From assembly GCA_019120295.1 (NCBI GenBank), contig DWVI01000004.1, forward strand, positions 38,201 to 102,200: a stretch of 64,000 nucleotides of DNA, in the 5' to 3' direction. The notes beneath the pieces are model-generated. The model saw only the letters and a list, made by a program, of their open reading frames with translations. It ran no database searches and was not told the DNA's origin. This document shows, in pieces, positions 1 to 64,000 of this stretch. A program made the translations under genes and the position numbers. This DNA comes from Candidatus Onthoplasma faecipullorum (GTDB lineage Bacteria; Bacillota; Clostridia; Christensenellales; UBA1242). Numbering within the stretch: the stretch's first letter is position 1; every line of letters starts with the position of its first letter.

Positions 1-1
1 A

Positions 2-118
2 ATAATTTCACTAGTGATTAGGCACATTAACAAAAATAAACCTGATAACGAAATTGTTCTAAAAAAGAAAAATGTTGAAATTATGGAATATAGTAGAAAT
101 TACAATAAGAACAAATAA
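2..118 (+). CDS. yidC: C-terminal fragment of upstream protein, probably YidC/OxaA membrane insertase (truncated by window edge)
   Basis: Open frame from base 2 to TAA at 116-118 (IISLVIRHINKNKPDNEIVLKKKNVEIMEYSRNYNKNK*), directly upstream of jag; assignment rests mainly on the conserved yidC-jag order. Confidence 0.45.
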   Translation: MISLVIRHINKNKPDNEIVLKKKNVEIMEYSRNYNKNK

Positions 119-180
119 TTTGTAACAACGATTGGTAAAAACATATAATGGTGCTACGGCACAAACAAAAGGAGAATATT

Positions 181-933
181 ATGCAAATAGAAGCAAGTGG
201 AAAAAGCGTTGAAATTGCCATACAAAATGGTCTTCTCGAATGTGGCAAAAAACGTGAAGAAGTTGAAGTGAAAGTTCTAGACCAAGGCGGAATGTTCAAA
301 AAGGCACGCGTTGAACTCAGTTGGAAAGAACCGGGCGAAGAAAATGAAGTTGTAGAAGATGTAACAGACGATGTTAGTGAAAACACCATTGCAACCGAAA
401 TTGAAGTCTCTCAAAATGAAGACGAAGCAAAAGAAAGTTTACCTGAAACAAGCGAAAAACCAAAACGTGTGGTGGACACATCTAGGTTGGTTGAACGCGG
501 AAAAGAATTTTTACTAGGTCTATCTCGCCTTGTGGACGAAACAGCAGACGTGCAAGCAGAAGCAAAAGAAAATGAAATTTCATTTTCAATCACAGGCGAA
601 AATGTTGGAAAACTTATTGGTTATCACGGAGAAAATATCCAAGCCATTCAAATGCTTCTATCTGGCTTAAAATTAAGAAGTGAAGGTCCTGTTAGAATGT
701 ATCTAGACATTGACGGTTATAAACAAAACAAAAACCAAGCAATAATTGACCTTGCCCTAAAAACAGCCGACCAAGCAGTTAAAATTGAGCGCAATATTCA
801 CCTAGACCCAATGAACGCATACGTTAGAAGAATTGTTCACACCACCCTTCAAGGTCGCGACGATGTTACAACCGAATCAACAGGCGAAGGCGAAAAGCGC
901 CACGTTGTAATTAAACCAATCTTCAAAAAATAA
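181..933 (+). CDS. jag: Jag/KhpB (SpoIIIJ-associated) RNA-binding protein, Jag-N + KH + R3H
   Basis: MQIEASGKSVEIAIQNGL... N-terminus; KH 'GENVGKLIGYHGENIQAIQ', R3H-like C-terminus 'NAYVRRIVHTTLQGRDDVTTESTGEGEKRHVVI'. Start moved to ATG 181, preceded by ggag. Confidence 0.93.
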   Translation: MQIEASGKSVEIAIQNGLLECGKKREEVEVKVLDQGGMFKKARVELSWKEPGEENEVVEDVTDDVSENTIATEIEVSQNEDEAKESLPETSEKPKRVVDTSRLVERGKEFLLGLSRLVDETADVQAEAKENEISFSITGENVGKLIGYHGENIQAIQMLLSGLKLRSEGPVRMYLDIDGYKQNKNQAIIDLALKTADQAVKIERNIHLDPMNAYVRRIVHTTLQGRDDVTTESTGEGEKRHVVIKPIFKK

Positions 934-939
934 ACACAC

Positions 940-968
940 AAAAAACGGACTTAAATAGTCCGTTTTTT
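940..968 (+). terminator. Rho-independent terminator after jag
   Basis: AAAAAACGGAC-TTAAATA-GTCCGTTTTTT. Confidence 0.85.
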
Positions 969-1081
969 ATTTACGCCCACAATATATTCGTTAAACCTTA
1001 GTTATTTATGTTTATAAATGTTTTCAAGTTAAAAATATTGTCAAAATTATAATCTTTTGTTATAATTATTTAGGAGTGGTT

Positions 1082-2215
1082 ATGATGTTACAACTTGGTT
1101 TGGCATTTTTTATAACTTTAATATGTTATTTAATATTTCCTTTTATATATTTAGGCATAAATGGTAAAGTTGATCCGAAAAAAGGACATAAGTTGGCTTT
1201 ATGGAATTCTATAATTTGTGCTGGTATTTTTTTTATTTTTGGAATAATTTTAGGTCTTTCTCCGACATTTAATGGATCAATGTTTGCTCCAGCATTTTTA
1301 TATTATTTTGTTGCCAAACTAATTTTAGTTGATAAAAATAAAAAAGAAACAAAAAAAAGTGTAACGATCGAAGGACCGTATGTGAAAAAAATTTCTAGAA
1401 TTAAAAACAGTAATAATGAACCAATAAATAATAAGATGGACACACTAAATATAGTAACTGAAGAATTAAACACCTGTCCTATGTGTGGAAATACTATAAA
1501 TTCTAACACTAAAATTTGCGAAAAATGTGGTTCAGATATATCTTCAATTCAAATTCAAAAAACAAAAATTTTTAAAACTAATGTCTTGGATTTATCAAAA
1601 AAACTTTGTTTATATGAAAAAATCTCTATTGTGACACTTATTGTTTTGATCGTTTCTATTTTTATATTTATAGGAGCATTAGACATACAACATAAAAATA
1701 AAATTTCGCGTTCAAATTACACAAGCGAATTATTAGCAAATATAAATCCAAGTGTTCAAACCTATTTTCAAGAAATTGAACATGGCTACACTATACAATA
1801 TATATTATATCAAAAAATTGATGGGCAAATTGTTTGTTATGCATTTAACATGAGTACAAGCTCAAATCATATTGGTTCTGCAAATAAAGCTGATATAATA
1901 AGTTATTTTAATAATTTAATTATGTCAGAACCACCTAAAAGTTTTACGTGTCCCGTACTTTTATCTTTTACAATAATTATTCCTATATTAGAATTTGCTT
2001 GTATAATAATTTTGATTGTTTTATTTAAAAAAGATGAAAAAGAGCTTTATAATATTCTGGTTTTAAACGCAAATAAAGAAATTTCACATTCTTTATCTTT
2101 AAAAGACAATCATTTAAAATATGAAAAGCAACTAATCACTAAAACTGAATATTTTAAAAATAAAAAATCAATCTTGCATAATATTGTTAAAAATAAATTT
2201 ACATTCTTATTATAA
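1082..2215 (+). CDS. Membrane protein with central zinc ribbon (CPMCG..CEKCG)
   Basis: Hydrophobic N-terminal segments, CxxC..CxxC ('CPMCGNTINSNTKICEKCG'), further TM segments; taggag RBS upstream. Confidence 0.6.
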   Translation: MMLQLGLAFFITLICYLIFPFIYLGINGKVDPKKGHKLALWNSIICAGIFFIFGIILGLSPTFNGSMFAPAFLYYFVAKLILVDKNKKETKKSVTIEGPYVKKISRIKNSNNEPINNKMDTLNIVTEELNTCPMCGNTINSNTKICEKCGSDISSIQIQKTKIFKTNVLDLSKKLCLYEKISIVTLIVLIVSIFIFIGALDIQHKNKISRSNYTSELLANINPSVQTYFQEIEHGYTIQYILYQKIDGQIVCYAFNMSTSSNHIGSANKADIISYFNNLIMSEPPKSFTCPVLLSFTIIIPILEFACIIILIVLFKKDEKELYNILVLNANKEISHSLSLKDNHLKYEKQLITKTEYFKNKKSILHNIVKNKFTFLL

Positions 2216-2234
2216 TTATGTTAAAGGAGTAAAA

Positions 2235-3089
2235 TTGGACAAACTATCTGGTATATATGGTGCAATTATTGGAGATATTGCAGGGTCGAGATTTGAATTT
2301 AAACCACATAGAAATAAGGATTTTGAATTGCTTTATTCATTTAGTGGAAATGGATATAGCGAAAATCAAACAGTGGAAGATTTATTTAAAAGTAGTCACT
2401 TTACTGATGACACAGTTATGACAATTGCCGTTGCAAATGCTCTTATTGAAGCAAATGGTAAATACGACAATCTAACTGAATTGGTTGTGAAAAATATGAA
2501 AACTTTTGGGAATAAATATCCTTACCGCGGATATGGTTATAATTTCCAACAATGGTTAATTAGAGATACTGTTGAACCATACAATTCGTTAGGAAACGGA
2601 AGTGCTATGCGAATAAGCGCTGTACCATACTTTGCAAAAAATATAGAAGAAGTTAAGAAATTTTCAAAAATGGTGAGTGAAGTTACACACAATCACCCAG
2701 AAGGTATAAAAGGTGCGGAAGCAGTGGCTGTTGCAATTTACTTAGCGCTTCATAACCATACAAAAGAAGAGATTTTAAAGGAAATAGAAGAAAATTATTA
2801 TAGTCTTGATTTTGATTATGAAGAATTGAAACAGAGTTATAAATTTAACGAAACTTGCCCAGGTTCTGTGCCCCAATCAATTTTTGCATTTAAAATTTCA
2901 ACGACTTACGAAGATACAATTCGCACTGCAATTTCCATGGGTGGAGATGCTGACACTATGGCTTGCATATCAGGCGCAATTGCTGGGGCATTTTATGGAG
3001 TGCCGAATAACCTTAAAAAGGACGTATTAAAGTTTATACCAAGCGAATTTATTGATATTTTAAATAAATTTGAAAAATCTATTTTGTAA
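2235..3089 (+). CDS. ADP-ribosylglycohydrolase family protein
   Basis: 'GAIIGDIAGSRFEF', 'FTDDTVMTIAVANAL', 'GGDADTMACISGAIAGAFYG' are family signatures. Likely TTG start at 2235 after ttaaaggag. Confidence 0.9.
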   Translation: MDKLSGIYGAIIGDIAGSRFEFKPHRNKDFELLYSFSGNGYSENQTVEDLFKSSHFTDDTVMTIAVANALIEANGKYDNLTELVVKNMKTFGNKYPYRGYGYNFQQWLIRDTVEPYNSLGNGSAMRISAVPYFAKNIEEVKKFSKMVSEVTHNHPEGIKGAEAVAVAIYLALHNHTKEEILKEIEENYYSLDFDYEELKQSYKFNETCPGSVPQSIFAFKISTTYEDTIRTAISMGGDADTMACISGAIAGAFYGVPNNLKKDVLKFIPSEFIDILNKFEKSIL

Positions 3090-3109
3090 AAATATACTTA
3101 CAGCATGAA

Positions 3110-3137
3110 AAAAACGGACTACTTTATGTCCGTTTTT
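3110..3137 (+). terminator. Rho-independent terminator
   Basis: AAAAACGGAC-TACTTTAT-GTCCGTTTTT. Confidence 0.8.
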
Positions 3138-3225
3138 CATTTTTATAAGGTTTAATAGGTTGTTTAAAATTTTTATAATTTATCTTTAACTTTACAGTTT
3201 TTTAACGAATTATGTTTATTTGAGA

Positions 3226-3765
3226 CTAGTCGTCGTCTTCGTCGTCCTTGTCGTCATCTTTATCATCATCGTCATCGTCGTCGTCATCTTCTTCGTCGTC
3301 GTCAAAATCGTCGTCATCATCGTCAATATCGTCTAGGTCAAGGTCGTCGTCTTCGTCGTCCATATCTTTATCTAAATCGTCGTCAAAGCCAAAGTCGTCA
3401 ACAATGCCTGTGGTGTCTTCGTCGTCATCAACTTCTTCATAATCTTCGTCTTCTTCGTCATCTTCTTCGTCGTCGTCCGAAATATATTTGTGCCAATCTG
3501 CCACTTCTTTATCTTCGTCTTCTTCACTTGCAACAATGCCTAATTCTTGTTTGCAACTATCGCAAATCTCTTGGTCATTTTGCACAAAGTTAATTTTACA
3601 AATTGGGCAAAGTTCAAGGTCGCCAATGTCGTCGTCCGAAGACTGAATTAATTTCATTTCTTTTTTGCAAACATTGCAATATTGGTCACTCTTTTTGATG
3701 TAGTTCAATTCACATCTTGGGCAAAGAATCCAAACAGGTTTTGTTGATTTAGCCATAAAATCCAT
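3226..3765 (-). CDS. Zinc-ribbon protein with very acidic low-complexity C-terminus
   Basis: Paired CxxC motifs (CPRCELNYIKKSDQYCNVCKK; CPICKINFVQNDQEICDSCKQ), then an almost pure D/E tail of roughly 90 aa. Confidence 0.7.
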   Translation of the reverse strand: MDFMAKSTKPVWILCPRCELNYIKKSDQYCNVCKKEMKLIQSSDDDIGDLELCPICKINFVQNDQEICDSCKQELGIVASEEDEDKEVADWHKYISDDDEEDDEEDEDYEEVDDDEDTTGIVDDFGFDDDLDKDMDDEDDDLDLDDIDDDDDDFDDDEEDDDDDDDDDKDDDKDDEDDD

Positions 3766-4192
3766 CTCCTTATTAAATGAAATTATATTTAAAAATTAAG
3801 TGTTTTATAACCTTTAATTTTTACTTAGTATATTATAATTAGCAAAATATATTTTGTCTACTAATTTTAACACAATTTTTAAAATAATTTCTTGGTTTCA
3901 TTGTGTCGTTGTATAAACACTACATATTAAAATACAACAAAAAATGATAAATATACTAAATAGTAAAAAAAATTTCGCAATTATTATTGCTAGTTTTTTT
4001 CATTACATAGATATAGTAATATCCACAACTTTTTATATTAAAAATGTATAAGACTAAACAAAATTAGATATAAAAAGTTATAAAATACTTATTTTTAAGA
4101 TTTTGTGGTATTTTAAGTAAATTTGCAAAAAATTGTCGAAAAATAAATATAATCTTTACCCTTTCGACAAATTATTCAGTTTAAAAAATTCG

Positions 4193-4936
4193 TTACGCGC
4201 CTTCTATAAGCATTTTATCTGCTACTAATGCTATAAATTCCCCATTAGTTGGTTTTTCATTGCTTGAATACACTTTAATTCCAAACAAATTGTTTATATT
4301 TTCAATCTTTCCCCTGTTCCAAGCAACTTCAATCGCGTGACGAATTGCTCGCTCTACCTTTGATGCGCTGGTGGAATATTTTTCCGCAATTGTAGGATAC
4401 AATTTTTTTGTTATTGAATTAATAATTTCTGGATTTGCAATAGCAAGTTTAATGGCTTCTCTTAGGAATTGGTAACCTTTAATGTGTGCTGGAATACCAA
4501 CAGTTATAAATATGTTTGTGATTTTTTCTTCTATTTGATTAGTTTTACCATTGTACACTCTTCCGCCCGATTTGTTTTCGCTCATTATATCTTCAATTCT
4601 ATCTTTTAGCGTTTCAAAATCAAACGGTTTTATGCAGTAGTAACTAGCACCCATAGAAATTGCTTTGTTTATAAACCCATCAATCGACAAGCTTGACTGT
4701 ATAATAACTTTTGTTTTAGATAAATCTGCTTTTTCAAGTAGTTTGAAGCCATCTGCACCTTGCAAAACAATATCGGTAATAACTAAGTCTGGTTTAAACT
4801 TGTTTACGAGTTCAATCAACTCTTCCCCATTGTTTGTGGTGGCTACAACATCGTAACCGATGTTTTTAAAATTCTTATCTAAACAGTCAATTAACTGCTT
4901 GTCTTCGTCTGCTAGTACAACTTTTAATTTGTTCAT
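4193..4936 (-). CDS. spo0A: Sporulation master regulator Spo0A
   Basis: Receiver domain (KVVLADEDKQL..DLVITDIVLQGADGF) and Spo0A_C (SASKVERAIRHAIEVAWNRGKIENINNLFG). Confidence 0.96.
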   Translation of the reverse strand: MNKLKVVLADEDKQLIDCLDKNFKNIGYDVVATTNNGEELIELVNKFKPDLVITDIVLQGADGFKLLEKADLSKTKVIIQSSLSIDGFINKAISMGASYYCIKPFDFETLKDRIEDIMSENKSGGRVYNGKTNQIEEKITNIFITVGIPAHIKGYQFLREAIKLAIANPEIINSITKKLYPTIAEKYSTSASKVERAIRHAIEVAWNRGKIENINNLFGIKVYSSNEKPTNGEFIALVADKMLIEGA

Positions 4937-5343
4937 TATTTCCCCCTTTTAATTTAGTGATTTAACACGATTTAATTCTAGCAAAAAAAGATGTGATTAT
5001 GAAAGATTTTGTAGGGTAAAATATGTTTGTTTTTAACGATTATTAACTAATTAAAAAATAAAATGTCGAAAACGTTGCAAAAGTTTGTTTTAAAAAAGAT
5101 TTTTAATCAGATTATCACTAATTTATGTTAAATTTAAGTTTATTTGTAAAATTTGGTTTTTGCTATTTAAATAAAAATTGAAAAAATTTTAGTTAAAATT
5201 GTTGCTAAAAACATAGAAAATCATTTTTACATTAAATCAATCATAAAAACGCCCACACCCAAATAAACTAATTTTAAGTTAATTTTTAAAAACAATCATA
5301 ATTTTATTTTTCATTTTATAGATTAGTTTAGAAGGAGGCTATA

Positions 5344-6852
5344 ATGCAGAGTAGCGATAGTTTAAAAATTACATATGCAAAAAATTTAGACAAATATAAC
5401 TTTAATTTGCCTGTTAATATTCCTGTTGACTCAAATATTAATATTAAAAAGATATTAGATATTGATAGTTATATTTTTGACGACCGCATAGAGTGCGGAA
5501 ATAGCAAGGCGGTTTACACAGGTAAAGTTGGTGTCAAAGTTTTATACGTTGACACAGACAACGTAACCGGAACCCTTACTTATGACCAATCTTTTAGTGA
5601 AACAATTTTAGACCCATCAATTACGTCCGACTGCTTTATAACAAACGTAAACACAAGCATTCAAAACAATATTATCTCGTTTGACGGCACTATTAAACTC
5701 AATTTAGAAATAACCATAAGCAACATGTTATACCTAAACATGCCAATGAATGCAAATTGCAATCAATTTGAAAATATGATTGTTAAAAAGAGTGAAATTA
5801 ACACGTACTCGATTTCCGATTACATCAACACATCTTTTGAATACACCGCCAACATGGAATGTAAGGACAATTTAACAAAAATATTATCCTACAACGCTTA
5901 CTTTACCCCAACAAACGTGCAATCAGAAAATGGTTATGCTGTTGTTGAAGGAAAAATATATTCGTCCCTGACCTATGAAACCAGCAGTGATGATGATACT
6001 CAAATGTTGGAACTAACCGATATTCAAAACATCAAACAAGAAATCAACTTTGATAAATTAGACAAAGACTGCGTGCTTGACTTAACCTTTAATTTAGATA
6101 AGTCAAGGGAAAACATAACGTCCGAAATTGAAGACGGCAAATGTGAAATAACAATAACTCACACTATAAAAGTGAGAGGAGTATGTTTAAATTCTATTTC
6201 AATAGATGTTATAGACGACATTTATAGTGTGGATAATGATGTTGATGTTACTCTAAACACTCGTGAATACAACAAAAGCGTGCAATGTATGAATTTTGCT
6301 GACGACATATCTAGTGAAGTTAAATTAGACGCAAGTGAGCCAGCCATAGACGAAATAATTTGCAACTCAAATATTCGTGCAGAGATTACAAATCACTATA
6401 TAAAAGATGAATGTGTGTACTTTGAAGGAATTGTTACGTCCGATTTAATTTACATTGACGAAAACAAAGAAAAATCATGCAAAACAGTTGAAGTGCCTTT
6501 TGTTATCAACTCAAAAATTAAAATGGAAAAGTTAGATTGTGCTCATCACTCTATAACTATAACCGATTGTAAGGTACGCGCAAAACGTGGCACTATAATT
6601 GAAGTTCAATATTCGCTTTGCATTAATTTCTGCGTATTTGTAACAGATCGCAAGTCAATGGTAGACAATATAACCATTGGAAAACCAATAGAATACGGTG
6701 ATATTGATTATCAAATATTCCTTGCTAAACCTGGTGAAAGTGTGTGGGACCTATGCAAACGAATTCGCATTCACCCAGACGATATTTCAAAGTATAATAA
6801 AGACTTACCACTTGTTATGAATGGCGGTGAAAAAGTTATTATAAAAAGATAA
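5344..6852 (+). CDS. SPOCS/DUF3794 domain protein with C-terminal LysM
   Basis: Repeated SPOCS-type segments and LysM-like tail 'DYQIFLAKPGESVWDLCKRIRIHPDDISKYNKDLPLVMNGGEKVIIKR'; agaaggaggct RBS. Confidence 0.85.
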   Translation: MQSSDSLKITYAKNLDKYNFNLPVNIPVDSNINIKKILDIDSYIFDDRIECGNSKAVYTGKVGVKVLYVDTDNVTGTLTYDQSFSETILDPSITSDCFITNVNTSIQNNIISFDGTIKLNLEITISNMLYLNMPMNANCNQFENMIVKKSEINTYSISDYINTSFEYTANMECKDNLTKILSYNAYFTPTNVQSENGYAVVEGKIYSSLTYETSSDDDTQMLELTDIQNIKQEINFDKLDKDCVLDLTFNLDKSRENITSEIEDGKCEITITHTIKVRGVCLNSISIDVIDDIYSVDNDVDVTLNTREYNKSVQCMNFADDISSEVKLDASEPAIDEIICNSNIRAEITNHYIKDECVYFEGIVTSDLIYIDENKEKSCKTVEVPFVINSKIKMEKLDCAHHSITITDCKVRAKRGTIIEVQYSLCINFCVFVTDRKSMVDNITIGKPIEYGDIDYQIFLAKPGESVWDLCKRIRIHPDDISKYNKDLPLVMNGGEKVIIKR

Positions 6853-6993
6853 CCAATTTTAAATTACATTTAAAACTCTTAAACACTAACTCACTATATT
6901 ATTTATAAAAATTTTAAACTCTCGCACTCAATACATAAATAAACTTAAACTTAAATAAATAAAACTAACAATTTACTTGTTAGTGGCCCTAAA

Positions 6994-7018
6994 AAAACCT
7001 ATCAATAAGATAGGTTTT
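6994..7018 (-). terminator. Terminator overlapping the gpsA stop
   Basis: AAAACCTATC-AATAA-GATAGGTTTT. Confidence 0.75.
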
Positions 7019-8040
7019 TATTTCATTTCTAATGCTTCGGTTATTTTTTCACTTATGTATTTACCCGCGGTTTCTAGTGGAATGTGACCATTAACTATAT
7101 CATTAACCGCTTCACAAATTGGCATTTTTAATTGTTGTTGTTCGCTTGCGCGCGCGTTGAATTGATTTTTCTTTAAAATTAGTGCATCACTCGTTTTAAT
7201 TCCTTCAACAGTGCAAGGAATAACAAATTCTCTAATCTTATCATTATCAAGTGAAAGTTCTTTAACAATCTCTCTACCATACGTTAGGTTTTTACTGTTA
7301 TGATCAAAAAGTGTGGCTTGGAAATCGCCCAAAAAAGCGAGCCCAGACGCACTATCTTTATCACCGCCAAGCGCATCAATAAACATACCTAATTCTTTAA
7401 CGCTTGCAGGCATAAGCGGTCCTTTTTTCTGTTCCATATTAGAGCCTTCAAGAATGCCTGCTGCAATACCAATAACATTTTTAGCAGCAGCGCCATACTC
7501 TGTGCCAATAATGTCATTTGAATAAGTTATATCTATCACTTTTTCACGCGTTAAAACTTTGGTAAGCCTTTTTGCGTACTGCTCACGATATGCAGAGATT
7601 ATCATATTTGTTGGTTGACCTGCAACAATCGATTGCACGTGGCCAGGGCCAACCCAAACGGCAATATTATCCTTTTTAACGCCGTTATCAAGCAAAATTT
7701 CACTAAGTCTTCTACCTGTTGTTGCTTCCACGCCCTTCATAGCAACAATGTAGTGTTTGTTTTCATAACCTTTAATCTTTTTAACGTTACTCATAAGGTT
7801 ATCAAGTGCTTGGCTTAGTATGGAAATAATTATGATGTTGCTATGCTTAACTGCACGCTCAAGGTCATGCGTGAAATTCACATTTTCAGATAATGTCACG
7901 TATTTATTTTTGCGCGTTAAAAACAGAGGATTTTCCTTTTCTTCGTTTCTCTCCCACATTAACACGTCATAATTTAGTTTATCCATACAAAAGGCAATGT
8001 TGCTTGCCCACCTACCAGCACCTAAAATACTAATTTTCAT
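7018..8040 (-). CDS. gpsA: NAD(P)-dependent glycerol-3-phosphate dehydrogenase
   Basis: 'ISILGAGRWASNIA', 'VWVGPGHVQSIVAGQPT', 'GAAAKNVIGIAAGI'. Confidence 0.92.
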   Translation of the reverse strand: MKISILGAGRWASNIAFCMDKLNYDVLMWERNEEKENPLFLTRKNKYVTLSENVNFTHDLERAVKHSNIIIISILSQALDNLMSNVKKIKGYENKHYIVAMKGVEATTGRRLSEILLDNGVKKDNIAVWVGPGHVQSIVAGQPTNMIISAYREQYAKRLTKVLTREKVIDITYSNDIIGTEYGAAAKNVIGIAAGILEGSNMEQKKGPLMPASVKELGMFIDALGGDKDSASGLAFLGDFQATLFDHNSKNLTYGREIVKELSLDNDKIREFVIPCTVEGIKTSDALILKKNQFNARASEQQQLKMPICEAVNDIVNGHIPLETAGKYISEKITEALEMK

Positions 8041-9571
8041 CTTTATCGTCCTTTTTGTCGTCCTTATCCAATGGTTTAGTTAAAGGGAATAAAATCGTGT
8101 CACGAATGTTTGGAAGGTCAAATATCATCATGATAAACCTGTCAATACCAAACCCAAGACCAGACATAGGTGGCATACCATGTTCCATAGCAAGCAAGAA
8201 ATCTTCGTCGACATCCATAGTTTCGTCGTCGCCAAGCGCTTTATCCTTTAATTGACTAACTAGTGCTTTTCTTTGCTCAATTGGGTTAACCAACTCGCTA
8301 TACGCATTTAAAATTTCTGCGCCGTTCACAACCACTTGGAAAACGTCGGTTATTCTATCATCTTTATCATTTCTTCTTGCAAGAGTTTTCAAAAATGCTG
8401 GATAGTTATATAAAATTGTTGGTCCAACAATATTTGCACGAATGAATTTTTTATAAACAAAGTCTATAATTGCTCTAACCGACTTATAATCTTCAAGTTC
8501 AGCGCGAGTTAGTAATTTCTTTTTAACAATTTTATCAACTAATTCACTTGCGTCATTAATAGATAAAAAGTCAAAACCTAAAACTTCACGCATTTTTTCA
8601 ATATAGTTTATTCTCTCCCAATTATCCGCACCAAAATCAATCTCATTTCCTGCTACCGTTATTTTTGTTGTGCCAATGACGTACATCATAAGTTCTTTAA
8701 TAAATTGTTTGAAAAATTTAATGTTATCTTCAAAGTCCCAGTATGATGCGTACCACTCAACTTGCGTGAATTCTTGCAAGTGTGTTGTGTCCATGCCTTC
8801 GTTTCTAAAATCTTTTCCTAGTTCAAAAACTTTGTCAAACCCAGCAGCATTAACCATTTTAAGCCAAGTTTCAGTTGCAATTCTAAGGTTACAATCAAGG
8901 TTTAATGCATTGTGGTGAGTAAAGAACGGTTTTGCACTCGCACCACTAACATTTACTTGCAAAATAGGTGTTTCCACTTCAATAAATCCGTGGTCTTCAA
9001 GGTAACGCCTAACAAACGAAACAGCGCGCGAACGTGCAATAAAAACGTTACGTGATTTTTCGTTTGAAATAATGTCTAAATAACGTTGGCGGTAACGTGA
9101 ATCTGTGTCCACCAAACCATGGAATTTTTCAGGTAGTCCACGAAGTGCTTTACTAAGTAGTTCAAAGGTTTCAACTTGCACAGTTAACTCGCCTGTTTGA
9201 GTTCTAACAAGTTCGCCCGTTGCACCAATAAAGTCACCAATATCACAAAATTCTTTGAAGTATTTTAACCTATCTTCTCCAACCACACTCATAGACAAAC
9301 TAATCTGCACACTCGTTCTAATTGGAGCGTTAAAATCAATTTCAAAATTATCACCAATAGCATAAAGTCTCGCAAAAATGAGCTTACCAAAAGTGCGTTT
9401 AAAAATCATACGCCCAGCAATACTTACGCGCGTTCCTAACTCATATTTTTCAAGGTCGTGAATTTCGTGAGTTTTATTAAATTTTGCCTTATATGCCTTT
9501 TCACCAGACTCTTCCAATCTCTTAACCTTATCAACCTTAATTTCAAACTCGCTTTGTGGTTCGTTTTCCAT
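8030..9571 (-). CDS. lysS: Lysyl-tRNA synthetase, class II
   Basis: 'VDTDSRYRQRYLDIISNEKSR', 'FIEVETPILQ', 'GFGIDRFIMMIFDLPNIRDTILFP'. Confidence 0.96.
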   Translation of the reverse strand: MENEPQSEFEIKVDKVKRLEESGEKAYKAKFNKTHEIHDLEKYELGTRVSIAGRMIFKRTFGKLIFARLYAIGDNFEIDFNAPIRTSVQISLSMSVVGEDRLKYFKEFCDIGDFIGATGELVRTQTGELTVQVETFELLSKALRGLPEKFHGLVDTDSRYRQRYLDIISNEKSRNVFIARSRAVSFVRRYLEDHGFIEVETPILQVNVSGASAKPFFTHHNALNLDCNLRIATETWLKMVNAAGFDKVFELGKDFRNEGMDTTHLQEFTQVEWYASYWDFEDNIKFFKQFIKELMMYVIGTTKITVAGNEIDFGADNWERINYIEKMREVLGFDFLSINDASELVDKIVKKKLLTRAELEDYKSVRAIIDFVYKKFIRANIVGPTILYNYPAFLKTLARRNDKDDRITDVFQVVVNGAEILNAYSELVNPIEQRKALVSQLKDKALGDDETMDVDEDFLLAMEHGMPPMSGLGFGIDRFIMMIFDLPNIRDTILFPLTKPLDKDDKKDDKDEN

Positions 9572-9781
9572 ACTTTCTCCTTAAAACAAAAATAACTATT
9601 GATTTATCAATTATAACAATTAAATAATAAGTTGTCAAACTTTTAGTATTGATATAGTTACGATTTTAACAATAGAAAAATAAAATCTTAACAGTTTAGA
9701 TTGCAACAAAAATTTTAAAAATAAAATACTTAATAATTTCTACATACACTAATAAATCTAAAATAAAACTAAAATAAAAAA

Positions 9782-9797
9782 TAGGGGCTAACCCCTA
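9782..9797 (-). terminator. Short GC hairpin downstream of 74-aa ORF
   Basis: TAGGGG-CTAA-CCCCTA followed by T-rich run on the minus strand. Confidence 0.6.
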
Positions 9798-9801
9798 CTT
9801 C

Positions 9802-10026
9802 TTATAAAGTTTCTGTTGCTTGCGCTTGCGATTTAAAGTAATCTAACCAATTCAAACGACTTTTTACTTTGCTTGCGTCAACTTCGCAACCACATTCTTG
9901 CACTAAGAATATAACTTCGTCTGAATCAAGTTTTCTACCATTGGTGAATTTTTCAAACTCTCTCTTCTTGGCTTGATATTCTTTAGGGTTCTTAAGAAAG
10001 TGTTGTTTTATTTCTTTTTTAGTCAT
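9802..10026 (-). CDS. Small uncharacterised protein (74 aa)
   Basis: Isolated ORF with aggag upstream and terminator-like hairpin downstream; no recognised family. Confidence 0.5.
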   Translation of the reverse strand: MTKKEIKQHFLKNPKEYQAKKREFEKFTNGRKLDSDEVIFLVQECGCEVDASKVKSRLNWLDYFKSQAQATETL

Positions 10027-10262
10027 ATTTCACTCCTTTAAAATATAATAATACAATTTTGAAATTTGTCAACCCTAAATTAAAAATTTTTTTACGAAAT
10101 TTTTGCCTTATTTTATCTATTTTTAAGGAATATTTAAGATGTTAAATTAATATAATTTTACCCATTTCCAGTATGTGGTATAGTTACTAAATTTTTAATC
10201 TACATATAGATAATTCATTTTTTAAAAAATAAAAATTTTAACTGAACAAAAAATAAAAAAAT

Positions 10263-10715
10263 TTATTTTGCTAAACATCCCGGTATCACTTTTGTGTTGA
10301 TAAAATCAAATTTATTTTTTTTATAATCTAAATAAAATTTGGTTGCAATTTCTTTTGGCATGAGAGGAAGAAAAGGTATATCTTTTATATCAATAAAGGT
10401 GGGACTGTATTCTCCAAAAATATTATTTTGTTTAAATTCTTCACCTGTACCTGTTCCAAAATTTCCTGTGAGCCACACGCACAAATAAAAATGTTCAATA
10501 CTACCTTTATTTTCATAATCATAAAGTTTTTTAATTGGTGCAACGTCTATTCCAAATTCTTCTCTAACTTCTCTAATTATACAATCAACATCTGTTTCAA
10601 ACTTTTCTTTACAACCACCTGGAAAAGTAAAAAACTCTCTACCTTCCACGTTCCTATACATAATCGCCAACTTACCGTCAACCACAATAATTGCTCTCAC
10701 TCTCACAAATTTCAT
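10263..10715 (-). CDS. NUDIX hydrolase
   Basis: 'FPGGCKEKFETDVDCIIREVREEFGI' Nudix box. Confidence 0.88.
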   Translation of the reverse strand: MKFVRVRAIIVVDGKLAIMYRNVEGREFFTFPGGCKEKFETDVDCIIREVREEFGIDVAPIKKLYDYENKGSIEHFYLCVWLTGNFGTGTGEEFKQNNIFGEYSPTFIDIKDIPFLPLMPKEIATKFYLDYKKNKFDFINTKVIPGCLAK

Positions 10716-10945
10716 TCACATTTTTCCTATGTTTATATTATAACACAAAATCAATTTTTAATAAAGTAAATAATATATCGTTACTCAACAAAAAATTTGA
10801 CAATTTTTATATTTGTGTTATAATTTTACATTATAGTTAGATACGTAAAAATATGTATCATTTTAAATTTTTTTTAAAAACAAAAATAATTACACCAAAA
10901 TCATATTGTGTTAGACTAATAATTTGATATTTATACATTTTATTT

Positions 10946-11031
10946 GCAGATATGGCGGAATGGCAGACGCGCTAGATTCAGGTTCTAGTGAGAGCAATCT
11001 CGTGCAGGTTCAAGTCCTGTTATCTGCACCA
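10946..11031 (+). tRNA. tRNA-Leu (CAG), CCA encoded
   Basis: Acceptor GCAGATA/TATCTGC, anticodon arm CTAGA-TTCAGGT-TCTAG, variable arm, GGTTCAAGTCC T-loop, ACCA. Confidence 0.95.
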
Positions 11032-11037
11032 GAGAAG

Positions 11038-11084
11038 AATAAAACGAACCTTGAAGAAAACTCAAAATCAAAGTTCGTTTTATT
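11038..11084 (+). terminator. Terminator of tRNA-Leu
   Basis: AATAAAACGAAC ... GTTCGTTTTATT then TTTT. Confidence 0.75.
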
Positions 11085-11126
11085 TTTTCATAAAGATTGG
11101 TTTGGTACATATATTAAATAATTATG

Positions 11127-12578
11127 TTATTGGATAAGACTATTAATAATTGCTAATGAATCTTCTTTAAAACTATCATTTAGTACATTCATACTTTGAT
11201 CTATTTTTAATAAATTTAATAATTCATTTAAGTTATCTTGAATGTTCATAATCTTTTTATATTCCTTAAAACTATTGCTTAATTCAGTATTTCCATTGTC
11301 ATTTTCAGTTGTTATCAAACTATATAAATTTGTTAAATAAAATAATATGCAAAATGATAATTTATCAAAATCTTCTTTTTCATTTGTTCTATATATATCA
11401 ATAAGTTGTTCTACAAATTTATTAGATATTTCTTCATAACTTATTTCTTTGCCTGATCTGTCTTTTTTAGTTGGAAGATTAGGCTTAAATTCAAGATTAT
11501 TTAATCTTGCAAATATTTTTAAAATAATTATAATGTTTAAAGATGACTTATACGAAACATTTAACCCATTTCCAACAGCCTGCAATTTATTTTCATTTCC
11601 ATAATGAGATTCGAAATGCTTAAAATAATTTTTATTTGAATCTAAAAACGCTTGAATTTTTTCATTATCATATTCTTCGGATGTTTCATTATTACTATTT
11701 ATTTTTAAATCATCGATATAATTTTTAAATTCTTGCTCATTTAATGCTTGCTTGAATAAATCTTGTATTTTTTTCGAATTATTTACTAAAATGTTGGCAA
11801 TAGCAACATTGTTTTTGAAAATTCCAATATTTTTTAAGAATATTGTATCATTTACCAAATCTTGCACTCTTCCTAAATCTTTCCAGCTTTCAATGGTTTG
11901 ACTTATTTTATTGATATTATCCAAAAGTAAATAAGATGGATAAATCTTATTCTCATCAAATTTTAATTTATCATCGTTTAATCTAATAAAAATTTTTGAA
12001 TCTTTTTGTATATTATTTTTTTGTATACATTTATCTAATAAAACAAATTTATTTGTATTATTCAAAATAGTTGGATAAGAATTTTCTTTTTTAAATATTA
12101 CATATGCAAATATATTATTATTTTTATTAGAATTGTGAGTATATATTTTATATTTTAAATAGTCTTGCGCTAGTTGAACAAATTCAAACTTGTTTGATAA
12201 TTTGTATTCAACAAAAAGATTATTTAAATCTTCGTAATATAAATCTTTGACAGCAAAATAGGAATCGACAAAAACATCTTTGCTCCAATCCCTTTTTTCT
12301 TTTACAATAGAAACTTCCTTCCTTAAAGACTCTTTAATTTGAGGTGATAAATTCGGTATTGTTACTTTCATCTCATTAATGCAAATAATACAAGATTGAC
12401 CAAATATTTGATTTAAAATATTGGTTGTAAAATAAGCAAGAGTTCTTTCATTAAGTAACGAAATTGAAATGCTATTGCTATTTTTTAATTCTTCTTTTGC
12501 TATTGAAAATTGTTGAGAGAAATTTTTAATATTTTCATCAACTTTTTCTATTAATGCTTCTAATTCGTTTTTATTCAC
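11127..12578 (-). CDS. Uncharacterised protein of R-M operon (possible nuclease-like VEYK motif)
   Basis: 483 aa, same strand and 45 bp downstream of mod; 'NNLFVEYKLSNKFEFVQLAQDYLKYKIYT'. Confidence 0.6.
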   Translation of the reverse strand: MNKNELEALIEKVDENIKNFSQQFSIAKEELKNSNSISISLLNERTLAYFTTNILNQIFGQSCIICINEMKVTIPNLSPQIKESLRKEVSIVKEKRDWSKDVFVDSYFAVKDLYYEDLNNLFVEYKLSNKFEFVQLAQDYLKYKIYTHNSNKNNNIFAYVIFKKENSYPTILNNTNKFVLLDKCIQKNNIQKDSKIFIRLNDDKLKFDENKIYPSYLLLDNINKISQTIESWKDLGRVQDLVNDTIFLKNIGIFKNNVAIANILVNNSKKIQDLFKQALNEQEFKNYIDDLKINSNNETSEEYDNEKIQAFLDSNKNYFKHFESHYGNENKLQAVGNGLNVSYKSSLNIIIILKIFARLNNLEFKPNLPTKKDRSGKEISYEEISNKFVEQLIDIYRTNEKEDFDKLSFCILFYLTNLYSLITTENDNGNTELSNSFKEYKKIMNIQDNLNELLNLLKIDQSMNVLNDSFKEDSLAIINSLIQ

Positions 12579-12623
12579 TAGAGCCTCGCTTTATTTATAT
12601 TTTACATTACTGCAAAATTGTTT

Positions 12624-14480
12624 TTATTTGATATTAATTATAGTTTCGTCGCCACAAATGTTTCTGATTTTCATTCTTAATGGTTTCTTTGTGAAAGCGA
12701 TTTTGCCATTCCAATAGAATTTTGTTTTTTCACCATTTATAGTTAAATAATTATTTTTCTCAACTTTTATTTCACTATCAGATGTCCAACTTCCTTCATT
12801 ATTTGTGCAATCAAGACTTATGAATTCAATTAATTCAAGTCCTTCATCGCTAATTGTTAAAGGGTTGTATTCTTCATTCTTTTTTATAGCTTGTGCTTGC
12901 ATCTTATCATTATATCCATCGATTTTTTGTTGAACTCTATCACTTGCAAAATGTTTGATCTCAACTTCGTTATCTTTTATTTCATAATCAACTTCATCGC
13001 CAATAACAACTTCGCTTAAAAGTTGTTTCAAATCTCTAAACTCAATTTCTATTTCAGTGTTGTTTTGCTCTTTAATAAAATCATCAATCGCTTTCTTATC
13101 TTCAATATCAATATAATACACAATAACTTTTTTGACATTATCAGGTAAATCTGGCAATGCTTGATGTATAATTTCATTAACAAGCCTTGTATCTAAAATT
13201 CTTCCTGTTCCTTCAAGTAAATTAGGAATATACACAGGCATCATTCCATATTTGCTGTCTTGAATTGAACCTTCCCAAAACTTATCAAGCCCATCTTCAT
13301 TTTTAAGCCCTTGAATAAGTGATTTTAATTTATCCATTGTTTGTTGTGGATTCCTGTATAATGACACACCATCTTTGACTTCTAAAATTTCAAATTCTGC
13401 ATTATTTGATTTAAGTCTATCTCGTATTGTTTGAATACTATTTATTCCAACATCACAAGTAATAAACTTTCTATTTAATTTGTGTGCAACGGCTGCAGTA
13501 ACACCACTTCCACCAAAGAAGTCAGCGACAATCATTCCTTCATTTGACGATGCTTTTATAATTCTTTCTAATAATGCTTCAGGTTTTTGAGTGGAATAAT
13601 CAACTTTTTCTGCTGAAGTCGGTTGTTGTTGAAATGACATTACATCATTCCAAACATCGCCTAAAGGCTTTCCTTCACTTAATTCATCTAAATATCTTTT
13701 AGAACCATGAGCAATCATATATTTTCTACCATTTTGATCGACTCTATTGAACATATTAATATATTTTTCAGTATGAGGTTGAATTAATCTATTAAAAATT
13801 CTTTCTTCTTTCATTGAATAATAAAATATTGAATCATGACCACGAACCCAATTGGGGGCAAGAGTCTTAAACCCTGATAAAACTTGAATATCCCAAATAA
13901 TTTCTCTTTGAAAATTATCTTCACCAAATATTTCATCCATCAAAATTTTTACATAGTGCCCTATGTGCCAATCAAGATGAACATAAATTGATGCAGTTTC
14001 ACTCATGACAGATTTGATTGCAAGCAAATTCTCATACATCCAGTTTAGATATGATTCTTTGTTCCACACATCGCCATACATTTTTTCTTCAAATGCTTTT
14101 AAATCATCATTATTAAGTTCGGTTTCTGCTTTTTTAATTGCCTCATCTACTTTTGGATTTCTACGAATATAAACCTTCTTTGCATAATCTGCACCACTTG
14201 CAAAAGGTGGATCAATGTAAACTAAATCAACTTTTATATTATTTTCTTTTAAATAAGCACAAGCAGAAAGGCATTCACCACGAATAACAAGATTGTTATC
14301 TTTGTTTTTGCCCACTTTTTCAATACTTTCCATTTCATATAAAGGCATACCTTTTGCAATACTACTGTAAACATTATCGTTGTCTTTATATTTTAAAAAT
14401 CTTTGAGTTCTTGTAAAGTTGTTTAATATTGCTTGTCCTTCAATTGTCTCTGGAAAATATGGAACATATTTAATTGCCAT
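12624..14480 (-). CDS. Type III-like site-specific DNA (adenine/N4-cytosine) methyltransferase (Mod)
   Basis: DPPF catalytic motif 'VDLVYIDPPFASGADYAKK' preceding AdoMet motif 'VADFFGGSGVTAAVAHKLNRKFITCD' (beta-class order). Confidence 0.9.
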   Translation of the reverse strand: MAIKYVPYFPETIEGQAILNNFTRTQRFLKYKDNDNVYSSIAKGMPLYEMESIEKVGKNKDNNLVIRGECLSACAYLKENNIKVDLVYIDPPFASGADYAKKVYIRRNPKVDEAIKKAETELNNDDLKAFEEKMYGDVWNKESYLNWMYENLLAIKSVMSETASIYVHLDWHIGHYVKILMDEIFGEDNFQREIIWDIQVLSGFKTLAPNWVRGHDSIFYYSMKEERIFNRLIQPHTEKYINMFNRVDQNGRKYMIAHGSKRYLDELSEGKPLGDVWNDVMSFQQQPTSAEKVDYSTQKPEALLERIIKASSNEGMIVADFFGGSGVTAAVAHKLNRKFITCDVGINSIQTIRDRLKSNNAEFEILEVKDGVSLYRNPQQTMDKLKSLIQGLKNEDGLDKFWEGSIQDSKYGMMPVYIPNLLEGTGRILDTRLVNEIIHQALPDLPDNVKKVIVYYIDIEDKKAIDDFIKEQNNTEIEIEFRDLKQLLSEVVIGDEVDYEIKDNEVEIKHFASDRVQQKIDGYNDKMQAQAIKKNEEYNPLTISDEGLELIEFISLDCTNNEGSWTSDSEIKVEKNNYLTINGEKTKFYWNGKIAFTKKPLRMKIRNICGDETIINIK

Positions 14481-14826
14481 TTTTATTTTTCTCCTTTTGT
14501 TTATCTATTTCTGTATTAATTGTATTAGTAATTAAATTTTGTAACGATTCATTAGTTATAATTTGACCCACTAATTTAGCACCTAATTGATTTATTACTT
14601 CTTGATTTTTCATATCTTTTTCATGTTTTTGTTGCATTTCTATTTTTTCCATTTCAAGTTGATGATTTTCTTTCATGTTCTCTAACTCATTTTTATGCAA
14701 TTCTCTTACCTTTTCAATTTCCTTATTAGAATTTTTAACTGCAAGAATATATGATAATATTCCAGAGATTAATGCTGTTATGATCGGCACACAAATTGTT
14801 AAAACTGTTAAAATCTCATTGCTCAT
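14470..14826 (-). CDS. Small membrane-anchored coiled-coil protein of R-M operon
   Basis: N-terminal TM 'ILTVLTICVPIITALISGILSYILAV' then K/E-rich heptad-like region; overlaps mod start by 11 bp. Confidence 0.65.
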   Translation of the reverse strand: MSNEILTVLTICVPIITALISGILSYILAVKNSNKEIEKVRELHKNELENMKENHQLEMEKIEMQQKHEKDMKNQEVINQLGAKLVGQIITNESLQNLITNTINTEIDKQKEKNKNGN

Positions 14827-14829
14827 AAT

Positions 14830-17691
14830 CTACTCCTTAAACAAATTGTAAATTTTGTCATTTAGTCTTTTTAAAGCATCGTTTTCATTTTCATTATCTT
14901 GCATATAGAAATAATCAAATTTATTGTTATTTATCTCTAAAAATTTTGATTTAACAAAATCTTTTTTATCATTAAATGCTTTATCTTCTGCAAAGCCTGA
15001 ACCTTTTGTTTCAATAATTAAAACTTTGTCAATTTTGTCATTTTTTCTATTTAATACTAGAAAGTCTGGTGTATACATACCGATGTAATACCAAGCATTT
15101 TCTTTTAATTTGTAGCACTTGATTTTAAATTCTGTAAGCGCCCTATCTCCATTGTAATAGACTTCTAAATTATTGTTTTGGAAAGCTGGCAATCTTAAAA
15201 TCTTTATAAATATGTTTTCTTCAAACTTACTTTGCGAAAAATTATAAGGCAAATATTGAAAAGTTTTATCTTTTAATTTAATTTCAGGTGAAATGCTAAA
15301 TTTTTGTTCTATAACATCTTCCATACCAAGAGCTTTTAACCCTGCAATTTGCTTTTCTTGCTCAGGGGTGTAGAAGGTCCCTCTTTTGTCTATTTGTATA
15401 ATTCTATCAACAACATTTTTTAATGGATAAAATTTTGAAGCATCACTTGTTCTAACGATTTCTGTAAAATTATCTTTATTTAGTAAAGATTTTGAATCAA
15501 ATAAAACTTCTTCACTTGTTTTAAATGTGTATGATTTTTGGAATGCTTTTCTAATTTCGCTGTTAATTTTAGAAATATCATAAAGATTATTAAAATAATT
15601 TAATTCATCTTTACAAATAGTTATAGTTGTAAATATATTTTTCAAAATATCATCATATTTATATAAATCACTTATTTGAAACAAATTGAAACTTTCTTTA
15701 CATATAGCAAGCAACCATTTTGAATAAGTTGTTATCTCATCACCATAATCGTTTTCAAATTCAATATGATTTAAAGTTTGTCCTTTTATATCTTGTTGCA
15801 CGGTAGTTACTATTTGCTTTTCAAGTTTAATCTTTTTTAATTTATCTTGAACTGATAAATTATCTTCAACCTCAACTGTTTCGTATTCAACTTTAAATTG
15901 ATAAAAATCTATATTGGGCAATTTTAATCTTTTAGTTCTGTCATATCTTCTAATATCTATTTTGTCAATCCTTTGAACATTATTAATTTCTTCAATTGAT
16001 GTATGTTGTTCTTCTGCCAGTTGAGAGTTTAAAATTTTTGCATTATAATCATTTAACCATATTATAGCAGTTTCAATTGTGCTATTTTTATCTACTTGCC
16101 TTAAACACCTACAAGAAGTTTGTAAAACCATATTGTTAGGGCAGTCACCTTCTTGTGAAAGAATAACCCCTGTTAAACTTTTACAATCCCAACCTTCTTT
16201 TCCAATTTGAGCGAGCAAGACTATTTTCTTTTTGCTTACACTTGAATCAAGCGATAAAAATTCCAACTCTTCTTGTTTGGAACAAGAATATTTTTTATCT
16301 TTATCTGATCCGTGATAACATAGTATAACTTCATCTGGATTAAGTCCGTATTTAGTTGCGATTTCAACACATTTTGGATAAATCACTTCTCTTAACTTTG
16401 CAATTCTTCCACAATAAATTGCTATTTTAGCACAAGTTCCATTAGCGTAAATTGTATCTTTATAATTTTCAAAGAAATCTGTTAAACCTTTCTCAATTAT
16501 CAGCATACTATCTCTGTCTGTAACTATATTAATTTTAGGCTTTTTTAGAAATGTTTCTACTGCTTTAATCAAAGGAAAAAAATTTACAATATATGGAATT
16601 TGTATTGTTTTGTATGTAAGGTTATTTGAAAATTTAACAGATTGTCCTTTGTTATAATAAGGAGTTCCGCTAAAACCAATCATGCTATTCATCTTGCCAT
16701 CGCGATACCAATAATTTACAACACCATTAAGTTTTACTTCTTCATCGGCAAGGTGATGCACCTCATCAACTATAACTTGAAGATTAGGGATATATGCAAT
16801 AAACTTCTTTAATTCATTCATTGCTTTTTCTTCTTCACTAATTTGTTCAAATGTAATTTGCCTTGTTGTTTTATCGAGTTTTATATTATCTAGTATTACT
16901 TTCTCAGCATTTGTTACTAAAACTAGTCCAATAAGTGAATCAAAAGGTTGATAACTCGCTACTTTTTGAACATTAGGATTTTTAATTTTATTGCTCTTCT
17001 TCGCCGTTTTTGATTCTTCTAATACCTCAAATTTTAAAACTTTTTTTATTTGTTTAACTGCATTTTCTGGCAATATCCATGTTGCATCAAAGTTTTTAAT
17101 AGTTTTTAAACTAGGTATTACAGAAGATTTTAACCCTGATGGAGCAAAAATAATAAAATTATGTGCAAATGATTTATTGGTTGGTTCTTTTAAAGCAAAA
17201 TATAAATCTAAAAAGATAAATGATGCCATTAGAAAAGTTTTTCCAGCCCCCATAGGTAAACTAAACAAATAGTTAACATAATTTTGATTATTAAACATAT
17301 TTTTTATCGCACGCTTAAAGTCAATATTTTCAGCATTGCTTTTAATCTCATTATTTAACAACTGAAAAATTCTATTTCCATTTTCATCTGTTAAACTACT
17401 ATACTCATAAAGAGCAAGTGCTTCTTTTTGTTCCCTTAATATATTTTTAGTTGAATCTTTTAATTCTAATTGTGAAATATCAATTTCTTCATTAAAAAGT
17501 CCTTCTATCATACATTGATATAAAGGTTTGTTTTGACATTTAATTTTAAGAAATAAGTAGGTTTTAATTGCATCAATTTGAGAATCTCTCATTTCTCCTT
17601 TATTATACATATAGTCTATCAATTCCTGCACAGTGCAATCATTACTTTGGAACCATTTATCTCTGGCTTTGTTTATCATTTTAAACAGCAT
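14830..17691 (-). CDS. Type III-like restriction subunit (Res): SF2 helicase + PD-(D/E)XK nuclease
   Basis: Walker A 'LPMGAGKTFLMASF', DExH box 'VDEVHHLADEE', C-terminal 'PDFLVLNRKNDKIDKVLIIETKGSGF'. Confidence 0.88.
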   Translation of the reverse strand: MLFKMINKARDKWFQSNDCTVQELIDYMYNKGEMRDSQIDAIKTYLFLKIKCQNKPLYQCMIEGLFNEEIDISQLELKDSTKNILREQKEALALYEYSSLTDENGNRIFQLLNNEIKSNAENIDFKRAIKNMFNNQNYVNYLFSLPMGAGKTFLMASFIFLDLYFALKEPTNKSFAHNFIIFAPSGLKSSVIPSLKTIKNFDATWILPENAVKQIKKVLKFEVLEESKTAKKSNKIKNPNVQKVASYQPFDSLIGLVLVTNAEKVILDNIKLDKTTRQITFEQISEEEKAMNELKKFIAYIPNLQVIVDEVHHLADEEVKLNGVVNYWYRDGKMNSMIGFSGTPYYNKGQSVKFSNNLTYKTIQIPYIVNFFPLIKAVETFLKKPKINIVTDRDSMLIIEKGLTDFFENYKDTIYANGTCAKIAIYCGRIAKLREVIYPKCVEIATKYGLNPDEVILCYHGSDKDKKYSCSKQEELEFLSLDSSVSKKKIVLLAQIGKEGWDCKSLTGVILSQEGDCPNNMVLQTSCRCLRQVDKNSTIETAIIWLNDYNAKILNSQLAEEQHTSIEEINNVQRIDKIDIRRYDRTKRLKLPNIDFYQFKVEYETVEVEDNLSVQDKLKKIKLEKQIVTTVQQDIKGQTLNHIEFENDYGDEITTYSKWLLAICKESFNLFQISDLYKYDDILKNIFTTITICKDELNYFNNLYDISKINSEIRKAFQKSYTFKTSEEVLFDSKSLLNKDNFTEIVRTSDASKFYPLKNVVDRIIQIDKRGTFYTPEQEKQIAGLKALGMEDVIEQKFSISPEIKLKDKTFQYLPYNFSQSKFEENIFIKILRLPAFQNNNLEVYYNGDRALTEFKIKCYKLKENAWYYIGMYTPDFLVLNRKNDKIDKVLIIETKGSGFAEDKAFNDKKDFVKSKFLEINNNKFDYFYMQDNENENDALKRLNDKIYNLFKE

Positions 17692-17780
17692 TACGTTTTC
17701 TCCATAAAATTATTAATATATTATAACATAAAAACTTATAATTTGGTATAATTTTAAACAAATTTAAATGAAAAATTAAA

Positions 17781-17810
17781 AATGAGATCCTGGCGTGTGC
17801 TTGTCTTGAA
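17781..17810. repeat. Direct repeat copy 1 (second copy 19271-19300)
   Basis: aatgagatcCtGgcgtgtgcttgtcttgaa versus aatgagatcGtAgcgtgtgcttgtcttgaa, 28/30 identical. Confidence 0.85.
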
Positions 17811-17850
17811 CAAGTGGTGTCGCTTCGCTCCACCAGACAAGCACACGCCA
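17791..17850. repeat. GC-rich hairpin, 16-bp perfect inverted repeat
   Basis: TGGCGTGTGCTTGTCT (17791-17806) / AGACAAGCACACGCCA (17835-17850). Confidence 0.9.
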
Positions 17851-17953
17851 AAATAAAAAATTACTACTTTAAAGAATAGAAACTAACAACTAATTTAAAA
17901 ATATAAAATTAGTAAATAAAAAATATACAAAAATGAAGTAGTTTTAGATATCC

Positions 17954-18057
17954 AGAACAAACAGCAAGAACTGACGAAAGAGATGTCGCAAGGCGCAAGG
18001 CTTATCCATTGCGACATTCTCTTCTTTTTTATGTCAGTTCTTGCTTTTCGTTGTTCT
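17954..18057. ncRNA. Long nested hairpin (possible structured RNA or palindromic element)
   Basis: agaacaa/ttgttct; AGCAAGAACTGAC (17963-17975)/GTCAGTTCTTGCT (18033-18045); TGTCGCAA (17984-17991)/TTGCGACA (18009-18016). Confidence 0.5.
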
Positions 18058-18402
18058 CCTTTTCTTCGCCTTTTGGCTGGTATGTTCGCATAGTTCTCAC
18101 AACAATTCAAGGAAAATATATATTTTGTTTACAATTTACATTTGAACTAGGTTTTTAACCTAGTCTTTTTATTTGCACAAATATATATTTCTTCTTCCTT
18201 GACTTGTTGTTTATGAGATTACGAACTTATAAAAATATATATATTGATTTTAATTTGCACTAATTTTTGTGCTTATTCGTTGTGTTAGTTATTAAAATTA
18301 TCTGTTTAATATTTTACAGACATTCTATATAAAATTTTAAATATTCAGTCAAACTATGCTCTTTTTGTTTGTGCCAAAAGGCAAATAAAAGGAGTTATAT
18401 AT

Positions 18403-19035
18403 ATGAATGAAGTTAAAAAGAAAGTTAGCATTTTAGAAGATAATGTAGTTATTACATTAGACAATCTTCAAGAATTATCTAAATGCTTTGCAGTAGTTGG
18501 ATTAAAATCTATTAAAAAGTATGCTTTTAGCGGTATGCCAAAAATAGAAAGATTACAAAAGCAACTATATCAAGATATACATTATCATAAAGAGTTAGAT
18601 ACATATTCAGATGCTTATGATTTAGTACAAGAAGCAAGTCTATTTTTATACAAATTTTTAGGACATAGACTTGGTGAGCTATGCAAAAGTTCTAAATCAA
18701 AATCTGGAAATATTGATACAATTAGAACTGCTTGTCTAAGGGTAATACAAACATATTTAAGAAAAGAATTAAAATATTATACCAACACAACTAATGAAGA
18801 AGAATATCTTGAAGTTGTAGATGAAAAACCTATTATAAAGGAAAAAGAAGATTATTCAAAAGTAAAAGAGATAACAAATAAGATAGTTCAAACAGAGTTA
18901 GAAAAACAAATATTATATTATTTCTACAATGGAGTTGCTCCAAAACTTGTTGCTGAATTTTTACAAATTAGTACAGATAAAGTATATAAACGAAGAAGGA
19001 AATTTAGAGCAAGATACAACTCACTATTTGCTTAA
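18403..19035 (+). CDS. Sigma-70-like/HTH regulator of mobile element
   Basis: C-terminal HTH-like 'LEKQILYYFYNGVAPKLVAEFLQISTDKVYKRRRKFRARY'; upstream of serine recombinase. Confidence 0.6.
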   Translation: MNEVKKKVSILEDNVVITLDNLQELSKCFAVVGLKSIKKYAFSGMPKIERLQKQLYQDIHYHKELDTYSDAYDLVQEASLFLYKFLGHRLGELCKSSKSKSGNIDTIRTACLRVIQTYLRKELKYYTNTTNEEEYLEVVDEKPIIKEKEDYSKVKEITNKIVQTELEKQILYYFYNGVAPKLVAEFLQISTDKVYKRRRKFRARYNSLFA

Positions 19036-19270
19036 TATGTTTAATCCATACAAAAAAAGTATGGATTTTTATTGATTAATTTTAAAATGTGCCTTAACTT
19101 TTAGTTCATTTCGTGGCTATATAATGATAAGTCTTATCAAGTGTGAGCATAAAGTTTGCAAAAACTACCGCAAAAAACATATTTGTTCACTAAAAGTACG
19201 CATAAACTACCTATAAATTCCATGGTAATTCGTAAAACTTTATGATATTATCTCAGCATTAAATTTAATA

Positions 19271-19300
19271 AATGAGATCGTAGCGTGTGCTTGTCTTGAA
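19271..19300. repeat. Direct repeat copy 2
   Basis: See 17781-17810. Confidence 0.85.
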
Positions 19301-19477
19301 ACAAGTGAATAGTCTTTCGAGTGCGAAGTATAAACGAAAACTCACAATAGTCAAAGGTAAAGTGTATTGTTCCACAACCTTTGACAATTGTATGAAAATT
19401 TTAAGATTAAAGCAAACATTCGTTTCCGTTTGTTTCGCCCTTGTCGAAAGACAAACTAAAAATAAAAGGAGTAAAAA

Positions 19478-21109
19478 ATGAAAACAGCAGTAATATATGC
19501 CCGTTATAGTTCAGATAGTCAATCTGAGCAAAGTATTGAAGGTCAAATTCGTGTTTGCAAGGATTATGCCGAAAAGAATGATATCATTGTAATTGACACC
19601 TACATAGATAGAGCAATGACTGGAACAAATGATAATAGGGTTGCTTTTCAAAAAATGTTAAAAGATAGTTCTAATCATCAATTTTCAGTTGTGCTTGTTT
19701 ACAAATTAGATAGATTTAGTAGGAACAAATACGAAAGTGTTATCCATAAGAAAACATTAAAAGACAATGGAGTGAGTCTTATATCTTGTATGGAAAACAT
19801 ACCAAACACACCAGAAGGTACACTTATGGAAACACTACTTGAAGGCTTTAATCAATATTTCAGTGAAGAACTTACACAAAAAGTAAATCGTGGACTAAGA
19901 GAGAGTTGGCTTAAAGGCAACGCAACTGGAGGCAAAAAAGTTTTTGGATATGACATCATAGACAAAAAGTATGTAATAAACGAATATGAAAAAAACATTG
20001 TCATTCGAGTATTCAGATTATATGCCGATGGTTATAGAGCAAGAGTTATAGCAGAACAACTTAATGAACTAGGTTATCATAGAATAAATGGTAAAAAGTT
20101 TGATGAAAAGTATGTATTATGGATACTTAACAATTCGAGATATACAGGTATAGTAGAACATCACGGAATAAAGTATGATAAAATCTTTCCACGAATAATT
20201 GATGATGACCTTTGGAATAAAGTGAATAAAATAAATGAAGAAAACAAAATTGCACCTAGTAGAAAAAAAGAGATTTATGACTATATTCTCTCTGGCAAAC
20301 TTATATGCGGAGAATGCAAACATAAAATGTATGGCGAAAGTGGCACAAGTCATACAAAAGATATCCATTATTACTATGTTTGCGGCTCACGAAGAAAAAA
20401 GTTAGGTCCTTGTAATATGAAATCAGTTAAAAAGCAAGAACTTGAAGATCTTGTTATGCAAGCAATAACTAAAGCACTTAACAGCGAAGAAAACATACAG
20501 TTTTTAACTGATAAAATTTTTGAATATCATAAACAAAATGCAAATGATAATTCAAACTTGAAACTACTAGAACAAAGAGAAAAGGAAATAAATAAATCTT
20601 GTCAAAATATGATTAAAGCGATTGAACAAGGGATAATAACAGAGATGACAAAAAGTCGTTTGAGTGAACTTGAAACAGAACTTGAACAAATAAAAATTGA
20701 AATCACAAAAGAAAAACATAAAAACAATTTGCTTTTAACAAAGGAAGATATTGACCAATTTTTACGAAAGCAAGTGTTTGAAGATACAAGCGACATTAAA
20801 ATACGAAAACTCTTAGTCAATACATTTGTTAGAGCAATCTATTTATATAATGATGCAGTAGTTGTATTGTTTAACTATACAAATAATCCAACGCCACCAA
20901 AATTTACACTTGAAGAAAACATTGAAACGGAAAAGCAGATTAATTCTGCTTTATCTAATCCTCAAAGTTCGTGCATATTACCCCAATCCGCACCACATAA
21001 AAATAATTATTTACTAAATAATAAACATTTATTAAAAAATAATTATAAAAATAAAATATTCTCTAACCACAAATTAGTTATTATAATTTTTATAAAAAAA
21101 CTGAAATAA
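19478..21109 (+). CDS. Large serine recombinase
   Basis: 'AVIYARYSSDSQSEQSIEGQIRVCKDYA', 'VYKLDRFSRNKY', recombinase domain, zinc ribbon 'LSGKLICGECKHKMYG..YYVCGSRRKKLGPCNMK'. Confidence 0.93.
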   Translation: MKTAVIYARYSSDSQSEQSIEGQIRVCKDYAEKNDIIVIDTYIDRAMTGTNDNRVAFQKMLKDSSNHQFSVVLVYKLDRFSRNKYESVIHKKTLKDNGVSLISCMENIPNTPEGTLMETLLEGFNQYFSEELTQKVNRGLRESWLKGNATGGKKVFGYDIIDKKYVINEYEKNIVIRVFRLYADGYRARVIAEQLNELGYHRINGKKFDEKYVLWILNNSRYTGIVEHHGIKYDKIFPRIIDDDLWNKVNKINEENKIAPSRKKEIYDYILSGKLICGECKHKMYGESGTSHTKDIHYYYVCGSRRKKLGPCNMKSVKKQELEDLVMQAITKALNSEENIQFLTDKIFEYHKQNANDNSNLKLLEQREKEINKSCQNMIKAIEQGIITEMTKSRLSELETELEQIKIEITKEKHKNNLLLTKEDIDQFLRKQVFEDTSDIKIRKLLVNTFVRAIYLYNDAVVVLFNYTNNPTPPKFTLEENIETEKQINSALSNPQSSCILPQSAPHKNNYLLNNKHLLKNNYKNKIFSNHKLVIIIFIKKLK

Positions 21110-21280
21110 TTAAAATATTTCAGCCTTTTTTAATATTAAAAACATCTATAAAATAGTATTTTTAACGAATTTTTTATTGTTAAAAATTTTTTTATTTATT
21201 TAATATAATAAATATATAATATTAAAATAAATTTAATATTTTTATTTAATAAAATATTTTTTATTAAAAATCATTTAAAT

Positions 21281-22378
21281 TTATCTAGCCTTAACTGGTA
21301 AAATTAAAAATACAAAATCGTTTCCTTCAGTTGGAGTGATAGTGCAAGGAAGAATTGGACTATTAAAGTTGATTTTTACGTATGGATTATCAATCACACG
21401 CAAACAGTCCGTAAAATACTTAGAATTAAACGAAATGGTTAAGTCATTTCCTTTAACTCCAACAGTTATATTTTCCTTAGTGTTACCAATTTCAGAATTG
21501 GAAGTGAGCATTAAATTTTTCTCTTTAATGTCAAATTTAACAAGGTTATTTTTATCCATTTTACTTAGCACACTAGCACGGTCAATAGCATCTTCAAGTT
21601 GTTCTTTATTGATAGTAACAACAGTTGAAAAATCTTTTGGAACAATTTGCCTATAATTGATAAATTGACCTTCTATCAAGCGGTTTATAACAATAGTATC
21701 CCCTAAATCAACCATGATGTTGTTTGAATGCACATAAACTTTAATTGAGTTTTCACCGTCCATCATTTTCACAATTTCATACATATTTTTTCCAGGAACA
21801 ATAAGTTTGAAATCGTTTGTGCTAGAAACTAATGTTTTATTTGAAATACTTAGCCTACAACCATCGAGTGCAACTGCTCTAATGTTGTTAGCGTTTGTTT
21901 CAATTAAAATACCCTTTAAAATTGGCCTGCTATCGTCCTGTGCAACAGCATAAAAAACATTATTTATAAGTTTTTTGAAATCTTCCTTTTCAATTTCAAA
22001 ATATGAATCTTTGCTAAGTTCTCTAATTTGTGGAAATTCACTGATTTCCATACATTGCAAAACACCTTCACTATCAGTGTAAGCAATTCTTAATTGATTT
22101 TTTTCATTTAGTTCACATTCAATTTGTTCGTTTGTAAGTTTACGTATGTACTCTCCAAACAATCTACCAGGAACAACAGTTTCACCATCGCTTTCAATTT
22201 CAGCGCGTATTGTTTTTTCAATACTCATTTCTAAATCGGTTGCAGAAAGAATAAGCCTATCATCTTTTGCCACCATTTTAACGCCTTCTAAAATTTGCGA
22301 AGTGGTTTTATTTGAAATTGCTTTGCTCACAACAGATATAGCTTCACTTAACTCTAAACCATCACATCTAAATTTCAT
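21281..22378 (-). CDS. dnaN: DNA polymerase III beta sliding clamp
   Basis: Full-length (365 aa) clamp with typical N-terminus and C-terminal 'VFLILPVKAR'. Confidence 0.95.
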   Translation of the reverse strand: MKFRCDGLELSEAISVVSKAISNKTTSQILEGVKMVAKDDRLILSATDLEMSIEKTIRAEIESDGETVVPGRLFGEYIRKLTNEQIECELNEKNQLRIAYTDSEGVLQCMEISEFPQIRELSKDSYFEIEKEDFKKLINNVFYAVAQDDSRPILKGILIETNANNIRAVALDGCRLSISNKTLVSSTNDFKLIVPGKNMYEIVKMMDGENSIKVYVHSNNIMVDLGDTIVINRLIEGQFINYRQIVPKDFSTVVTINKEQLEDAIDRASVLSKMDKNNLVKFDIKEKNLMLTSNSEIGNTKENITVGVKGNDLTISFNSKYFTDCLRVIDNPYVKINFNSPILPCTITPTEGNDFVFLILPVKAR

Positions 22379-22654
22379 AATTCAACCCTTTTAGTAAAAT
22401 GTTCCCCCTAGCATTTACGTAAGTATACTACCACCCCAAAATTTATATGTCAAACAAAAATGTCAATTTTTGAAAAATTTTAAAAAACTTTTGGCTAAAA
22501 TTTTCTCTTTATATAATATATCAAATAAACTTAAAAAATATAATTTATAAATTGCTTGAAATCAACTATATTATAGGCAATTTGGTGCATTACGCGTGCG
22601 CTTATTTTTTATTAAATTTTTTTAGTTTTTGATAGTGATTTTTTTATTAAAAAC

Positions 22655-22819
22655 TGTGGATTTGTGGATAACTTTTGAATTTACAATATATGGTGGTGAT
22701 TAAGACATATTTCGACAATTTTAGCACTATTTTTTTCCACAATTAAGGTGCATATCTATGTTGATTAAGATGTTGATAAATGCTTTTACCATGTGGAAAA
22801 CTATAAAAATCTCGACAAA
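22655..22819. promoter_or_regulatory. DnaA-box-containing dnaN/dnaA intergenic region (candidate oriC and/or dnaA autoregulation)
   Basis: TGTGGATAA 22663-22671, TTTTCCACA 22733-22741, TGTTGATAA 22771-22779, TGTGGAAAA 22792-22800; 0A-like TTCGACAA at 22711. Confidence 0.65.
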
Positions 22820-23028
22820 TTTACCTAATAAACCAACTTAACAAACGGTAAAAAATTATAAAAGTATCAAAATATAGTTGACAACTAAAAAAAACATCAA
22901 ATTTTACAAATTAAAAAAAACAAAGCCGACTTTAATCAAACAATTTGAAAATTAGACAATTTTTTTATTATACAATCTGCCTTGACTTTTTTATACAATT
23001 ATTATATAATAAAAGCAGGAGTTGAGAT

Positions 23029-24378
23029 ATGTTTTTACTTGACCAATGGAAAAAAGTTTTAAACAAACTCGAAAACGAATTGACGGCTGTAAATTTTGAT
23101 TTATGGGTAAACACACTTACACCTATTCAGTATGCAAACGACGAATTGATACTAATGGCACCAAGTGTAACAGCAAAAAACCAAGTTAATCAACCAGCAA
23201 TACTAGATAAAATAACAAAGTGCGTTCACGCTGAATTTACACCATACACATTCGTTAGAGTTACAGAAGCACAGGAATATCAAGAGAGTATTAGGCGTCA
23301 GGAAACAGAAATAGACCGAATTATGCAGGAAACGCCAAACTTAAAATCAAAGTTTAATAAAAAATACACTTTTGAAAACTTTGTGGTAGGAAAATCAAAT
23401 CAGGTTGTATGTGCAGCAATGCAAAGCGTTGCAGAACACCCAAGCCAAAAATTCAATCCGCTATTTATTTATGGTGGTGTTGGACTTGGTAAAACCCACC
23501 TGCTTCACGCTGTTGGCAACTATTTAAACGAACACAGGCCAGATTTAAACGTTTTATATGTAACCTGTGAAAAGTTTACCAACGATTATGTTGATAGTAT
23601 TAGAAACGGAAAAGAAAAATCAAATCTCGATTTTAGAGATAAGTATCGTAGCGTAGATGTTCTAATGATTGACGACATTCAATTTATTAGCAACAAAATG
23701 GGAATTCAAGAAGAATTCTTCCACACATTCAATGATTTATATCAAAACAATAAACAAATAATTATTGCTTCCGATCGTTCACCAAAAGAAATGAGCGCAC
23801 TTGAAGAAAGACTTAGAAGTAGATTTTCTAGCGGACTTATTCAAGACATTCAAGAACCAGATTATGAAACAAAGGTTGCAATTTTAAATAAAAAGTGTAG
23901 CCAAGAAGGATATTTGGTTGATAAAGACGTAATTGATTTTATTGCACAAAAAACTGGAACCAACATTCGTGAAATGGAAGGAATTTTATCAAAGGTAGTG
24001 TTTTATGCTAGCCTTCAAAATAAAACTCACGCGTCTATGGAAGATGCTCACGAAGCCTTAAAAGATTATGGTGAAACTGAAAAAACAAATCTCGATGCTG
24101 AAAAAATATTAAACACAGTTTGCGATTTCTTCAAAGTTACGAAAGAAGACTTAATTGGTAAAAAGAAAAATAAAGAGATTGTTGAACCACGTCAATTGTG
24201 TATATACTTGATAAACGACATGTTAAACATTCCACTAACAGCAATCGGAGCAATGTTTGGTGGTAGAGACCACACAACAATAATGCATGCTCGTGATAAA
24301 ATTAGCAATCAAGTTAAAGTTAACCCACATATTAGAACTTTGGTGAACGATATCAGAAGTCAATTATTAAAATATTAA
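23029..24378 (+). CDS. dnaA: Chromosomal replication initiator DnaA
   Basis: 'FNPLFIYGGVGLGKTHLLHAVGN', 'VLMIDDIQFI', C-terminal 'GAMFGGRDHTTIMHARDKI'. Confidence 0.98.
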   Translation: MFLLDQWKKVLNKLENELTAVNFDLWVNTLTPIQYANDELILMAPSVTAKNQVNQPAILDKITKCVHAEFTPYTFVRVTEAQEYQESIRRQETEIDRIMQETPNLKSKFNKKYTFENFVVGKSNQVVCAAMQSVAEHPSQKFNPLFIYGGVGLGKTHLLHAVGNYLNEHRPDLNVLYVTCEKFTNDYVDSIRNGKEKSNLDFRDKYRSVDVLMIDDIQFISNKMGIQEEFFHTFNDLYQNNKQIIIASDRSPKEMSALEERLRSRFSSGLIQDIQEPDYETKVAILNKKCSQEGYLVDKDVIDFIAQKTGTNIREMEGILSKVVFYASLQNKTHASMEDAHEALKDYGETEKTNLDAEKILNTVCDFFKVTKEDLIGKKKNKEIVEPRQLCIYLINDMLNIPLTAIGAMFGGRDHTTIMHARDKISNQVKVNPHIRTLVNDIRSQLLKY

Positions 24379-24385
24379 AAAATCG

Positions 24386-24407
24386 CCACATAGTTTTATC
24401 TATGTGG
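24386..24407 (+). terminator. Terminator after dnaA
   Basis: CCACATA-gttttatc-TATGTGG then TTTTTATTT. Confidence 0.7.
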
Positions 24408-24512
24408 TTTTTATTTATATAAAACAAAAATTTAATAAAAAATAAAAAAATCAACGCATATTGCGTGATTTTTTATGTTTTTTGACATGTTTTAGTTAAA
24501 ATTTTAAAATTT

Positions 24513-25598
24513 TTAATTATCATTTGTTACAACTCTACCATTTTTAATTTTAATTTCATTGTATTCAAAATTTAATTTAGGAATAGATGTGCACGTTATT
24601 AATGTTTGATAATTTTTTGTTAACTCTAACATTTTATTTTGCCTTGAATAATCTAATTCACTTAACACATCGTCTAGCAACAATATAGGATACTCTCCAA
24701 TTTGATTTTTTATAACTTCCATCAGCGCTAGTTTTACAACTAATGCAACTGTTCTTTGTTGACCTTGACTAGCATAATATTTACAGTCAAGTCCATTTAT
24801 TTTAAAAATTATATCATCACGATGCGGACCAAAACAAGTGTAACCCAATTCTATTTCTTTATCAATATTCTTTTCAAACAAATCATTTAATTGTTCTTTA
24901 ATTGATTTGTTTTCAGTGTTAAAACTATAAAAAATTTCTAAATTTTCCGTTTCCGTTATAGTTTTATGAATGTTTTTTGCAATATTTTTTAAATTTTCAA
25001 TAAATTTTACTCGTTTTATTATAATTTGTTCAGCAGTATCAATTAGTTGTGGAGTAAATAATTTTAACTCTTCAAGTTTGGTTTCCCTGCTTGCATTTGT
25101 TTTAAGTATAGTATTACGTTGTTTTAAAATTTTATCATATTTAATAATATCATATAAATAAGTTTTATCAAATTGACTAATCGAAACATCTAAAAATGTT
25201 CGTCTATCTTCCGGAACTTCTTTAATAAGTTTTAATTCGTCCGGGCTGAAATAAACAACTGAAAGTATACCCACGAGTTCGGCAAGTTTTAAAATGTTTA
25301 AATTATTCACTCTAATAGATTTTTTATTTGCTCTATCAAGTAACATTTGAATTGTTTTATTTCCTTCGCGAGTTGTAAAATTTATTTCAACGCGCGCAAT
25401 GTTTGAATCAAATTTTATTATTTGTTTGTCTTTACTGTTTTTGGGGCTTTTTCCAACACTTAACAAATAAATGCTTTCAAGTAAATTTGTTTTACCTTGC
25501 GCATTTTTTCCAACAATGAAATTGATACCATCTTCTAAAGACACACTTGCATTTTCGTAGTTTCTAAAATTATTAAGATTTATCGTGTTAATTTTCAT
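24513..25598 (-). CDS. recF: DNA replication/repair protein RecF
   Basis: 'INFIVGKNAQGKTNLLESIYLLS', 'YYASQGQQRTVALVVKLA', 'YPILLLDDVLSELD'. Confidence 0.95.
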   Translation of the reverse strand: MKINTINLNNFRNYENASVSLEDGINFIVGKNAQGKTNLLESIYLLSVGKSPKNSKDKQIIKFDSNIARVEINFTTREGNKTIQMLLDRANKKSIRVNNLNILKLAELVGILSVVYFSPDELKLIKEVPEDRRTFLDVSISQFDKTYLYDIIKYDKILKQRNTILKTNASRETKLEELKLFTPQLIDTAEQIIIKRVKFIENLKNIAKNIHKTITETENLEIFYSFNTENKSIKEQLNDLFEKNIDKEIELGYTCFGPHRDDIIFKINGLDCKYYASQGQQRTVALVVKLALMEVIKNQIGEYPILLLDDVLSELDYSRQNKMLELTKNYQTLITCTSIPKLNFEYNEIKIKNGRVVTNDN

Positions 25599-25740
25599 TT
25601 ACTATATTTTAGTTTAAAATTTTTGTTATGTCAATCATGTGTATATCAAAAATTTTTCAAAACTTAAAAATTTAACACTAAATTTTAATAAATAATTAGT
25701 TTTAAACACTAGTTTAACAAAATTTTAAAACTTTTTATTA

Positions 25741-25838
25741 TTATATAATATATATACCTTATATAATATATATAAATATATATACCTTATATAATATATA
25801 TAAATATATATACCTATTATATATAATATATAAATATA
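25741..25838. repeat. AT-rich tandem repeat, about 28-bp period
   Basis: 'acct' landmarks at 25756, 25784 and 25812; unit accttatataatatatataaatatatat, third copy diverged. Confidence 0.8.
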
Positions 25839-25940
25839 AAAAATGAATAAGTTTTTAAACTAAAATTTTTAACAGAAAAATATCAATATATTTTACGTGG
25901 TAGTTAAAAAACAAAAAAAACAAATCATCTTAAGATTTGT

Positions 25941-26735
25941 TTAAACAATAGGTTTTAGTTTTGGCAAGTTTTTATCCCTTGGATATATACTTGGCGTAGA
26001 TTTTATTTTTCTAATGATTATAATATTACGAATTCCTTTATCTTTTGGCAAAACATATTCAAAAGAATTTTCAAATTTTCCACCTAAAATTTCAATTGCC
26101 TTTTTTGCTTCGTTTAACTCTTCAATAGAATTTAAACCTTTGTAAGCAATCAAAATTCCATCAACTTTAATTAGTGGTAAAAGATATTCAACCAGTGTGT
26201 TCAATTTTGCAACCGCACGCGCCACTGCAATATCAAAACTTTCTCTTGCGAGTTTACAAAAATCTTCCGCACGTGAATGTACAATATTTATAATTTTTTT
26301 ATTTTCAGAAATTATAATAGAATTTTCATGTTTTTTATCGTTTTTTAGTTGTTCTTTTAAATTTTTAATATTTTTTTGTATAGTACTCTCATTTACAAAA
26401 TTACAATTGTAGCCCAAATCAGTTACCAATCGACTTAAAAATTCTAAACGTTTATTAAGAGAGTCAACAAGTGTTAAATTTATATCATCGCGTACAATTT
26501 TTAGTGGAAGCCCTGGAAAACCGGCGCCTGTTCCAACATCAACAACACTAGCATTTTCAGGAATAATATTTTCACCTAATATACTATCTGAAAAATGTTT
26601 AATATAAACATCTTCTTTTTCAGTGATTGCCGTTAAATTAACTTTTTCATTATATGAAATAAGATTTTGATAATAAATATCAAACTTTTCACTATTTTTT
26701 TTAATTAATTTTTCAAATTCGTTTATATTTTTCAT
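25941..26735 (-). CDS. rsmG: 16S rRNA m7G527 methyltransferase RsmG
   Basis: 'VVDVGTGAGFPGLPLKIVRDDINLTLVDSLNKRLEFL', 'VHSRAEDF', 'AVARAVAKLNTLVEYLLPL'. Confidence 0.94.
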   Translation of the reverse strand: MKNINEFEKLIKKNSEKFDIYYQNLISYNEKVNLTAITEKEDVYIKHFSDSILGENIIPENASVVDVGTGAGFPGLPLKIVRDDINLTLVDSLNKRLEFLSRLVTDLGYNCNFVNESTIQKNIKNLKEQLKNDKKHENSIIISENKKIINIVHSRAEDFCKLARESFDIAVARAVAKLNTLVEYLLPLIKVDGILIAYKGLNSIEELNEAKKAIEILGGKFENSFEYVLPKDKGIRNIIIIRKIKSTPSIYPRDKNLPKLKPIV

Positions 26736-26742
26736 TTTAACC

Positions 26743-27897
26743 TTATAATAATTGATTTTTGAGAGTTAAATCATTATTTTTATTTATCAAATTTATAAAA
26801 TCTTCAATGGTCTTAGCAAAATCTTGATTTAATAAAAAAGTATTTGCTTTTTCTAAATTTAAATTGTAAGCATTTGATAAGTATTTTGTAAAATTTTTAA
26901 TCATTTCGGACTGTTCTGTATCTGAAGAATTTTCATATTTATCAAACCATACTCTCGACACAATTTCAGCCAACACATAATTTATTAAATATTGTGAACA
27001 AATTGGATATTCGTTTGTGTCGTTTGCTTCTTCGGACATCCAAATAATTCTTTCAATTAAATACCAAAATCTTTTTTCGTCTTTTGTTTTATGAATATAA
27101 CTTATATAAGACTTACATTCATCAATAGTTGAACGATAGTTTAAATGATTTAAAATTTCATTTTCTTCTAAAATTTCTTCTAATTGATGTTTTACACCTG
27201 AGAGTCTATCTTTAAAATAATTTTCAAATTCTTCTTTTGTTATTATATTTTTATCATATAAAAATTTAATATATAATTTTTCAACAATAAAACTTTCAAT
27301 CTCATTTATTGCTTTAACTTCATATTTAGCAATATGTTTATTAAATAAATCAAATTTATTTTGAAGAGATTTCTTTTTATCTTTATCCTTTTCGTTTTTT
27401 ATTTTTTTAGTGTATTCAATCGATTTAGTTTGAAAACTAGATACAGCGTGGGATAGTTCATGCGGTATTTGAATATAAAAAGGAAGAGTATCATCAGATA
27501 AATTAAATAATATTTTTATATAATCAATTTTTGGGTGAATCTGAGTTCTGTTTTTTCCAGTGTTCACAATCTCAATTTTATAATTTTGGTTTGATTTTTC
27601 TAAAATTGATTTTACAGTTGTGCCAAGTTTTGTTGAAATACTATTAAAAAATTCAATAACTATATCGCGTAAATTTTCAAATAATTTATCATTTTTTTGA
27701 AACTCTACATTTTCAACTTTCAAATTTTCATCAACTCTTTTTAACCAGTCAATTAAAGAAATGTCGTTAAATTTTGTGTTATTTATAAATTTATGGAAAC
27801 TTTCAGTTTTAAAGAAAAAACAATTTGCAGTAAAATCGGAAAAAAGAGTAAGTATTTTTTTATCATCGTATTCAACGTCATTAAATACAAATCTCAT
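26743..27897 (-). CDS. Uncharacterised protein with HExxH metallopeptidase-like motif
   Basis: 'YIQIPHELSHAVSSF' plus downstream 'AINEIESFIVEKLY'; ATG at 27897 with aaggagt upstream. Confidence 0.65.
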   Translation of the reverse strand: MRFVFNDVEYDDKKILTLFSDFTANCFFFKTESFHKFINNTKFNDISLIDWLKRVDENLKVENVEFQKNDKLFENLRDIVIEFFNSISTKLGTTVKSILEKSNQNYKIEIVNTGKNRTQIHPKIDYIKILFNLSDDTLPFYIQIPHELSHAVSSFQTKSIEYTKKIKNEKDKDKKKSLQNKFDLFNKHIAKYEVKAINEIESFIVEKLYIKFLYDKNIITKEEFENYFKDRLSGVKHQLEEILEENEILNHLNYRSTIDECKSYISYIHKTKDEKRFWYLIERIIWMSEEANDTNEYPICSQYLINYVLAEIVSRVWFDKYENSSDTEQSEMIKNFTKYLSNAYNLNLEKANTFLLNQDFAKTIEDFINLINKNNDLTLKNQLL

Positions 27898-27999
27898 ATT
27901 AACTCCTTTTATAGACAATTTTATTGTTAAAACTTGGAAACCATTATAATTAAAATAAAACTTTACAAATATTAAATCTAGTTAAATTTTCTACAAATA

Positions 28000-29967
28000 T
28001 TATATAATACCTTTTAATTTTAGATATACCAAAAGCACATTTATATCACTTGGGCTAACTCCGTCTATACGTTTTGCTTGGCCAAGTGTTGAAGGTTTAA
28101 ATTTATCTAATTTTTGCCTTGCTTCTAAACGTAAACCTGATAAATTTTTGTATTCTATTTCTGGTAGAGTTATATTTTCAATTGATTTCATTTTATCAAT
28201 TAACTCTTTTTCTTGACGGATATAGCCTTCATATTTGATTTCAGTGTTTACGTACTCTAAAATGTCATTATTAACATTTTCAAACAAGTTGAAGTGGTTT
28301 TTTATTTTAAAAATATCTAGGTTGTTTCGTTTGATGCATTCGTGTAAAGTCAGTCCATTTTTAGGAAGATTTTCATTGTTTTCAATGAACAATTTTTCCA
28401 ATTTTTTAGGGCTATAAATTACATTTAGTTCATTATTTACTTTATCAATAATACTTAGTTTTTCGCAAAACTTAGAATGCGTTTCATCGTCTATTAAACC
28501 AATATCATGACCAATTTTTGTAAGTCTTATATCACAGTTATCTTGCCTTAAAATTAGTCGATGTTCGGCTCTGCTTGTCATCATTCGGTAAGGTTCAACT
28601 ATATCTTTTGTTGTTAAATCGTCAATCAAAACTCCAATATACGCTTGGTCCCTACCGAGCACCACAGGAGTTAAATTATCTATATATCTTTCAGCATTTA
28701 TTCCAGCCATTATTCCTTGAGCGGCTGCTTCTTCATATCCACTAGTGCCGTTTATTTGACCGGCAAAGAAAAGCCCAGATATAATTTTTGATTCCAAATT
28801 ATTTTTTAAGTCGAGAGCGTCAATACAATCATATTCTATTGCGTAAGCGTATCTCATAATTTTCACGTTTTCAAATCCAGGAATAAGTCTATACATTTTC
28901 CTTTGAATGTCACACGGCATACTTGAAGAAATTCCTTGCACATAAACTTCATCTGTGTTGGCACTTTCAGGCTCTAAAAATAATTGGTGGCGTTCTTTAT
29001 CTGCAAAGCGCATAATTTTATCTTCAATACTAGGGCAATACCTTGGGCCAATCCCGTGGATTCTACCTGAATATAATGGTGCACGGTCAATATTTTCACG
29101 AATTAAATCATGCATTGCTGTTGATGTGTATCCCAAATAACAAGGCACGCGATTAAGTGTATTAGTTTTATTATCAATTCTACTACAATTAGAATTAATA
29201 TCATTTTGATTGAATAAAGTATTGTTAAAATATGAATTTGAAGGTTCGTTAAAACTATTATTCTTGAAGTGAGAAAATCCTTGAATACTATCATCGCCAG
29301 GTTGCAATTCAAACTTTGAATAATCTATTGATTTTCCATCCACTCTTGCAGGTGTTCCAGTTTTAAATCTTCTGATTTTATGACCTAGATTTATAAGTGA
29401 ATTTGTTAATTTAGTACTTGCTTCAAAACCGTTAGGTCCAGTGTATTTTTCAAAATCTCCGATGATAATTTTGCTATTTAAATACACTCCAGTCGCCACA
29501 ACCACTGCTTTACATTTAAAAGTTTCACCCATTGCGGTTTTAATACCAACAACCTTTTTATTTTCTGTTAAAATTTTTGCAACTTCACCTTGTAAAACGT
29601 CTAAATTTGGTTGACGTTCAATAGTTTTTTTCATTTCATTGTGGTAAACAACTTTATCAACTTGCGCACGCAAACTTTGCACAGCAGGACCTTTTCCAGA
29701 ATTTAATACTCTAATTTGAAGAAGAGATTTATCTGCATTTTTTCCCATCTCACCGCCAAGCGCATCAATCTCACCTGCAAGTTGACCTTTTGCCGTTCCA
29801 CCAATGCTTGGATTGCAAGCGAGAAAAGCGATACTATCAAGATTAAGTGTGGTGAGTAATGTTTTTTTGTTGAGCCTAGCCAAAGCAAGGCATGCTTCAC
29901 TTCCTGCATGCCCAGAGCCGATCACAACTGCATCATATTCAAATTCATTTTTATTTATAGTTCCCAT
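28000..29967 (-). CDS. mnmG: tRNA uridine-5-carboxymethylaminomethyl modification enzyme MnmG (GidA)
   Basis: 'DAVVIGSGHAGSEACLALARL', 'CNPSIGGTAKGQL', 'TSRAEHRLILRQDNCDIRL'. Confidence 0.97.
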   Translation of the reverse strand: MGTINKNEFEYDAVVIGSGHAGSEACLALARLNKKTLLTTLNLDSIAFLACNPSIGGTAKGQLAGEIDALGGEMGKNADKSLLQIRVLNSGKGPAVQSLRAQVDKVVYHNEMKKTIERQPNLDVLQGEVAKILTENKKVVGIKTAMGETFKCKAVVVATGVYLNSKIIIGDFEKYTGPNGFEASTKLTNSLINLGHKIRRFKTGTPARVDGKSIDYSKFELQPGDDSIQGFSHFKNNSFNEPSNSYFNNTLFNQNDINSNCSRIDNKTNTLNRVPCYLGYTSTAMHDLIRENIDRAPLYSGRIHGIGPRYCPSIEDKIMRFADKERHQLFLEPESANTDEVYVQGISSSMPCDIQRKMYRLIPGFENVKIMRYAYAIEYDCIDALDLKNNLESKIISGLFFAGQINGTSGYEEAAAQGIMAGINAERYIDNLTPVVLGRDQAYIGVLIDDLTTKDIVEPYRMMTSRAEHRLILRQDNCDIRLTKIGHDIGLIDDETHSKFCEKLSIIDKVNNELNVIYSPKKLEKLFIENNENLPKNGLTLHECIKRNNLDIFKIKNHFNLFENVNNDILEYVNTEIKYEGYIRQEKELIDKMKSIENITLPEIEYKNLSGLRLEARQKLDKFKPSTLGQAKRIDGVSPSDINVLLVYLKLKGII

Positions 29968-30119
29968 AATTTTTATTTTTTTAATAAGTTATTTATTTTT
30001 TTTAATTATATAATAATTTTTTAATTTATCAAAATATTTTCGTTATTTTATAGTATTTTTCATATTTTTTAATAATTTTTTTAATTTTTTATTTGTTTTA
30101 TTAAAATATTTTTTTGTTT

Positions 30120-31448
30120 TTATTTTCCTAAACAGAATTTTGAAAATATTTTATCAATAATATCTTCATTATTATCATTTCCTGTTATTTCTCCAAGACA
30201 CGTCCAAGCCGATTTTATTTCAAAGGAAACCAAATCAAGTGTGGAAAAATCAATCAAGTTTATAGCATTATTTATACGTTCTAAACAAGTTTTTATACAG
30301 TTGATTTGACGAGTGTTGGTTAAATATAATTTATCTTGTTTTAATTCATGTTTGACGGTTTCTTTAAATATTTTTTCTTTTAATTCTTCAATGTTTTCAC
30401 CGGTTTTCGCACTGATGTAAATTGTATTATACTCATTATTGTTATTCACATAATTTTTTGATTTTTTTATTTTATTAGGCTCTAAATCGATTTTATTTAT
30501 GACATTTATAAATGGTTTATCAACATCTATATTGTTTATATTGTGGATATCTCCAAGTTTTATTATTAAATCTGCTTCATTTATAGCATTTTTTGCACGT
30601 TCAATACCTATTTTTTCTACAACATCTGAACTTTCATGTATACCTGCTGTGTCTAGTAATCTAAATACAATGCCTTTGTAAATATATTCAGATTCCACTA
30701 TATCTCGTGTTGTTCCTGCAATATCTGTAACAATAGCTCGGTTGGAATTAGTTAAAGCATTTAATAAACTAGATTTTCCAACGTTTGGAGCGCCTACAAT
30801 CGCAATTTTTATACCATTTTTTATAATTTGACCCTGTTTACCATCATCTAGTATACTTTCTAGTTGTGATTTGATTGTGGACAACCTATTTTTAATATCA
30901 GAACTTTCTTGATCTGTATATTCATATTCAGGATAATCTAGTTTTGCTTCAATTTCTGCTAATATATCAGTTAACTGATTTTGTAATAAAGACACGAAAT
31001 CTTTTAATTTGCCCTGTAAAAGATTAGAACCGGCTTTTAATTGCATTTCAGTTTCTGCATTTATTATGTTAATTACTCCTTCTGCTTGGTCAAGACTCAT
31101 TTTACCGTTAATAAATGCGCGCTTACTAAATTCACCGGGGGTGGCTAGTTGCGCCCCCAATTTTATTGATTGTTCTATAATTTTTTGCGCCAACAAAAAA
31201 CCGCCATGTGAATGTATTTCAACCACATCTTCACCCGTATAACTGAAAGGTCTAACAAATCTAACTACTAAGCATTTATCTACAATGTCTTCAACATGTA
31301 CATCTTTTAAATACATTTTTCTAGGTTCTAGTTCGACATTTTCATTAATTAAACTTTTTAGAATATCGTTAGATTTTTCTCCACTAATTCTAATTATTGC
31401 AACTCCGCCATTTCCAGCAGGTGTTGCTAAAGCCACTATTGTTTCCAT
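30120..31448 (-). CDS. mnmE: tRNA modification GTPase MnmE (TrmE)
   Basis: 'METIVALATPAGNGGVAIIRISG', 'IVGAPNVGKSSLLNALTNSNRAIVTDIAGTTRD', C-terminal 'IFSKFCLGK'. Confidence 0.97.
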   Translation of the reverse strand: METIVALATPAGNGGVAIIRISGEKSNDILKSLINENVELEPRKMYLKDVHVEDIVDKCLVVRFVRPFSYTGEDVVEIHSHGGFLLAQKIIEQSIKLGAQLATPGEFSKRAFINGKMSLDQAEGVINIINAETEMQLKAGSNLLQGKLKDFVSLLQNQLTDILAEIEAKLDYPEYEYTDQESSDIKNRLSTIKSQLESILDDGKQGQIIKNGIKIAIVGAPNVGKSSLLNALTNSNRAIVTDIAGTTRDIVESEYIYKGIVFRLLDTAGIHESSDVVEKIGIERAKNAINEADLIIKLGDIHNINNIDVDKPFINVINKIDLEPNKIKKSKNYVNNNNEYNTIYISAKTGENIEELKEKIFKETVKHELKQDKLYLTNTRQINCIKTCLERINNAINLIDFSTLDLVSFEIKSAWTCLGEITGNDNNEDIIDKIFSKFCLGK

Positions 31449-31563
31449 AATTTTATTATATCATGTAAATAGAAATAATTCAATAGTTTTTAGAATAATT
31501 ATAAAAAGAGTGATTATAACTAATCACTCTTATAAATTTGTTTAATTTAATCTTAAATAGATA

Positions 31564-32463
31564 TTATTTTCTCAAAACTATATCATAAATTCTATCTAAA
31601 TCGTCTTGTGAATAGTAATCTATGTAAATACGTCCCTTTTTATCATTTCCAATAACAGAAACTTTCGTTCCTAATTTTCTTTGCAAATCACTAATAAAGT
31701 CTTGCAATTCATCGCTAGGTAAAATAACTTTTTTGGCTTTCTTTTTTCCGCCTAGAATAGAGTTTACTTCTTTTTCTAAATCTCTTACGGTCAATTTATC
31801 CTTTGCAATCTTTTTCGCTAAAAGCAATTGAGTGGCATAATCGTCGATTGATGCTAATATTTTTGCATGGCCAAATGACACTTTACCTTTTTCAACCAAT
31901 TCTAAAACTTCAGGATATAATGATAATATTCTTAAAGTATTTGCAATGGCAGAACGTGATTTACCCAATCTTTCAGATACTTTTTCTTGAGTTAAACCGT
32001 ATTCGTCCATTAATCTTTTAATTCCTTTTGCCATTTCAACAGGATTTAAATCTTCTCTTTGTAAATTTTCAATTATAGAAATTTCTGCAACTTGTTTTTC
32101 GGTATAATTTTTAACAATACAATCAATCTCTTTTAATCCGCAGTTGACGCAGGCTCTATATCTTCGTTCACCAGCAATAATCATATAGCCATCATTCATT
32201 TTATTTACAACGATTGGCTGTATAAGTCCATGAAGTCTAATACTTTCAGTTAATTCGTTTAAACTTTCTTTATCAAATGTTTTTCTTGGCTGATTAGGAT
32301 TTGCATATATTTTTGATGTTTCAATTTTTTGAACGTCACCATCAACATTTGAAGCGGTTACTGTTTTATTTGTTTCACTTGTGATTGGTTTTTCTTTTAT
32401 AACTTCTTCGTCATAAGAACGTAATAAACTATCTAAACCTCTACCTAAGCCGTGTTTTATCAT
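31564..32463 (-). CDS. parB: Chromosome partitioning protein ParB (Spo0J)
   Basis: 'GLGRGLDSLL', 'IQPIVVNKMNDGYMIIAGERRYRAC', 'IIENLQREDLNPVEMA'. Confidence 0.95.
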   Translation of the reverse strand: MIKHGLGRGLDSLLRSYDEEVIKEKPITSETNKTVTASNVDGDVQKIETSKIYANPNQPRKTFDKESLNELTESIRLHGLIQPIVVNKMNDGYMIIAGERRYRACVNCGLKEIDCIVKNYTEKQVAEISIIENLQREDLNPVEMAKGIKRLMDEYGLTQEKVSERLGKSRSAIANTLRILSLYPEVLELVEKGKVSFGHAKILASIDDYATQLLLAKKIAKDKLTVRDLEKEVNSILGGKKKAKKVILPSDELQDFISDLQRKLGTKVSVIGNDKKGRIYIDYYSQDDLDRIYDIVLRK

Positions 32464-32476
32464 AATTTCCTCCTAA

Positions 32477-32492
32477 TGTTCCACGTGGAACA
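32477..32492. promoter_or_regulatory. parS site 1
   Basis: TGTTCCACGTGGAACA. Confidence 0.95.
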
Positions 32493-32644
32493 ATTTATAT
32501 TATAATATAAAATTGCAACTATAAATGTCAACAAATTTTTATGTAACTTAAAAATAAATTTAAATATTATATATTGTTTAAGTTCTATCATAATAATTAA
32601 AATATATTTAATTATAATTTATTAGATAAAAACAACTAACCAAT

Positions 32645-32660
32645 TGTTCCACGTGAAACA
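32645..32660. promoter_or_regulatory. parS site 2
   Basis: TGTTCCACGTGAAACA. Confidence 0.93.
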
Positions 32661-32855
32661 TTTATAATTGTTTAAACCGTTTTTGGTATTTACGCATAAG
32701 AATAGAATAAATTTTGATAGATTTTTTAAACTTCATATTTTATTTTTTAATTATTAAAGGAATTTAACTTTAATTAATCTAAATCAATACTATCTATTAT
32801 ATATTCATCTATCTTTCATTAATTATTATATATCCAATTTACGCGGCAAAAAGAA

Positions 32856-32871
32856 TGTTCCACGTGGAACA
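32856..32871. promoter_or_regulatory. parS site 3 (inside 28-bp palindrome)
   Basis: AAAGAATGTTCCACGTGGAACATTCTTT. Confidence 0.95.
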
Positions 32872-33135
32872 TTCTTTATTATTAAGTTTAATAATTCTTA
32901 ATGAGATAAATCAAAACCGTAAGTTTAACTTTGGTTGTTTATAATTAAAATTATTTTATTTAATTTTTGTATGTACTAGATACAGTATTTATTCTGTGAT
33001 GATATTCAACTCAGCAAATATACTAAAAAATTTATACAACATGATTTAATTATGATTGACCAAACTTACTATAAAAAGCATTAAATCTGCTTACATTTTT
33101 CATATAAAATGTTGTGGTTTTGTTTTTATATTAAA

Positions 33136-33151
33136 TGTTCCACGTGGAACA
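33136..33151. promoter_or_regulatory. parS site 4
   Basis: TGTTCCACGTGGAACA. Confidence 0.95.
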
Positions 33152-33276
33152 TTTATAATTGAATGATAATACATAAATATTAATTAAATAATTATGTAAT
33201 ACATTTATTTTTTAATATTGCGGAGTAATAATTACTGTTTAAATATATTTTGAATGTGAATATAAAAAAGGAAACT

Positions 33277-34038
33277 CTATTGTTTCCTTAAAAATTCTTC
33301 GCTTAATGCTTTATAAGAAATGGCCCCTTTGCTTTTGTTGTCATACAATATTATTGGTTTACCGTGACTTGGGCTTTCTGCTAATCTTACGTTTCTCGGA
33401 ATCACTGTTGTGTATACCTTTTCATTGAAATATTTTTTAATCTCGTCAGCCACTTGATTTACTAAATTGCTTCTATTGTCTTTCATTGTTAAAAGTACAC
33501 CTTCGATATCGATATCAGGGTTAAGATGTTTTTTGATAAGCCTTACAGTGTTCATTAGTTGACCAAGCCCAACTAAAGCAAAATATTCACATTGAATAGG
33601 TATAATTATACTATTTGAAGCAGTTAATGCATTTACTGTTAATAAACCGAGCGATGGTGGACAGTCAATAAATATAAAATCATAATTGCTGTCAACTTCT
33701 TTAAGTATTTCTTTTAGCACTTTTTCGCGGTTTTCAACATATACAAGGTCAACTTCTGCTCCTGCTAAATCTACGGTTGACGGTATAACATCTAAGCGCT
33801 TTATAACAGACGGATAAATTGCTTCTTTGATTTGCGCTCCGCCTAATAATAATTCATATATACTCGCCTGACCTTCTTTTGGTTCAACTCCTAGACTAGC
33901 GCAAGCGTTTCCTTGCGGATCCATATCGACAAGTAAAACTCTTTTACCTGCATTTGCTACATATGCTGCAAGATTTACACAACTGGTTGTTTTTCCAACG
34001 CCACCTTTTTGATTAGTTACTGAAATTATTTTTGCCAT
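33277..34038 (-). CDS. parA: Chromosome partitioning ATPase ParA (Soj)
   Basis: 'MAKIISVTNQKGGVGKTTSCVNLAAYVA', 'VLLVDMDPQGNA', 'FIDCPPSLG'. Start placed at ATG 34038 with ggaga upstream. Confidence 0.96.
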   Translation of the reverse strand: MAKIISVTNQKGGVGKTTSCVNLAAYVANAGKRVLLVDMDPQGNACASLGVEPKEGQASIYELLLGGAQIKEAIYPSVIKRLDVIPSTVDLAGAEVDLVYVENREKVLKEILKEVDSNYDFIFIDCPPSLGLLTVNALTASNSIIIPIQCEYFALVGLGQLMNTVRLIKKHLNPDIDIEGVLLTMKDNRSNLVNQVADEIKKYFNEKVYTTVIPRNVRLAESPSHGKPIILYDNKSKGAISYKALSEEFLRKQ

Positions 34039-34324
34039 AAAATCTCCTGTTAAATATATTAATATATTTAAACCAATATTGCAAACAAATTTTAAAAATT
34101 TTTCAAAATTTAACAAAAATTAAGCGTTTTTAACGAATTTTTCGAAAAAATTTTATATTTTTTTATATTTTTATTGTGATTTTATTTTTTGACAACATTT
34201 TGTAATTTTCTTTTTTGTGAATTAATTAATTTTTCTTTTTTAAAGATTAAATTAAGGCGCTATATATTTGACTAAAATTCATTAAAATGATAAAATCAAT
34301 CTAACGTATTTATAAGGAGAAAAA

Positions 34325-35260
34325 ATGAAAGCTAAATATTCGATAATCATACCTGTTTACAATGAACAGGAAGCCATTCCATTATTTTATGAGGCGGTTT
34401 TGCCTGTAATGGATAAATTAAATGAACCATATGAATTAATTTTTGTTAATGATGGCAGTAGAGATAACACTTTAAATGTTTTACGTGAATTGGCTAACAA
34501 AGACGACCGTGTGAAGGTTTTAAGTTTTTCAAGAAATTTTGGACAACAGGCTGCAATTTTCTGTGGGTTTGAACATTCGGTTGGCGACGCGGTTATTCCT
34601 ATTGATGTTGACTTGCAGGATCCGGTTGAAGTTATTCCTAAAATGATTGAAAAGTGGAAAGAAGGTTATGACATTGTTCACGGAAAGAGAACTAAAAGAA
34701 AAGGTGAGTCGTTTTTTAAGAAGGCAACAAGTGCAATGTATCTAAAATTTATAAAAAATATTAGCGGTTTAGATATTCCAAAAAATGTTGGCGAATTTAA
34801 GTTGTTTGACAGAAAAGTTGTTGACGTTATGGTTAACATGGACGAACATGATAGATATTTGCGTGGTCTATCTTCTTGGGTTGGTTTTAAGCAGACAGAA
34901 GTTGAATTTGTTCGTAATGAGCGCAGTGCAGGGGAGACTAAATATTCGGTTAAAAAATTATTTAAACTTGCAGGGCGCAGTGTGATTTCTTTATCAACGT
35001 GGCCTTTATCTTTATCTATGAAAGCGGGAATTGTTGGCGGTGTTTTAAGTGTGGTGGCATTTATCACATTTATTGTTCTTGCTTGTTGTAAAATTGTTTT
35101 ACCGCTTGCTGCTTGGTTGTTCCCAACTATTACCTTATTATTTTCGATTTTGTTTGTGTTCAATGGCTTTACAAACATATACTTAAGAAGAACGTATGAA
35201 GAGGTGCAAAATAGGCCTAGATACATAGTTGCGGAAAGTTTGAATTTTGATAAAGAATAA
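34325..35260 (+). CDS. GtrB-like family 2 glycosyltransferase (polyprenyl-phosphate sugar transferase)
   Basis: 'YSIIIPVYNEQEAIPLFYEAV', 'FVNDGSRDNTL', 'DVDLQDPVEVIPKMIEKWKEGYDIVHGKR', two C-terminal TM segments. Confidence 0.9.
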   Translation: MKAKYSIIIPVYNEQEAIPLFYEAVLPVMDKLNEPYELIFVNDGSRDNTLNVLRELANKDDRVKVLSFSRNFGQQAAIFCGFEHSVGDAVIPIDVDLQDPVEVIPKMIEKWKEGYDIVHGKRTKRKGESFFKKATSAMYLKFIKNISGLDIPKNVGEFKLFDRKVVDVMVNMDEHDRYLRGLSSWVGFKQTEVEFVRNERSAGETKYSVKKLFKLAGRSVISLSTWPLSLSMKAGIVGGVLSVVAFITFIVLACCKIVLPLAAWLFPTITLLFSILFVFNGFTNIYLRRTYEEVQNRPRYIVAESLNFDKE

Positions 35261-35473
35261 TTAAAATTTTAAAAATCTAATTAAAGTTAAATAAGAAACA
35301 ATTAAATTTTATAGTTTTTATTTAAAACAAAAAGATAATTACATTTCTTAAAACAAAATTTATAAAATCAGATTATATGAATTTTGTTTTGTATACACAA
35401 ATTTATAATCAAAAATTTCTACAAATTTAAAAATTTACGAAAATAAAAGTATTTAACAAAAGGTTAGGGAAAG

Positions 35474-38155
35474 TTGAAACTTTTCTTTGGGACAATTATG
35501 GCGGAAGATAGTTTAGCGATTGGTGAAAATTCAAATAAAAATATCGAAAAAACAATATCTACTAATAGTAGAATTTTAAATTTATTACAAAATAAGTATT
35601 TTATTAAGACAATGTCAATCCTTGCACTAATTTTGATTAGTGCTATTATTGTCCTTCCTTTTGTGTGTTCGTCACAATTTGGCGGACACGATTTTTCTTA
35701 TCATTTAGATAGTATTTTATCATTAAACGAAGCGTGGCAAAATGGAACTTTTACAAGTAAAATTTATTCGTTGATTTGTTCAGATTATGGTTACGGAGTT
35801 GGAATGTTTTATTCAACTATTCCTGCTGGTACAACCGTAATATTTATGAACATTTTTAACCTGGATGTAGTAGGTGCTATCGGACTATTTTATTTTCTTT
35901 TATTTTTCCTTAGTTCACTTGTGGTTTATCTCTTTTGTTCAAGGATATTTAAAAAGAATTGGATAGCGCTTGTATGTGCAATTTTCTATGCGTTATTCCC
36001 ATACTTTTTAACAAATTTATACATTAGATTTGCATTCAGTGAAAGTGTTATGATGTTAAACATTCCACTTATTGTGTGGGGTATTTATGAATTAATTGAA
36101 AACAGGAATTACAAATTATTTTTGCCGTTATTTACAATTGGTTACTCACTTGCTATTTTAACACATTTAACACTTACTTTATATTTAACGATATTTGTTG
36201 CTGTTTACATCTTTATAAACTTTAAAAAATTCTTGTCTAAATATAATTGGGTTCCTTTTGTTGTTTCTGTTTGTTTGGTTTTATTTATAACAGCAAGTTT
36301 TTATATACCGATGTTAGTAAATATTGGTGCAACCAAGGCGGACGGTATGTCTAGGGGTGGAATGTATTTATGGGAAACGTCGGCTTCAATTTTTAGAGAA
36401 AGTTATTTGCAGGCTTCAACATTTGTCATGCTTGCTGTATACATAGTTTTTTGCGTTGTACACTTTAAACGCAACAAAGAAGAGAGAAAAGCATTTAACA
36501 AATACTTTATATTCTTTACAGTAATTATTGGCTTTATTCTACCAATATTCCCTTGGGTAATACTTGGTTTTCAACCATTTAATATGTTGCAATTTGCTTG
36601 GAGAATTTTTGCGCTAGAAGGAATAGTTTTAACCATTATGGTTGGTTACATTTTAAAATATGCAAATAAAGCGTTGTTTAAAAGTCTATTTTTAGTATGT
36701 GTAAGTGTGACCTTAATTGTCAACTTCATTGTGGTAGGAGTAAATTTTACAACAAGGGACCATTTGGCTTACACAAAAGATGCACTATCTATAAATTATG
36801 TCAGTCATTATGAAGGAATAGGTGGTGAAAAATCAGGTGATTATTTCCCAAAAATTGATTATTGGGACTACTATGAATACACGGCATATAGAGTTAATGA
36901 CAACATTGTACTGGATAGCAATATAACAGTTGCAGAATTTTCAAATTATCAGTCACTAGACCAAATAGTGTTTTTGGTTAGTGATGTTGAAAGTGGATAT
37001 GTCACTTTAAAAATTCCATATGATGTAACAAGTGAAAATGTTTATTATTTAAATCAAACCACAAATCCAAATAGTTCATTACAACCACAAACGAGTAGTC
37101 AAAATATTGACGGCACTGATTATTTAAGATTTGATTTTGAAAGTTTAACAGGCGATTATCTCGTTATAATAGATTATTCAAATAACGAAGCATCGAAAAA
37201 TTATTTAACTCAAAATCCATTTGAGTTTGTGTTGCTTGACGGACAAGCAAGTTTTACAAATTTTGTTAAAGAAAATACAACAACTTATAGTGTGGATATC
37301 ACAGTAGACAGTTCTGCAAGGATAGAACTTCCAACACTTTACTATTCAGGTTACACGATTACACTTACCGACGAAGCAGGACAAACCGAAAATATTGAAG
37401 GCGTTCATGGAAGTGACGGTTTTATTGAAATCGAATTAAATAAGTCTGGAACATTGAATGTTACATTTAATCCAACCTATATCACAGTTGGAAACGTTAT
37501 TTCTATAATCGGCGCTGTGATGTTTGCTATTGTGTTGTTGTGCGCTTTACTAATACCACAAAAATATTACACAAAACTTGGTGATAAAATAACTGAATTT
37601 TTGCGTACGCATAAAACGGTTGCTGAAATTTTAAGATTTATAATCGTTGGGGGAATTGCAACCATTATAGATATGTTCACAATGGGCGTTGTGATGTATT
37701 TTATGGAGCAAAGTATCTATCCGTCGTTTATCAATGTGTTTATAAATTCACCAACGCCTTCAACTTTTGCAACGATTATGGGAACAAGTGTAGGTTTTGT
37801 TGCAGGGCTAATTGTAAATTATGTTTTGTCAATATTCTTTGTGTTTAATGAAAAGGGTAACAGTAGAACGGTGAAAGGTTTTGTTGTGTTCACAGTGCTA
37901 AGTGTTATCGGTTTAATTATAAACATTATTGGTACATACATAGGCTTTGATTTATTACATTTAAATCAATGGTTAGTCAAAATTATAATGATTATTATAG
38001 TGCTAATATATAATTACATTTCAAAGAGACTAGTTCTATTTAAGAAAAAGCCGGAAACTGTGCAAGGCTCAAACATTGATAATAACACAAAATCAAACAC
38101 TGAAGATGTTGAAAATAAAACGTCTAATAACGAGAATAAGGACAACAAAGAATAA
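35474..38155 (+). CDS. Multi-TM YfhO/GT-C-like membrane protein fused to C-terminal GtrA domain
   Basis: 'FGGHDFSYHLDSILSLNEAW', many TM segments; GtrA-like 'LRFIIVGGIATIIDMFTMGVVMYF...NYVLSIFFVFNEK...ISKRLVLFKKK'. True start may be ATG 35498. Confidence 0.75.
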   Translation: MKLFFGTIMAEDSLAIGENSNKNIEKTISTNSRILNLLQNKYFIKTMSILALILISAIIVLPFVCSSQFGGHDFSYHLDSILSLNEAWQNGTFTSKIYSLICSDYGYGVGMFYSTIPAGTTVIFMNIFNLDVVGAIGLFYFLLFFLSSLVVYLFCSRIFKKNWIALVCAIFYALFPYFLTNLYIRFAFSESVMMLNIPLIVWGIYELIENRNYKLFLPLFTIGYSLAILTHLTLTLYLTIFVAVYIFINFKKFLSKYNWVPFVVSVCLVLFITASFYIPMLVNIGATKADGMSRGGMYLWETSASIFRESYLQASTFVMLAVYIVFCVVHFKRNKEERKAFNKYFIFFTVIIGFILPIFPWVILGFQPFNMLQFAWRIFALEGIVLTIMVGYILKYANKALFKSLFLVCVSVTLIVNFIVVGVNFTTRDHLAYTKDALSINYVSHYEGIGGEKSGDYFPKIDYWDYYEYTAYRVNDNIVLDSNITVAEFSNYQSLDQIVFLVSDVESGYVTLKIPYDVTSENVYYLNQTTNPNSSLQPQTSSQNIDGTDYLRFDFESLTGDYLVIIDYSNNEASKNYLTQNPFEFVLLDGQASFTNFVKENTTTYSVDITVDSSARIELPTLYYSGYTITLTDEAGQTENIEGVHGSDGFIEIELNKSGTLNVTFNPTYITVGNVISIIGAVMFAIVLLCALLIPQKYYTKLGDKITEFLRTHKTVAEILRFIIVGGIATIIDMFTMGVVMYFMEQSIYPSFINVFINSPTPSTFATIMGTSVGFVAGLIVNYVLSIFFVFNEKGNSRTVKGFVVFTVLSVIGLIINIIGTYIGFDLLHLNQWLVKIIMIIIVLIYNYISKRLVLFKKKPETVQGSNIDNNTKSNTEDVENKTSNNENKDNKE

Positions 38156-40200
38156 TGACACTAACCAATGCTGAAAATCCTAAAAAGGTTAAAGCAATAA
38201 AGTTGCTTTATCTTTTTGTATTTGCAATATGCATACTGGTTGTTTCGGCATTGCTTAGTTTTACTTTTAATCTATCTGAATATGCCTTTGGACATGACAT
38301 AAGATACCATTATGAAGTGATTAAAGCGTTAGACATGGCGTGGAATTCAGAAGAAGGAATATCTCGTATAATTGGTTTAGTTGGGCAAGATTATGGCTAT
38401 GGCACGGGCTTATTTTATTCGCTAATTCCTGCTGGAATTGCCGTGTTTTTAATGAATGCTTTTTCACTTTCAATTTCGCAGTCCATATCATTTGAAATAT
38501 TTATCCTTTTAAGCGCAAGCGGTATTGTTATGTTTGCGTTTATGAAGTCGGTTACAAAACATAATATAATTTCATTTATAACATCTATCATTTATATTTC
38601 TTCGCCTTACGTTTTAAGTGATATTTATGTTAGATTTGCATTTAGTGAAATGTTTTTAATACTTGCAATTCCGCTTATCATGTGGGGAACATATGAGTTA
38701 GTTATAAGAAAGAATATTCGAAAATTTTTTGTTCCTTTTGTGCTAGGCTATTCTATTGCTATAATGACGCACTTAACAATGACGGTCTTTTTGACTGTAA
38801 TAGTTTTAATATTCCTTTTAATTTATATAAAAGAAATATTTAAGTGTAAATTATACATACCATTTATAATTGCAACTATTTGTGTGTTATTAATTTCAGC
38901 GATGTACTATGTGCCGATGTTTATAAATAACGCAAACGTTGGGCTAGATAATATGAGTTACACAAGTTCGTTTGTTTCATTTAATGGGCTTTGGTCGTTT
39001 ATTTTGATTTGGTTAATATTTTCTAGCATTTTAAATATTTTTACCATTTGGGTGTTTATTAAAAACCTTTCAGACAATCGCGGAAACAACAGTAAAAATA
39101 AAAAAGTACTTTTTAGTTTGTTGGTTTTAACGTTTGTTATGTCAACTTGCTTATTCCCTTGGTTTGTGTTCCCTAATTTTGTTGGCATCATACAATATTC
39201 GTGGAGAATGTTTGTTGTAAATATGCCAATTCTTGCCATATCAATTGGTTATTTAATTAAAAACGACGCGTTTAAATCACATAAATTTGCTTTAATTTTA
39301 GGAACGGTTATATGTTTAATTGGTTCGCTATCCGTATCTTTAAATTACAACTTTTTCTTAAACGGAAAAGAAGCAAACACTATTAACAAATATTCTTCAA
39401 TTCAAATCATAAATGGTAAAAGTGTGAATTGGGGACTTGGAGCAAACAAAAAAGGTGATTATCTTCCAAACGGTTGCACAACTGAATATTTATTTAACAG
39501 AGCACAAAATATGATTTTAGACACAGATGTTAAAATAACCGAATTTGCAAATTATCAATCAATAAATCAATTATCATTTATGATAGGTAGAAATCATAAC
39601 GGATATGCTGTAATCGACCTTCCATATAACTTGTTTGAAGATGTGGAAATTTATCAAATTTCTGATGACTACCATAGCGTAAGTTTAAATGTAACAAAAG
39701 CGAATAATAATGGCAATCTTCAATTAAATTTTGAAGAATATGCCGGAGAATGCAAAATTACAATCAGTTACAAAGAAAATAGCACACTAAATAATTATTT
39801 AAAACAAAATCCTTTTGAATTTATTGTTGAAAACGGAGATGCTGAGTTTTCTAATTATATAAAGTCCAGCACTTCAAATTATCAAGTTGACGTAAATTTA
39901 ACTTCAACTTCCACAATTGAACTTCCAACACTATATTATGAAGGTTATAAAATAACGCTCACATCAAATGGAGTAGAACAAGTTGTAGAACCAATATTTA
40001 ATGAAAACGGTTTTATATCTATTACAATAAAAGAGAGCGGAACATTAAATGTGGAATTTGAAGGCAAATATGTGGAAATCTCAAACAAATTAGGCATTGT
40101 GGGCGGTGTTGTAAGTTTGGTTTTAGCGATAATTGGATTTGCCATTCCCCAAAAACACACAATTTTAAAACAAGAAAACTCAGAATTAATAGAAAAATAA
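38155..40200 (+). CDS. YfhO/GT-C-like multi-TM membrane protein, paralogue of upstream gene
   Basis: Shared 'FGHD..YH', 'DYGYG.G.FYS.IPAG', 'YVRFAFSE' motifs; starts at the stop of the previous gene. Confidence 0.75.
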   Translation: MTLTNAENPKKVKAIKLLYLFVFAICILVVSALLSFTFNLSEYAFGHDIRYHYEVIKALDMAWNSEEGISRIIGLVGQDYGYGTGLFYSLIPAGIAVFLMNAFSLSISQSISFEIFILLSASGIVMFAFMKSVTKHNIISFITSIIYISSPYVLSDIYVRFAFSEMFLILAIPLIMWGTYELVIRKNIRKFFVPFVLGYSIAIMTHLTMTVFLTVIVLIFLLIYIKEIFKCKLYIPFIIATICVLLISAMYYVPMFINNANVGLDNMSYTSSFVSFNGLWSFILIWLIFSSILNIFTIWVFIKNLSDNRGNNSKNKKVLFSLLVLTFVMSTCLFPWFVFPNFVGIIQYSWRMFVVNMPILAISIGYLIKNDAFKSHKFALILGTVICLIGSLSVSLNYNFFLNGKEANTINKYSSIQIINGKSVNWGLGANKKGDYLPNGCTTEYLFNRAQNMILDTDVKITEFANYQSINQLSFMIGRNHNGYAVIDLPYNLFEDVEIYQISDDYHSVSLNVTKANNNGNLQLNFEEYAGECKITISYKENSTLNNYLKQNPFEFIVENGDAEFSNYIKSSTSNYQVDVNLTSTSTIELPTLYYEGYKITLTSNGVEQVVEPIFNENGFISITIKESGTLNVEFEGKYVEISNKLGIVGGVVSLVLAIIGFAIPQKHTILKQENSELIEK

Positions 40201-40364
40201 AAACACACATTAGTTTGTGTATTTTTTAAATTAACAACTAAATTTAATAAAACTACTTGCAAATATTTTTGGTTTGTGCTAAACTAACATAGTCGAAATT
40301 TAAAACAGTTAAGTTTTATGTTAGTAATACGATTACAAAGGGCAAACTTAGTTTATTCAAGGCT

Positions 40365-40655
40365 CCCACAAGTGCCAAAAAGGTACGAAGTGGGATAATG
40401 TGCGCAATCGCGCATAAATTGAGTTTTGCTTTGCAAAACGATAAAAGAGCGCGTATTGCGCACATGCGTTCATAGCTCAGCTGGATAGAGCGTTGGTCTA
40501 CGGAACCAAAGGTCGGGGGTTCGAATCCCTCTGGACGCACCAGAAAAAATGACGCACCCTTTACTTACTGCGATTTTACTCTTAAAATCGCAAATGTAAG
40601 ATTTATGGGCGTTAGTTTTTTTTATTCCTATATCGTACCATACGGCACTTGTGGG
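40365..40655. repeat. Inverted repeats flanking tRNA-Arg
   Basis: CCCACAAGTGCC (40365-40376)..GGTACGA (40382-40388) / TCGTACC (40633-40639)..GGCACTTGTGGG (40644-40655). Confidence 0.8.
40466..40542 (+). tRNA. tRNA-Arg (ACG), CCA encoded
   Basis: Acceptor GCGTTCA/TGGACGC, anticodon loop CTACGGA in TTGGT/ACCAA, GGTTCGAATCC T-loop, ACCA. Confidence 0.96.
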
Positions 40656-40669
40656 GGACCATTTATTTT

Positions 40670-41338
40670 TTATTTTTTATTTTTTGCTAGAATGTAACTT
40701 TTGTCTATTAGTTTAAATACAAATGCGTTGTCTAACGAGTTGTCCATTATAAGAGTTATCCAATGTTTTTTGTTCATGTGATAGGCTTCTAAAATTGATT
40801 TGTTGTCAATTAATTTTAAGTCGTCTTCAGTTATTCGAACGTCTATAATTTCAACTATGCCATCACCTGCTTGTTTAAGTTTATTTCTCGGTAAACTTAT
40901 GATTAATGAATACCATTTTTTATTGTCTTTTCTTCGCCAAATTGCATTGTTTGGAAATTTGGGCCAAAGAAATTCCAATTCGTCGCCATATTGATTTTTT
41001 ATGTATTCAATCACGGCTTTTGATTGAGAAGATTTAAAGATATGTGTTTCAAAACATCTTTCTTTGATGTCTGTTAAAACCTTATAATATTCACTTCTAA
41101 CATTACCTACAAATTCACCACCAACATCTTCCATTAAATGCAGAATATATTCTTCGTTTGTGGTGTTATCTATTATATTTGTTGAAACCGTTCCGTTTTT
41201 GTCCACACATATATTTAAAGTGAATTGATTGTTTAATATTTCCTTTTGAAATAAATATTTGTTTTTATCATAATTAAAACCAAAATCTAATAATTTGTTA
41301 AAATCTACGTTTGAATTATTAAAAAACTTTTCTATCAT
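40670..41338 (-). CDS. MmcQ/YjbR family protein
   Basis: C-terminal 'WPKFPNNAIWRRKDNKKWYSLIISLPRNKL...AYHMNKKHWITLIMDNSLD'; ATG 41338 with ggaga upstream. Confidence 0.7.
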   Translation of the reverse strand: MIEKFFNNSNVDFNKLLDFGFNYDKNKYLFQKEILNNQFTLNICVDKNGTVSTNIIDNTTNEEYILHLMEDVGGEFVGNVRSEYYKVLTDIKERCFETHIFKSSQSKAVIEYIKNQYGDELEFLWPKFPNNAIWRRKDNKKWYSLIISLPRNKLKQAGDGIVEIIDVRITEDDLKLIDNKSILEAYHMNKKHWITLIMDNSLDNAFVFKLIDKSYILAKNKK

Positions 41339-41486
41339 AATTATCTCCACAGAATTTTAAGGCGAATTTTTACTTAAAAGTAAAATAAAATTTTTTAAGA
41401 GATATGTCAATTAAATTTGTCAAACAGACTAGATTTTGTTATCATTAATATAGTTAACAATTTGAAAACATTTAAAAGGATGGCGG

Positions 41487-42227
41487 ATGAAAAACAATTT
41501 AGAATTAGCAAAATATTTATTAAAAATATCTAAAAAAGCGTACAAGTTTGCTGAAAAACAAAAGTTGGTAGTTAAAGATAAAAAAGCACATGACCTTGTT
41601 ACAAGTTATGATTTCAATATTGAAAAGTTTTTAATTGAAAAACTTAACGCTGATTATCCAAACGTTAAAATTGTGAGTGAAGAATATAACGCAACGGTTG
41701 AAGCAAAAGGCACGTATTTTGCGGTTGACCCCATTGACGGCACTGTGAATTTTTCAAATAACCTTCCAGATTACGGAGTGCAAATTGCATATGTTGAAAA
41801 TAATGAGATATTAGCAAGCGTAATTTATATGCCAAAATGCGGTGATTACATCGCTGGTAAAAATTGTGGAGCGTATAAAAATGGTAAGAGAATTTTTATT
41901 AACACCAAACCGCTTGACCACAGTTTAATAGAACTAATCACTCCAAACAGTAAATCAATAAATAACACAGTTGAAGAGATTAAAAATAACGTAATGGATA
42001 TCCGTAGATATGGGGCAAGTTGCAGAATATACACATATCTTGCAGAAAGTAAGTTGGGTGCGAGAATAGATTATGGTAAGTATAATGTGTGGGACAATTA
42101 TCCTGGAATATTACTTGCAAACGAAGCCAGTTGCGTAACAAAAGAAGAAAATAATTGGTTAGTAACGGCAAGTAGTGAAGAAAACTTAAACAAAATTTTC
42201 GAAGTTATCTATTCCGTTAACAAATAA
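41487..42227 (+). CDS. Inositol monophosphatase family protein
   Basis: 'IVSEEYNA', 'FAVDPIDGTVNFSNNLPDYGVQIAY', 'WDNYPGILLANEA'. Confidence 0.9.
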   Translation: MKNNLELAKYLLKISKKAYKFAEKQKLVVKDKKAHDLVTSYDFNIEKFLIEKLNADYPNVKIVSEEYNATVEAKGTYFAVDPIDGTVNFSNNLPDYGVQIAYVENNEILASVIYMPKCGDYIAGKNCGAYKNGKRIFINTKPLDHSLIELITPNSKSINNTVEEIKNNVMDIRRYGASCRIYTYLAESKLGARIDYGKYNVWDNYPGILLANEASCVTKEENNWLVTASSEENLNKIFEVIYSVNK

Positions 42228-42260
42228 AATCAATAATTGTAAAATTGTTATAAATAAAAA

Positions 42261-42280
42261 AGGGTCGCCCCTGCGACCCT
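42261..42280. terminator. GC-rich terminator hairpin, possibly bidirectional
   Basis: AGGGTCGC-CCCT-GCGACCCT flanked by A- and T-runs. Confidence 0.85.
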
Positions 42281-42336
42281 TTTTATGTTGATATGTGATA
42301 TGTGTTATATTGTAAATTAAGATTTTATTGATTTAT

Positions 42337-42816
42337 TTACTTTTTTATGGTTGAAATATTGTTTAAAAGTTTTTTTGCTGAATTTATTTGAGCGGTAAAT
42401 GTTTTACCTGTTGACCACGTGATATATTCAGACAAATTTTCTAAATCTACAAATTTTCTTTCATTTATTTCCCATTCTTGAACAAAAGGTAAGATTTTAT
42501 CAACTTTTGCAAAATATCGTAGTTGATAATAGTTTTTTCCATCTTCTTGCACTTCAACTGCACCGAGATATTGAACATCTTTAATGGTTAAGCATGCTTC
42601 TTCCATAAGTTCGCGACTTAAAGTTTCCAGTTTTGTTTCACCCGCTTCTGGATGCCCACCTGGGATTGTCCACGTATTGCCGTTTTTAACAATTAAAAGT
42701 TGATTTTCATCATTGAAAACGTAGGCACTAACTTGCGTATATTTTTTGTCTTCAAGACTAAAATTTTCTCGCCAAGTGATTTGGCAACTTTCAGATAGTT
42801 TTTCATAATCTTTCAT
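42337..42816 (-). CDS. NUDIX hydrolase
   Basis: 'IPGGHPEAGETKLETLSRELMEEACLTI' Nudix box. Confidence 0.9.
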   Translation of the reverse strand: MKDYEKLSESCQITWRENFSLEDKKYTQVSAYVFNDENQLLIVKNGNTWTIPGGHPEAGETKLETLSRELMEEACLTIKDVQYLGAVEVQEDGKNYYQLRYFAKVDKILPFVQEWEINERKFVDLENLSEYITWSTGKTFTAQINSAKKLLNNISTIKK

Positions 42817-43117
42817 ATTTAAACACCCTCCAACTTTGCAAAGATATCATTTTTATTTGATTTTGTCAAGTTAATGAAGGTTTCTTAATTTTGTATTAAA
42901 TCTTACCAAAGCAAAAATTTAACTTAAAATTTTTATGTCAATTCATTGTAAAATTTTAAAATATTGCAAAAATCGCATGACAAATCTCGACAAAAATTTT
43001 ATAATATTAGTAGTTGTTAAATGAAGGAATGCGATTTATTTTGCATTAACTTAATTATTATTCTCACTTTTAATGCAAAGGGGTTGCATATCTTCGGCTT
43101 TTAAAGGGGAGGTATAA

Positions 43118-44287
43118 ATGAAAGCATTAACAGGTTTTAGTAAAAACAAAAATGCCTATCAAGCAGGTCTTGAAGCGGCTAAAATGGCTGGCAAAAACAA
43201 GGACGCAAAACTTGTGTTTGCATACATGAGTTGCGACTACAAAATTAAAGATGTTATCAAAGGTATTAAAGAAGTGTATTCTTGCCCAGTTATTGGTAAC
43301 ACAAGTTTCACTGGCGTGATTATGCCGGAAGGTTACATCGGTGGTGACGAACCATTCGTTGGTATTATGGTTCTATCAGACCCATCTATGGTGGTAGGTG
43401 TTGGTTTTGCTGATAGAAAAGCATATCAATCAGCACGTGATGCAGGTGAAGCGGCAACCAAGGCTGCACGTGTTATGACCAAAATGCCTTATAACGACGA
43501 ACCAGATTTGATGTACATGACTGCGAGCCCAACTGAAGAAGAATTCTTCTTAAAAGGTGCTAACCGTGTGGTTGGTCGTGTTCCACTATTCGGTGGTTCC
43601 GCTGCGGATAACACAATTAGTGGTAATTGGTCACTTTACCTAGACAATAAAGTAACAGGTGAAGGCGTTGCTGTTGCTTTAATCTACATGAAAAATGGAT
43701 TTGTTAACGAATTCACTGGTGCATATAGAGAAACAAAAGATATGGGTATTATCACAAAGGTTGAAGGTACTCGTCAATTAGTTTCAATCGATGGCGTTCC
43801 AGCAGTTAAAAAGTACGCACAATGGCGCGGTAGAAAACCAAGCGAATTTATGGGCGCAAAACTACTTAGTGAGACAATCACAAGCCCACTTGGAGTTAAA
43901 GATAGGCTTGGTGATTTAATTGCTATTCGTCACCCAATGAACGGTAATGACGACTATTCAATGAATATCGGTGCAAACCTTGCCGAAGGCACAACAGTAA
44001 TTCGTATGGAAGCAACTGTTGACGAACTAATTTCTTCTGTTGGTAAAACACTTAAAAAATTAAATGCTAAATGCAAAAAACCTGTTGTTGCATATCACCT
44101 TGTTCACTGCGGTGGAAGACGCGCAGGTATTGATGCTCGCATAAATGAAGTTTATAAAGAAATTAAAAAGAATGTAAACGGCGTTCCTTTCATTATGGAA
44201 TTTACATTTGGTGAGTATGGTTACGTTGAAGACGGCAACAACACAACAGGTGGATTGATGCTTTCTTTCACCGCGTTTACTAAATAA
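43118..44287 (+). CDS. FIST domain sensory protein
   Basis: FIST_N-type 'VFAYMSCDYKIKDVIKGIKEVYSCPVIGNTSFTGVI', 'LFGGSAADN', FIST_C region; aggggaggt RBS. Confidence 0.82.
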   Translation: MKALTGFSKNKNAYQAGLEAAKMAGKNKDAKLVFAYMSCDYKIKDVIKGIKEVYSCPVIGNTSFTGVIMPEGYIGGDEPFVGIMVLSDPSMVVGVGFADRKAYQSARDAGEAATKAARVMTKMPYNDEPDLMYMTASPTEEEFFLKGANRVVGRVPLFGGSAADNTISGNWSLYLDNKVTGEGVAVALIYMKNGFVNEFTGAYRETKDMGIITKVEGTRQLVSIDGVPAVKKYAQWRGRKPSEFMGAKLLSETITSPLGVKDRLGDLIAIRHPMNGNDDYSMNIGANLAEGTTVIRMEATVDELISSVGKTLKKLNAKCKKPVVAYHLVHCGGRRAGIDARINEVYKEIKKNVNGVPFIMEFTFGEYGYVEDGNNTTGGLMLSFTAFTK

Positions 44288-44375
44288 TTTTGGCGACAAC
44301 AGAAAAAATATATCGCAACAAATTAGTTTTGTTTACGATTAAAGTTATAATATTAAAATAAAAAGGGGTAAAAAT

Positions 44376-45812
44376 ATGCAAGCAATTATTAATGGAGCAT
44401 GGGTTGATAGCAGTGATAAAACAACTATGAATATCACAAACCCATACACAGGTAAAGTGATTGGGAAAGTGCCAAATTGCACGGAAAAAGATGTAAATAA
44501 AGCAGTTTCTTATGCCGAAAAAGCACAAAAAAAATGGGCAAAAGTGCCTGTGCATCAAAAGGTTGAATTGGTTAATAAATTCCTTGATTTAGTTCAAGAA
44601 AATAGAAACGATTTAGCTAAAACTTTATGTGTTGAAACTGGTAAGCCTATAACTCAAGCTTTCGCAGAAATTGACAATGTTAAAATTTCTTTTACAGCTT
44701 TTTCAGAAAGAGCAAAGCATTTATATGGTGCTGTTATTCCAGCTGGAACGGAAGCAGGTCAAGAAAACACATTGCAATTCACTCAGCGAGAACCTTTAGG
44801 AGTGATTGGCGTTATTATACCTTTCAATCTTCCTATAGATTTATTCGATCAGAAAGTTGCACCAGCATTATTGGCAGGGAATGCGGTTGTTATTAAACCA
44901 CCACATCAAAATCCTTCAACAATTATAAAATTAGTGGCTTTAATGTTGCAAGCAGGATTTCCATCAGGCGTTGTTCAAGTTTTAACAGGTGATGGATTAA
45001 AAACCGGCAATGCTATAACTAAACACCCTAAAGTGCATGGTATATCTTTCACAGGTTCAATAGCGGTAGGAAAAAGCGTTTATAAAAACGCATCTGAACA
45101 TTTTGCGCATATAACCTTAGAGTTGGGAGGTAATGACCCATTTATCTTGTTAGACGATGCAGATATTGATTTGGCAGTAGAAGAAGTTGTATGGGGTAGA
45201 ATGTATAATGCGGGTCAAGTGTGCGTGGCATCTAAAAGATTTATTGTGGATAAAAAAGTTGTGAAAGAATTTGAAACAAAAGTTGTAGAAAGATTGAAAA
45301 AATTAGTTGTTGGAAATCCACTTGATAAGAAAACAGATATTGGAACTCTTGTAACGTTACAAGCAGCAGAAAAAGTTGAGAAACAAGTTAAAAATATTGT
45401 AAATCAAGGTGGAAAAATTTTATATGGCGCTAAGAGAGAAGGCGCAACATATTTCCCAACAGTTATAACAAATATTCCAGCTAGCGCAGATGTTGCAAAA
45501 GATGATGAAGTGTTTGGTCCTGTTGTGTCTATTATTCCTGTGGATAATATGGAAGAAGCAGTTAAAGTTGCAAATCAATCTAACCATGGATTAGGAAGTT
45601 GTGTTTTCACGCGAGATATGAAAAAAGCATTTAAGATTGCTAATAGTATGGAAGCGGGTGGCTGTGTTATTAATGGCGCGTCTTTCCATAGAAGTTTTGA
45701 AATGCCATTTGGTGGTTATAAAATTTCAGGGTTAGGGACAGAAGGCGTTATGTCCACATTTGACCATGTAACTAAATTAAAAACTATAACTTTAAAAAAC
45801 ATTTTAAAATAA
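44376..45812 (+). CDS. NAD(P)-dependent aldehyde dehydrogenase
   Basis: 'EPLGVIGVIIPFNLP', 'GISFTGSIAVGKSVYK', 'LELGGNDPFILLDDADID', 'NAGQVCVASKRFIV', 'EMPFGGYKISGLGTEG'. Confidence 0.93.
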   Translation: MQAIINGAWVDSSDKTTMNITNPYTGKVIGKVPNCTEKDVNKAVSYAEKAQKKWAKVPVHQKVELVNKFLDLVQENRNDLAKTLCVETGKPITQAFAEIDNVKISFTAFSERAKHLYGAVIPAGTEAGQENTLQFTQREPLGVIGVIIPFNLPIDLFDQKVAPALLAGNAVVIKPPHQNPSTIIKLVALMLQAGFPSGVVQVLTGDGLKTGNAITKHPKVHGISFTGSIAVGKSVYKNASEHFAHITLELGGNDPFILLDDADIDLAVEEVVWGRMYNAGQVCVASKRFIVDKKVVKEFETKVVERLKKLVVGNPLDKKTDIGTLVTLQAAEKVEKQVKNIVNQGGKILYGAKREGATYFPTVITNIPASADVAKDDEVFGPVVSIIPVDNMEEAVKVANQSNHGLGSCVFTRDMKKAFKIANSMEAGGCVINGASFHRSFEMPFGGYKISGLGTEGVMSTFDHVTKLKTITLKNILK

Positions 45813-46051
45813 AAATGTGTTAATTTTTATATATTTAATTGCAAAAAATTGCGATAAGTTTTTGTCGCAGTTTTTTCTTGTGGAAAACTTTAATTATAGA
45901 AAATAAATTAAAAAAAAGTTATTGTTTATTAAAAACGAACAAATAATAAGATTTTTTTAAAATTATTTTATTACATCTTCTTTAAAAATTAAAAGATAGT
46001 TTGTTTTAGGTTTTTATTGACAAATTGGTTTTATTAGTTTAAAATAACTAT

Positions 46052-47494
46052 ATGAAAAAGTTTTGGAAATATTTTTTAATAGTTCTGCTTTTAATTCTTG
46101 GTTTGTTTATGGTAGGCGTGCTGTACCTATTCTTTGTTCCTGGATCTAGCCTATTTAATATAACTTATGTGAGTTTAAATGTGCAGGGTGTGTCCAATGC
46201 ATATAGCAGGGACCAAGTTGAAACAATCACCATTCAAAATAGAGATTTTCCTATAAATATTGTGGAAGCATCTAGCGACAATATTTCTGTTAGGGTTTAT
46301 TCAAATTCACTTGGTTTTGCCTTGGTTAAAAATAGCACGGTTGGAATTAATGCAAAAATTGAAGAAGGAAATCTAATCTTTACAATTAGTGAACCACATG
46401 GGCTAATGAGTAATGGCGATAGTGTTATTGAACTTAGAATTCCTGAAAACTTTTCTTCAAATTTAAGCATCATAAATAGAAATTCAACAATCACTTTGGA
46501 TAGAGAAGATTACACAATTGAAAATTTATATTATCAAGGAAATGCTGGTCAGTTAAATTTCACAGCAGGCACAATTTCTGGTAGCCTTGATTTAGAACTC
46601 AACAGGTCAGATTTTACACTTGGAAGCGATGTTGCAACTAATAACAATGATGTTACAATCAATGTAAATGACGGCACATTCAATGCATCAAACGCAGATT
46701 TGGGTGAAGTTGTGATTGAAACCAATACTCGCGGAGTGTTTGCTATTGGTGAATGTGATAGATTAACAGAGAGTATAGCAACCGCTGGCGGAAGAATTCA
46801 AGCGGGTACGATTGGTTCAATAAACGTCCGCACTAGTGACACAAATTTAACTATAAACACACTAACTCATGGTGGCACAATAGAGTTAACCATGGGTGGC
46901 AACATTGAAATCGGAACTACTAATGCTCTAACAGATTTAATCACAAATTCAGGTGATATAACCGTTCACAACGCACAGGAGAGATTGCTTGCAGAATCTC
47001 GCGACGGAAATATAACAATAAATAATGCAAATTACGTGGTTAGTGCAACCACAACATATGGCGACATTCAAGTTACCTTTGGCGAAGATGCTGGTCATTT
47101 CTTAGATACAGGCGCGCGCTCACTTGAAGCAACAACGAATAATGGTAGAATTGTTGTAAGCGGAGTGGAAAATGTTATTATCACAATCAATGATAATGGC
47201 AGAGCAGAAATCAATATGAGCGACGTTTTAGGCGTAAGTTCAGTTTTAGGAAAATCAGGAAGTGTGAGCCTTGTTATAAATAAGGACTCTAAATATAATC
47301 TCACCACAAAGAGCGACACTGGTAACGTTAGTGTGGATTTAATGCAAGTTGACGTAACTGTTGGAAATATTGGTTACACAACGAGAGAAGAAACCACAAC
47401 TGGCGTAAACCTAGCAAACGGTGAAACCACAACAAATTCCCTAGTTGTTACAACCACTTCTGGTGACTTAACAATTAGAGATACAGGCGTTTAA
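46052..47494 (+). CDS. Membrane-anchored beta-helix (DUF4097-like) protein
   Basis: N-terminal TM then repetitive G/N/T-rich beta-strand pattern ('TNSGDITVHNAQERLLAESRDGNITINNA'). Confidence 0.65.
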   Translation: MKKFWKYFLIVLLLILGLFMVGVLYLFFVPGSSLFNITYVSLNVQGVSNAYSRDQVETITIQNRDFPINIVEASSDNISVRVYSNSLGFALVKNSTVGINAKIEEGNLIFTISEPHGLMSNGDSVIELRIPENFSSNLSIINRNSTITLDREDYTIENLYYQGNAGQLNFTAGTISGSLDLELNRSDFTLGSDVATNNNDVTINVNDGTFNASNADLGEVVIETNTRGVFAIGECDRLTESIATAGGRIQAGTIGSINVRTSDTNLTINTLTHGGTIELTMGGNIEIGTTNALTDLITNSGDITVHNAQERLLAESRDGNITINNANYVVSATTTYGDIQVTFGEDAGHFLDTGARSLEATTNNGRIVVSGVENVIITINDNGRAEINMSDVLGVSSVLGKSGSVSLVINKDSKYNLTTKSDTGNVSVDLMQVDVTVGNIGYTTREETTTGVNLANGETTTNSLVVTTTSGDLTIRDTGV

Positions 47495-47522
47495 TAAATA
47501 ATTAAAAATTCTTATAAAAATA

Positions 47523-47546
47523 AATACCGATAATTTAATCGGTATT
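47523..47546 (+). terminator. Terminator
   Basis: AATACCGAT-AATTTA-ATCGGTATT. Confidence 0.75.
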
Positions 47547-47684
47547 TTTATTTTTGATTTTTTATTTTTTTAAGGTAAAAAATTTTATTGTTTTAACTAT
47601 TTTTAACTATTTTTTAGTATTATTTATAATTTTTTTGATTTTTATTTTAAATTTTTTTAAAAAATAAATATTTATTATTTTTAT

Positions 47685-48374
47685 TTAACCAAAATATAAA
47701 AGTATCCCATTGTAAACGGCGTTAATAAATTGCATGCGGTATTCGTCGGTGTTAAGAAGGCGCTCTTCTTCTGGGTTAGATAAAAAACCACACTCTATTA
47801 ACACTGCGGTGTAATAACTTTCGTTTAAAATATAGTAGTCACCAACTTTTCCGGTGGTTGACGGCGCGCCTACATAGGTGTTTAACGATTGTTGAATAAG
47901 GTCGGACACAATTTTTCCAGACTCGTCCCCCTTGCGGTAATACGTGCTAGCACCATGAGGCGATTGAGTAGAGAAACTATTCATATGTATTGAAATAACT
48001 AAATTTGGGTTTGCGCGTTTTATAATATTCATACGAGCATTCATATCGCTCATTTTTTTGTTTTTTGCACTTTCTAAATAAAGTCCGTCGTCCGTTTTGC
48101 GAGTTAGTTCCACGCGGTAACCTGCTTCAACCAACTTTTCTTTTAATGCCAATGTGTATTTTAAGTTGATTTCTTTTTCAATCGTTCCATTCACTCCAAC
48201 ACTTCCGCCGTCCCTTCCGCCATGGCCGGCATCAAGCACTATGGTAATTCCATTATAACTTGCTTTGCTCACTGCCACAATATGTGAAAACGCAAACGAG
48301 AGTAAAAACATCAACGCTACTAGTATTATAACGCATCGGTTGGCGGAAAAAAATCTTTTGATTTTTAGTTTCAT
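47685..48374 (-). CDS. cwlD: N-acetylmuramoyl-L-alanine amidase (CwlD-like)
   Basis: 'IVLDAGHGGRDGGSVGVNGTIEKEINL', 'LVISIHMNSF', 'AVLIECGFLSNPEEERLL'. Confidence 0.88.
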   Translation of the reverse strand: MKLKIKRFFSANRCVIILVALMFLLSFAFSHIVAVSKASYNGITIVLDAGHGGRDGGSVGVNGTIEKEINLKYTLALKEKLVEAGYRVELTRKTDDGLYLESAKNKKMSDMNARMNIIKRANPNLVISIHMNSFSTQSPHGASTYYRKGDESGKIVSDLIQQSLNTYVGAPSTTGKVGDYYILNESYYTAVLIECGFLSNPEEERLLNTDEYRMQFINAVYNGILLYFG

Positions 48375-48611
48375 AATGTATTCTATTTGATAATATATAC
48401 CATTATTACTGCAAACACATAAACAAAAACCGTTTTTAATATTTTATAAAAGATATATATTGGATAAGTTAATTTCTTTCAAACACACCTTGCATCAAAG
48501 TTAATTTAACCACATTTTGTGTTTTATAATAACAGTTTTAATTGTTTGATATAACACGTCATTTGAAAATTGATACATTTGGTTTAATGTAAAAAGGTGT
48601 TAGATTTTGGG

Positions 48612-48718
48612 TTTTCCACATAGATTTTCGACTTTTCCACACTTTATCCACAAGTTATCCACAGAGTTATCCACATTATGTGGATAACTTTTTGCGTTTT
48701 TGGGGTTAATTATCAACA
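48612..48718. promoter_or_regulatory. Dense DnaA-box cluster (candidate oriC or DnaA regulatory/titration site)
   Basis: TTTTCCACA 48612-48620 and 48633-48641; TTATCCACA 48644-48652, 48655-48663, 48667-48675; TGTGGATAA 48679-48687; near-match TTATCAACA 48710-48718. Confidence 0.88.
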
Positions 48719-48960
48719 ATGTGTACATTTTTCGACATATTTTTTAGTTATAAATAGAAATAGCACTAAATAATATACTTGTTCAATTTTAAATATGCTT
48801 GTTTAATTTTAGCGTCTTCGTCTAAATAAAATTTAGTATTTTTTCAATTTGGTTTATTTAATACAATAATATAGTGAACATGTTAAATTTATAAAGAGTA
48901 ATTGTAATTTAATAGGTAATTTAACTTTAAAAATAAAAAAATATTTGGTATAATATAAAT

Positions 48961-49938
48961 ATGATAAACAAATTGTTTGATGCGTTAAATAGAGCAAAGT
49001 CGATTGCTCTTATTGCTCACATTTCACCAGATGCGGACGCACTTTGCAGTATGGTGCTTCTTAAAAATTTTTTAGTTAAAGCGCTAAAAAAGAGAGTGGA
49101 CATTTTTGCAGAGTGCGACGAAATAGCGGAAAATTATCACGCCATTTTAGGTGACAATAAAATAAATAAAGAAATAAAAAATTACCACACCGCAATCATT
49201 TTAGATTGCCCAAATTTACCTAGAGTTGGAAAATATGGCGAGATTTTTGAACGTGCCAAACAAAAAATTGTTATAGACCACCATGACACAACACAGTTTT
49301 CAGCAGATGTTAAAATTGTGAAACATGTGAGTTCAACATGTGAAATTTTATATGATATACTTAAAAAGTTCAATTACAAGTTTACCAACGCAGATTATGG
49401 AATGGTGTATGCTGGAATTATAACAGACACTAACAATTTGTCCGTTGGAGCAATGACGAAAAACACATTTAAAATTATAAGTGAGTGTTTTCCACACATC
49501 GACCAACAAGCGATTTATGATAATTTCTTTTCATTTAATTCAATGCGCAATATGAAATTACTTTCACGTGCGATTGAAAATATTGTAACGTTTATGCACG
49601 GTAGAATTATAATCACCCACATAACACATGAAGAAGCAAAACGCAACAAAGCGGGTGATAATGATTATGTTGGAATTATAAATAGGCTTGCAACAATCAG
49701 CGGGAATAAACTTGTGTGCTTTTCTTATCCAAAAGGCAATGGTTATTACGTTTCAATGCGTGCAAAACGCGGTTATGATTGTTCTCAAATCGCTTTATCA
49801 CACGGCGGTGGTGGGCACAAAGGTGCAAGTGCATATTTATCAAACGAAAGTCTGCAAAAAATAGAACAGGATATTTTGCAAGAATTTACCGAGCAAATTC
49901 AAAACACAAAACAGCAAATTAAGCAAAAAGTGTTTTAA
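48961..49938 (+). CDS. DHH/DHHA1 phosphoesterase (NrnA-like oligoribonuclease)
   Basis: 'IAHISPDADALCSMVLL', 'IVIDHHDTT', 'GGGGHKGASAYLS'. Confidence 0.9.
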   Translation: MINKLFDALNRAKSIALIAHISPDADALCSMVLLKNFLVKALKKRVDIFAECDEIAENYHAILGDNKINKEIKNYHTAIILDCPNLPRVGKYGEIFERAKQKIVIDHHDTTQFSADVKIVKHVSSTCEILYDILKKFNYKFTNADYGMVYAGIITDTNNLSVGAMTKNTFKIISECFPHIDQQAIYDNFFSFNSMRNMKLLSRAIENIVTFMHGRIIITHITHEEAKRNKAGDNDYVGIINRLATISGNKLVCFSYPKGNGYYVSMRAKRGYDCSQIALSHGGGGHKGASAYLSNESLQKIEQDILQEFTEQIQNTKQQIKQKVF

Positions 49939-49967
49939 AAAAAGTAAACGTGGAGTTTACTTTTTTT
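49937..49967 (+). terminator. Terminator
   Basis: AAAAAAAGTAAAC-GTGGA-GTTTACTTTTTTT. Confidence 0.85.
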
Positions 49968-50062
49968 GTTTGCTGTTATCATAAATTTTTAACTACAAAT
50001 TAATAATATATATTTGTTTAATACTGAAATGAAGATTTATAGTCAAGTAATATGCTAAAATG

Positions 50063-51454
50063 TTACGATTTTAATCTATCTAAAATGTCGCGAGCGGATA
50101 TTAGTCCTGTTGCGGCAGCCACAACTATATTGCCTGCTTTTCCTGCGCCGTCACCTATAAAATAAAGGTTTTTGTTTTCAACTTTAAATTTATTGTCCGT
50201 TTCTATTTCATTGCTGAAAAATTTAATTTCAGGGCCGTAGAGTAGTGTTTCGTCATTATTAACACCTGGAATGATTTTATTTAGTTCTTCAAGCCCTTCC
50301 AAAATGTTGGTTATAATTCTATAAGGTAGCACAAGCGCTAAATCACCTGCAACGCAGTCCTTTAACGTCGGTTCAATAAAACCTTTATCAATTCTGTGCC
50401 ACTCGCTTCTTCTTCCTGAGCGTAAGTCATGCAACGTTTGAATTATTGGCTTTTGGTCGCCTAAAACATTTGCAATTCGCGCAATACTTTCGCCATACAA
50501 ACGAGTGTTTGTTGCAGGGTGTGTTAGGTTGACCTTACTAATAAATGCAAAATTGGAATTTTTTGATTTAACATTTTTAAGCGCATGGCCATTAACGCAA
50601 ATAAAACCATAGTAATTTTCTTTTGTAACATACCCGCCTGGGTTAGTGCAGAAGGTGCGTATTTCGTCGCCATAAGTTTTGGTTTTTATGAAAATGGTCG
50701 GGTCGTAAATGACGTCTGTTATGCTTTCTAAAATTTCTTTTCTAACTTCAACACGTACGCCAATTTCTATACTTTGAGAAGAATATGGAATTTTGTGTTT
50801 ATCAAGTAACTCTTGCACCCAACTAGCCCCAGTTCTGCCAGGAGCAACCACAACATATTTGGCTTGCATTGAGTGGAGTGTGTTATTTTTAATATATGTA
50901 ATATTGTTGATTTCGTTGTTGCTTTCTATATCTTGCACGTCACCACTTTCTATAACTTCAACACCGTGTGAGATTAAAAAGTTGGTGAAATTTTCGATGT
51001 GTGTTGGAAGAGTGTCCGACCCTAAATGCTTTTGCTTGATAATAAGTAGCCTTGCGCCTTTTAAGGTTACATCTTTTTTAATTTGCTCGCTACGTTCGTC
51101 ACTTTTAGGAAAAACTTCTGCGTCCATACCAAAGCGATTAAAAATTTCTTCTGTTTCGTCTATGATTTTGTATGCTTCACTCTCACTCATATACTTAAAC
51201 AAATCACTTTTTCCTAGTTTTGGAATAAAGTTTAATTTACCGTCACTAAACGTGCCTGCACCGCCAAAACCTGATAAAATTTGGCAAGGGTTGCAGTTAA
51301 CACATTTTCCCGTTAACTTCATAGGGCAAACACGATTTTTTGCTAGTTTTCCCTTATCTATTAAACACACTTTAAGATTAGGGCTTTTAGTTATCAGCTC
51401 ATAAGCGGTAAATAGCCCAGCAGGACCAGCGCCAACAATCACAACATCATACAT
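50063..51454 (-). CDS. FAD-dependent NAD(P)/FAD oxidoreductase
   Basis: 'YDVVIVGAGPAGLFTAYELI', 'CNPCQILSGFGGAGTFSDGKLN', 'NLYFIGDGAGKAGNIVVAAATGLISARDI'. Confidence 0.88.
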   Translation of the reverse strand: MYDVVIVGAGPAGLFTAYELITKSPNLKVCLIDKGKLAKNRVCPMKLTGKCVNCNPCQILSGFGGAGTFSDGKLNFIPKLGKSDLFKYMSESEAYKIIDETEEIFNRFGMDAEVFPKSDERSEQIKKDVTLKGARLLIIKQKHLGSDTLPTHIENFTNFLISHGVEVIESGDVQDIESNNEINNITYIKNNTLHSMQAKYVVVAPGRTGASWVQELLDKHKIPYSSQSIEIGVRVEVRKEILESITDVIYDPTIFIKTKTYGDEIRTFCTNPGGYVTKENYYGFICVNGHALKNVKSKNSNFAFISKVNLTHPATNTRLYGESIARIANVLGDQKPIIQTLHDLRSGRRSEWHRIDKGFIEPTLKDCVAGDLALVLPYRIITNILEGLEELNKIIPGVNNDETLLYGPEIKFFSNEIETDNKFKVENKNLYFIGDGAGKAGNIVVAAATGLISARDILDRLKS

Positions 51455-51728
51455 AAACTTTCTCCTGTAACGTAAAATAATTACATAATTATTATATCAC
51501 ACATTGCTCAATTTTCAAAGTAAATTGGCATCTAACACGAATACAAATAATGCAACTTTTCTATACAAAAAAGTTAGAAAATAATTACAATATAAAAATA
51601 AAAGCATCAAGCACATTTAATAAAATTAAAGAGTTAATATTAAAAAAATTAAGGTGTTTATCATTAAATTAAAATTTTACAAAGGTAAAAAAAAATTCAC
51701 GAACTTTTTAAAATTCGTGAATTAAATT

Positions 51729-53177
51729 TTATTTAGATTGATTTTCGTTGTCGGTGCTTGTTTCTTTGCTTTCTTCATTTTCGCTTGTTTTATTTTTGCC
51801 TGCTTTCTCTTTACTTGTTTTATCTTCGCTTGTTTTATCTTTAACACCTTTGCCTTTACTATCTTTTTCAATTTCGTCAATAGAAATGTCTGCTGAGTGG
51901 ACAATTGGTTTCCATTCCACCTTCTTAAATGCTGCGCTTATTGCAATAGGAATGTAAGTGAACATAAAGAATGGGAATGTGAACAAATGCAAAATTTTTC
52001 TAGGCCAAGTTGTTTTTATCTTTTTACCTTCAGTGATTAGCACTAAAAGGGCAATTACAAACATGATTATATAAAGATATAAGAAATTCAGACCTAAACA
52101 CTTCCAAGCGTATACTGCTGAGAAATAGTCACCAATACAAAGCCCAACAATCGAACTTATAGGCAAACCAATAATAAGCAACATTGTTATAATTAGTGCA
52201 GGGAAGATTGTGGTTAAAATATCCCAACAAGAGAAATTGGTTAGCGCTTTTCCGATTAGTTGTTTACCGTCCTTTCCAAACACTTGGTAAAAACCTTTTG
52301 CCCAGCGCTCTCTTTGACGCCAAGATTGACGGAAAGTTTCAGGTTGTTCGTCGTACAATTCGGCTGAACCGCAGTAACCAATTTTACGCTTAGTCATAGC
52401 ATATTCAGTTGAACATTGAATATCTTCGGTTAGAGTGAAGAATGACCAGTTGTCATACTCTTTTACAACATCGGTGCTGATTAAAAAGCCTGTTCCAGAT
52501 ATAGCGCATGAAGTGTGAAGAGCCATACGCGAATTGTTTAGGTGTTTTGCTTCGTGTAAGAACCAATAACCATAACCTGCAGTTATCCAGTTTTTTCCAA
52601 AGTTTTTAGTGTTACGATAAGATGTTACCATTTCATAACCGCTATCATACACCTTATTCATTTCGGTTATAAAGTTTGGTTTTATAATATTGTCCGCATC
52701 AAGAACGATATACGCGTCAGGCACTATTGGCGCAAATTGACTTTCACTATGCAAACGATTAAATAAGTAGTTTAACGCATAACCTTTGCCAATTTTTGTT
52801 GTGTCATTACGCTCAAACACAATACAACCTAATTCCCTACAAATATCCGCAGTGTTATCTGTGCAATTATCTGCTATAACGAAAATGTGATACAATTCTT
52901 TTGGATAATCGTTTGCTTGAATACTTTTTATTAAATTTCCTATCACTTTGCTTTCATTTCGCGCAGAAATTACTATTCCGTAGGTGTGCAATTTAAATTC
53001 TTTTTCTTTGATTTTATATTTTCTAAATGTACCGAAAATTAAGTAAAAGAATTGATGTAAGTACATTATAACAAATATAAGTGAAATTATGTTTGAAAAG
53101 AGGTATATAAAGCCATGTAGCCCAGATGTGAAGGTTAAATGACCATTAAATCGTATTAAATCTATAAATATTTGCAT
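51729..53177 (-). CDS. Membrane family 2 glycosyltransferase with K/E/S/T-rich tail
   Basis: 'YGIVISARNESKVIGNLIKSI', 'VLDADN', 'FFTLTEDIQCSTEYA', 'QRERWAKGF', TM segments. Confidence 0.88.
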   Translation of the reverse strand: MQIFIDLIRFNGHLTFTSGLHGFIYLFSNIISLIFVIMYLHQFFYLIFGTFRKYKIKEKEFKLHTYGIVISARNESKVIGNLIKSIQANDYPKELYHIFVIADNCTDNTADICRELGCIVFERNDTTKIGKGYALNYLFNRLHSESQFAPIVPDAYIVLDADNIIKPNFITEMNKVYDSGYEMVTSYRNTKNFGKNWITAGYGYWFLHEAKHLNNSRMALHTSCAISGTGFLISTDVVKEYDNWSFFTLTEDIQCSTEYAMTKRKIGYCGSAELYDEQPETFRQSWRQRERWAKGFYQVFGKDGKQLIGKALTNFSCWDILTTIFPALIITMLLIIGLPISSIVGLCIGDYFSAVYAWKCLGLNFLYLYIIMFVIALLVLITEGKKIKTTWPRKILHLFTFPFFMFTYIPIAISAAFKKVEWKPIVHSADISIDEIEKDSKGKGVKDKTSEDKTSKEKAGKNKTSENEESKETSTDNENQSK

Positions 53178-53396
53178 AAATTGTCCTTTTTTAAATTTTT
53201 AAGCTTTAAAATATTAACATATAGCGCGCAGTTTGTAAATAAGTTTTTGAAAATTTGTAACAGATTTTGCAGTTTTACGATTTATTTTCTTAAAAGTAAA
53301 TATCTAATCTAATTTGTTGTATTAAAAGTTTTAGTTAATTTTATTTTGCATTAAATTTTTTATTTGCTATAATAGTTGTGGCTTAAAAGGGGGAGT

Positions 53397-54044
53397 ATGA
53401 TAATAGATATTGAAGGAACGGACGGTAGCGGGAAAAAGACGCAAACAGACTTGCTTTATTCAGCACTAACGGCGCTCGGCAAAAAATGTTTAAAAATTAG
53501 TTTTCCAAACTATGAGAGTAATTCCAGTGCTCCTGTTAAAATGTATTTAGGTGGAGAACTTGGTAACACTGCAAATTGTTTAAATGCATATCAAGCAAGT
53601 TCACTTTTTGCGGTAGATAGGTTAATCACACTAAAAAACATAGACCTAAATAGTTATGATTTTGTGCTTTTTGATAGATATGTTCCTAGCAATATGATAC
53701 ATCAATCCACAAACCTAAACTCACTAAAAGAAATGGACGATTTCCTAAATTGGGTGGACGATTTTGAGTATAACAAACTAAGCCTTCCACGCCCAGATAA
53801 AACAATTTTTTTAAATGTGCCAGTGGAAGTAAGTTTTCATTTGGCAAAAGATAGAAAAAACAATAAAAACGGCTTGGATAAGGACATTTTAGAAAATTAC
53901 GACCATTTAACGCGCGCGTATAACAGTGCAAACTACGTCGCAAGGAAGTTTAATTGGGAAACAATTATATGTGTAGATAGCAACAACAATTTGAAAAATG
54001 TTGAAGAAATTCACAAAGAAATATTGACTAAATTACCTTTATAA
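53397..54044 (+). CDS. dTMP (thymidylate) kinase-like protein
   Basis: 'MIIDIEGTDGSGKKTQTDLLYSAL', 'VLFDRYVPSNMIHQ'; ATG 53397 after gggggag. Confidence 0.85.
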   Translation: MIIDIEGTDGSGKKTQTDLLYSALTALGKKCLKISFPNYESNSSAPVKMYLGGELGNTANCLNAYQASSLFAVDRLITLKNIDLNSYDFVLFDRYVPSNMIHQSTNLNSLKEMDDFLNWVDDFEYNKLSLPRPDKTIFLNVPVEVSFHLAKDRKNNKNGLDKDILENYDHLTRAYNSANYVARKFNWETIICVDSNNNLKNVEEIHKEILTKLPL

Positions 54045-54087
54045 AAGTATAATTATAGGTAAATTTAGATAAATTTAAGGATATATT

Positions 54088-55914
54088 ATGAAAATTACAA
54101 GTAAAGAACTTAGAAAAACATGGTTAGATTTTTATACTGAACGTGGGCATGTAAACATTGGTGCCGTGTCGCTAATTGGCGACGGAAGCACAGGCGTTAT
54201 GTTTAACGTGGCTGGTATGCAACCGCTTATGCCGTATCTTCTTGGCAAACCACACCCAAAAGGCACAAGGCTATGCAATGTGCAGGGTTGCGTGCGCACT
54301 GTGGATATTGACGAAGTTGGTGACCCAACACACTTCACCTTTTTTGAAATGATGGGCAATTGGAGTTTAGGCGATTATTTTAAAAAGGAAAAAACAGCGT
54401 GGACGTTTGAACTTCTAACCAAAAAATTTGGTTTTAATAAAGAAGATATTTGTTGCACAGTTTTCGCAGGAGACGAAAGCGCTCCAAGAGATACAGAAAC
54501 GGCAAACCTACTTATAAATCTAGGTATATCACCTAACCACATATCATATTTAGGTAAAGAAAACAACTGGTGGGAATTAGAAGGCACAGTTGGCACGCCT
54601 TGTGGACCAGACAACGAGTGGTTTTATCCACGTCATAACAAACCATGTGGTCCAAACTGTGGTCCAGAATGTGATTGCGGTAGGTATGTTGAGATTGGTA
54701 ACGACGTTTACATGCAGTATGAAAAATTAAAAGACGGGTACACTCCGCTAAAAAATAAGAATGTGGACACCGGATTTGGTTTTGAACGAATGCTAATGTT
54801 CTTAAACGGACTAACCGACGGATATAAAACCGACCTATTTTCAGATGTAATAGCACTAATGGAAAAGGCGATTGGTTTTAAGTATGAAGAAGACGAAAAA
54901 GTAACGCGTGCAATGCGCATTATTGCCGACCACACCAGAACGAGCGTTATGCTTATGGGAGATGTAAATGGAATTCTTCCTTCAAACGTTGGAGCAGGAT
55001 ATATTTTGCGCCGTCTTATTCGCCGTGCGGTAAGATATGCAAACGAAATCAAACTTGATTTGTCCAACATTATTGAAATTGCAAAAATATTTATTGAAAA
55101 AGTGTACGACGAAGCATACCCAATAATGTATTCAAAACGCGAATATGTGTACACTGAACTTCAAAACGAAATAGACAAATTTAATAAAGCACTCGCGCTT
55201 GGAAATAAAGAATTTGAAAAAGTGGTGAGTGGAATAATAAGAAAAAATCAATTCATGGCAGGCAAAGACGGTTACGTTCCTGAAACAATGATAAGCGGAA
55301 AGGCCGCATTTAGGTTGTACGATACATTCGGTTTTCCAATTGAACTAACCACTGAAATGGCGCGCGAGCGTGGTTTAAGTGTGGATAAAGTTGGTTTTGA
55401 CAACGCTTTCCGTGAACACCAAGAATTAGCGCGAACGACAAGCGCTGGCTCGTTTAAGGGTGGACTTGCTGATAACACAGAAGAAACAATAAAACTTCAC
55501 ACCGCTTGCCACCTTCTTCTTGCAGGGCTTAGGCACATGTTTGGAAAGGGTATTGAGCAAAAAGGAAGCAATATAACAAGCGAACGTCTTCGTTTTGACT
55601 TTAATTTTGATAGAAAACTAACCGACGAAGAAGTTAAAACGCTTGAAGATTTTGTTAACGACGCAATAAAACGTGCTATACCAGTTGAAAGGTGTGAAAT
55701 GACGCTTAAAAAGGCGCACGAACTAGGCGCTTATGGTATTCATAAAGCAGAAGATGACGACGTAATTTCTGTTTATAAAATCGGCGATGTAGATTTCCAA
55801 ATTTGCGGTGGTCCGCACGTTAAAAACACAAGCGAATTAAAGCATTTCAAAATAGCAAAACAAGAAGCCGTCTCAGCAGGCGTTAGACGAATTAAAGCGG
55901 TTTTATCTAATTAA
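54088..55914 (+). CDS. Short alanyl-tRNA synthetase-type protein (catalytic + editing core, no C-Ala)
   Basis: 'LRKTWLDFYTERGHVNI', 'FNVAGMQPLMPYLLG', 'RLCNVQGCVRTVDIDEVG', 'FFEMMGNWSLGDYFK', editing 'HTACHLLLAGLRHMFG' and 'CGGPHVKNT'; 608 aa. Confidence 0.88.
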   Translation: MKITSKELRKTWLDFYTERGHVNIGAVSLIGDGSTGVMFNVAGMQPLMPYLLGKPHPKGTRLCNVQGCVRTVDIDEVGDPTHFTFFEMMGNWSLGDYFKKEKTAWTFELLTKKFGFNKEDICCTVFAGDESAPRDTETANLLINLGISPNHISYLGKENNWWELEGTVGTPCGPDNEWFYPRHNKPCGPNCGPECDCGRYVEIGNDVYMQYEKLKDGYTPLKNKNVDTGFGFERMLMFLNGLTDGYKTDLFSDVIALMEKAIGFKYEEDEKVTRAMRIIADHTRTSVMLMGDVNGILPSNVGAGYILRRLIRRAVRYANEIKLDLSNIIEIAKIFIEKVYDEAYPIMYSKREYVYTELQNEIDKFNKALALGNKEFEKVVSGIIRKNQFMAGKDGYVPETMISGKAAFRLYDTFGFPIELTTEMARERGLSVDKVGFDNAFREHQELARTTSAGSFKGGLADNTEETIKLHTACHLLLAGLRHMFGKGIEQKGSNITSERLRFDFNFDRKLTDEEVKTLEDFVNDAIKRAIPVERCEMTLKKAHELGAYGIHKAEDDDVISVYKIGDVDFQICGGPHVKNTSELKHFKIAKQEAVSAGVRRIKAVLSN

Positions 55915-56035
55915 CAATTTAATAAATGATAAAGCAAATTCAATGAACAAAGCACATATTTTTAGTTGTCTGTTTTAACTTAAAACTTAAACCCTAAACA
56001 AGCTATTAAAAAAATTCAAAAAAATTAGAATCATA

Positions 56036-56080
56036 TGTGAAACAAATTATAAAATAATAAACAAATTTGTTTCACATTTT
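56036..56080 (+). terminator. Terminator-like inverted repeat after the alaS-like gene
   Basis: TGTGAAACAAAT ... ATTTGTTTCACA then TTTTTAATT. Confidence 0.6.
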
Positions 56081-56189
56081 TAATTCACATAGGCGTTAAA
56101 CGATTGATGTTTTGCGCCTTTTTTGATATAATAAAAATGTTTAAAATGTTTGTTTTCAATCTAGAAAATAAATTTAAAAGGAGTACATT

Positions 56190-56792
56190 TTGAATTTACC
56201 TAATAAATTAACAATTTTGCGCGTTGTGCTAATTCCATTTATGATGTTTTTTTATTTAGCCGACTTTATTCCATATGGAATTGGAAAACTTATTGCACTT
56301 GCAATTTTTATTATTGCATCGCTCACTGATATGTTGGACGGTCAAATTGCGAGAAAGCGAAATTTAGTTACAAATTTTGGAAAGTTTTTAGACCCTATTG
56401 CAGACAAAATGTTAACGTCCGCAATGTTATTTATGTTGGTGGCAGACCAAACAATTCCATCTCCATGGGGCGCAATCATTATAACAATCATAATTTCACG
56501 TGAATTTATGGTTAGCGCGCTAAGGCTTCTTGTCGCAAGCAAAGGCACGGTGCTTGCCGCAGATTGGTGGGGAAAAATAAAAACTATTGTTCAAATGATA
56601 GCAATTCCAGTGTGTGTGGTGTTAAGTTATCTATACACTTGTGGTTTAAACGTTCCAAACGCCCTAACACTAACATTTGAAATTCTTTCCTACGTGTTGA
56701 TTGGGCTTGCAACTGTGCTAACGGTCATTTCTGGCGTAAATTACATTGTTAAAAATAGGCACGCTTTTAAGGAAGACACAAAGCAGGACTAA
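56190..56792 (+). CDS. pgsA: CDP-diacylglycerol-glycerol-3-phosphate 3-phosphatidyltransferase
   Basis: 'MNLPNKLTILRVVLIPFMMFFY', CDP-alcohol motif 'DMLDGQIARKRNLVTNFGKFLDPIADK'. Confidence 0.94.
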   Translation: MNLPNKLTILRVVLIPFMMFFYLADFIPYGIGKLIALAIFIIASLTDMLDGQIARKRNLVTNFGKFLDPIADKMLTSAMLFMLVADQTIPSPWGAIIITIIISREFMVSALRLLVASKGTVLAADWWGKIKTIVQMIAIPVCVVLSYLYTCGLNVPNALTLTFEILSYVLIGLATVLTVISGVNYIVKNRHAFKEDTKQD

Positions 56793-56983
56793 TCTAAATC
56801 AAAAATTAAAATCTAGCAGTAAGCAATTATAAAATCACTATTGCAAAAAAACTGATACATTGGTTATGGTTACAATAATAAAACAAAAAATAAATCATAA
56901 ATAGATTAAAAATTTATCGAACAAATGTTTGACAATAATATTAAAAATGGCTATAATATTTAGGTAAAGATAAAGGAGATAAA

Positions 56984-57973
56984 ATGGCAGACGATAAACA
57001 AAAGGCACTTGAAACCGCACTTGCACAGATTGAAAAGCAGTTTGGTAAGGGTGCTATAATGAAAATGGATATGGATAATTATGGCGAAGGAATAGAAGTT
57101 ATACCAACTGGTTGCTTAACGCTTGATATGGCGCTTGGGGTAGGCGGTCTTCCTAGGGGAAGAATTGTTGAAATTTATGGCCCAGAGAGCAGTGGTAAAA
57201 CGACAGTTGCTTTGCACGTTATAGCAGAAGCGCAAAAAATGGGCGGAACAGCAGCGTTCATTGATGCAGAGCATGCACTAGACCCAATTTACGCGCAAAA
57301 GTTAGGTGTTGATATTGGTTCTATGTATGTTTCTCAACCAGACACTGGTGAGCAAGCCTTAGAGATAACCGAACAATTAGTTAGAAGTGGTGGTATTGAT
57401 ATAATTGTTATTGACTCAGTTGCAGCCCTAACCCCAAAAGCAGAAATTGACGGCGAAATGGGTGATAGTTTTATTGGGCTTCAAGCACGTCTTATGTCGC
57501 AAGCGTTAAGAAAGTTAACGGGTGTTACAGCAAAGAGTAAAACACTTGTAATATTTATTAACCAACTTAGAGAAAAAGTTGGCGTTATGTTTGGTTCACC
57601 AGAGACCACACCAGGCGGTAAAGCGCTTAAATTCTATTCGTCAATTAGGCTTGACGTTAGAAAGACGGACACAATTAAAAATGGTCAAGACATTGTTGGT
57701 TCGCGCACCAAAGTTAAAGTTGTTAAAAATAAGGTTGCACCACCATTTAAAACAGCCGAATTTGATATTATGTATGGCGAAGGTATTTCAATTATGGGTT
57801 GCTTGATTGACTGCGCTATTGAACTTGGTCTTATTGAAAAGAGCGGAAGTTGGTTTAGTTATAACGGTGATAAGATTGGTCAAGGTAAGGAAAACGTTAA
57901 AGCATATTTAACTAGCCACCCAGAACTTGCCGACGAAATTGATAAAACCATTCGCGAAAAATTAAAAAAGTAA
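56984..57973 (+). CDS. recA: Recombinase RecA
   Basis: '[23 protein letters not shown]', '[20 protein letters not shown]', '[20 protein letters not shown]'. Confidence 0.98.
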
Positions 57974-58061
57974 TAATTATAAAAACATTATAAAAATATA
58001 AACGTTAAATATTTGAAAGCATTTTAAGTGTTAAACTAGTCCTTATTATTTAAGGTGAGTT

Positions 58062-59747
58062 ATGTTACAAACGTTAAAGATAGAAAATGTGGCACTGATA
58101 GATAAAGCCACAATAGAATTAGATAAAAACCTAAATGTAATCAGCGGTGAAACAGGTGCTGGTAAAAGCATTATGCTTGATTCGTTAGGTTTTGTTTTTG
58201 GCGGTCGCGCTGATAGGTCACTTATTCGTGAAGGGGCAAACAGCATGAAAGTTGAAGCAATATTTAACAATTTAGCACAATCTCACATTGATTTTATTAA
58301 AGAATTAGGTATTGATTTTGAAGACGAATTGTTTATTTCACGCTCACTTGATAAGTCGGGCAAAAATGTTTGCAAAATAAACGGCGAATTGGTGCCGGTT
58401 GCAGTTGTTAAAAAGATATGTTCGCGAATTATTGATATTCATGGGCAAAGTGAACACCTTGCAATTTTAAATAACGATTATCAGTTAGAAATAATTGACC
58501 TTTTTTCGCACCAAACAGAAGATATAAAAATTAAACTCGCGGAAAATATTGAAGAGTATAAAAACATTGAGAAAGATATTCAATCTCTCGGCGGAAGTGA
58601 GAAGGAAAAACAAAATTTAATCGACCTATACACTTTCCAAATAAATGAAATTGATAGTTTAAATATAAAAGAAAACGAGTATGAAGACTTGCTAAACGAA
58701 AAACGTGAAATGAGCCAATTTGAAAAAATAAATTTAAACCTAGTTGGCGCTTATGATAGTTTAACAAAATCAAGTTTTTCAGATAGTAGTTTAGATAGTA
58801 TTAACACAGCCACAAAAAGTTTGCAAAACATAACAGATTTAAACCAAAACTATCAAACTTTATATGAAAGATTAAATAGTGCGTATATTGAACTTAGCGA
58901 TATAGCGGACACAATCAAAGATTATATAGACAATAACATCTTCGACGAAGTACGTTTTAATTATGTTGACGAACGCATTGATGCAATTAAATCGGCGTTC
59001 AGAAAATATGGCGGAGATTATGAAAATCTAAAAAAATATTATGAAGATATTTCAACAAAATTAGACAATTTGAAAAACGGCGAAGAAAGACGAATAGAAC
59101 TAATAAAAAAACAAGAAGATGTGCTATCAAATATAGATAAATTGCAAGATAAATTAAATAAAATAAGAGTTGAAAGCGCCAAAAAGTTATCAGATAGCAT
59201 GCAAATTGAACTCACTAAACTAGGCATGAAAAACGCAAGATTAGAAGTTGCGTTTTCACGTATTAGTGAAAGGTTTTCATATTCTGGTTATGATAGAGTG
59301 GAATTTATGTTTTCGTCCAACCTTGGCTTTCAATTAAAACCGCTAAATAAAGTGGTGAGTGGCGGTGAAATGAGTAGAGTTATGCTTGCGTATAAAATTG
59401 TTGTTGGCGAAGTGGACACAAATGAAACAATAATTTTTGACGAAATAGACACTGGTTTAAGCGGTCAAATTGCATCTGTTGTTGCCGAATATTTGGCGCG
59501 ACTTAGCAGAAAAAAACAAGTGGTTGCGGTTTCTCATTTGCCACAGATTTGTGCTATGGCGGATAACAACATAAAGGTTGAAAAATATTCAACAAATAAC
59601 ACCACCAAAACGAAAGCAACCATTTTAGAAGGTGACGAATTATATTCTGAAATTGCTCGCCTTATGGGTGCAACCGCAAATGAAACAGGCAAAATTGCAA
59701 GTATTGAATTAAAGGAAAAATCGAATAAATTTAAAGAAAGTTTGTAA
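58062..59747 (+). CDS. recN: DNA repair protein RecN
   Basis: 'MLQTLKIENVALIDKATIELDKNLNVISGETGAGKSIMLDSLGFVFGGRA', 'VSGGEMSRVMLAYK', 'IIFDEIDTGLSGQIA'. Confidence 0.96.
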   Translation: MLQTLKIENVALIDKATIELDKNLNVISGETGAGKSIMLDSLGFVFGGRADRSLIREGANSMKVEAIFNNLAQSHIDFIKELGIDFEDELFISRSLDKSGKNVCKINGELVPVAVVKKICSRIIDIHGQSEHLAILNNDYQLEIIDLFSHQTEDIKIKLAENIEEYKNIEKDIQSLGGSEKEKQNLIDLYTFQINEIDSLNIKENEYEDLLNEKREMSQFEKINLNLVGAYDSLTKSSFSDSSLDSINTATKSLQNITDLNQNYQTLYERLNSAYIELSDIADTIKDYIDNNIFDEVRFNYVDERIDAIKSAFRKYGGDYENLKKYYEDISTKLDNLKNGEERRIELIKKQEDVLSNIDKLQDKLNKIRVESAKKLSDSMQIELTKLGMKNARLEVAFSRISERFSYSGYDRVEFMFSSNLGFQLKPLNKVVSGGEMSRVMLAYKIVVGEVDTNETIIFDEIDTGLSGQIASVVAEYLARLSRKKQVVAVSHLPQICAMADNNIKVEKYSTNNTTKTKATILEGDELYSEIARLMGATANETGKIASIELKEKSNKFKESL

Positions 59748-59828
59748 ACTCGAATGTTTTATTGTTTAATATTGCTAAACATCAAAGAATTGAAATAAAA
59801 AAATTTACAAATGTAGTTAAAAAAAGAA

Positions 59829-59851
59829 AAAGCCATAAATAATGGCTTTTT
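59829..59851. terminator. Terminator between recN and ferredoxin genes
   Basis: AAAAGCCAT-AAATA-ATGGCTTTT. Confidence 0.75.
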
Positions 59852-59877
59852 TATTATTAAGATTAAGATATGTAATT

Positions 59878-60087
59878 TTATTTTTTATTTTTATCGTCTT
59901 TATTATCTTTATTGTCTTCTTCTTTATTAATGTCAATCGCACTTACTGGGCAAAATTGTTGGCATGCGCCGCAGCGTATGCATTTATCCTTGTTAATTTG
60001 GGCTTTTCCATTCACAAGTTTAATAGCATTCACTGGGCAAATTGATGCACATGCGCCACACCCGATACATAAATTAGCGTCAACCAT
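59878..60087 (-). CDS. 2x[4Fe-4S] ferredoxin with K/D/N-rich tail
   Basis: [17 protein letters not shown] and [17 protein letters not shown]. Confidence 0.92.
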
Positions 60088-60240
60088 AATTTTTATATCT
60101 CCTATAATGTTAGTATATCATATATGAGTTAATTTGTCAAATATCTACATTATATGTATGCTTTTTCTTTAAGTGTTTTTCAATATTTTTATAAGATTAT
60201 TAATCTGGCAACAAAAAAGGCAATATTTTGCCTTTTAATT

Positions 60241-61281
60241 TTACACGCCTAACGTTGCACTATCTGTTTGAATTCCAAAGTATTCACCAAGTTCAGGGAA
60301 TTTCCAAACCCAATCTTTAAACACTTCTTTTAATTTGGTTTTGTTTAGGTCTGAGAACATGTATTTAATTTCTTTATAATGGTCAGCAAAGAAACCTGGA
60401 TAAAAATTTGATAAAACAGTAGGATTTTTTGCAATTAATCTACCAACAAAACCAGGGTCTTTATCCACTAATACGTCTAAATAGTCGTATGGAAGATAAA
60501 GAAATAACTCGTCATTCTTGGTTAAAACGCGCTTAATATATGTTACATTATTAAACATGATTGATTTGTTTTCTGCTGACAACCTTTTAAACTTAGAAGG
60601 GTCAATAATTAGAGCAATGCATGCGTCATCAACGTTCATGAGATGAATGTGGTCAGGGAAATATTTTAAAGATGCGCGTATACGAGAATTTGGTTCACCT
60701 TTAAAGTCAAACAAACCGGCATCTTCAAGTTTTGTTTGCAGAATAACTTTGTTTTCAGGAGTTACTCCTTTAACGCATTTTGCAAGTACGTTTGCTTTGA
60801 AGTAGTTTGTAAAGTCAATATATAACAAAAAATTTGGGTCAACATCAACGGCAAGGCTTGATAACAAATTATTGTATTCATATGAAGCTTCTTTCCCTAA
60901 TGATTTTTTTAAATCGAGCAATTCGTCTGCGAGAGATTTAAATTCGTCTATCTCTTTTTGGTTTTCTTTAATCGCTGTTTCAACACCTTTATTTTTTGCC
61001 GAATTTAATAGTTTTGTGTATAAATTTTGCTTTAAATTTGGCATTAAACGCTCCAATTCGTCAATGCGTTTTATTGTATTTTGCCTGTTTTCTTTGAATG
61101 TTGTTTGGCGTTCTTTCCTTTCTTCGGACATATTTGCGATTGTATTTTTAATACGCTCTTCTCGTTCCCTTTTTTCACGGTCCAATCTATCAGTGTGTTG
61201 CGATATTTTACCACTTGGGTCAGTATCTGGTGCAATTATTGCGCTAGATGTAAATTTCATTCCTTTTCTTAATCCGCCCAT
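60241..61281 (-). CDS. Uncharacterised coiled-coil protein
   Basis: 346 aa ORF, charged coiled-coil N-terminal half, aaggaga upstream, terminator-like aaaaggcaa..ttgcctttt at its 3' end. Confidence 0.6.
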   Translation of the reverse strand: MGGLRKGMKFTSSAIIAPDTDPSGKISQHTDRLDREKREREERIKNTIANMSEERKERQTTFKENRQNTIKRIDELERLMPNLKQNLYTKLLNSAKNKGVETAIKENQKEIDEFKSLADELLDLKKSLGKEASYEYNNLLSSLAVDVDPNFLLYIDFTNYFKANVLAKCVKGVTPENKVILQTKLEDAGLFDFKGEPNSRIRASLKYFPDHIHLMNVDDACIALIIDPSKFKRLSAENKSIMFNNVTYIKRVLTKNDELFLYLPYDYLDVLVDKDPGFVGRLIAKNPTVLSNFYPGFFADHYKEIKYMFSDLNKTKLKEVFKDWVWKFPELGEYFGIQTDSATLGV

Positions 61282-61426
61282 TATATTCTCCTTTATTTTT
61301 TAAAATAATTTTTACATTTTAAGTCTAACATCAAAATATTTTTTTGTCAATATTTAATTATTGCAAATTGTGAACAATTTGAACTTATTTAATCATAATA
61401 TTGTACAAGTTAAAATAAATTATATT

Positions 61427-62119
61427 ATGAAAAAAAGTCAATTTATAGCAAACATTGTTATAGTTGCTATGTTTATAGCGCTTATTGCTATTTCTTTTTC
61501 AAATTCTCAAACTCTTTACACACAGGCCGATTCGCGTGTGATATACGCTGGCAATGAACAGAACAACAATGTGTGTTTTATGATAAACGTCTATCAAGGG
61601 AACGAATATGTGGAAGATTTGTTGGATATTTTAGATTTGTACAATGTTAAAACCACTTTCTTTTTAGGTGGTAGTTGGGCGGTTAAAAATGTCGATTTAG
61701 TGAAAGAGATTTATGCGCGTGGGCATGAACTTGGTAATCACGGCTTTTATCATAAGGACCAAGACACCTTAGACTACGATAGCAATGTTCAAGAAATAAA
61801 TATGTGCCACAAAGTTATAAGCGAAAATGTTGGGGTGGAAATGACATTGTTTGCACCGCCAAGTGGAGCGTATAACATATCAACAGTGGACGCGGCTGTA
61901 AGTTTGAACTACAAAACAATAATGTGGACGCATGACACAATCGATTGGCGCGACCAAGATGCAGACCTAATATATAAACGCGCCACAAAAGATTTATCAA
62001 ATGGCGACCTTATCTTAATGCACCCAACAAAAAGCACGGTTGAAGCAATGACAAATATTTTGTCCTACGCCATAAATAACGGCTTTAACCCAACCACTGT
62101 TTCAAATTGCATTTCGTAA
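61427..62119 (+). CDS. Polysaccharide deacetylase family protein (CE4-like)
   Basis: 'VKTTFFLGGSWAVKNVDLVKEIYARGHELGNHGFYHKD', 'APPSGAYNISTVDA', 'GDLILMHPTKSTVEAM'. Confidence 0.88.
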   Translation: MKKSQFIANIVIVAMFIALIAISFSNSQTLYTQADSRVIYAGNEQNNNVCFMINVYQGNEYVEDLLDILDLYNVKTTFFLGGSWAVKNVDLVKEIYARGHELGNHGFYHKDQDTLDYDSNVQEINMCHKVISENVGVEMTLFAPPSGAYNISTVDAAVSLNYKTIMWTHDTIDWRDQDADLIYKRATKDLSNGDLILMHPTKSTVEAMTNILSYAINNGFNPTTVSNCIS

Positions 62120-62270
62120 ATTTAAAATAAAAACAATTAAAAATTTAAAAATATTTATAAAAATTATGAAAAAATACTAAAAATAAGTAAAAAAATCAAA
62201 TTTTTAAAAAATTAATTAAAAGTAAATGAAATAAAAAAATCTCACAAAACGTGAGATTTCTAAACTCTAA

Positions 62271-62531
62271 TTAACCACGAATTCCAAGTTGTGACTTGAT
62301 TTTACGTGCACGTTCAATGTCAACTTCTGATAAGTAGTTCAAAAGTTTTTTACGTGTTGCAACCATTTTGTTAAGTCCACGAGTTGAGTGCAAGTCTTGT
62401 TTATTGTTCTTTAAGTGTTCAGTTAAGTTTGAAATTCTTGCAGTAAGAAGCGCGATTTGAACTTCGATTGAACCAGTGTCTTGCTCATTTTTTCCGTAAG
62501 TCTTAACAATTTCAGCCTTATTTATTTTCAT
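62271..62531 (-). CDS. rpsO: 30S ribosomal protein S15
   Basis: '[50 protein letters not shown]'. Confidence 0.97.
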
Positions 62532-62600
62532 AACTCTCTCCTTTTATAGATTTGCCATAAACCTTGTGTTCGATTAGAGAGCCACCGAAACACAACGTTT
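62532..62600 (-). promoter_or_regulatory. Candidate rpsO leader RNA, hairpin plus pseudoknot over the Shine-Dalgarno
   Basis: RNA 5'-AAACGUUGUGUUUCGGUGGCUCUCUAAUCGAACACAAGGUUUAUGGCAAAUCUAUAAAAGGAGAGAGUUAUG; UUGUGUU(U)CG/CGAACACAA stem, loop CUCUCU complementary to SD AGAGAG. Confidence 0.55.
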
Positions 62601-62702
62601 AGGTACTTTGTTATTTTATACAAACAAAATCATTTTGTCAATACTTTTTTATATTTTTTCTAACTAATAGTTTTGTTTATTTTATTTATCTATGAATTTT
62701 AA

Positions 62703-63180
62703 TTAGTTATATTCATTCATGGCTTTTTCAACATTGCCTTTTATTATTAGCGAAATGGCGTCAACAATATGTGGGTTTAAATTATCAGTTATATCTAATT
62801 CTGGTTTTGTTAAGTCCATAACAACCCAGTCCTTCATATCAATGAAATCATGGCAAGCGCCAACACCTATTTTAATTCTCTTAAATTCATTAGTGTTTAG
62901 ATATTCAATAATGCTTTTTATTCCATTATGTCCGCCCGCGCTTCCTTTTGTTTTAATGCGCATTTTTCCAACAGGAAGAGATGTGTCGTCTTGAATAACT
63001 ATTAAATGGTCAATATCAGACTTGAAATAATCCAAACATGATTTAACCGCTTTTCCACTTAAATTCATATAGGTATTTGGTTTAATTAACACGCATTTTT
63101 CACCATTAATTTTGGTTTCCGCAATTTGTGAAAAATGGTTGCTAGATTTAAAGTTTACACGATTTATCTTAGCAATATAA
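62703..63180 (-). pseudogene. pth: 5'-truncated peptidyl-tRNA hydrolase
   Basis: Frame reads ..IAKINRVNFKSSNHFSQIAETKINGEKCVLIKPNTYMNLSGKAV...GSAGGHNGIKSI...; N-terminal GLGNPG..TRHN block absent upstream. Confidence 0.72.
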
Positions 63181-63182
63181 AA

Positions 63183-63433
63183 AAAGATATAATAATATAC
63201 TGTTGCAGGCGGATAAAGTTAGATGTATTTATACGCATTTTGTAAGGGGTTGTATGCATGAACGAAATAGGTATATGGTAAACAACTCTTCAATGATAAT
63301 TGCTCTATACTCAGGTTTGCCTGGTGGAACAAAGTATACTCTCAATTATACTTTAAAACAAGGGTTAATTCAAATAGTTATAAATCCAGAAGAATTTAAA
63401 AAAAAATACTCCTTTTGGAGTATTAGTTGTTGA
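63183..63433 (+). pseudogene. 5'-truncated SLOG/DUF1273-type protein
   Basis: 'KRYNNILLQADKVRCIYTHFVRGCMHERNRYMVNNSSMIIALYSGLPGGTKYTLNYTLKQGLIQIVINPEEF' resembles the C-terminal part of SLOG-family proteins; N-terminal half absent. Confidence 0.65.
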
Positions 63434-64000
63434 CCATCCAGTCGATGTAAACGCCGTAGCCACGAGTTGGGTCGTTTACTAGCACGTGTGTGATTGCACC
63501 TATTAGTTTTCCGTTTTGAACAATTGGGCTACCGCTCATACCTTGAATAATTCCGCCTGTTTTTTCAAGCAAAATAGGGTCGGTCACTTTAATTGTCATA
63601 CTTTTGTCGTCCGCAGTGTCTTGCTTGTTTGCTTTTATAATTTTCACGTCATAGGCTTTCACTGTGCCGTCTATTGAACAATATATTTTAGCGTCTCCTA
63701 ATTTAACAGACAATCTTCCGCCTAGTTTTGCAGTTCTGCTTGCTTCAATGAAGGACTTATTTAATATGTTACCATAAACACCATATTTGCAGTTAGTGTC
63801 TGCATGACCAAGTGGGTTATCAGATAAGTTTATTGACGAGCGAATTTCACCTGGTGCATTTTTTTCACCTTTTTTAATTCCAAGAAGTCGGCATTTATAT
63901 AAATTTCCACTATCTACTTTAAAATTTTCACCGAGAGAACTATCAACAATAGGGTGACCAACTGCACCAAACCTAAAATCACTTTGCTTTATATAGGTTA
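63423..64000 (-). CDS. spoIVB: SpoIVB peptidase (S55), 5' end beyond the window
   Basis: 'FRFGAVGHPIVD', 'GGIIQGMSGSPIVQNGKLIGAITHVLVNDPTRGYGVYIDWMV'; open frame continues from 63713 to the window edge. Confidence 0.9.
   Translation of the reverse strand, partial: TYIKQSDFRFGAVGHPIVDSSLGENFKVDSGNLYKCRLLGIKKGEKNAPGEIRSSINLSDNPLGHADTNCKYGVYGNILNKSFIEASRTAKLGGRLSVKLGDAKIYCSIDGTVKAYDVKIIKANKQDTADDKSMTIKVTDPILLEKTGGIIQGMSGSPIVQNGKLIGAITHVLVNDPTRGYGVYIDWMVNN

Follow-up and report, generated by a model that had tools for sequence, protein, structure and literature searches.

A six-box DnaA array between cwlD and a DHH phosphoesterase gene

The window analyzed here is a 64-kb stretch of the 1.14-Mb genome of an uncultured gut bacterium, and all coordinates are positions within it (Table 1). 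Between a cwlD-like amidase gene and a gene for an NrnA-like DHH/DHHA1 phosphoesterase, about 26 kb from the dnaN-dnaA gap, six exact DnaA boxes span 76 bp. Their start-to-start distances are 21, 11, 11, 12, and 12 bp. Boxes 1 to 5 point rightward, and box 6 is reversed, forming with box 5 the palindrome GTTATCCACA-TTA-TGTGGATAAC. An earlier, sequence-only reading of this DNA had placed six boxes here, described the last five as 11 to 12 bp apart, and noted that the flanking genes diverge. Our sequence search recovered every box at exactly the position given and with that spacing, and the genes do diverge, because the Pfam assignments put cwlD on the minus strand and the phosphoesterase gene on the plus strand. 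The same reading had pointed out TTATCAACA (48710) and TTTTCGACAT (48729), both of which are present. We dropped them as parts of the array, since this stretch is kept only in the closest relative, G147. The DNA to the right of the array is AT rich. The spacer between boxes 1 and 2 carries TTCGAC (reverse, GTCGAA), a Spo0A-box-like motif of putative function.

Based on the 22 TTWTNCACA boxes in the 64 kb, the chance of finding five more boxes within 68 bp was estimated at about 3e-10 per window. A genome-wide search identified the array as the sole place in the 1.14 Mb with three boxes at gaps of ≤20 bp; TTATCCACA occurs 51 times in the genome, versus 22 for the reversed pattern. By CwlD comparison, the nearest named relatives are uncultured members of the Clostridia sampled from guts, Candidatus Onthoplasma among them. 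Near dnaN lie a serine recombinase gene (19478 to 21109; Pfam PF00239/PF07508) and what we take, from its sequence, to be a type III restriction-modification pair (12624 to 17691); the region from 12624 to 21109, adjoining the origin, is a possible mobile island.

Table 1. Features of the window bearing on the array and on the origin
Feature	Position	Strand	Basis and remarks
Spo0A gene	4193-4936		Encoded in the window
dnaN	21281-22378	-	Pfam PF00712, PF02767, PF02768
Probable oriC (dnaN-dnaA gap)	22379-23028		Skew flip; conserved box/DUE block
T-rich, DUE-like element TTTTTGATAGTGATTTTTTTATTA	22626-22649	+	In all 11 aligned genomes; adjoins the tandem boxes
Tandem DnaA boxes TGTGGATTT, TGTGGATAA	22654-22671	-	Box search, alignment; beside the DUE-like element
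dnaA	23029-24378	+	Pfam PF00308, PF08299
recF, rsmG, mnmG, mnmE, parB, parA	After dnaA	-	recF, parB, parA by Pfam; rsmG, mnmG, mnmE presumed from translations
Four parS-like sites in the parB-parA interval	32477-33151		Site search
cwlD-like N-acetylmuramoyl-L-alanine amidase gene (left neighbor)	47685-48374	-	Pfam PF01520 (Amidase_3)
DnaA box 1, TTTTCCACA	48612-48620	+	Sequence match; TTATCCACA or TTTTCCACA here in 9/12 aligned species
12-bp spacer with TTCGAC	48621-48632	+	TTCGAC kept in 8/12 aligned species
DnaA box 2, TTTTCCACA	48633-48641	+	Sequence match, 12-species alignment
DnaA box 3, TTATCCACA	48644-48652	+	TTTTCCACA, TTGTCCACA, GTATCCACA, or ATTTCCACA in relatives
DnaA box 4, TTATCCACA	48655-48663	+	Invariant in 12 species
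DnaA box 5, TTATCCACA	48667-48675	+	Nearly invariant, 12-species alignment
DnaA box 6, inverted TTATCCACA	48679-48687	-	Sequence match, 12-species alignment
DHH/DHHA1 phosphoesterase gene, NrnA-like (right neighbor)	48961-49938	+	Pfam PF01368, PF02272

Conservation of the array within the genus and beyond

The core of the array (box-NNN-box-NNN-inverted box) was detected in 24 of the 34 genomes of the genus, as a single copy in each; as a control, the reversed pattern gave zero matches across the 34. Wherever the neighbors were mapped, the core lay in the same cwlD/DHH gap with fixed 11/12/21-bp spacing, and a scan of CwlD relatives found box clusters with identical spacings in this gap. Over 12 species, identity was 79% in the array but 34% in both flanks, about the level of unrelated AT-rich DNA, and boxes 4 to 6 were almost invariant. 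This difference indicates that selection acts on the boxes themselves. The sequence-only reading had proposed to look for the array in relatives; of the outcome that would have spoken against it, the part calling for no conservation of the boxes there is plainly not what we found. In a second clade of the genus (G157, G171, and G195), the same gap holds four to seven boxes in another layout, which suggests that at this site a box cluster matters more than one exact arrangement. We conclude that the array is real and conserved and is probably functional.

On all contigs that carry both, the array is found near dnaA, at 9.6 to 38 kb from oriC (ten contigs). Its distances to its own neighbors vary among species, from about 67 bp to 5.7 kb for cwlD and from about 90 bp to 1.1 kb for the DHH gene. 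Outside the genus, box clusters occur upstream of cwlD in genera g24 and g27 and in the sister genus g28, whose version has four boxes and lies no more than 80 bp from the gene; in the cross-genus scan, most other genera of the family had none there. DnaA-box clusters away from both dnaA and cwlD occur in other genera of the family (G088:C7:287044 and 308694, G003:C23, and G126:C3:64087).

A blastn match to Microviridae raised the question of a phage origin for the array. We rejected this origin, as only the tandem boxes match, without flanks, and the array is inherited together with cwlD/DHH. The matching small single-stranded DNA phages (PQ006781, OQ686952, KT264787, and PQ006258) carry rows of four to six TTATCCACA boxes at 11- to 12-bp or about 22-bp spacing, adjoining the replication initiator or VP1 gene. 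Comparable rows turned up in T5-like phages, in large Vibrio phages, and on IMG/VR contigs, where at least 120 stretches matched. A limited literature search found no paper joining Microviridae with DnaA boxes.

Location of the chromosomal origin

On the window's contig, the raw cumulative skew reached its minimum at 34.1 kb, at parA, between the dnaN-dnaA gap and the array. More contigs were therefore needed, and a single-contig raw skew would have misled on its own. Because gene direction biases raw skew, we rejected it as an origin locator and instead fitted third-codon-position GC skew as the sum of replication direction and gene direction over ten genus contigs, chosen for carrying both dnaA and the array or an array variant. 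Replication polarity was −0.88 ± 0.13 over the 25 kb leading up to dnaA, +0.71 ± 0.12 between dnaA and the array, and +1.04 ± 0.13 beyond the array. It was already +0.72 in the dnaA-adjacent quarter of the dnaA-array interval (leave-one-genome-out range, 0.64 to 0.77). These error bars are optimistic, because single contigs scatter (−0.08 to 1.77) and the species are related. The strand-asymmetry switch is thus at dnaA and absent at the array, whereas an origin at the array would require a polarity of about −1 in the interval. The GC skew check proposed with the sequence-only reading accordingly places the skew pole at dnaA, in line with one half of what that reading listed as speaking against it.

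The dnaN-dnaA gap has a conserved block in all 11 aligned genomes: the T-rich element TTTTTGATAGTGATTTTTTTATTA, two tandem boxes, and then weak boxes over about 150 bp. Weak DnaA boxes are usual in origins. Boxes with ≤2 mismatches exceeded the shuffle mean in every one of these 11 genomes. The earlier judgment that the array is much stronger than the boxes beside dnaA holds for exact boxes, but weak ones are in excess in the gap. The T-rich element sits on the side toward which the tandem boxes point, which is the polarity of the B. subtilis unwinding system (PMC8287927) and of that cited for Clostridioides difficile (PMC7561715). Inspected by eye for a classical DnaA-trio, it shows the expected position and polarity but lacks clean TAG repeats.

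The origin block keeps its place next to dnaN whichever way dnaA faces. In most of the genus (the window, G050, G164, G111, G093, G189, G157, G171, G195, and G192), dnaA runs opposite to dnaN, while recF-dnaA-dnaN all run in one direction in G177, G182, and the sister genus g28. G182 and G177, with dnaA in the ordinary orientation, have the box cluster at its standard location, the interval separating dnaA from dnaN. Perfect Spo0A boxes (TGTCGAA/TTCGACA) occur once or twice per genome in the dnaN-dnaA gap of 8 of the 11 genomes examined and are absent from that of G157, G171, and G195; the B. subtilis oriC likewise has Spo0A boxes (PMC5295017).

These data bear directly on a possible origin role of the array, whether as a displaced chromosomal origin, a second one, or the distal half of a bipartite one. 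It is the densest box cluster in the genome, it lies near the skew pole region, and it has AT-rich DNA to its right. However, the polarity flips at dnaA rather than at the array, and the conserved DUE-like block sits in the dnaN-dnaA gap. With both flanks at 34% identity, there is no conserved DUE beside the array, and its boxes point at each other, leaving no room for an unwinding stretch given the polarity described above (PMC8287927, PMC7561715). A search for a DnaA-trio or DUE at the array, suggested earlier, came out in favor of the dnaN-dnaA gap. The array has the box cluster of an oriC but neither the skew switch nor the conserved unwinding element or DnaA-trio. We reject the displaced-origin reading and consider any origin role of the array very improbable. 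Box density alone would misplace the origin by 26 kb.

Candidate roles of the array

Clusters of DnaA boxes outside the origin form a known class. In B. subtilis, eight high-affinity DnaA regions were detected in vitro, two of them in oriC (PMC4447404), and removal of six DnaA-box clusters causes early initiation, partly relieved by restoring one (PMC5295017). Like those clusters (near ywlC, ywcI, yydA, sda, gcp/ydiF, and trmE), the array is an intergenic group of near-consensus boxes outside oriC, and it is origin proximal. Unlike them, it is a head-to-tail row in strict phase that ends in an inverted box as a cap, has cwlD and DHH as neighbors, and occurs in genomes in which no YabA was found. 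B. subtilis has several clusters per genome, whereas we detected one at the stringency used; multiplicity, though, describes the B. subtilis set and not any individual cluster. E. coli datA is also an extra-oriC DnaA-box cluster, and it lowers available DnaA (PMC4451416), as the array may do; it differs in its position, >450 kb from oriC, and in stimulating hydrolysis of the ATP bound to DnaA. The datA and DARS loci switch the nucleotide state of DnaA and carry IHF/Fis sites. The oriC2 of Firmicutes, in the dnaA-dnaN gap of, e.g., Clostridioides difficile, shares tandem boxes with the array, which differs in having no trio or DUE and in lying off the skew pole; the oriC2 equivalent in this genome is the dnaN-dnaA gap (PMC7561715).

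We favor, with moderate confidence, the view that the array is an extra-origin, origin-proximal cluster that sequesters DnaA. The sequence-only reading had likewise offered a DnaA-binding locus comparable to datA/DARS or the B. subtilis clusters; the strong conservation supports that proposal, in which DnaA binding and an effect on initiation are putative. DnaA on five head-to-tail boxes, the last four 11 to 12 bp apart, would bind along a single face of the helix, where it could assemble cooperatively, the inverted sixth box capping the row as a palindrome. Because it lies 9.6 to 38 kb from oriC, the array would be copied soon after initiation, doubling the number of high-affinity sites; free DnaA would then fall, and an immediate second initiation would be hindered. 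Occupancy, a cooperative filament, titration, and a timing effect are what we infer for this site. YabA is a brake on DnaA in Firmicutes. It was not found in any of the 20 genus genomes searched, which makes another brake plausible. The titration capacity, six boxes versus a handful in oriC, may be modest, because there is one cluster here rather than the several of B. subtilis, and the near-invariant spacing exceeds the needs of a pure sink and counts against it.

DnaA at the array might instead repress or activate cwlD, DHH, or both, so that sporulation or nucleotide turnover would be coupled to replication. CwlD is a spore cortex amidase, and DnaA acts in this way at sda in B. subtilis. The array does lie between divergent genes, Spo0A is encoded in the window, and the spacer motif TTCGAC is widely kept (Table 1). 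Many members, as well as genera g24, g27, and g28, have a cluster no more than about 270 bp upstream of cwlD, and in other genera box density is 1.35 per kb upstream of cwlD versus 0.54 elsewhere, on small numbers that come mostly from two genera. That three other genera also have clusters close upstream of cwlD hints at some connection with this gene and keeps transcriptional control alive. However, cwlD is 2.4 to 5.7 kb away in G093, G124, G186, and G177, DHH is 1.1 kb away in G164 and missing from this place in g28, and box clusters are missing upstream of cwlD in most other genera. In sda-type control, boxes would be expected at a set distance from one promoter; the array has no such fixed position, and its variable distances to both neighbors fit a function of the site itself better than control of one promoter. 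We regard transcriptional control as rather unlikely. A link to the centromere, with DnaA at the array aiding ParABS in moving or licensing the origin region, appears quite improbable, although the array lies 2 to 4 kb from parS in eight of nine genus contigs with recognized parS, often in the order cwlD-array-DHH-parB, with which further genomes agree. In Caulobacter, partitioning requires DnaA, which binds the parS region at boxes near the centromere (PMC6399470); the array likewise lies near parS in most relatives here. The array differs in sitting beyond the parS cluster, at 2 to 15.5 kb from parS, and in belonging to an unrelated lineage. It is 15.5 kb from parS in the window, the g28 array and parAB are on separate contigs, and the linkage may reflect inherited gene order.

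Beyond sequestration of DnaA, the array might be a dedicated switch of this reduced-genome lineage: a DnaA filament formed close to the parABS centromere would link initiation to segregation of the origin or stand in for YabA as the principal brake. We hold this to be improbable; if it were true, the near-invariant spacing would encode a specific nucleoprotein structure, beyond mere site number. A limited literature search found no earlier description of an extra-origin DnaA-box cluster in the Onthoplasma lineage, and the array adds to this known class. As a single, minimal, and strongly conserved cluster in small genomes, it offers a clean test of whether a few origin-proximal sites suffice to titrate DnaA, and it bears on how Firmicutes without YabA hold initiation to once per cycle.
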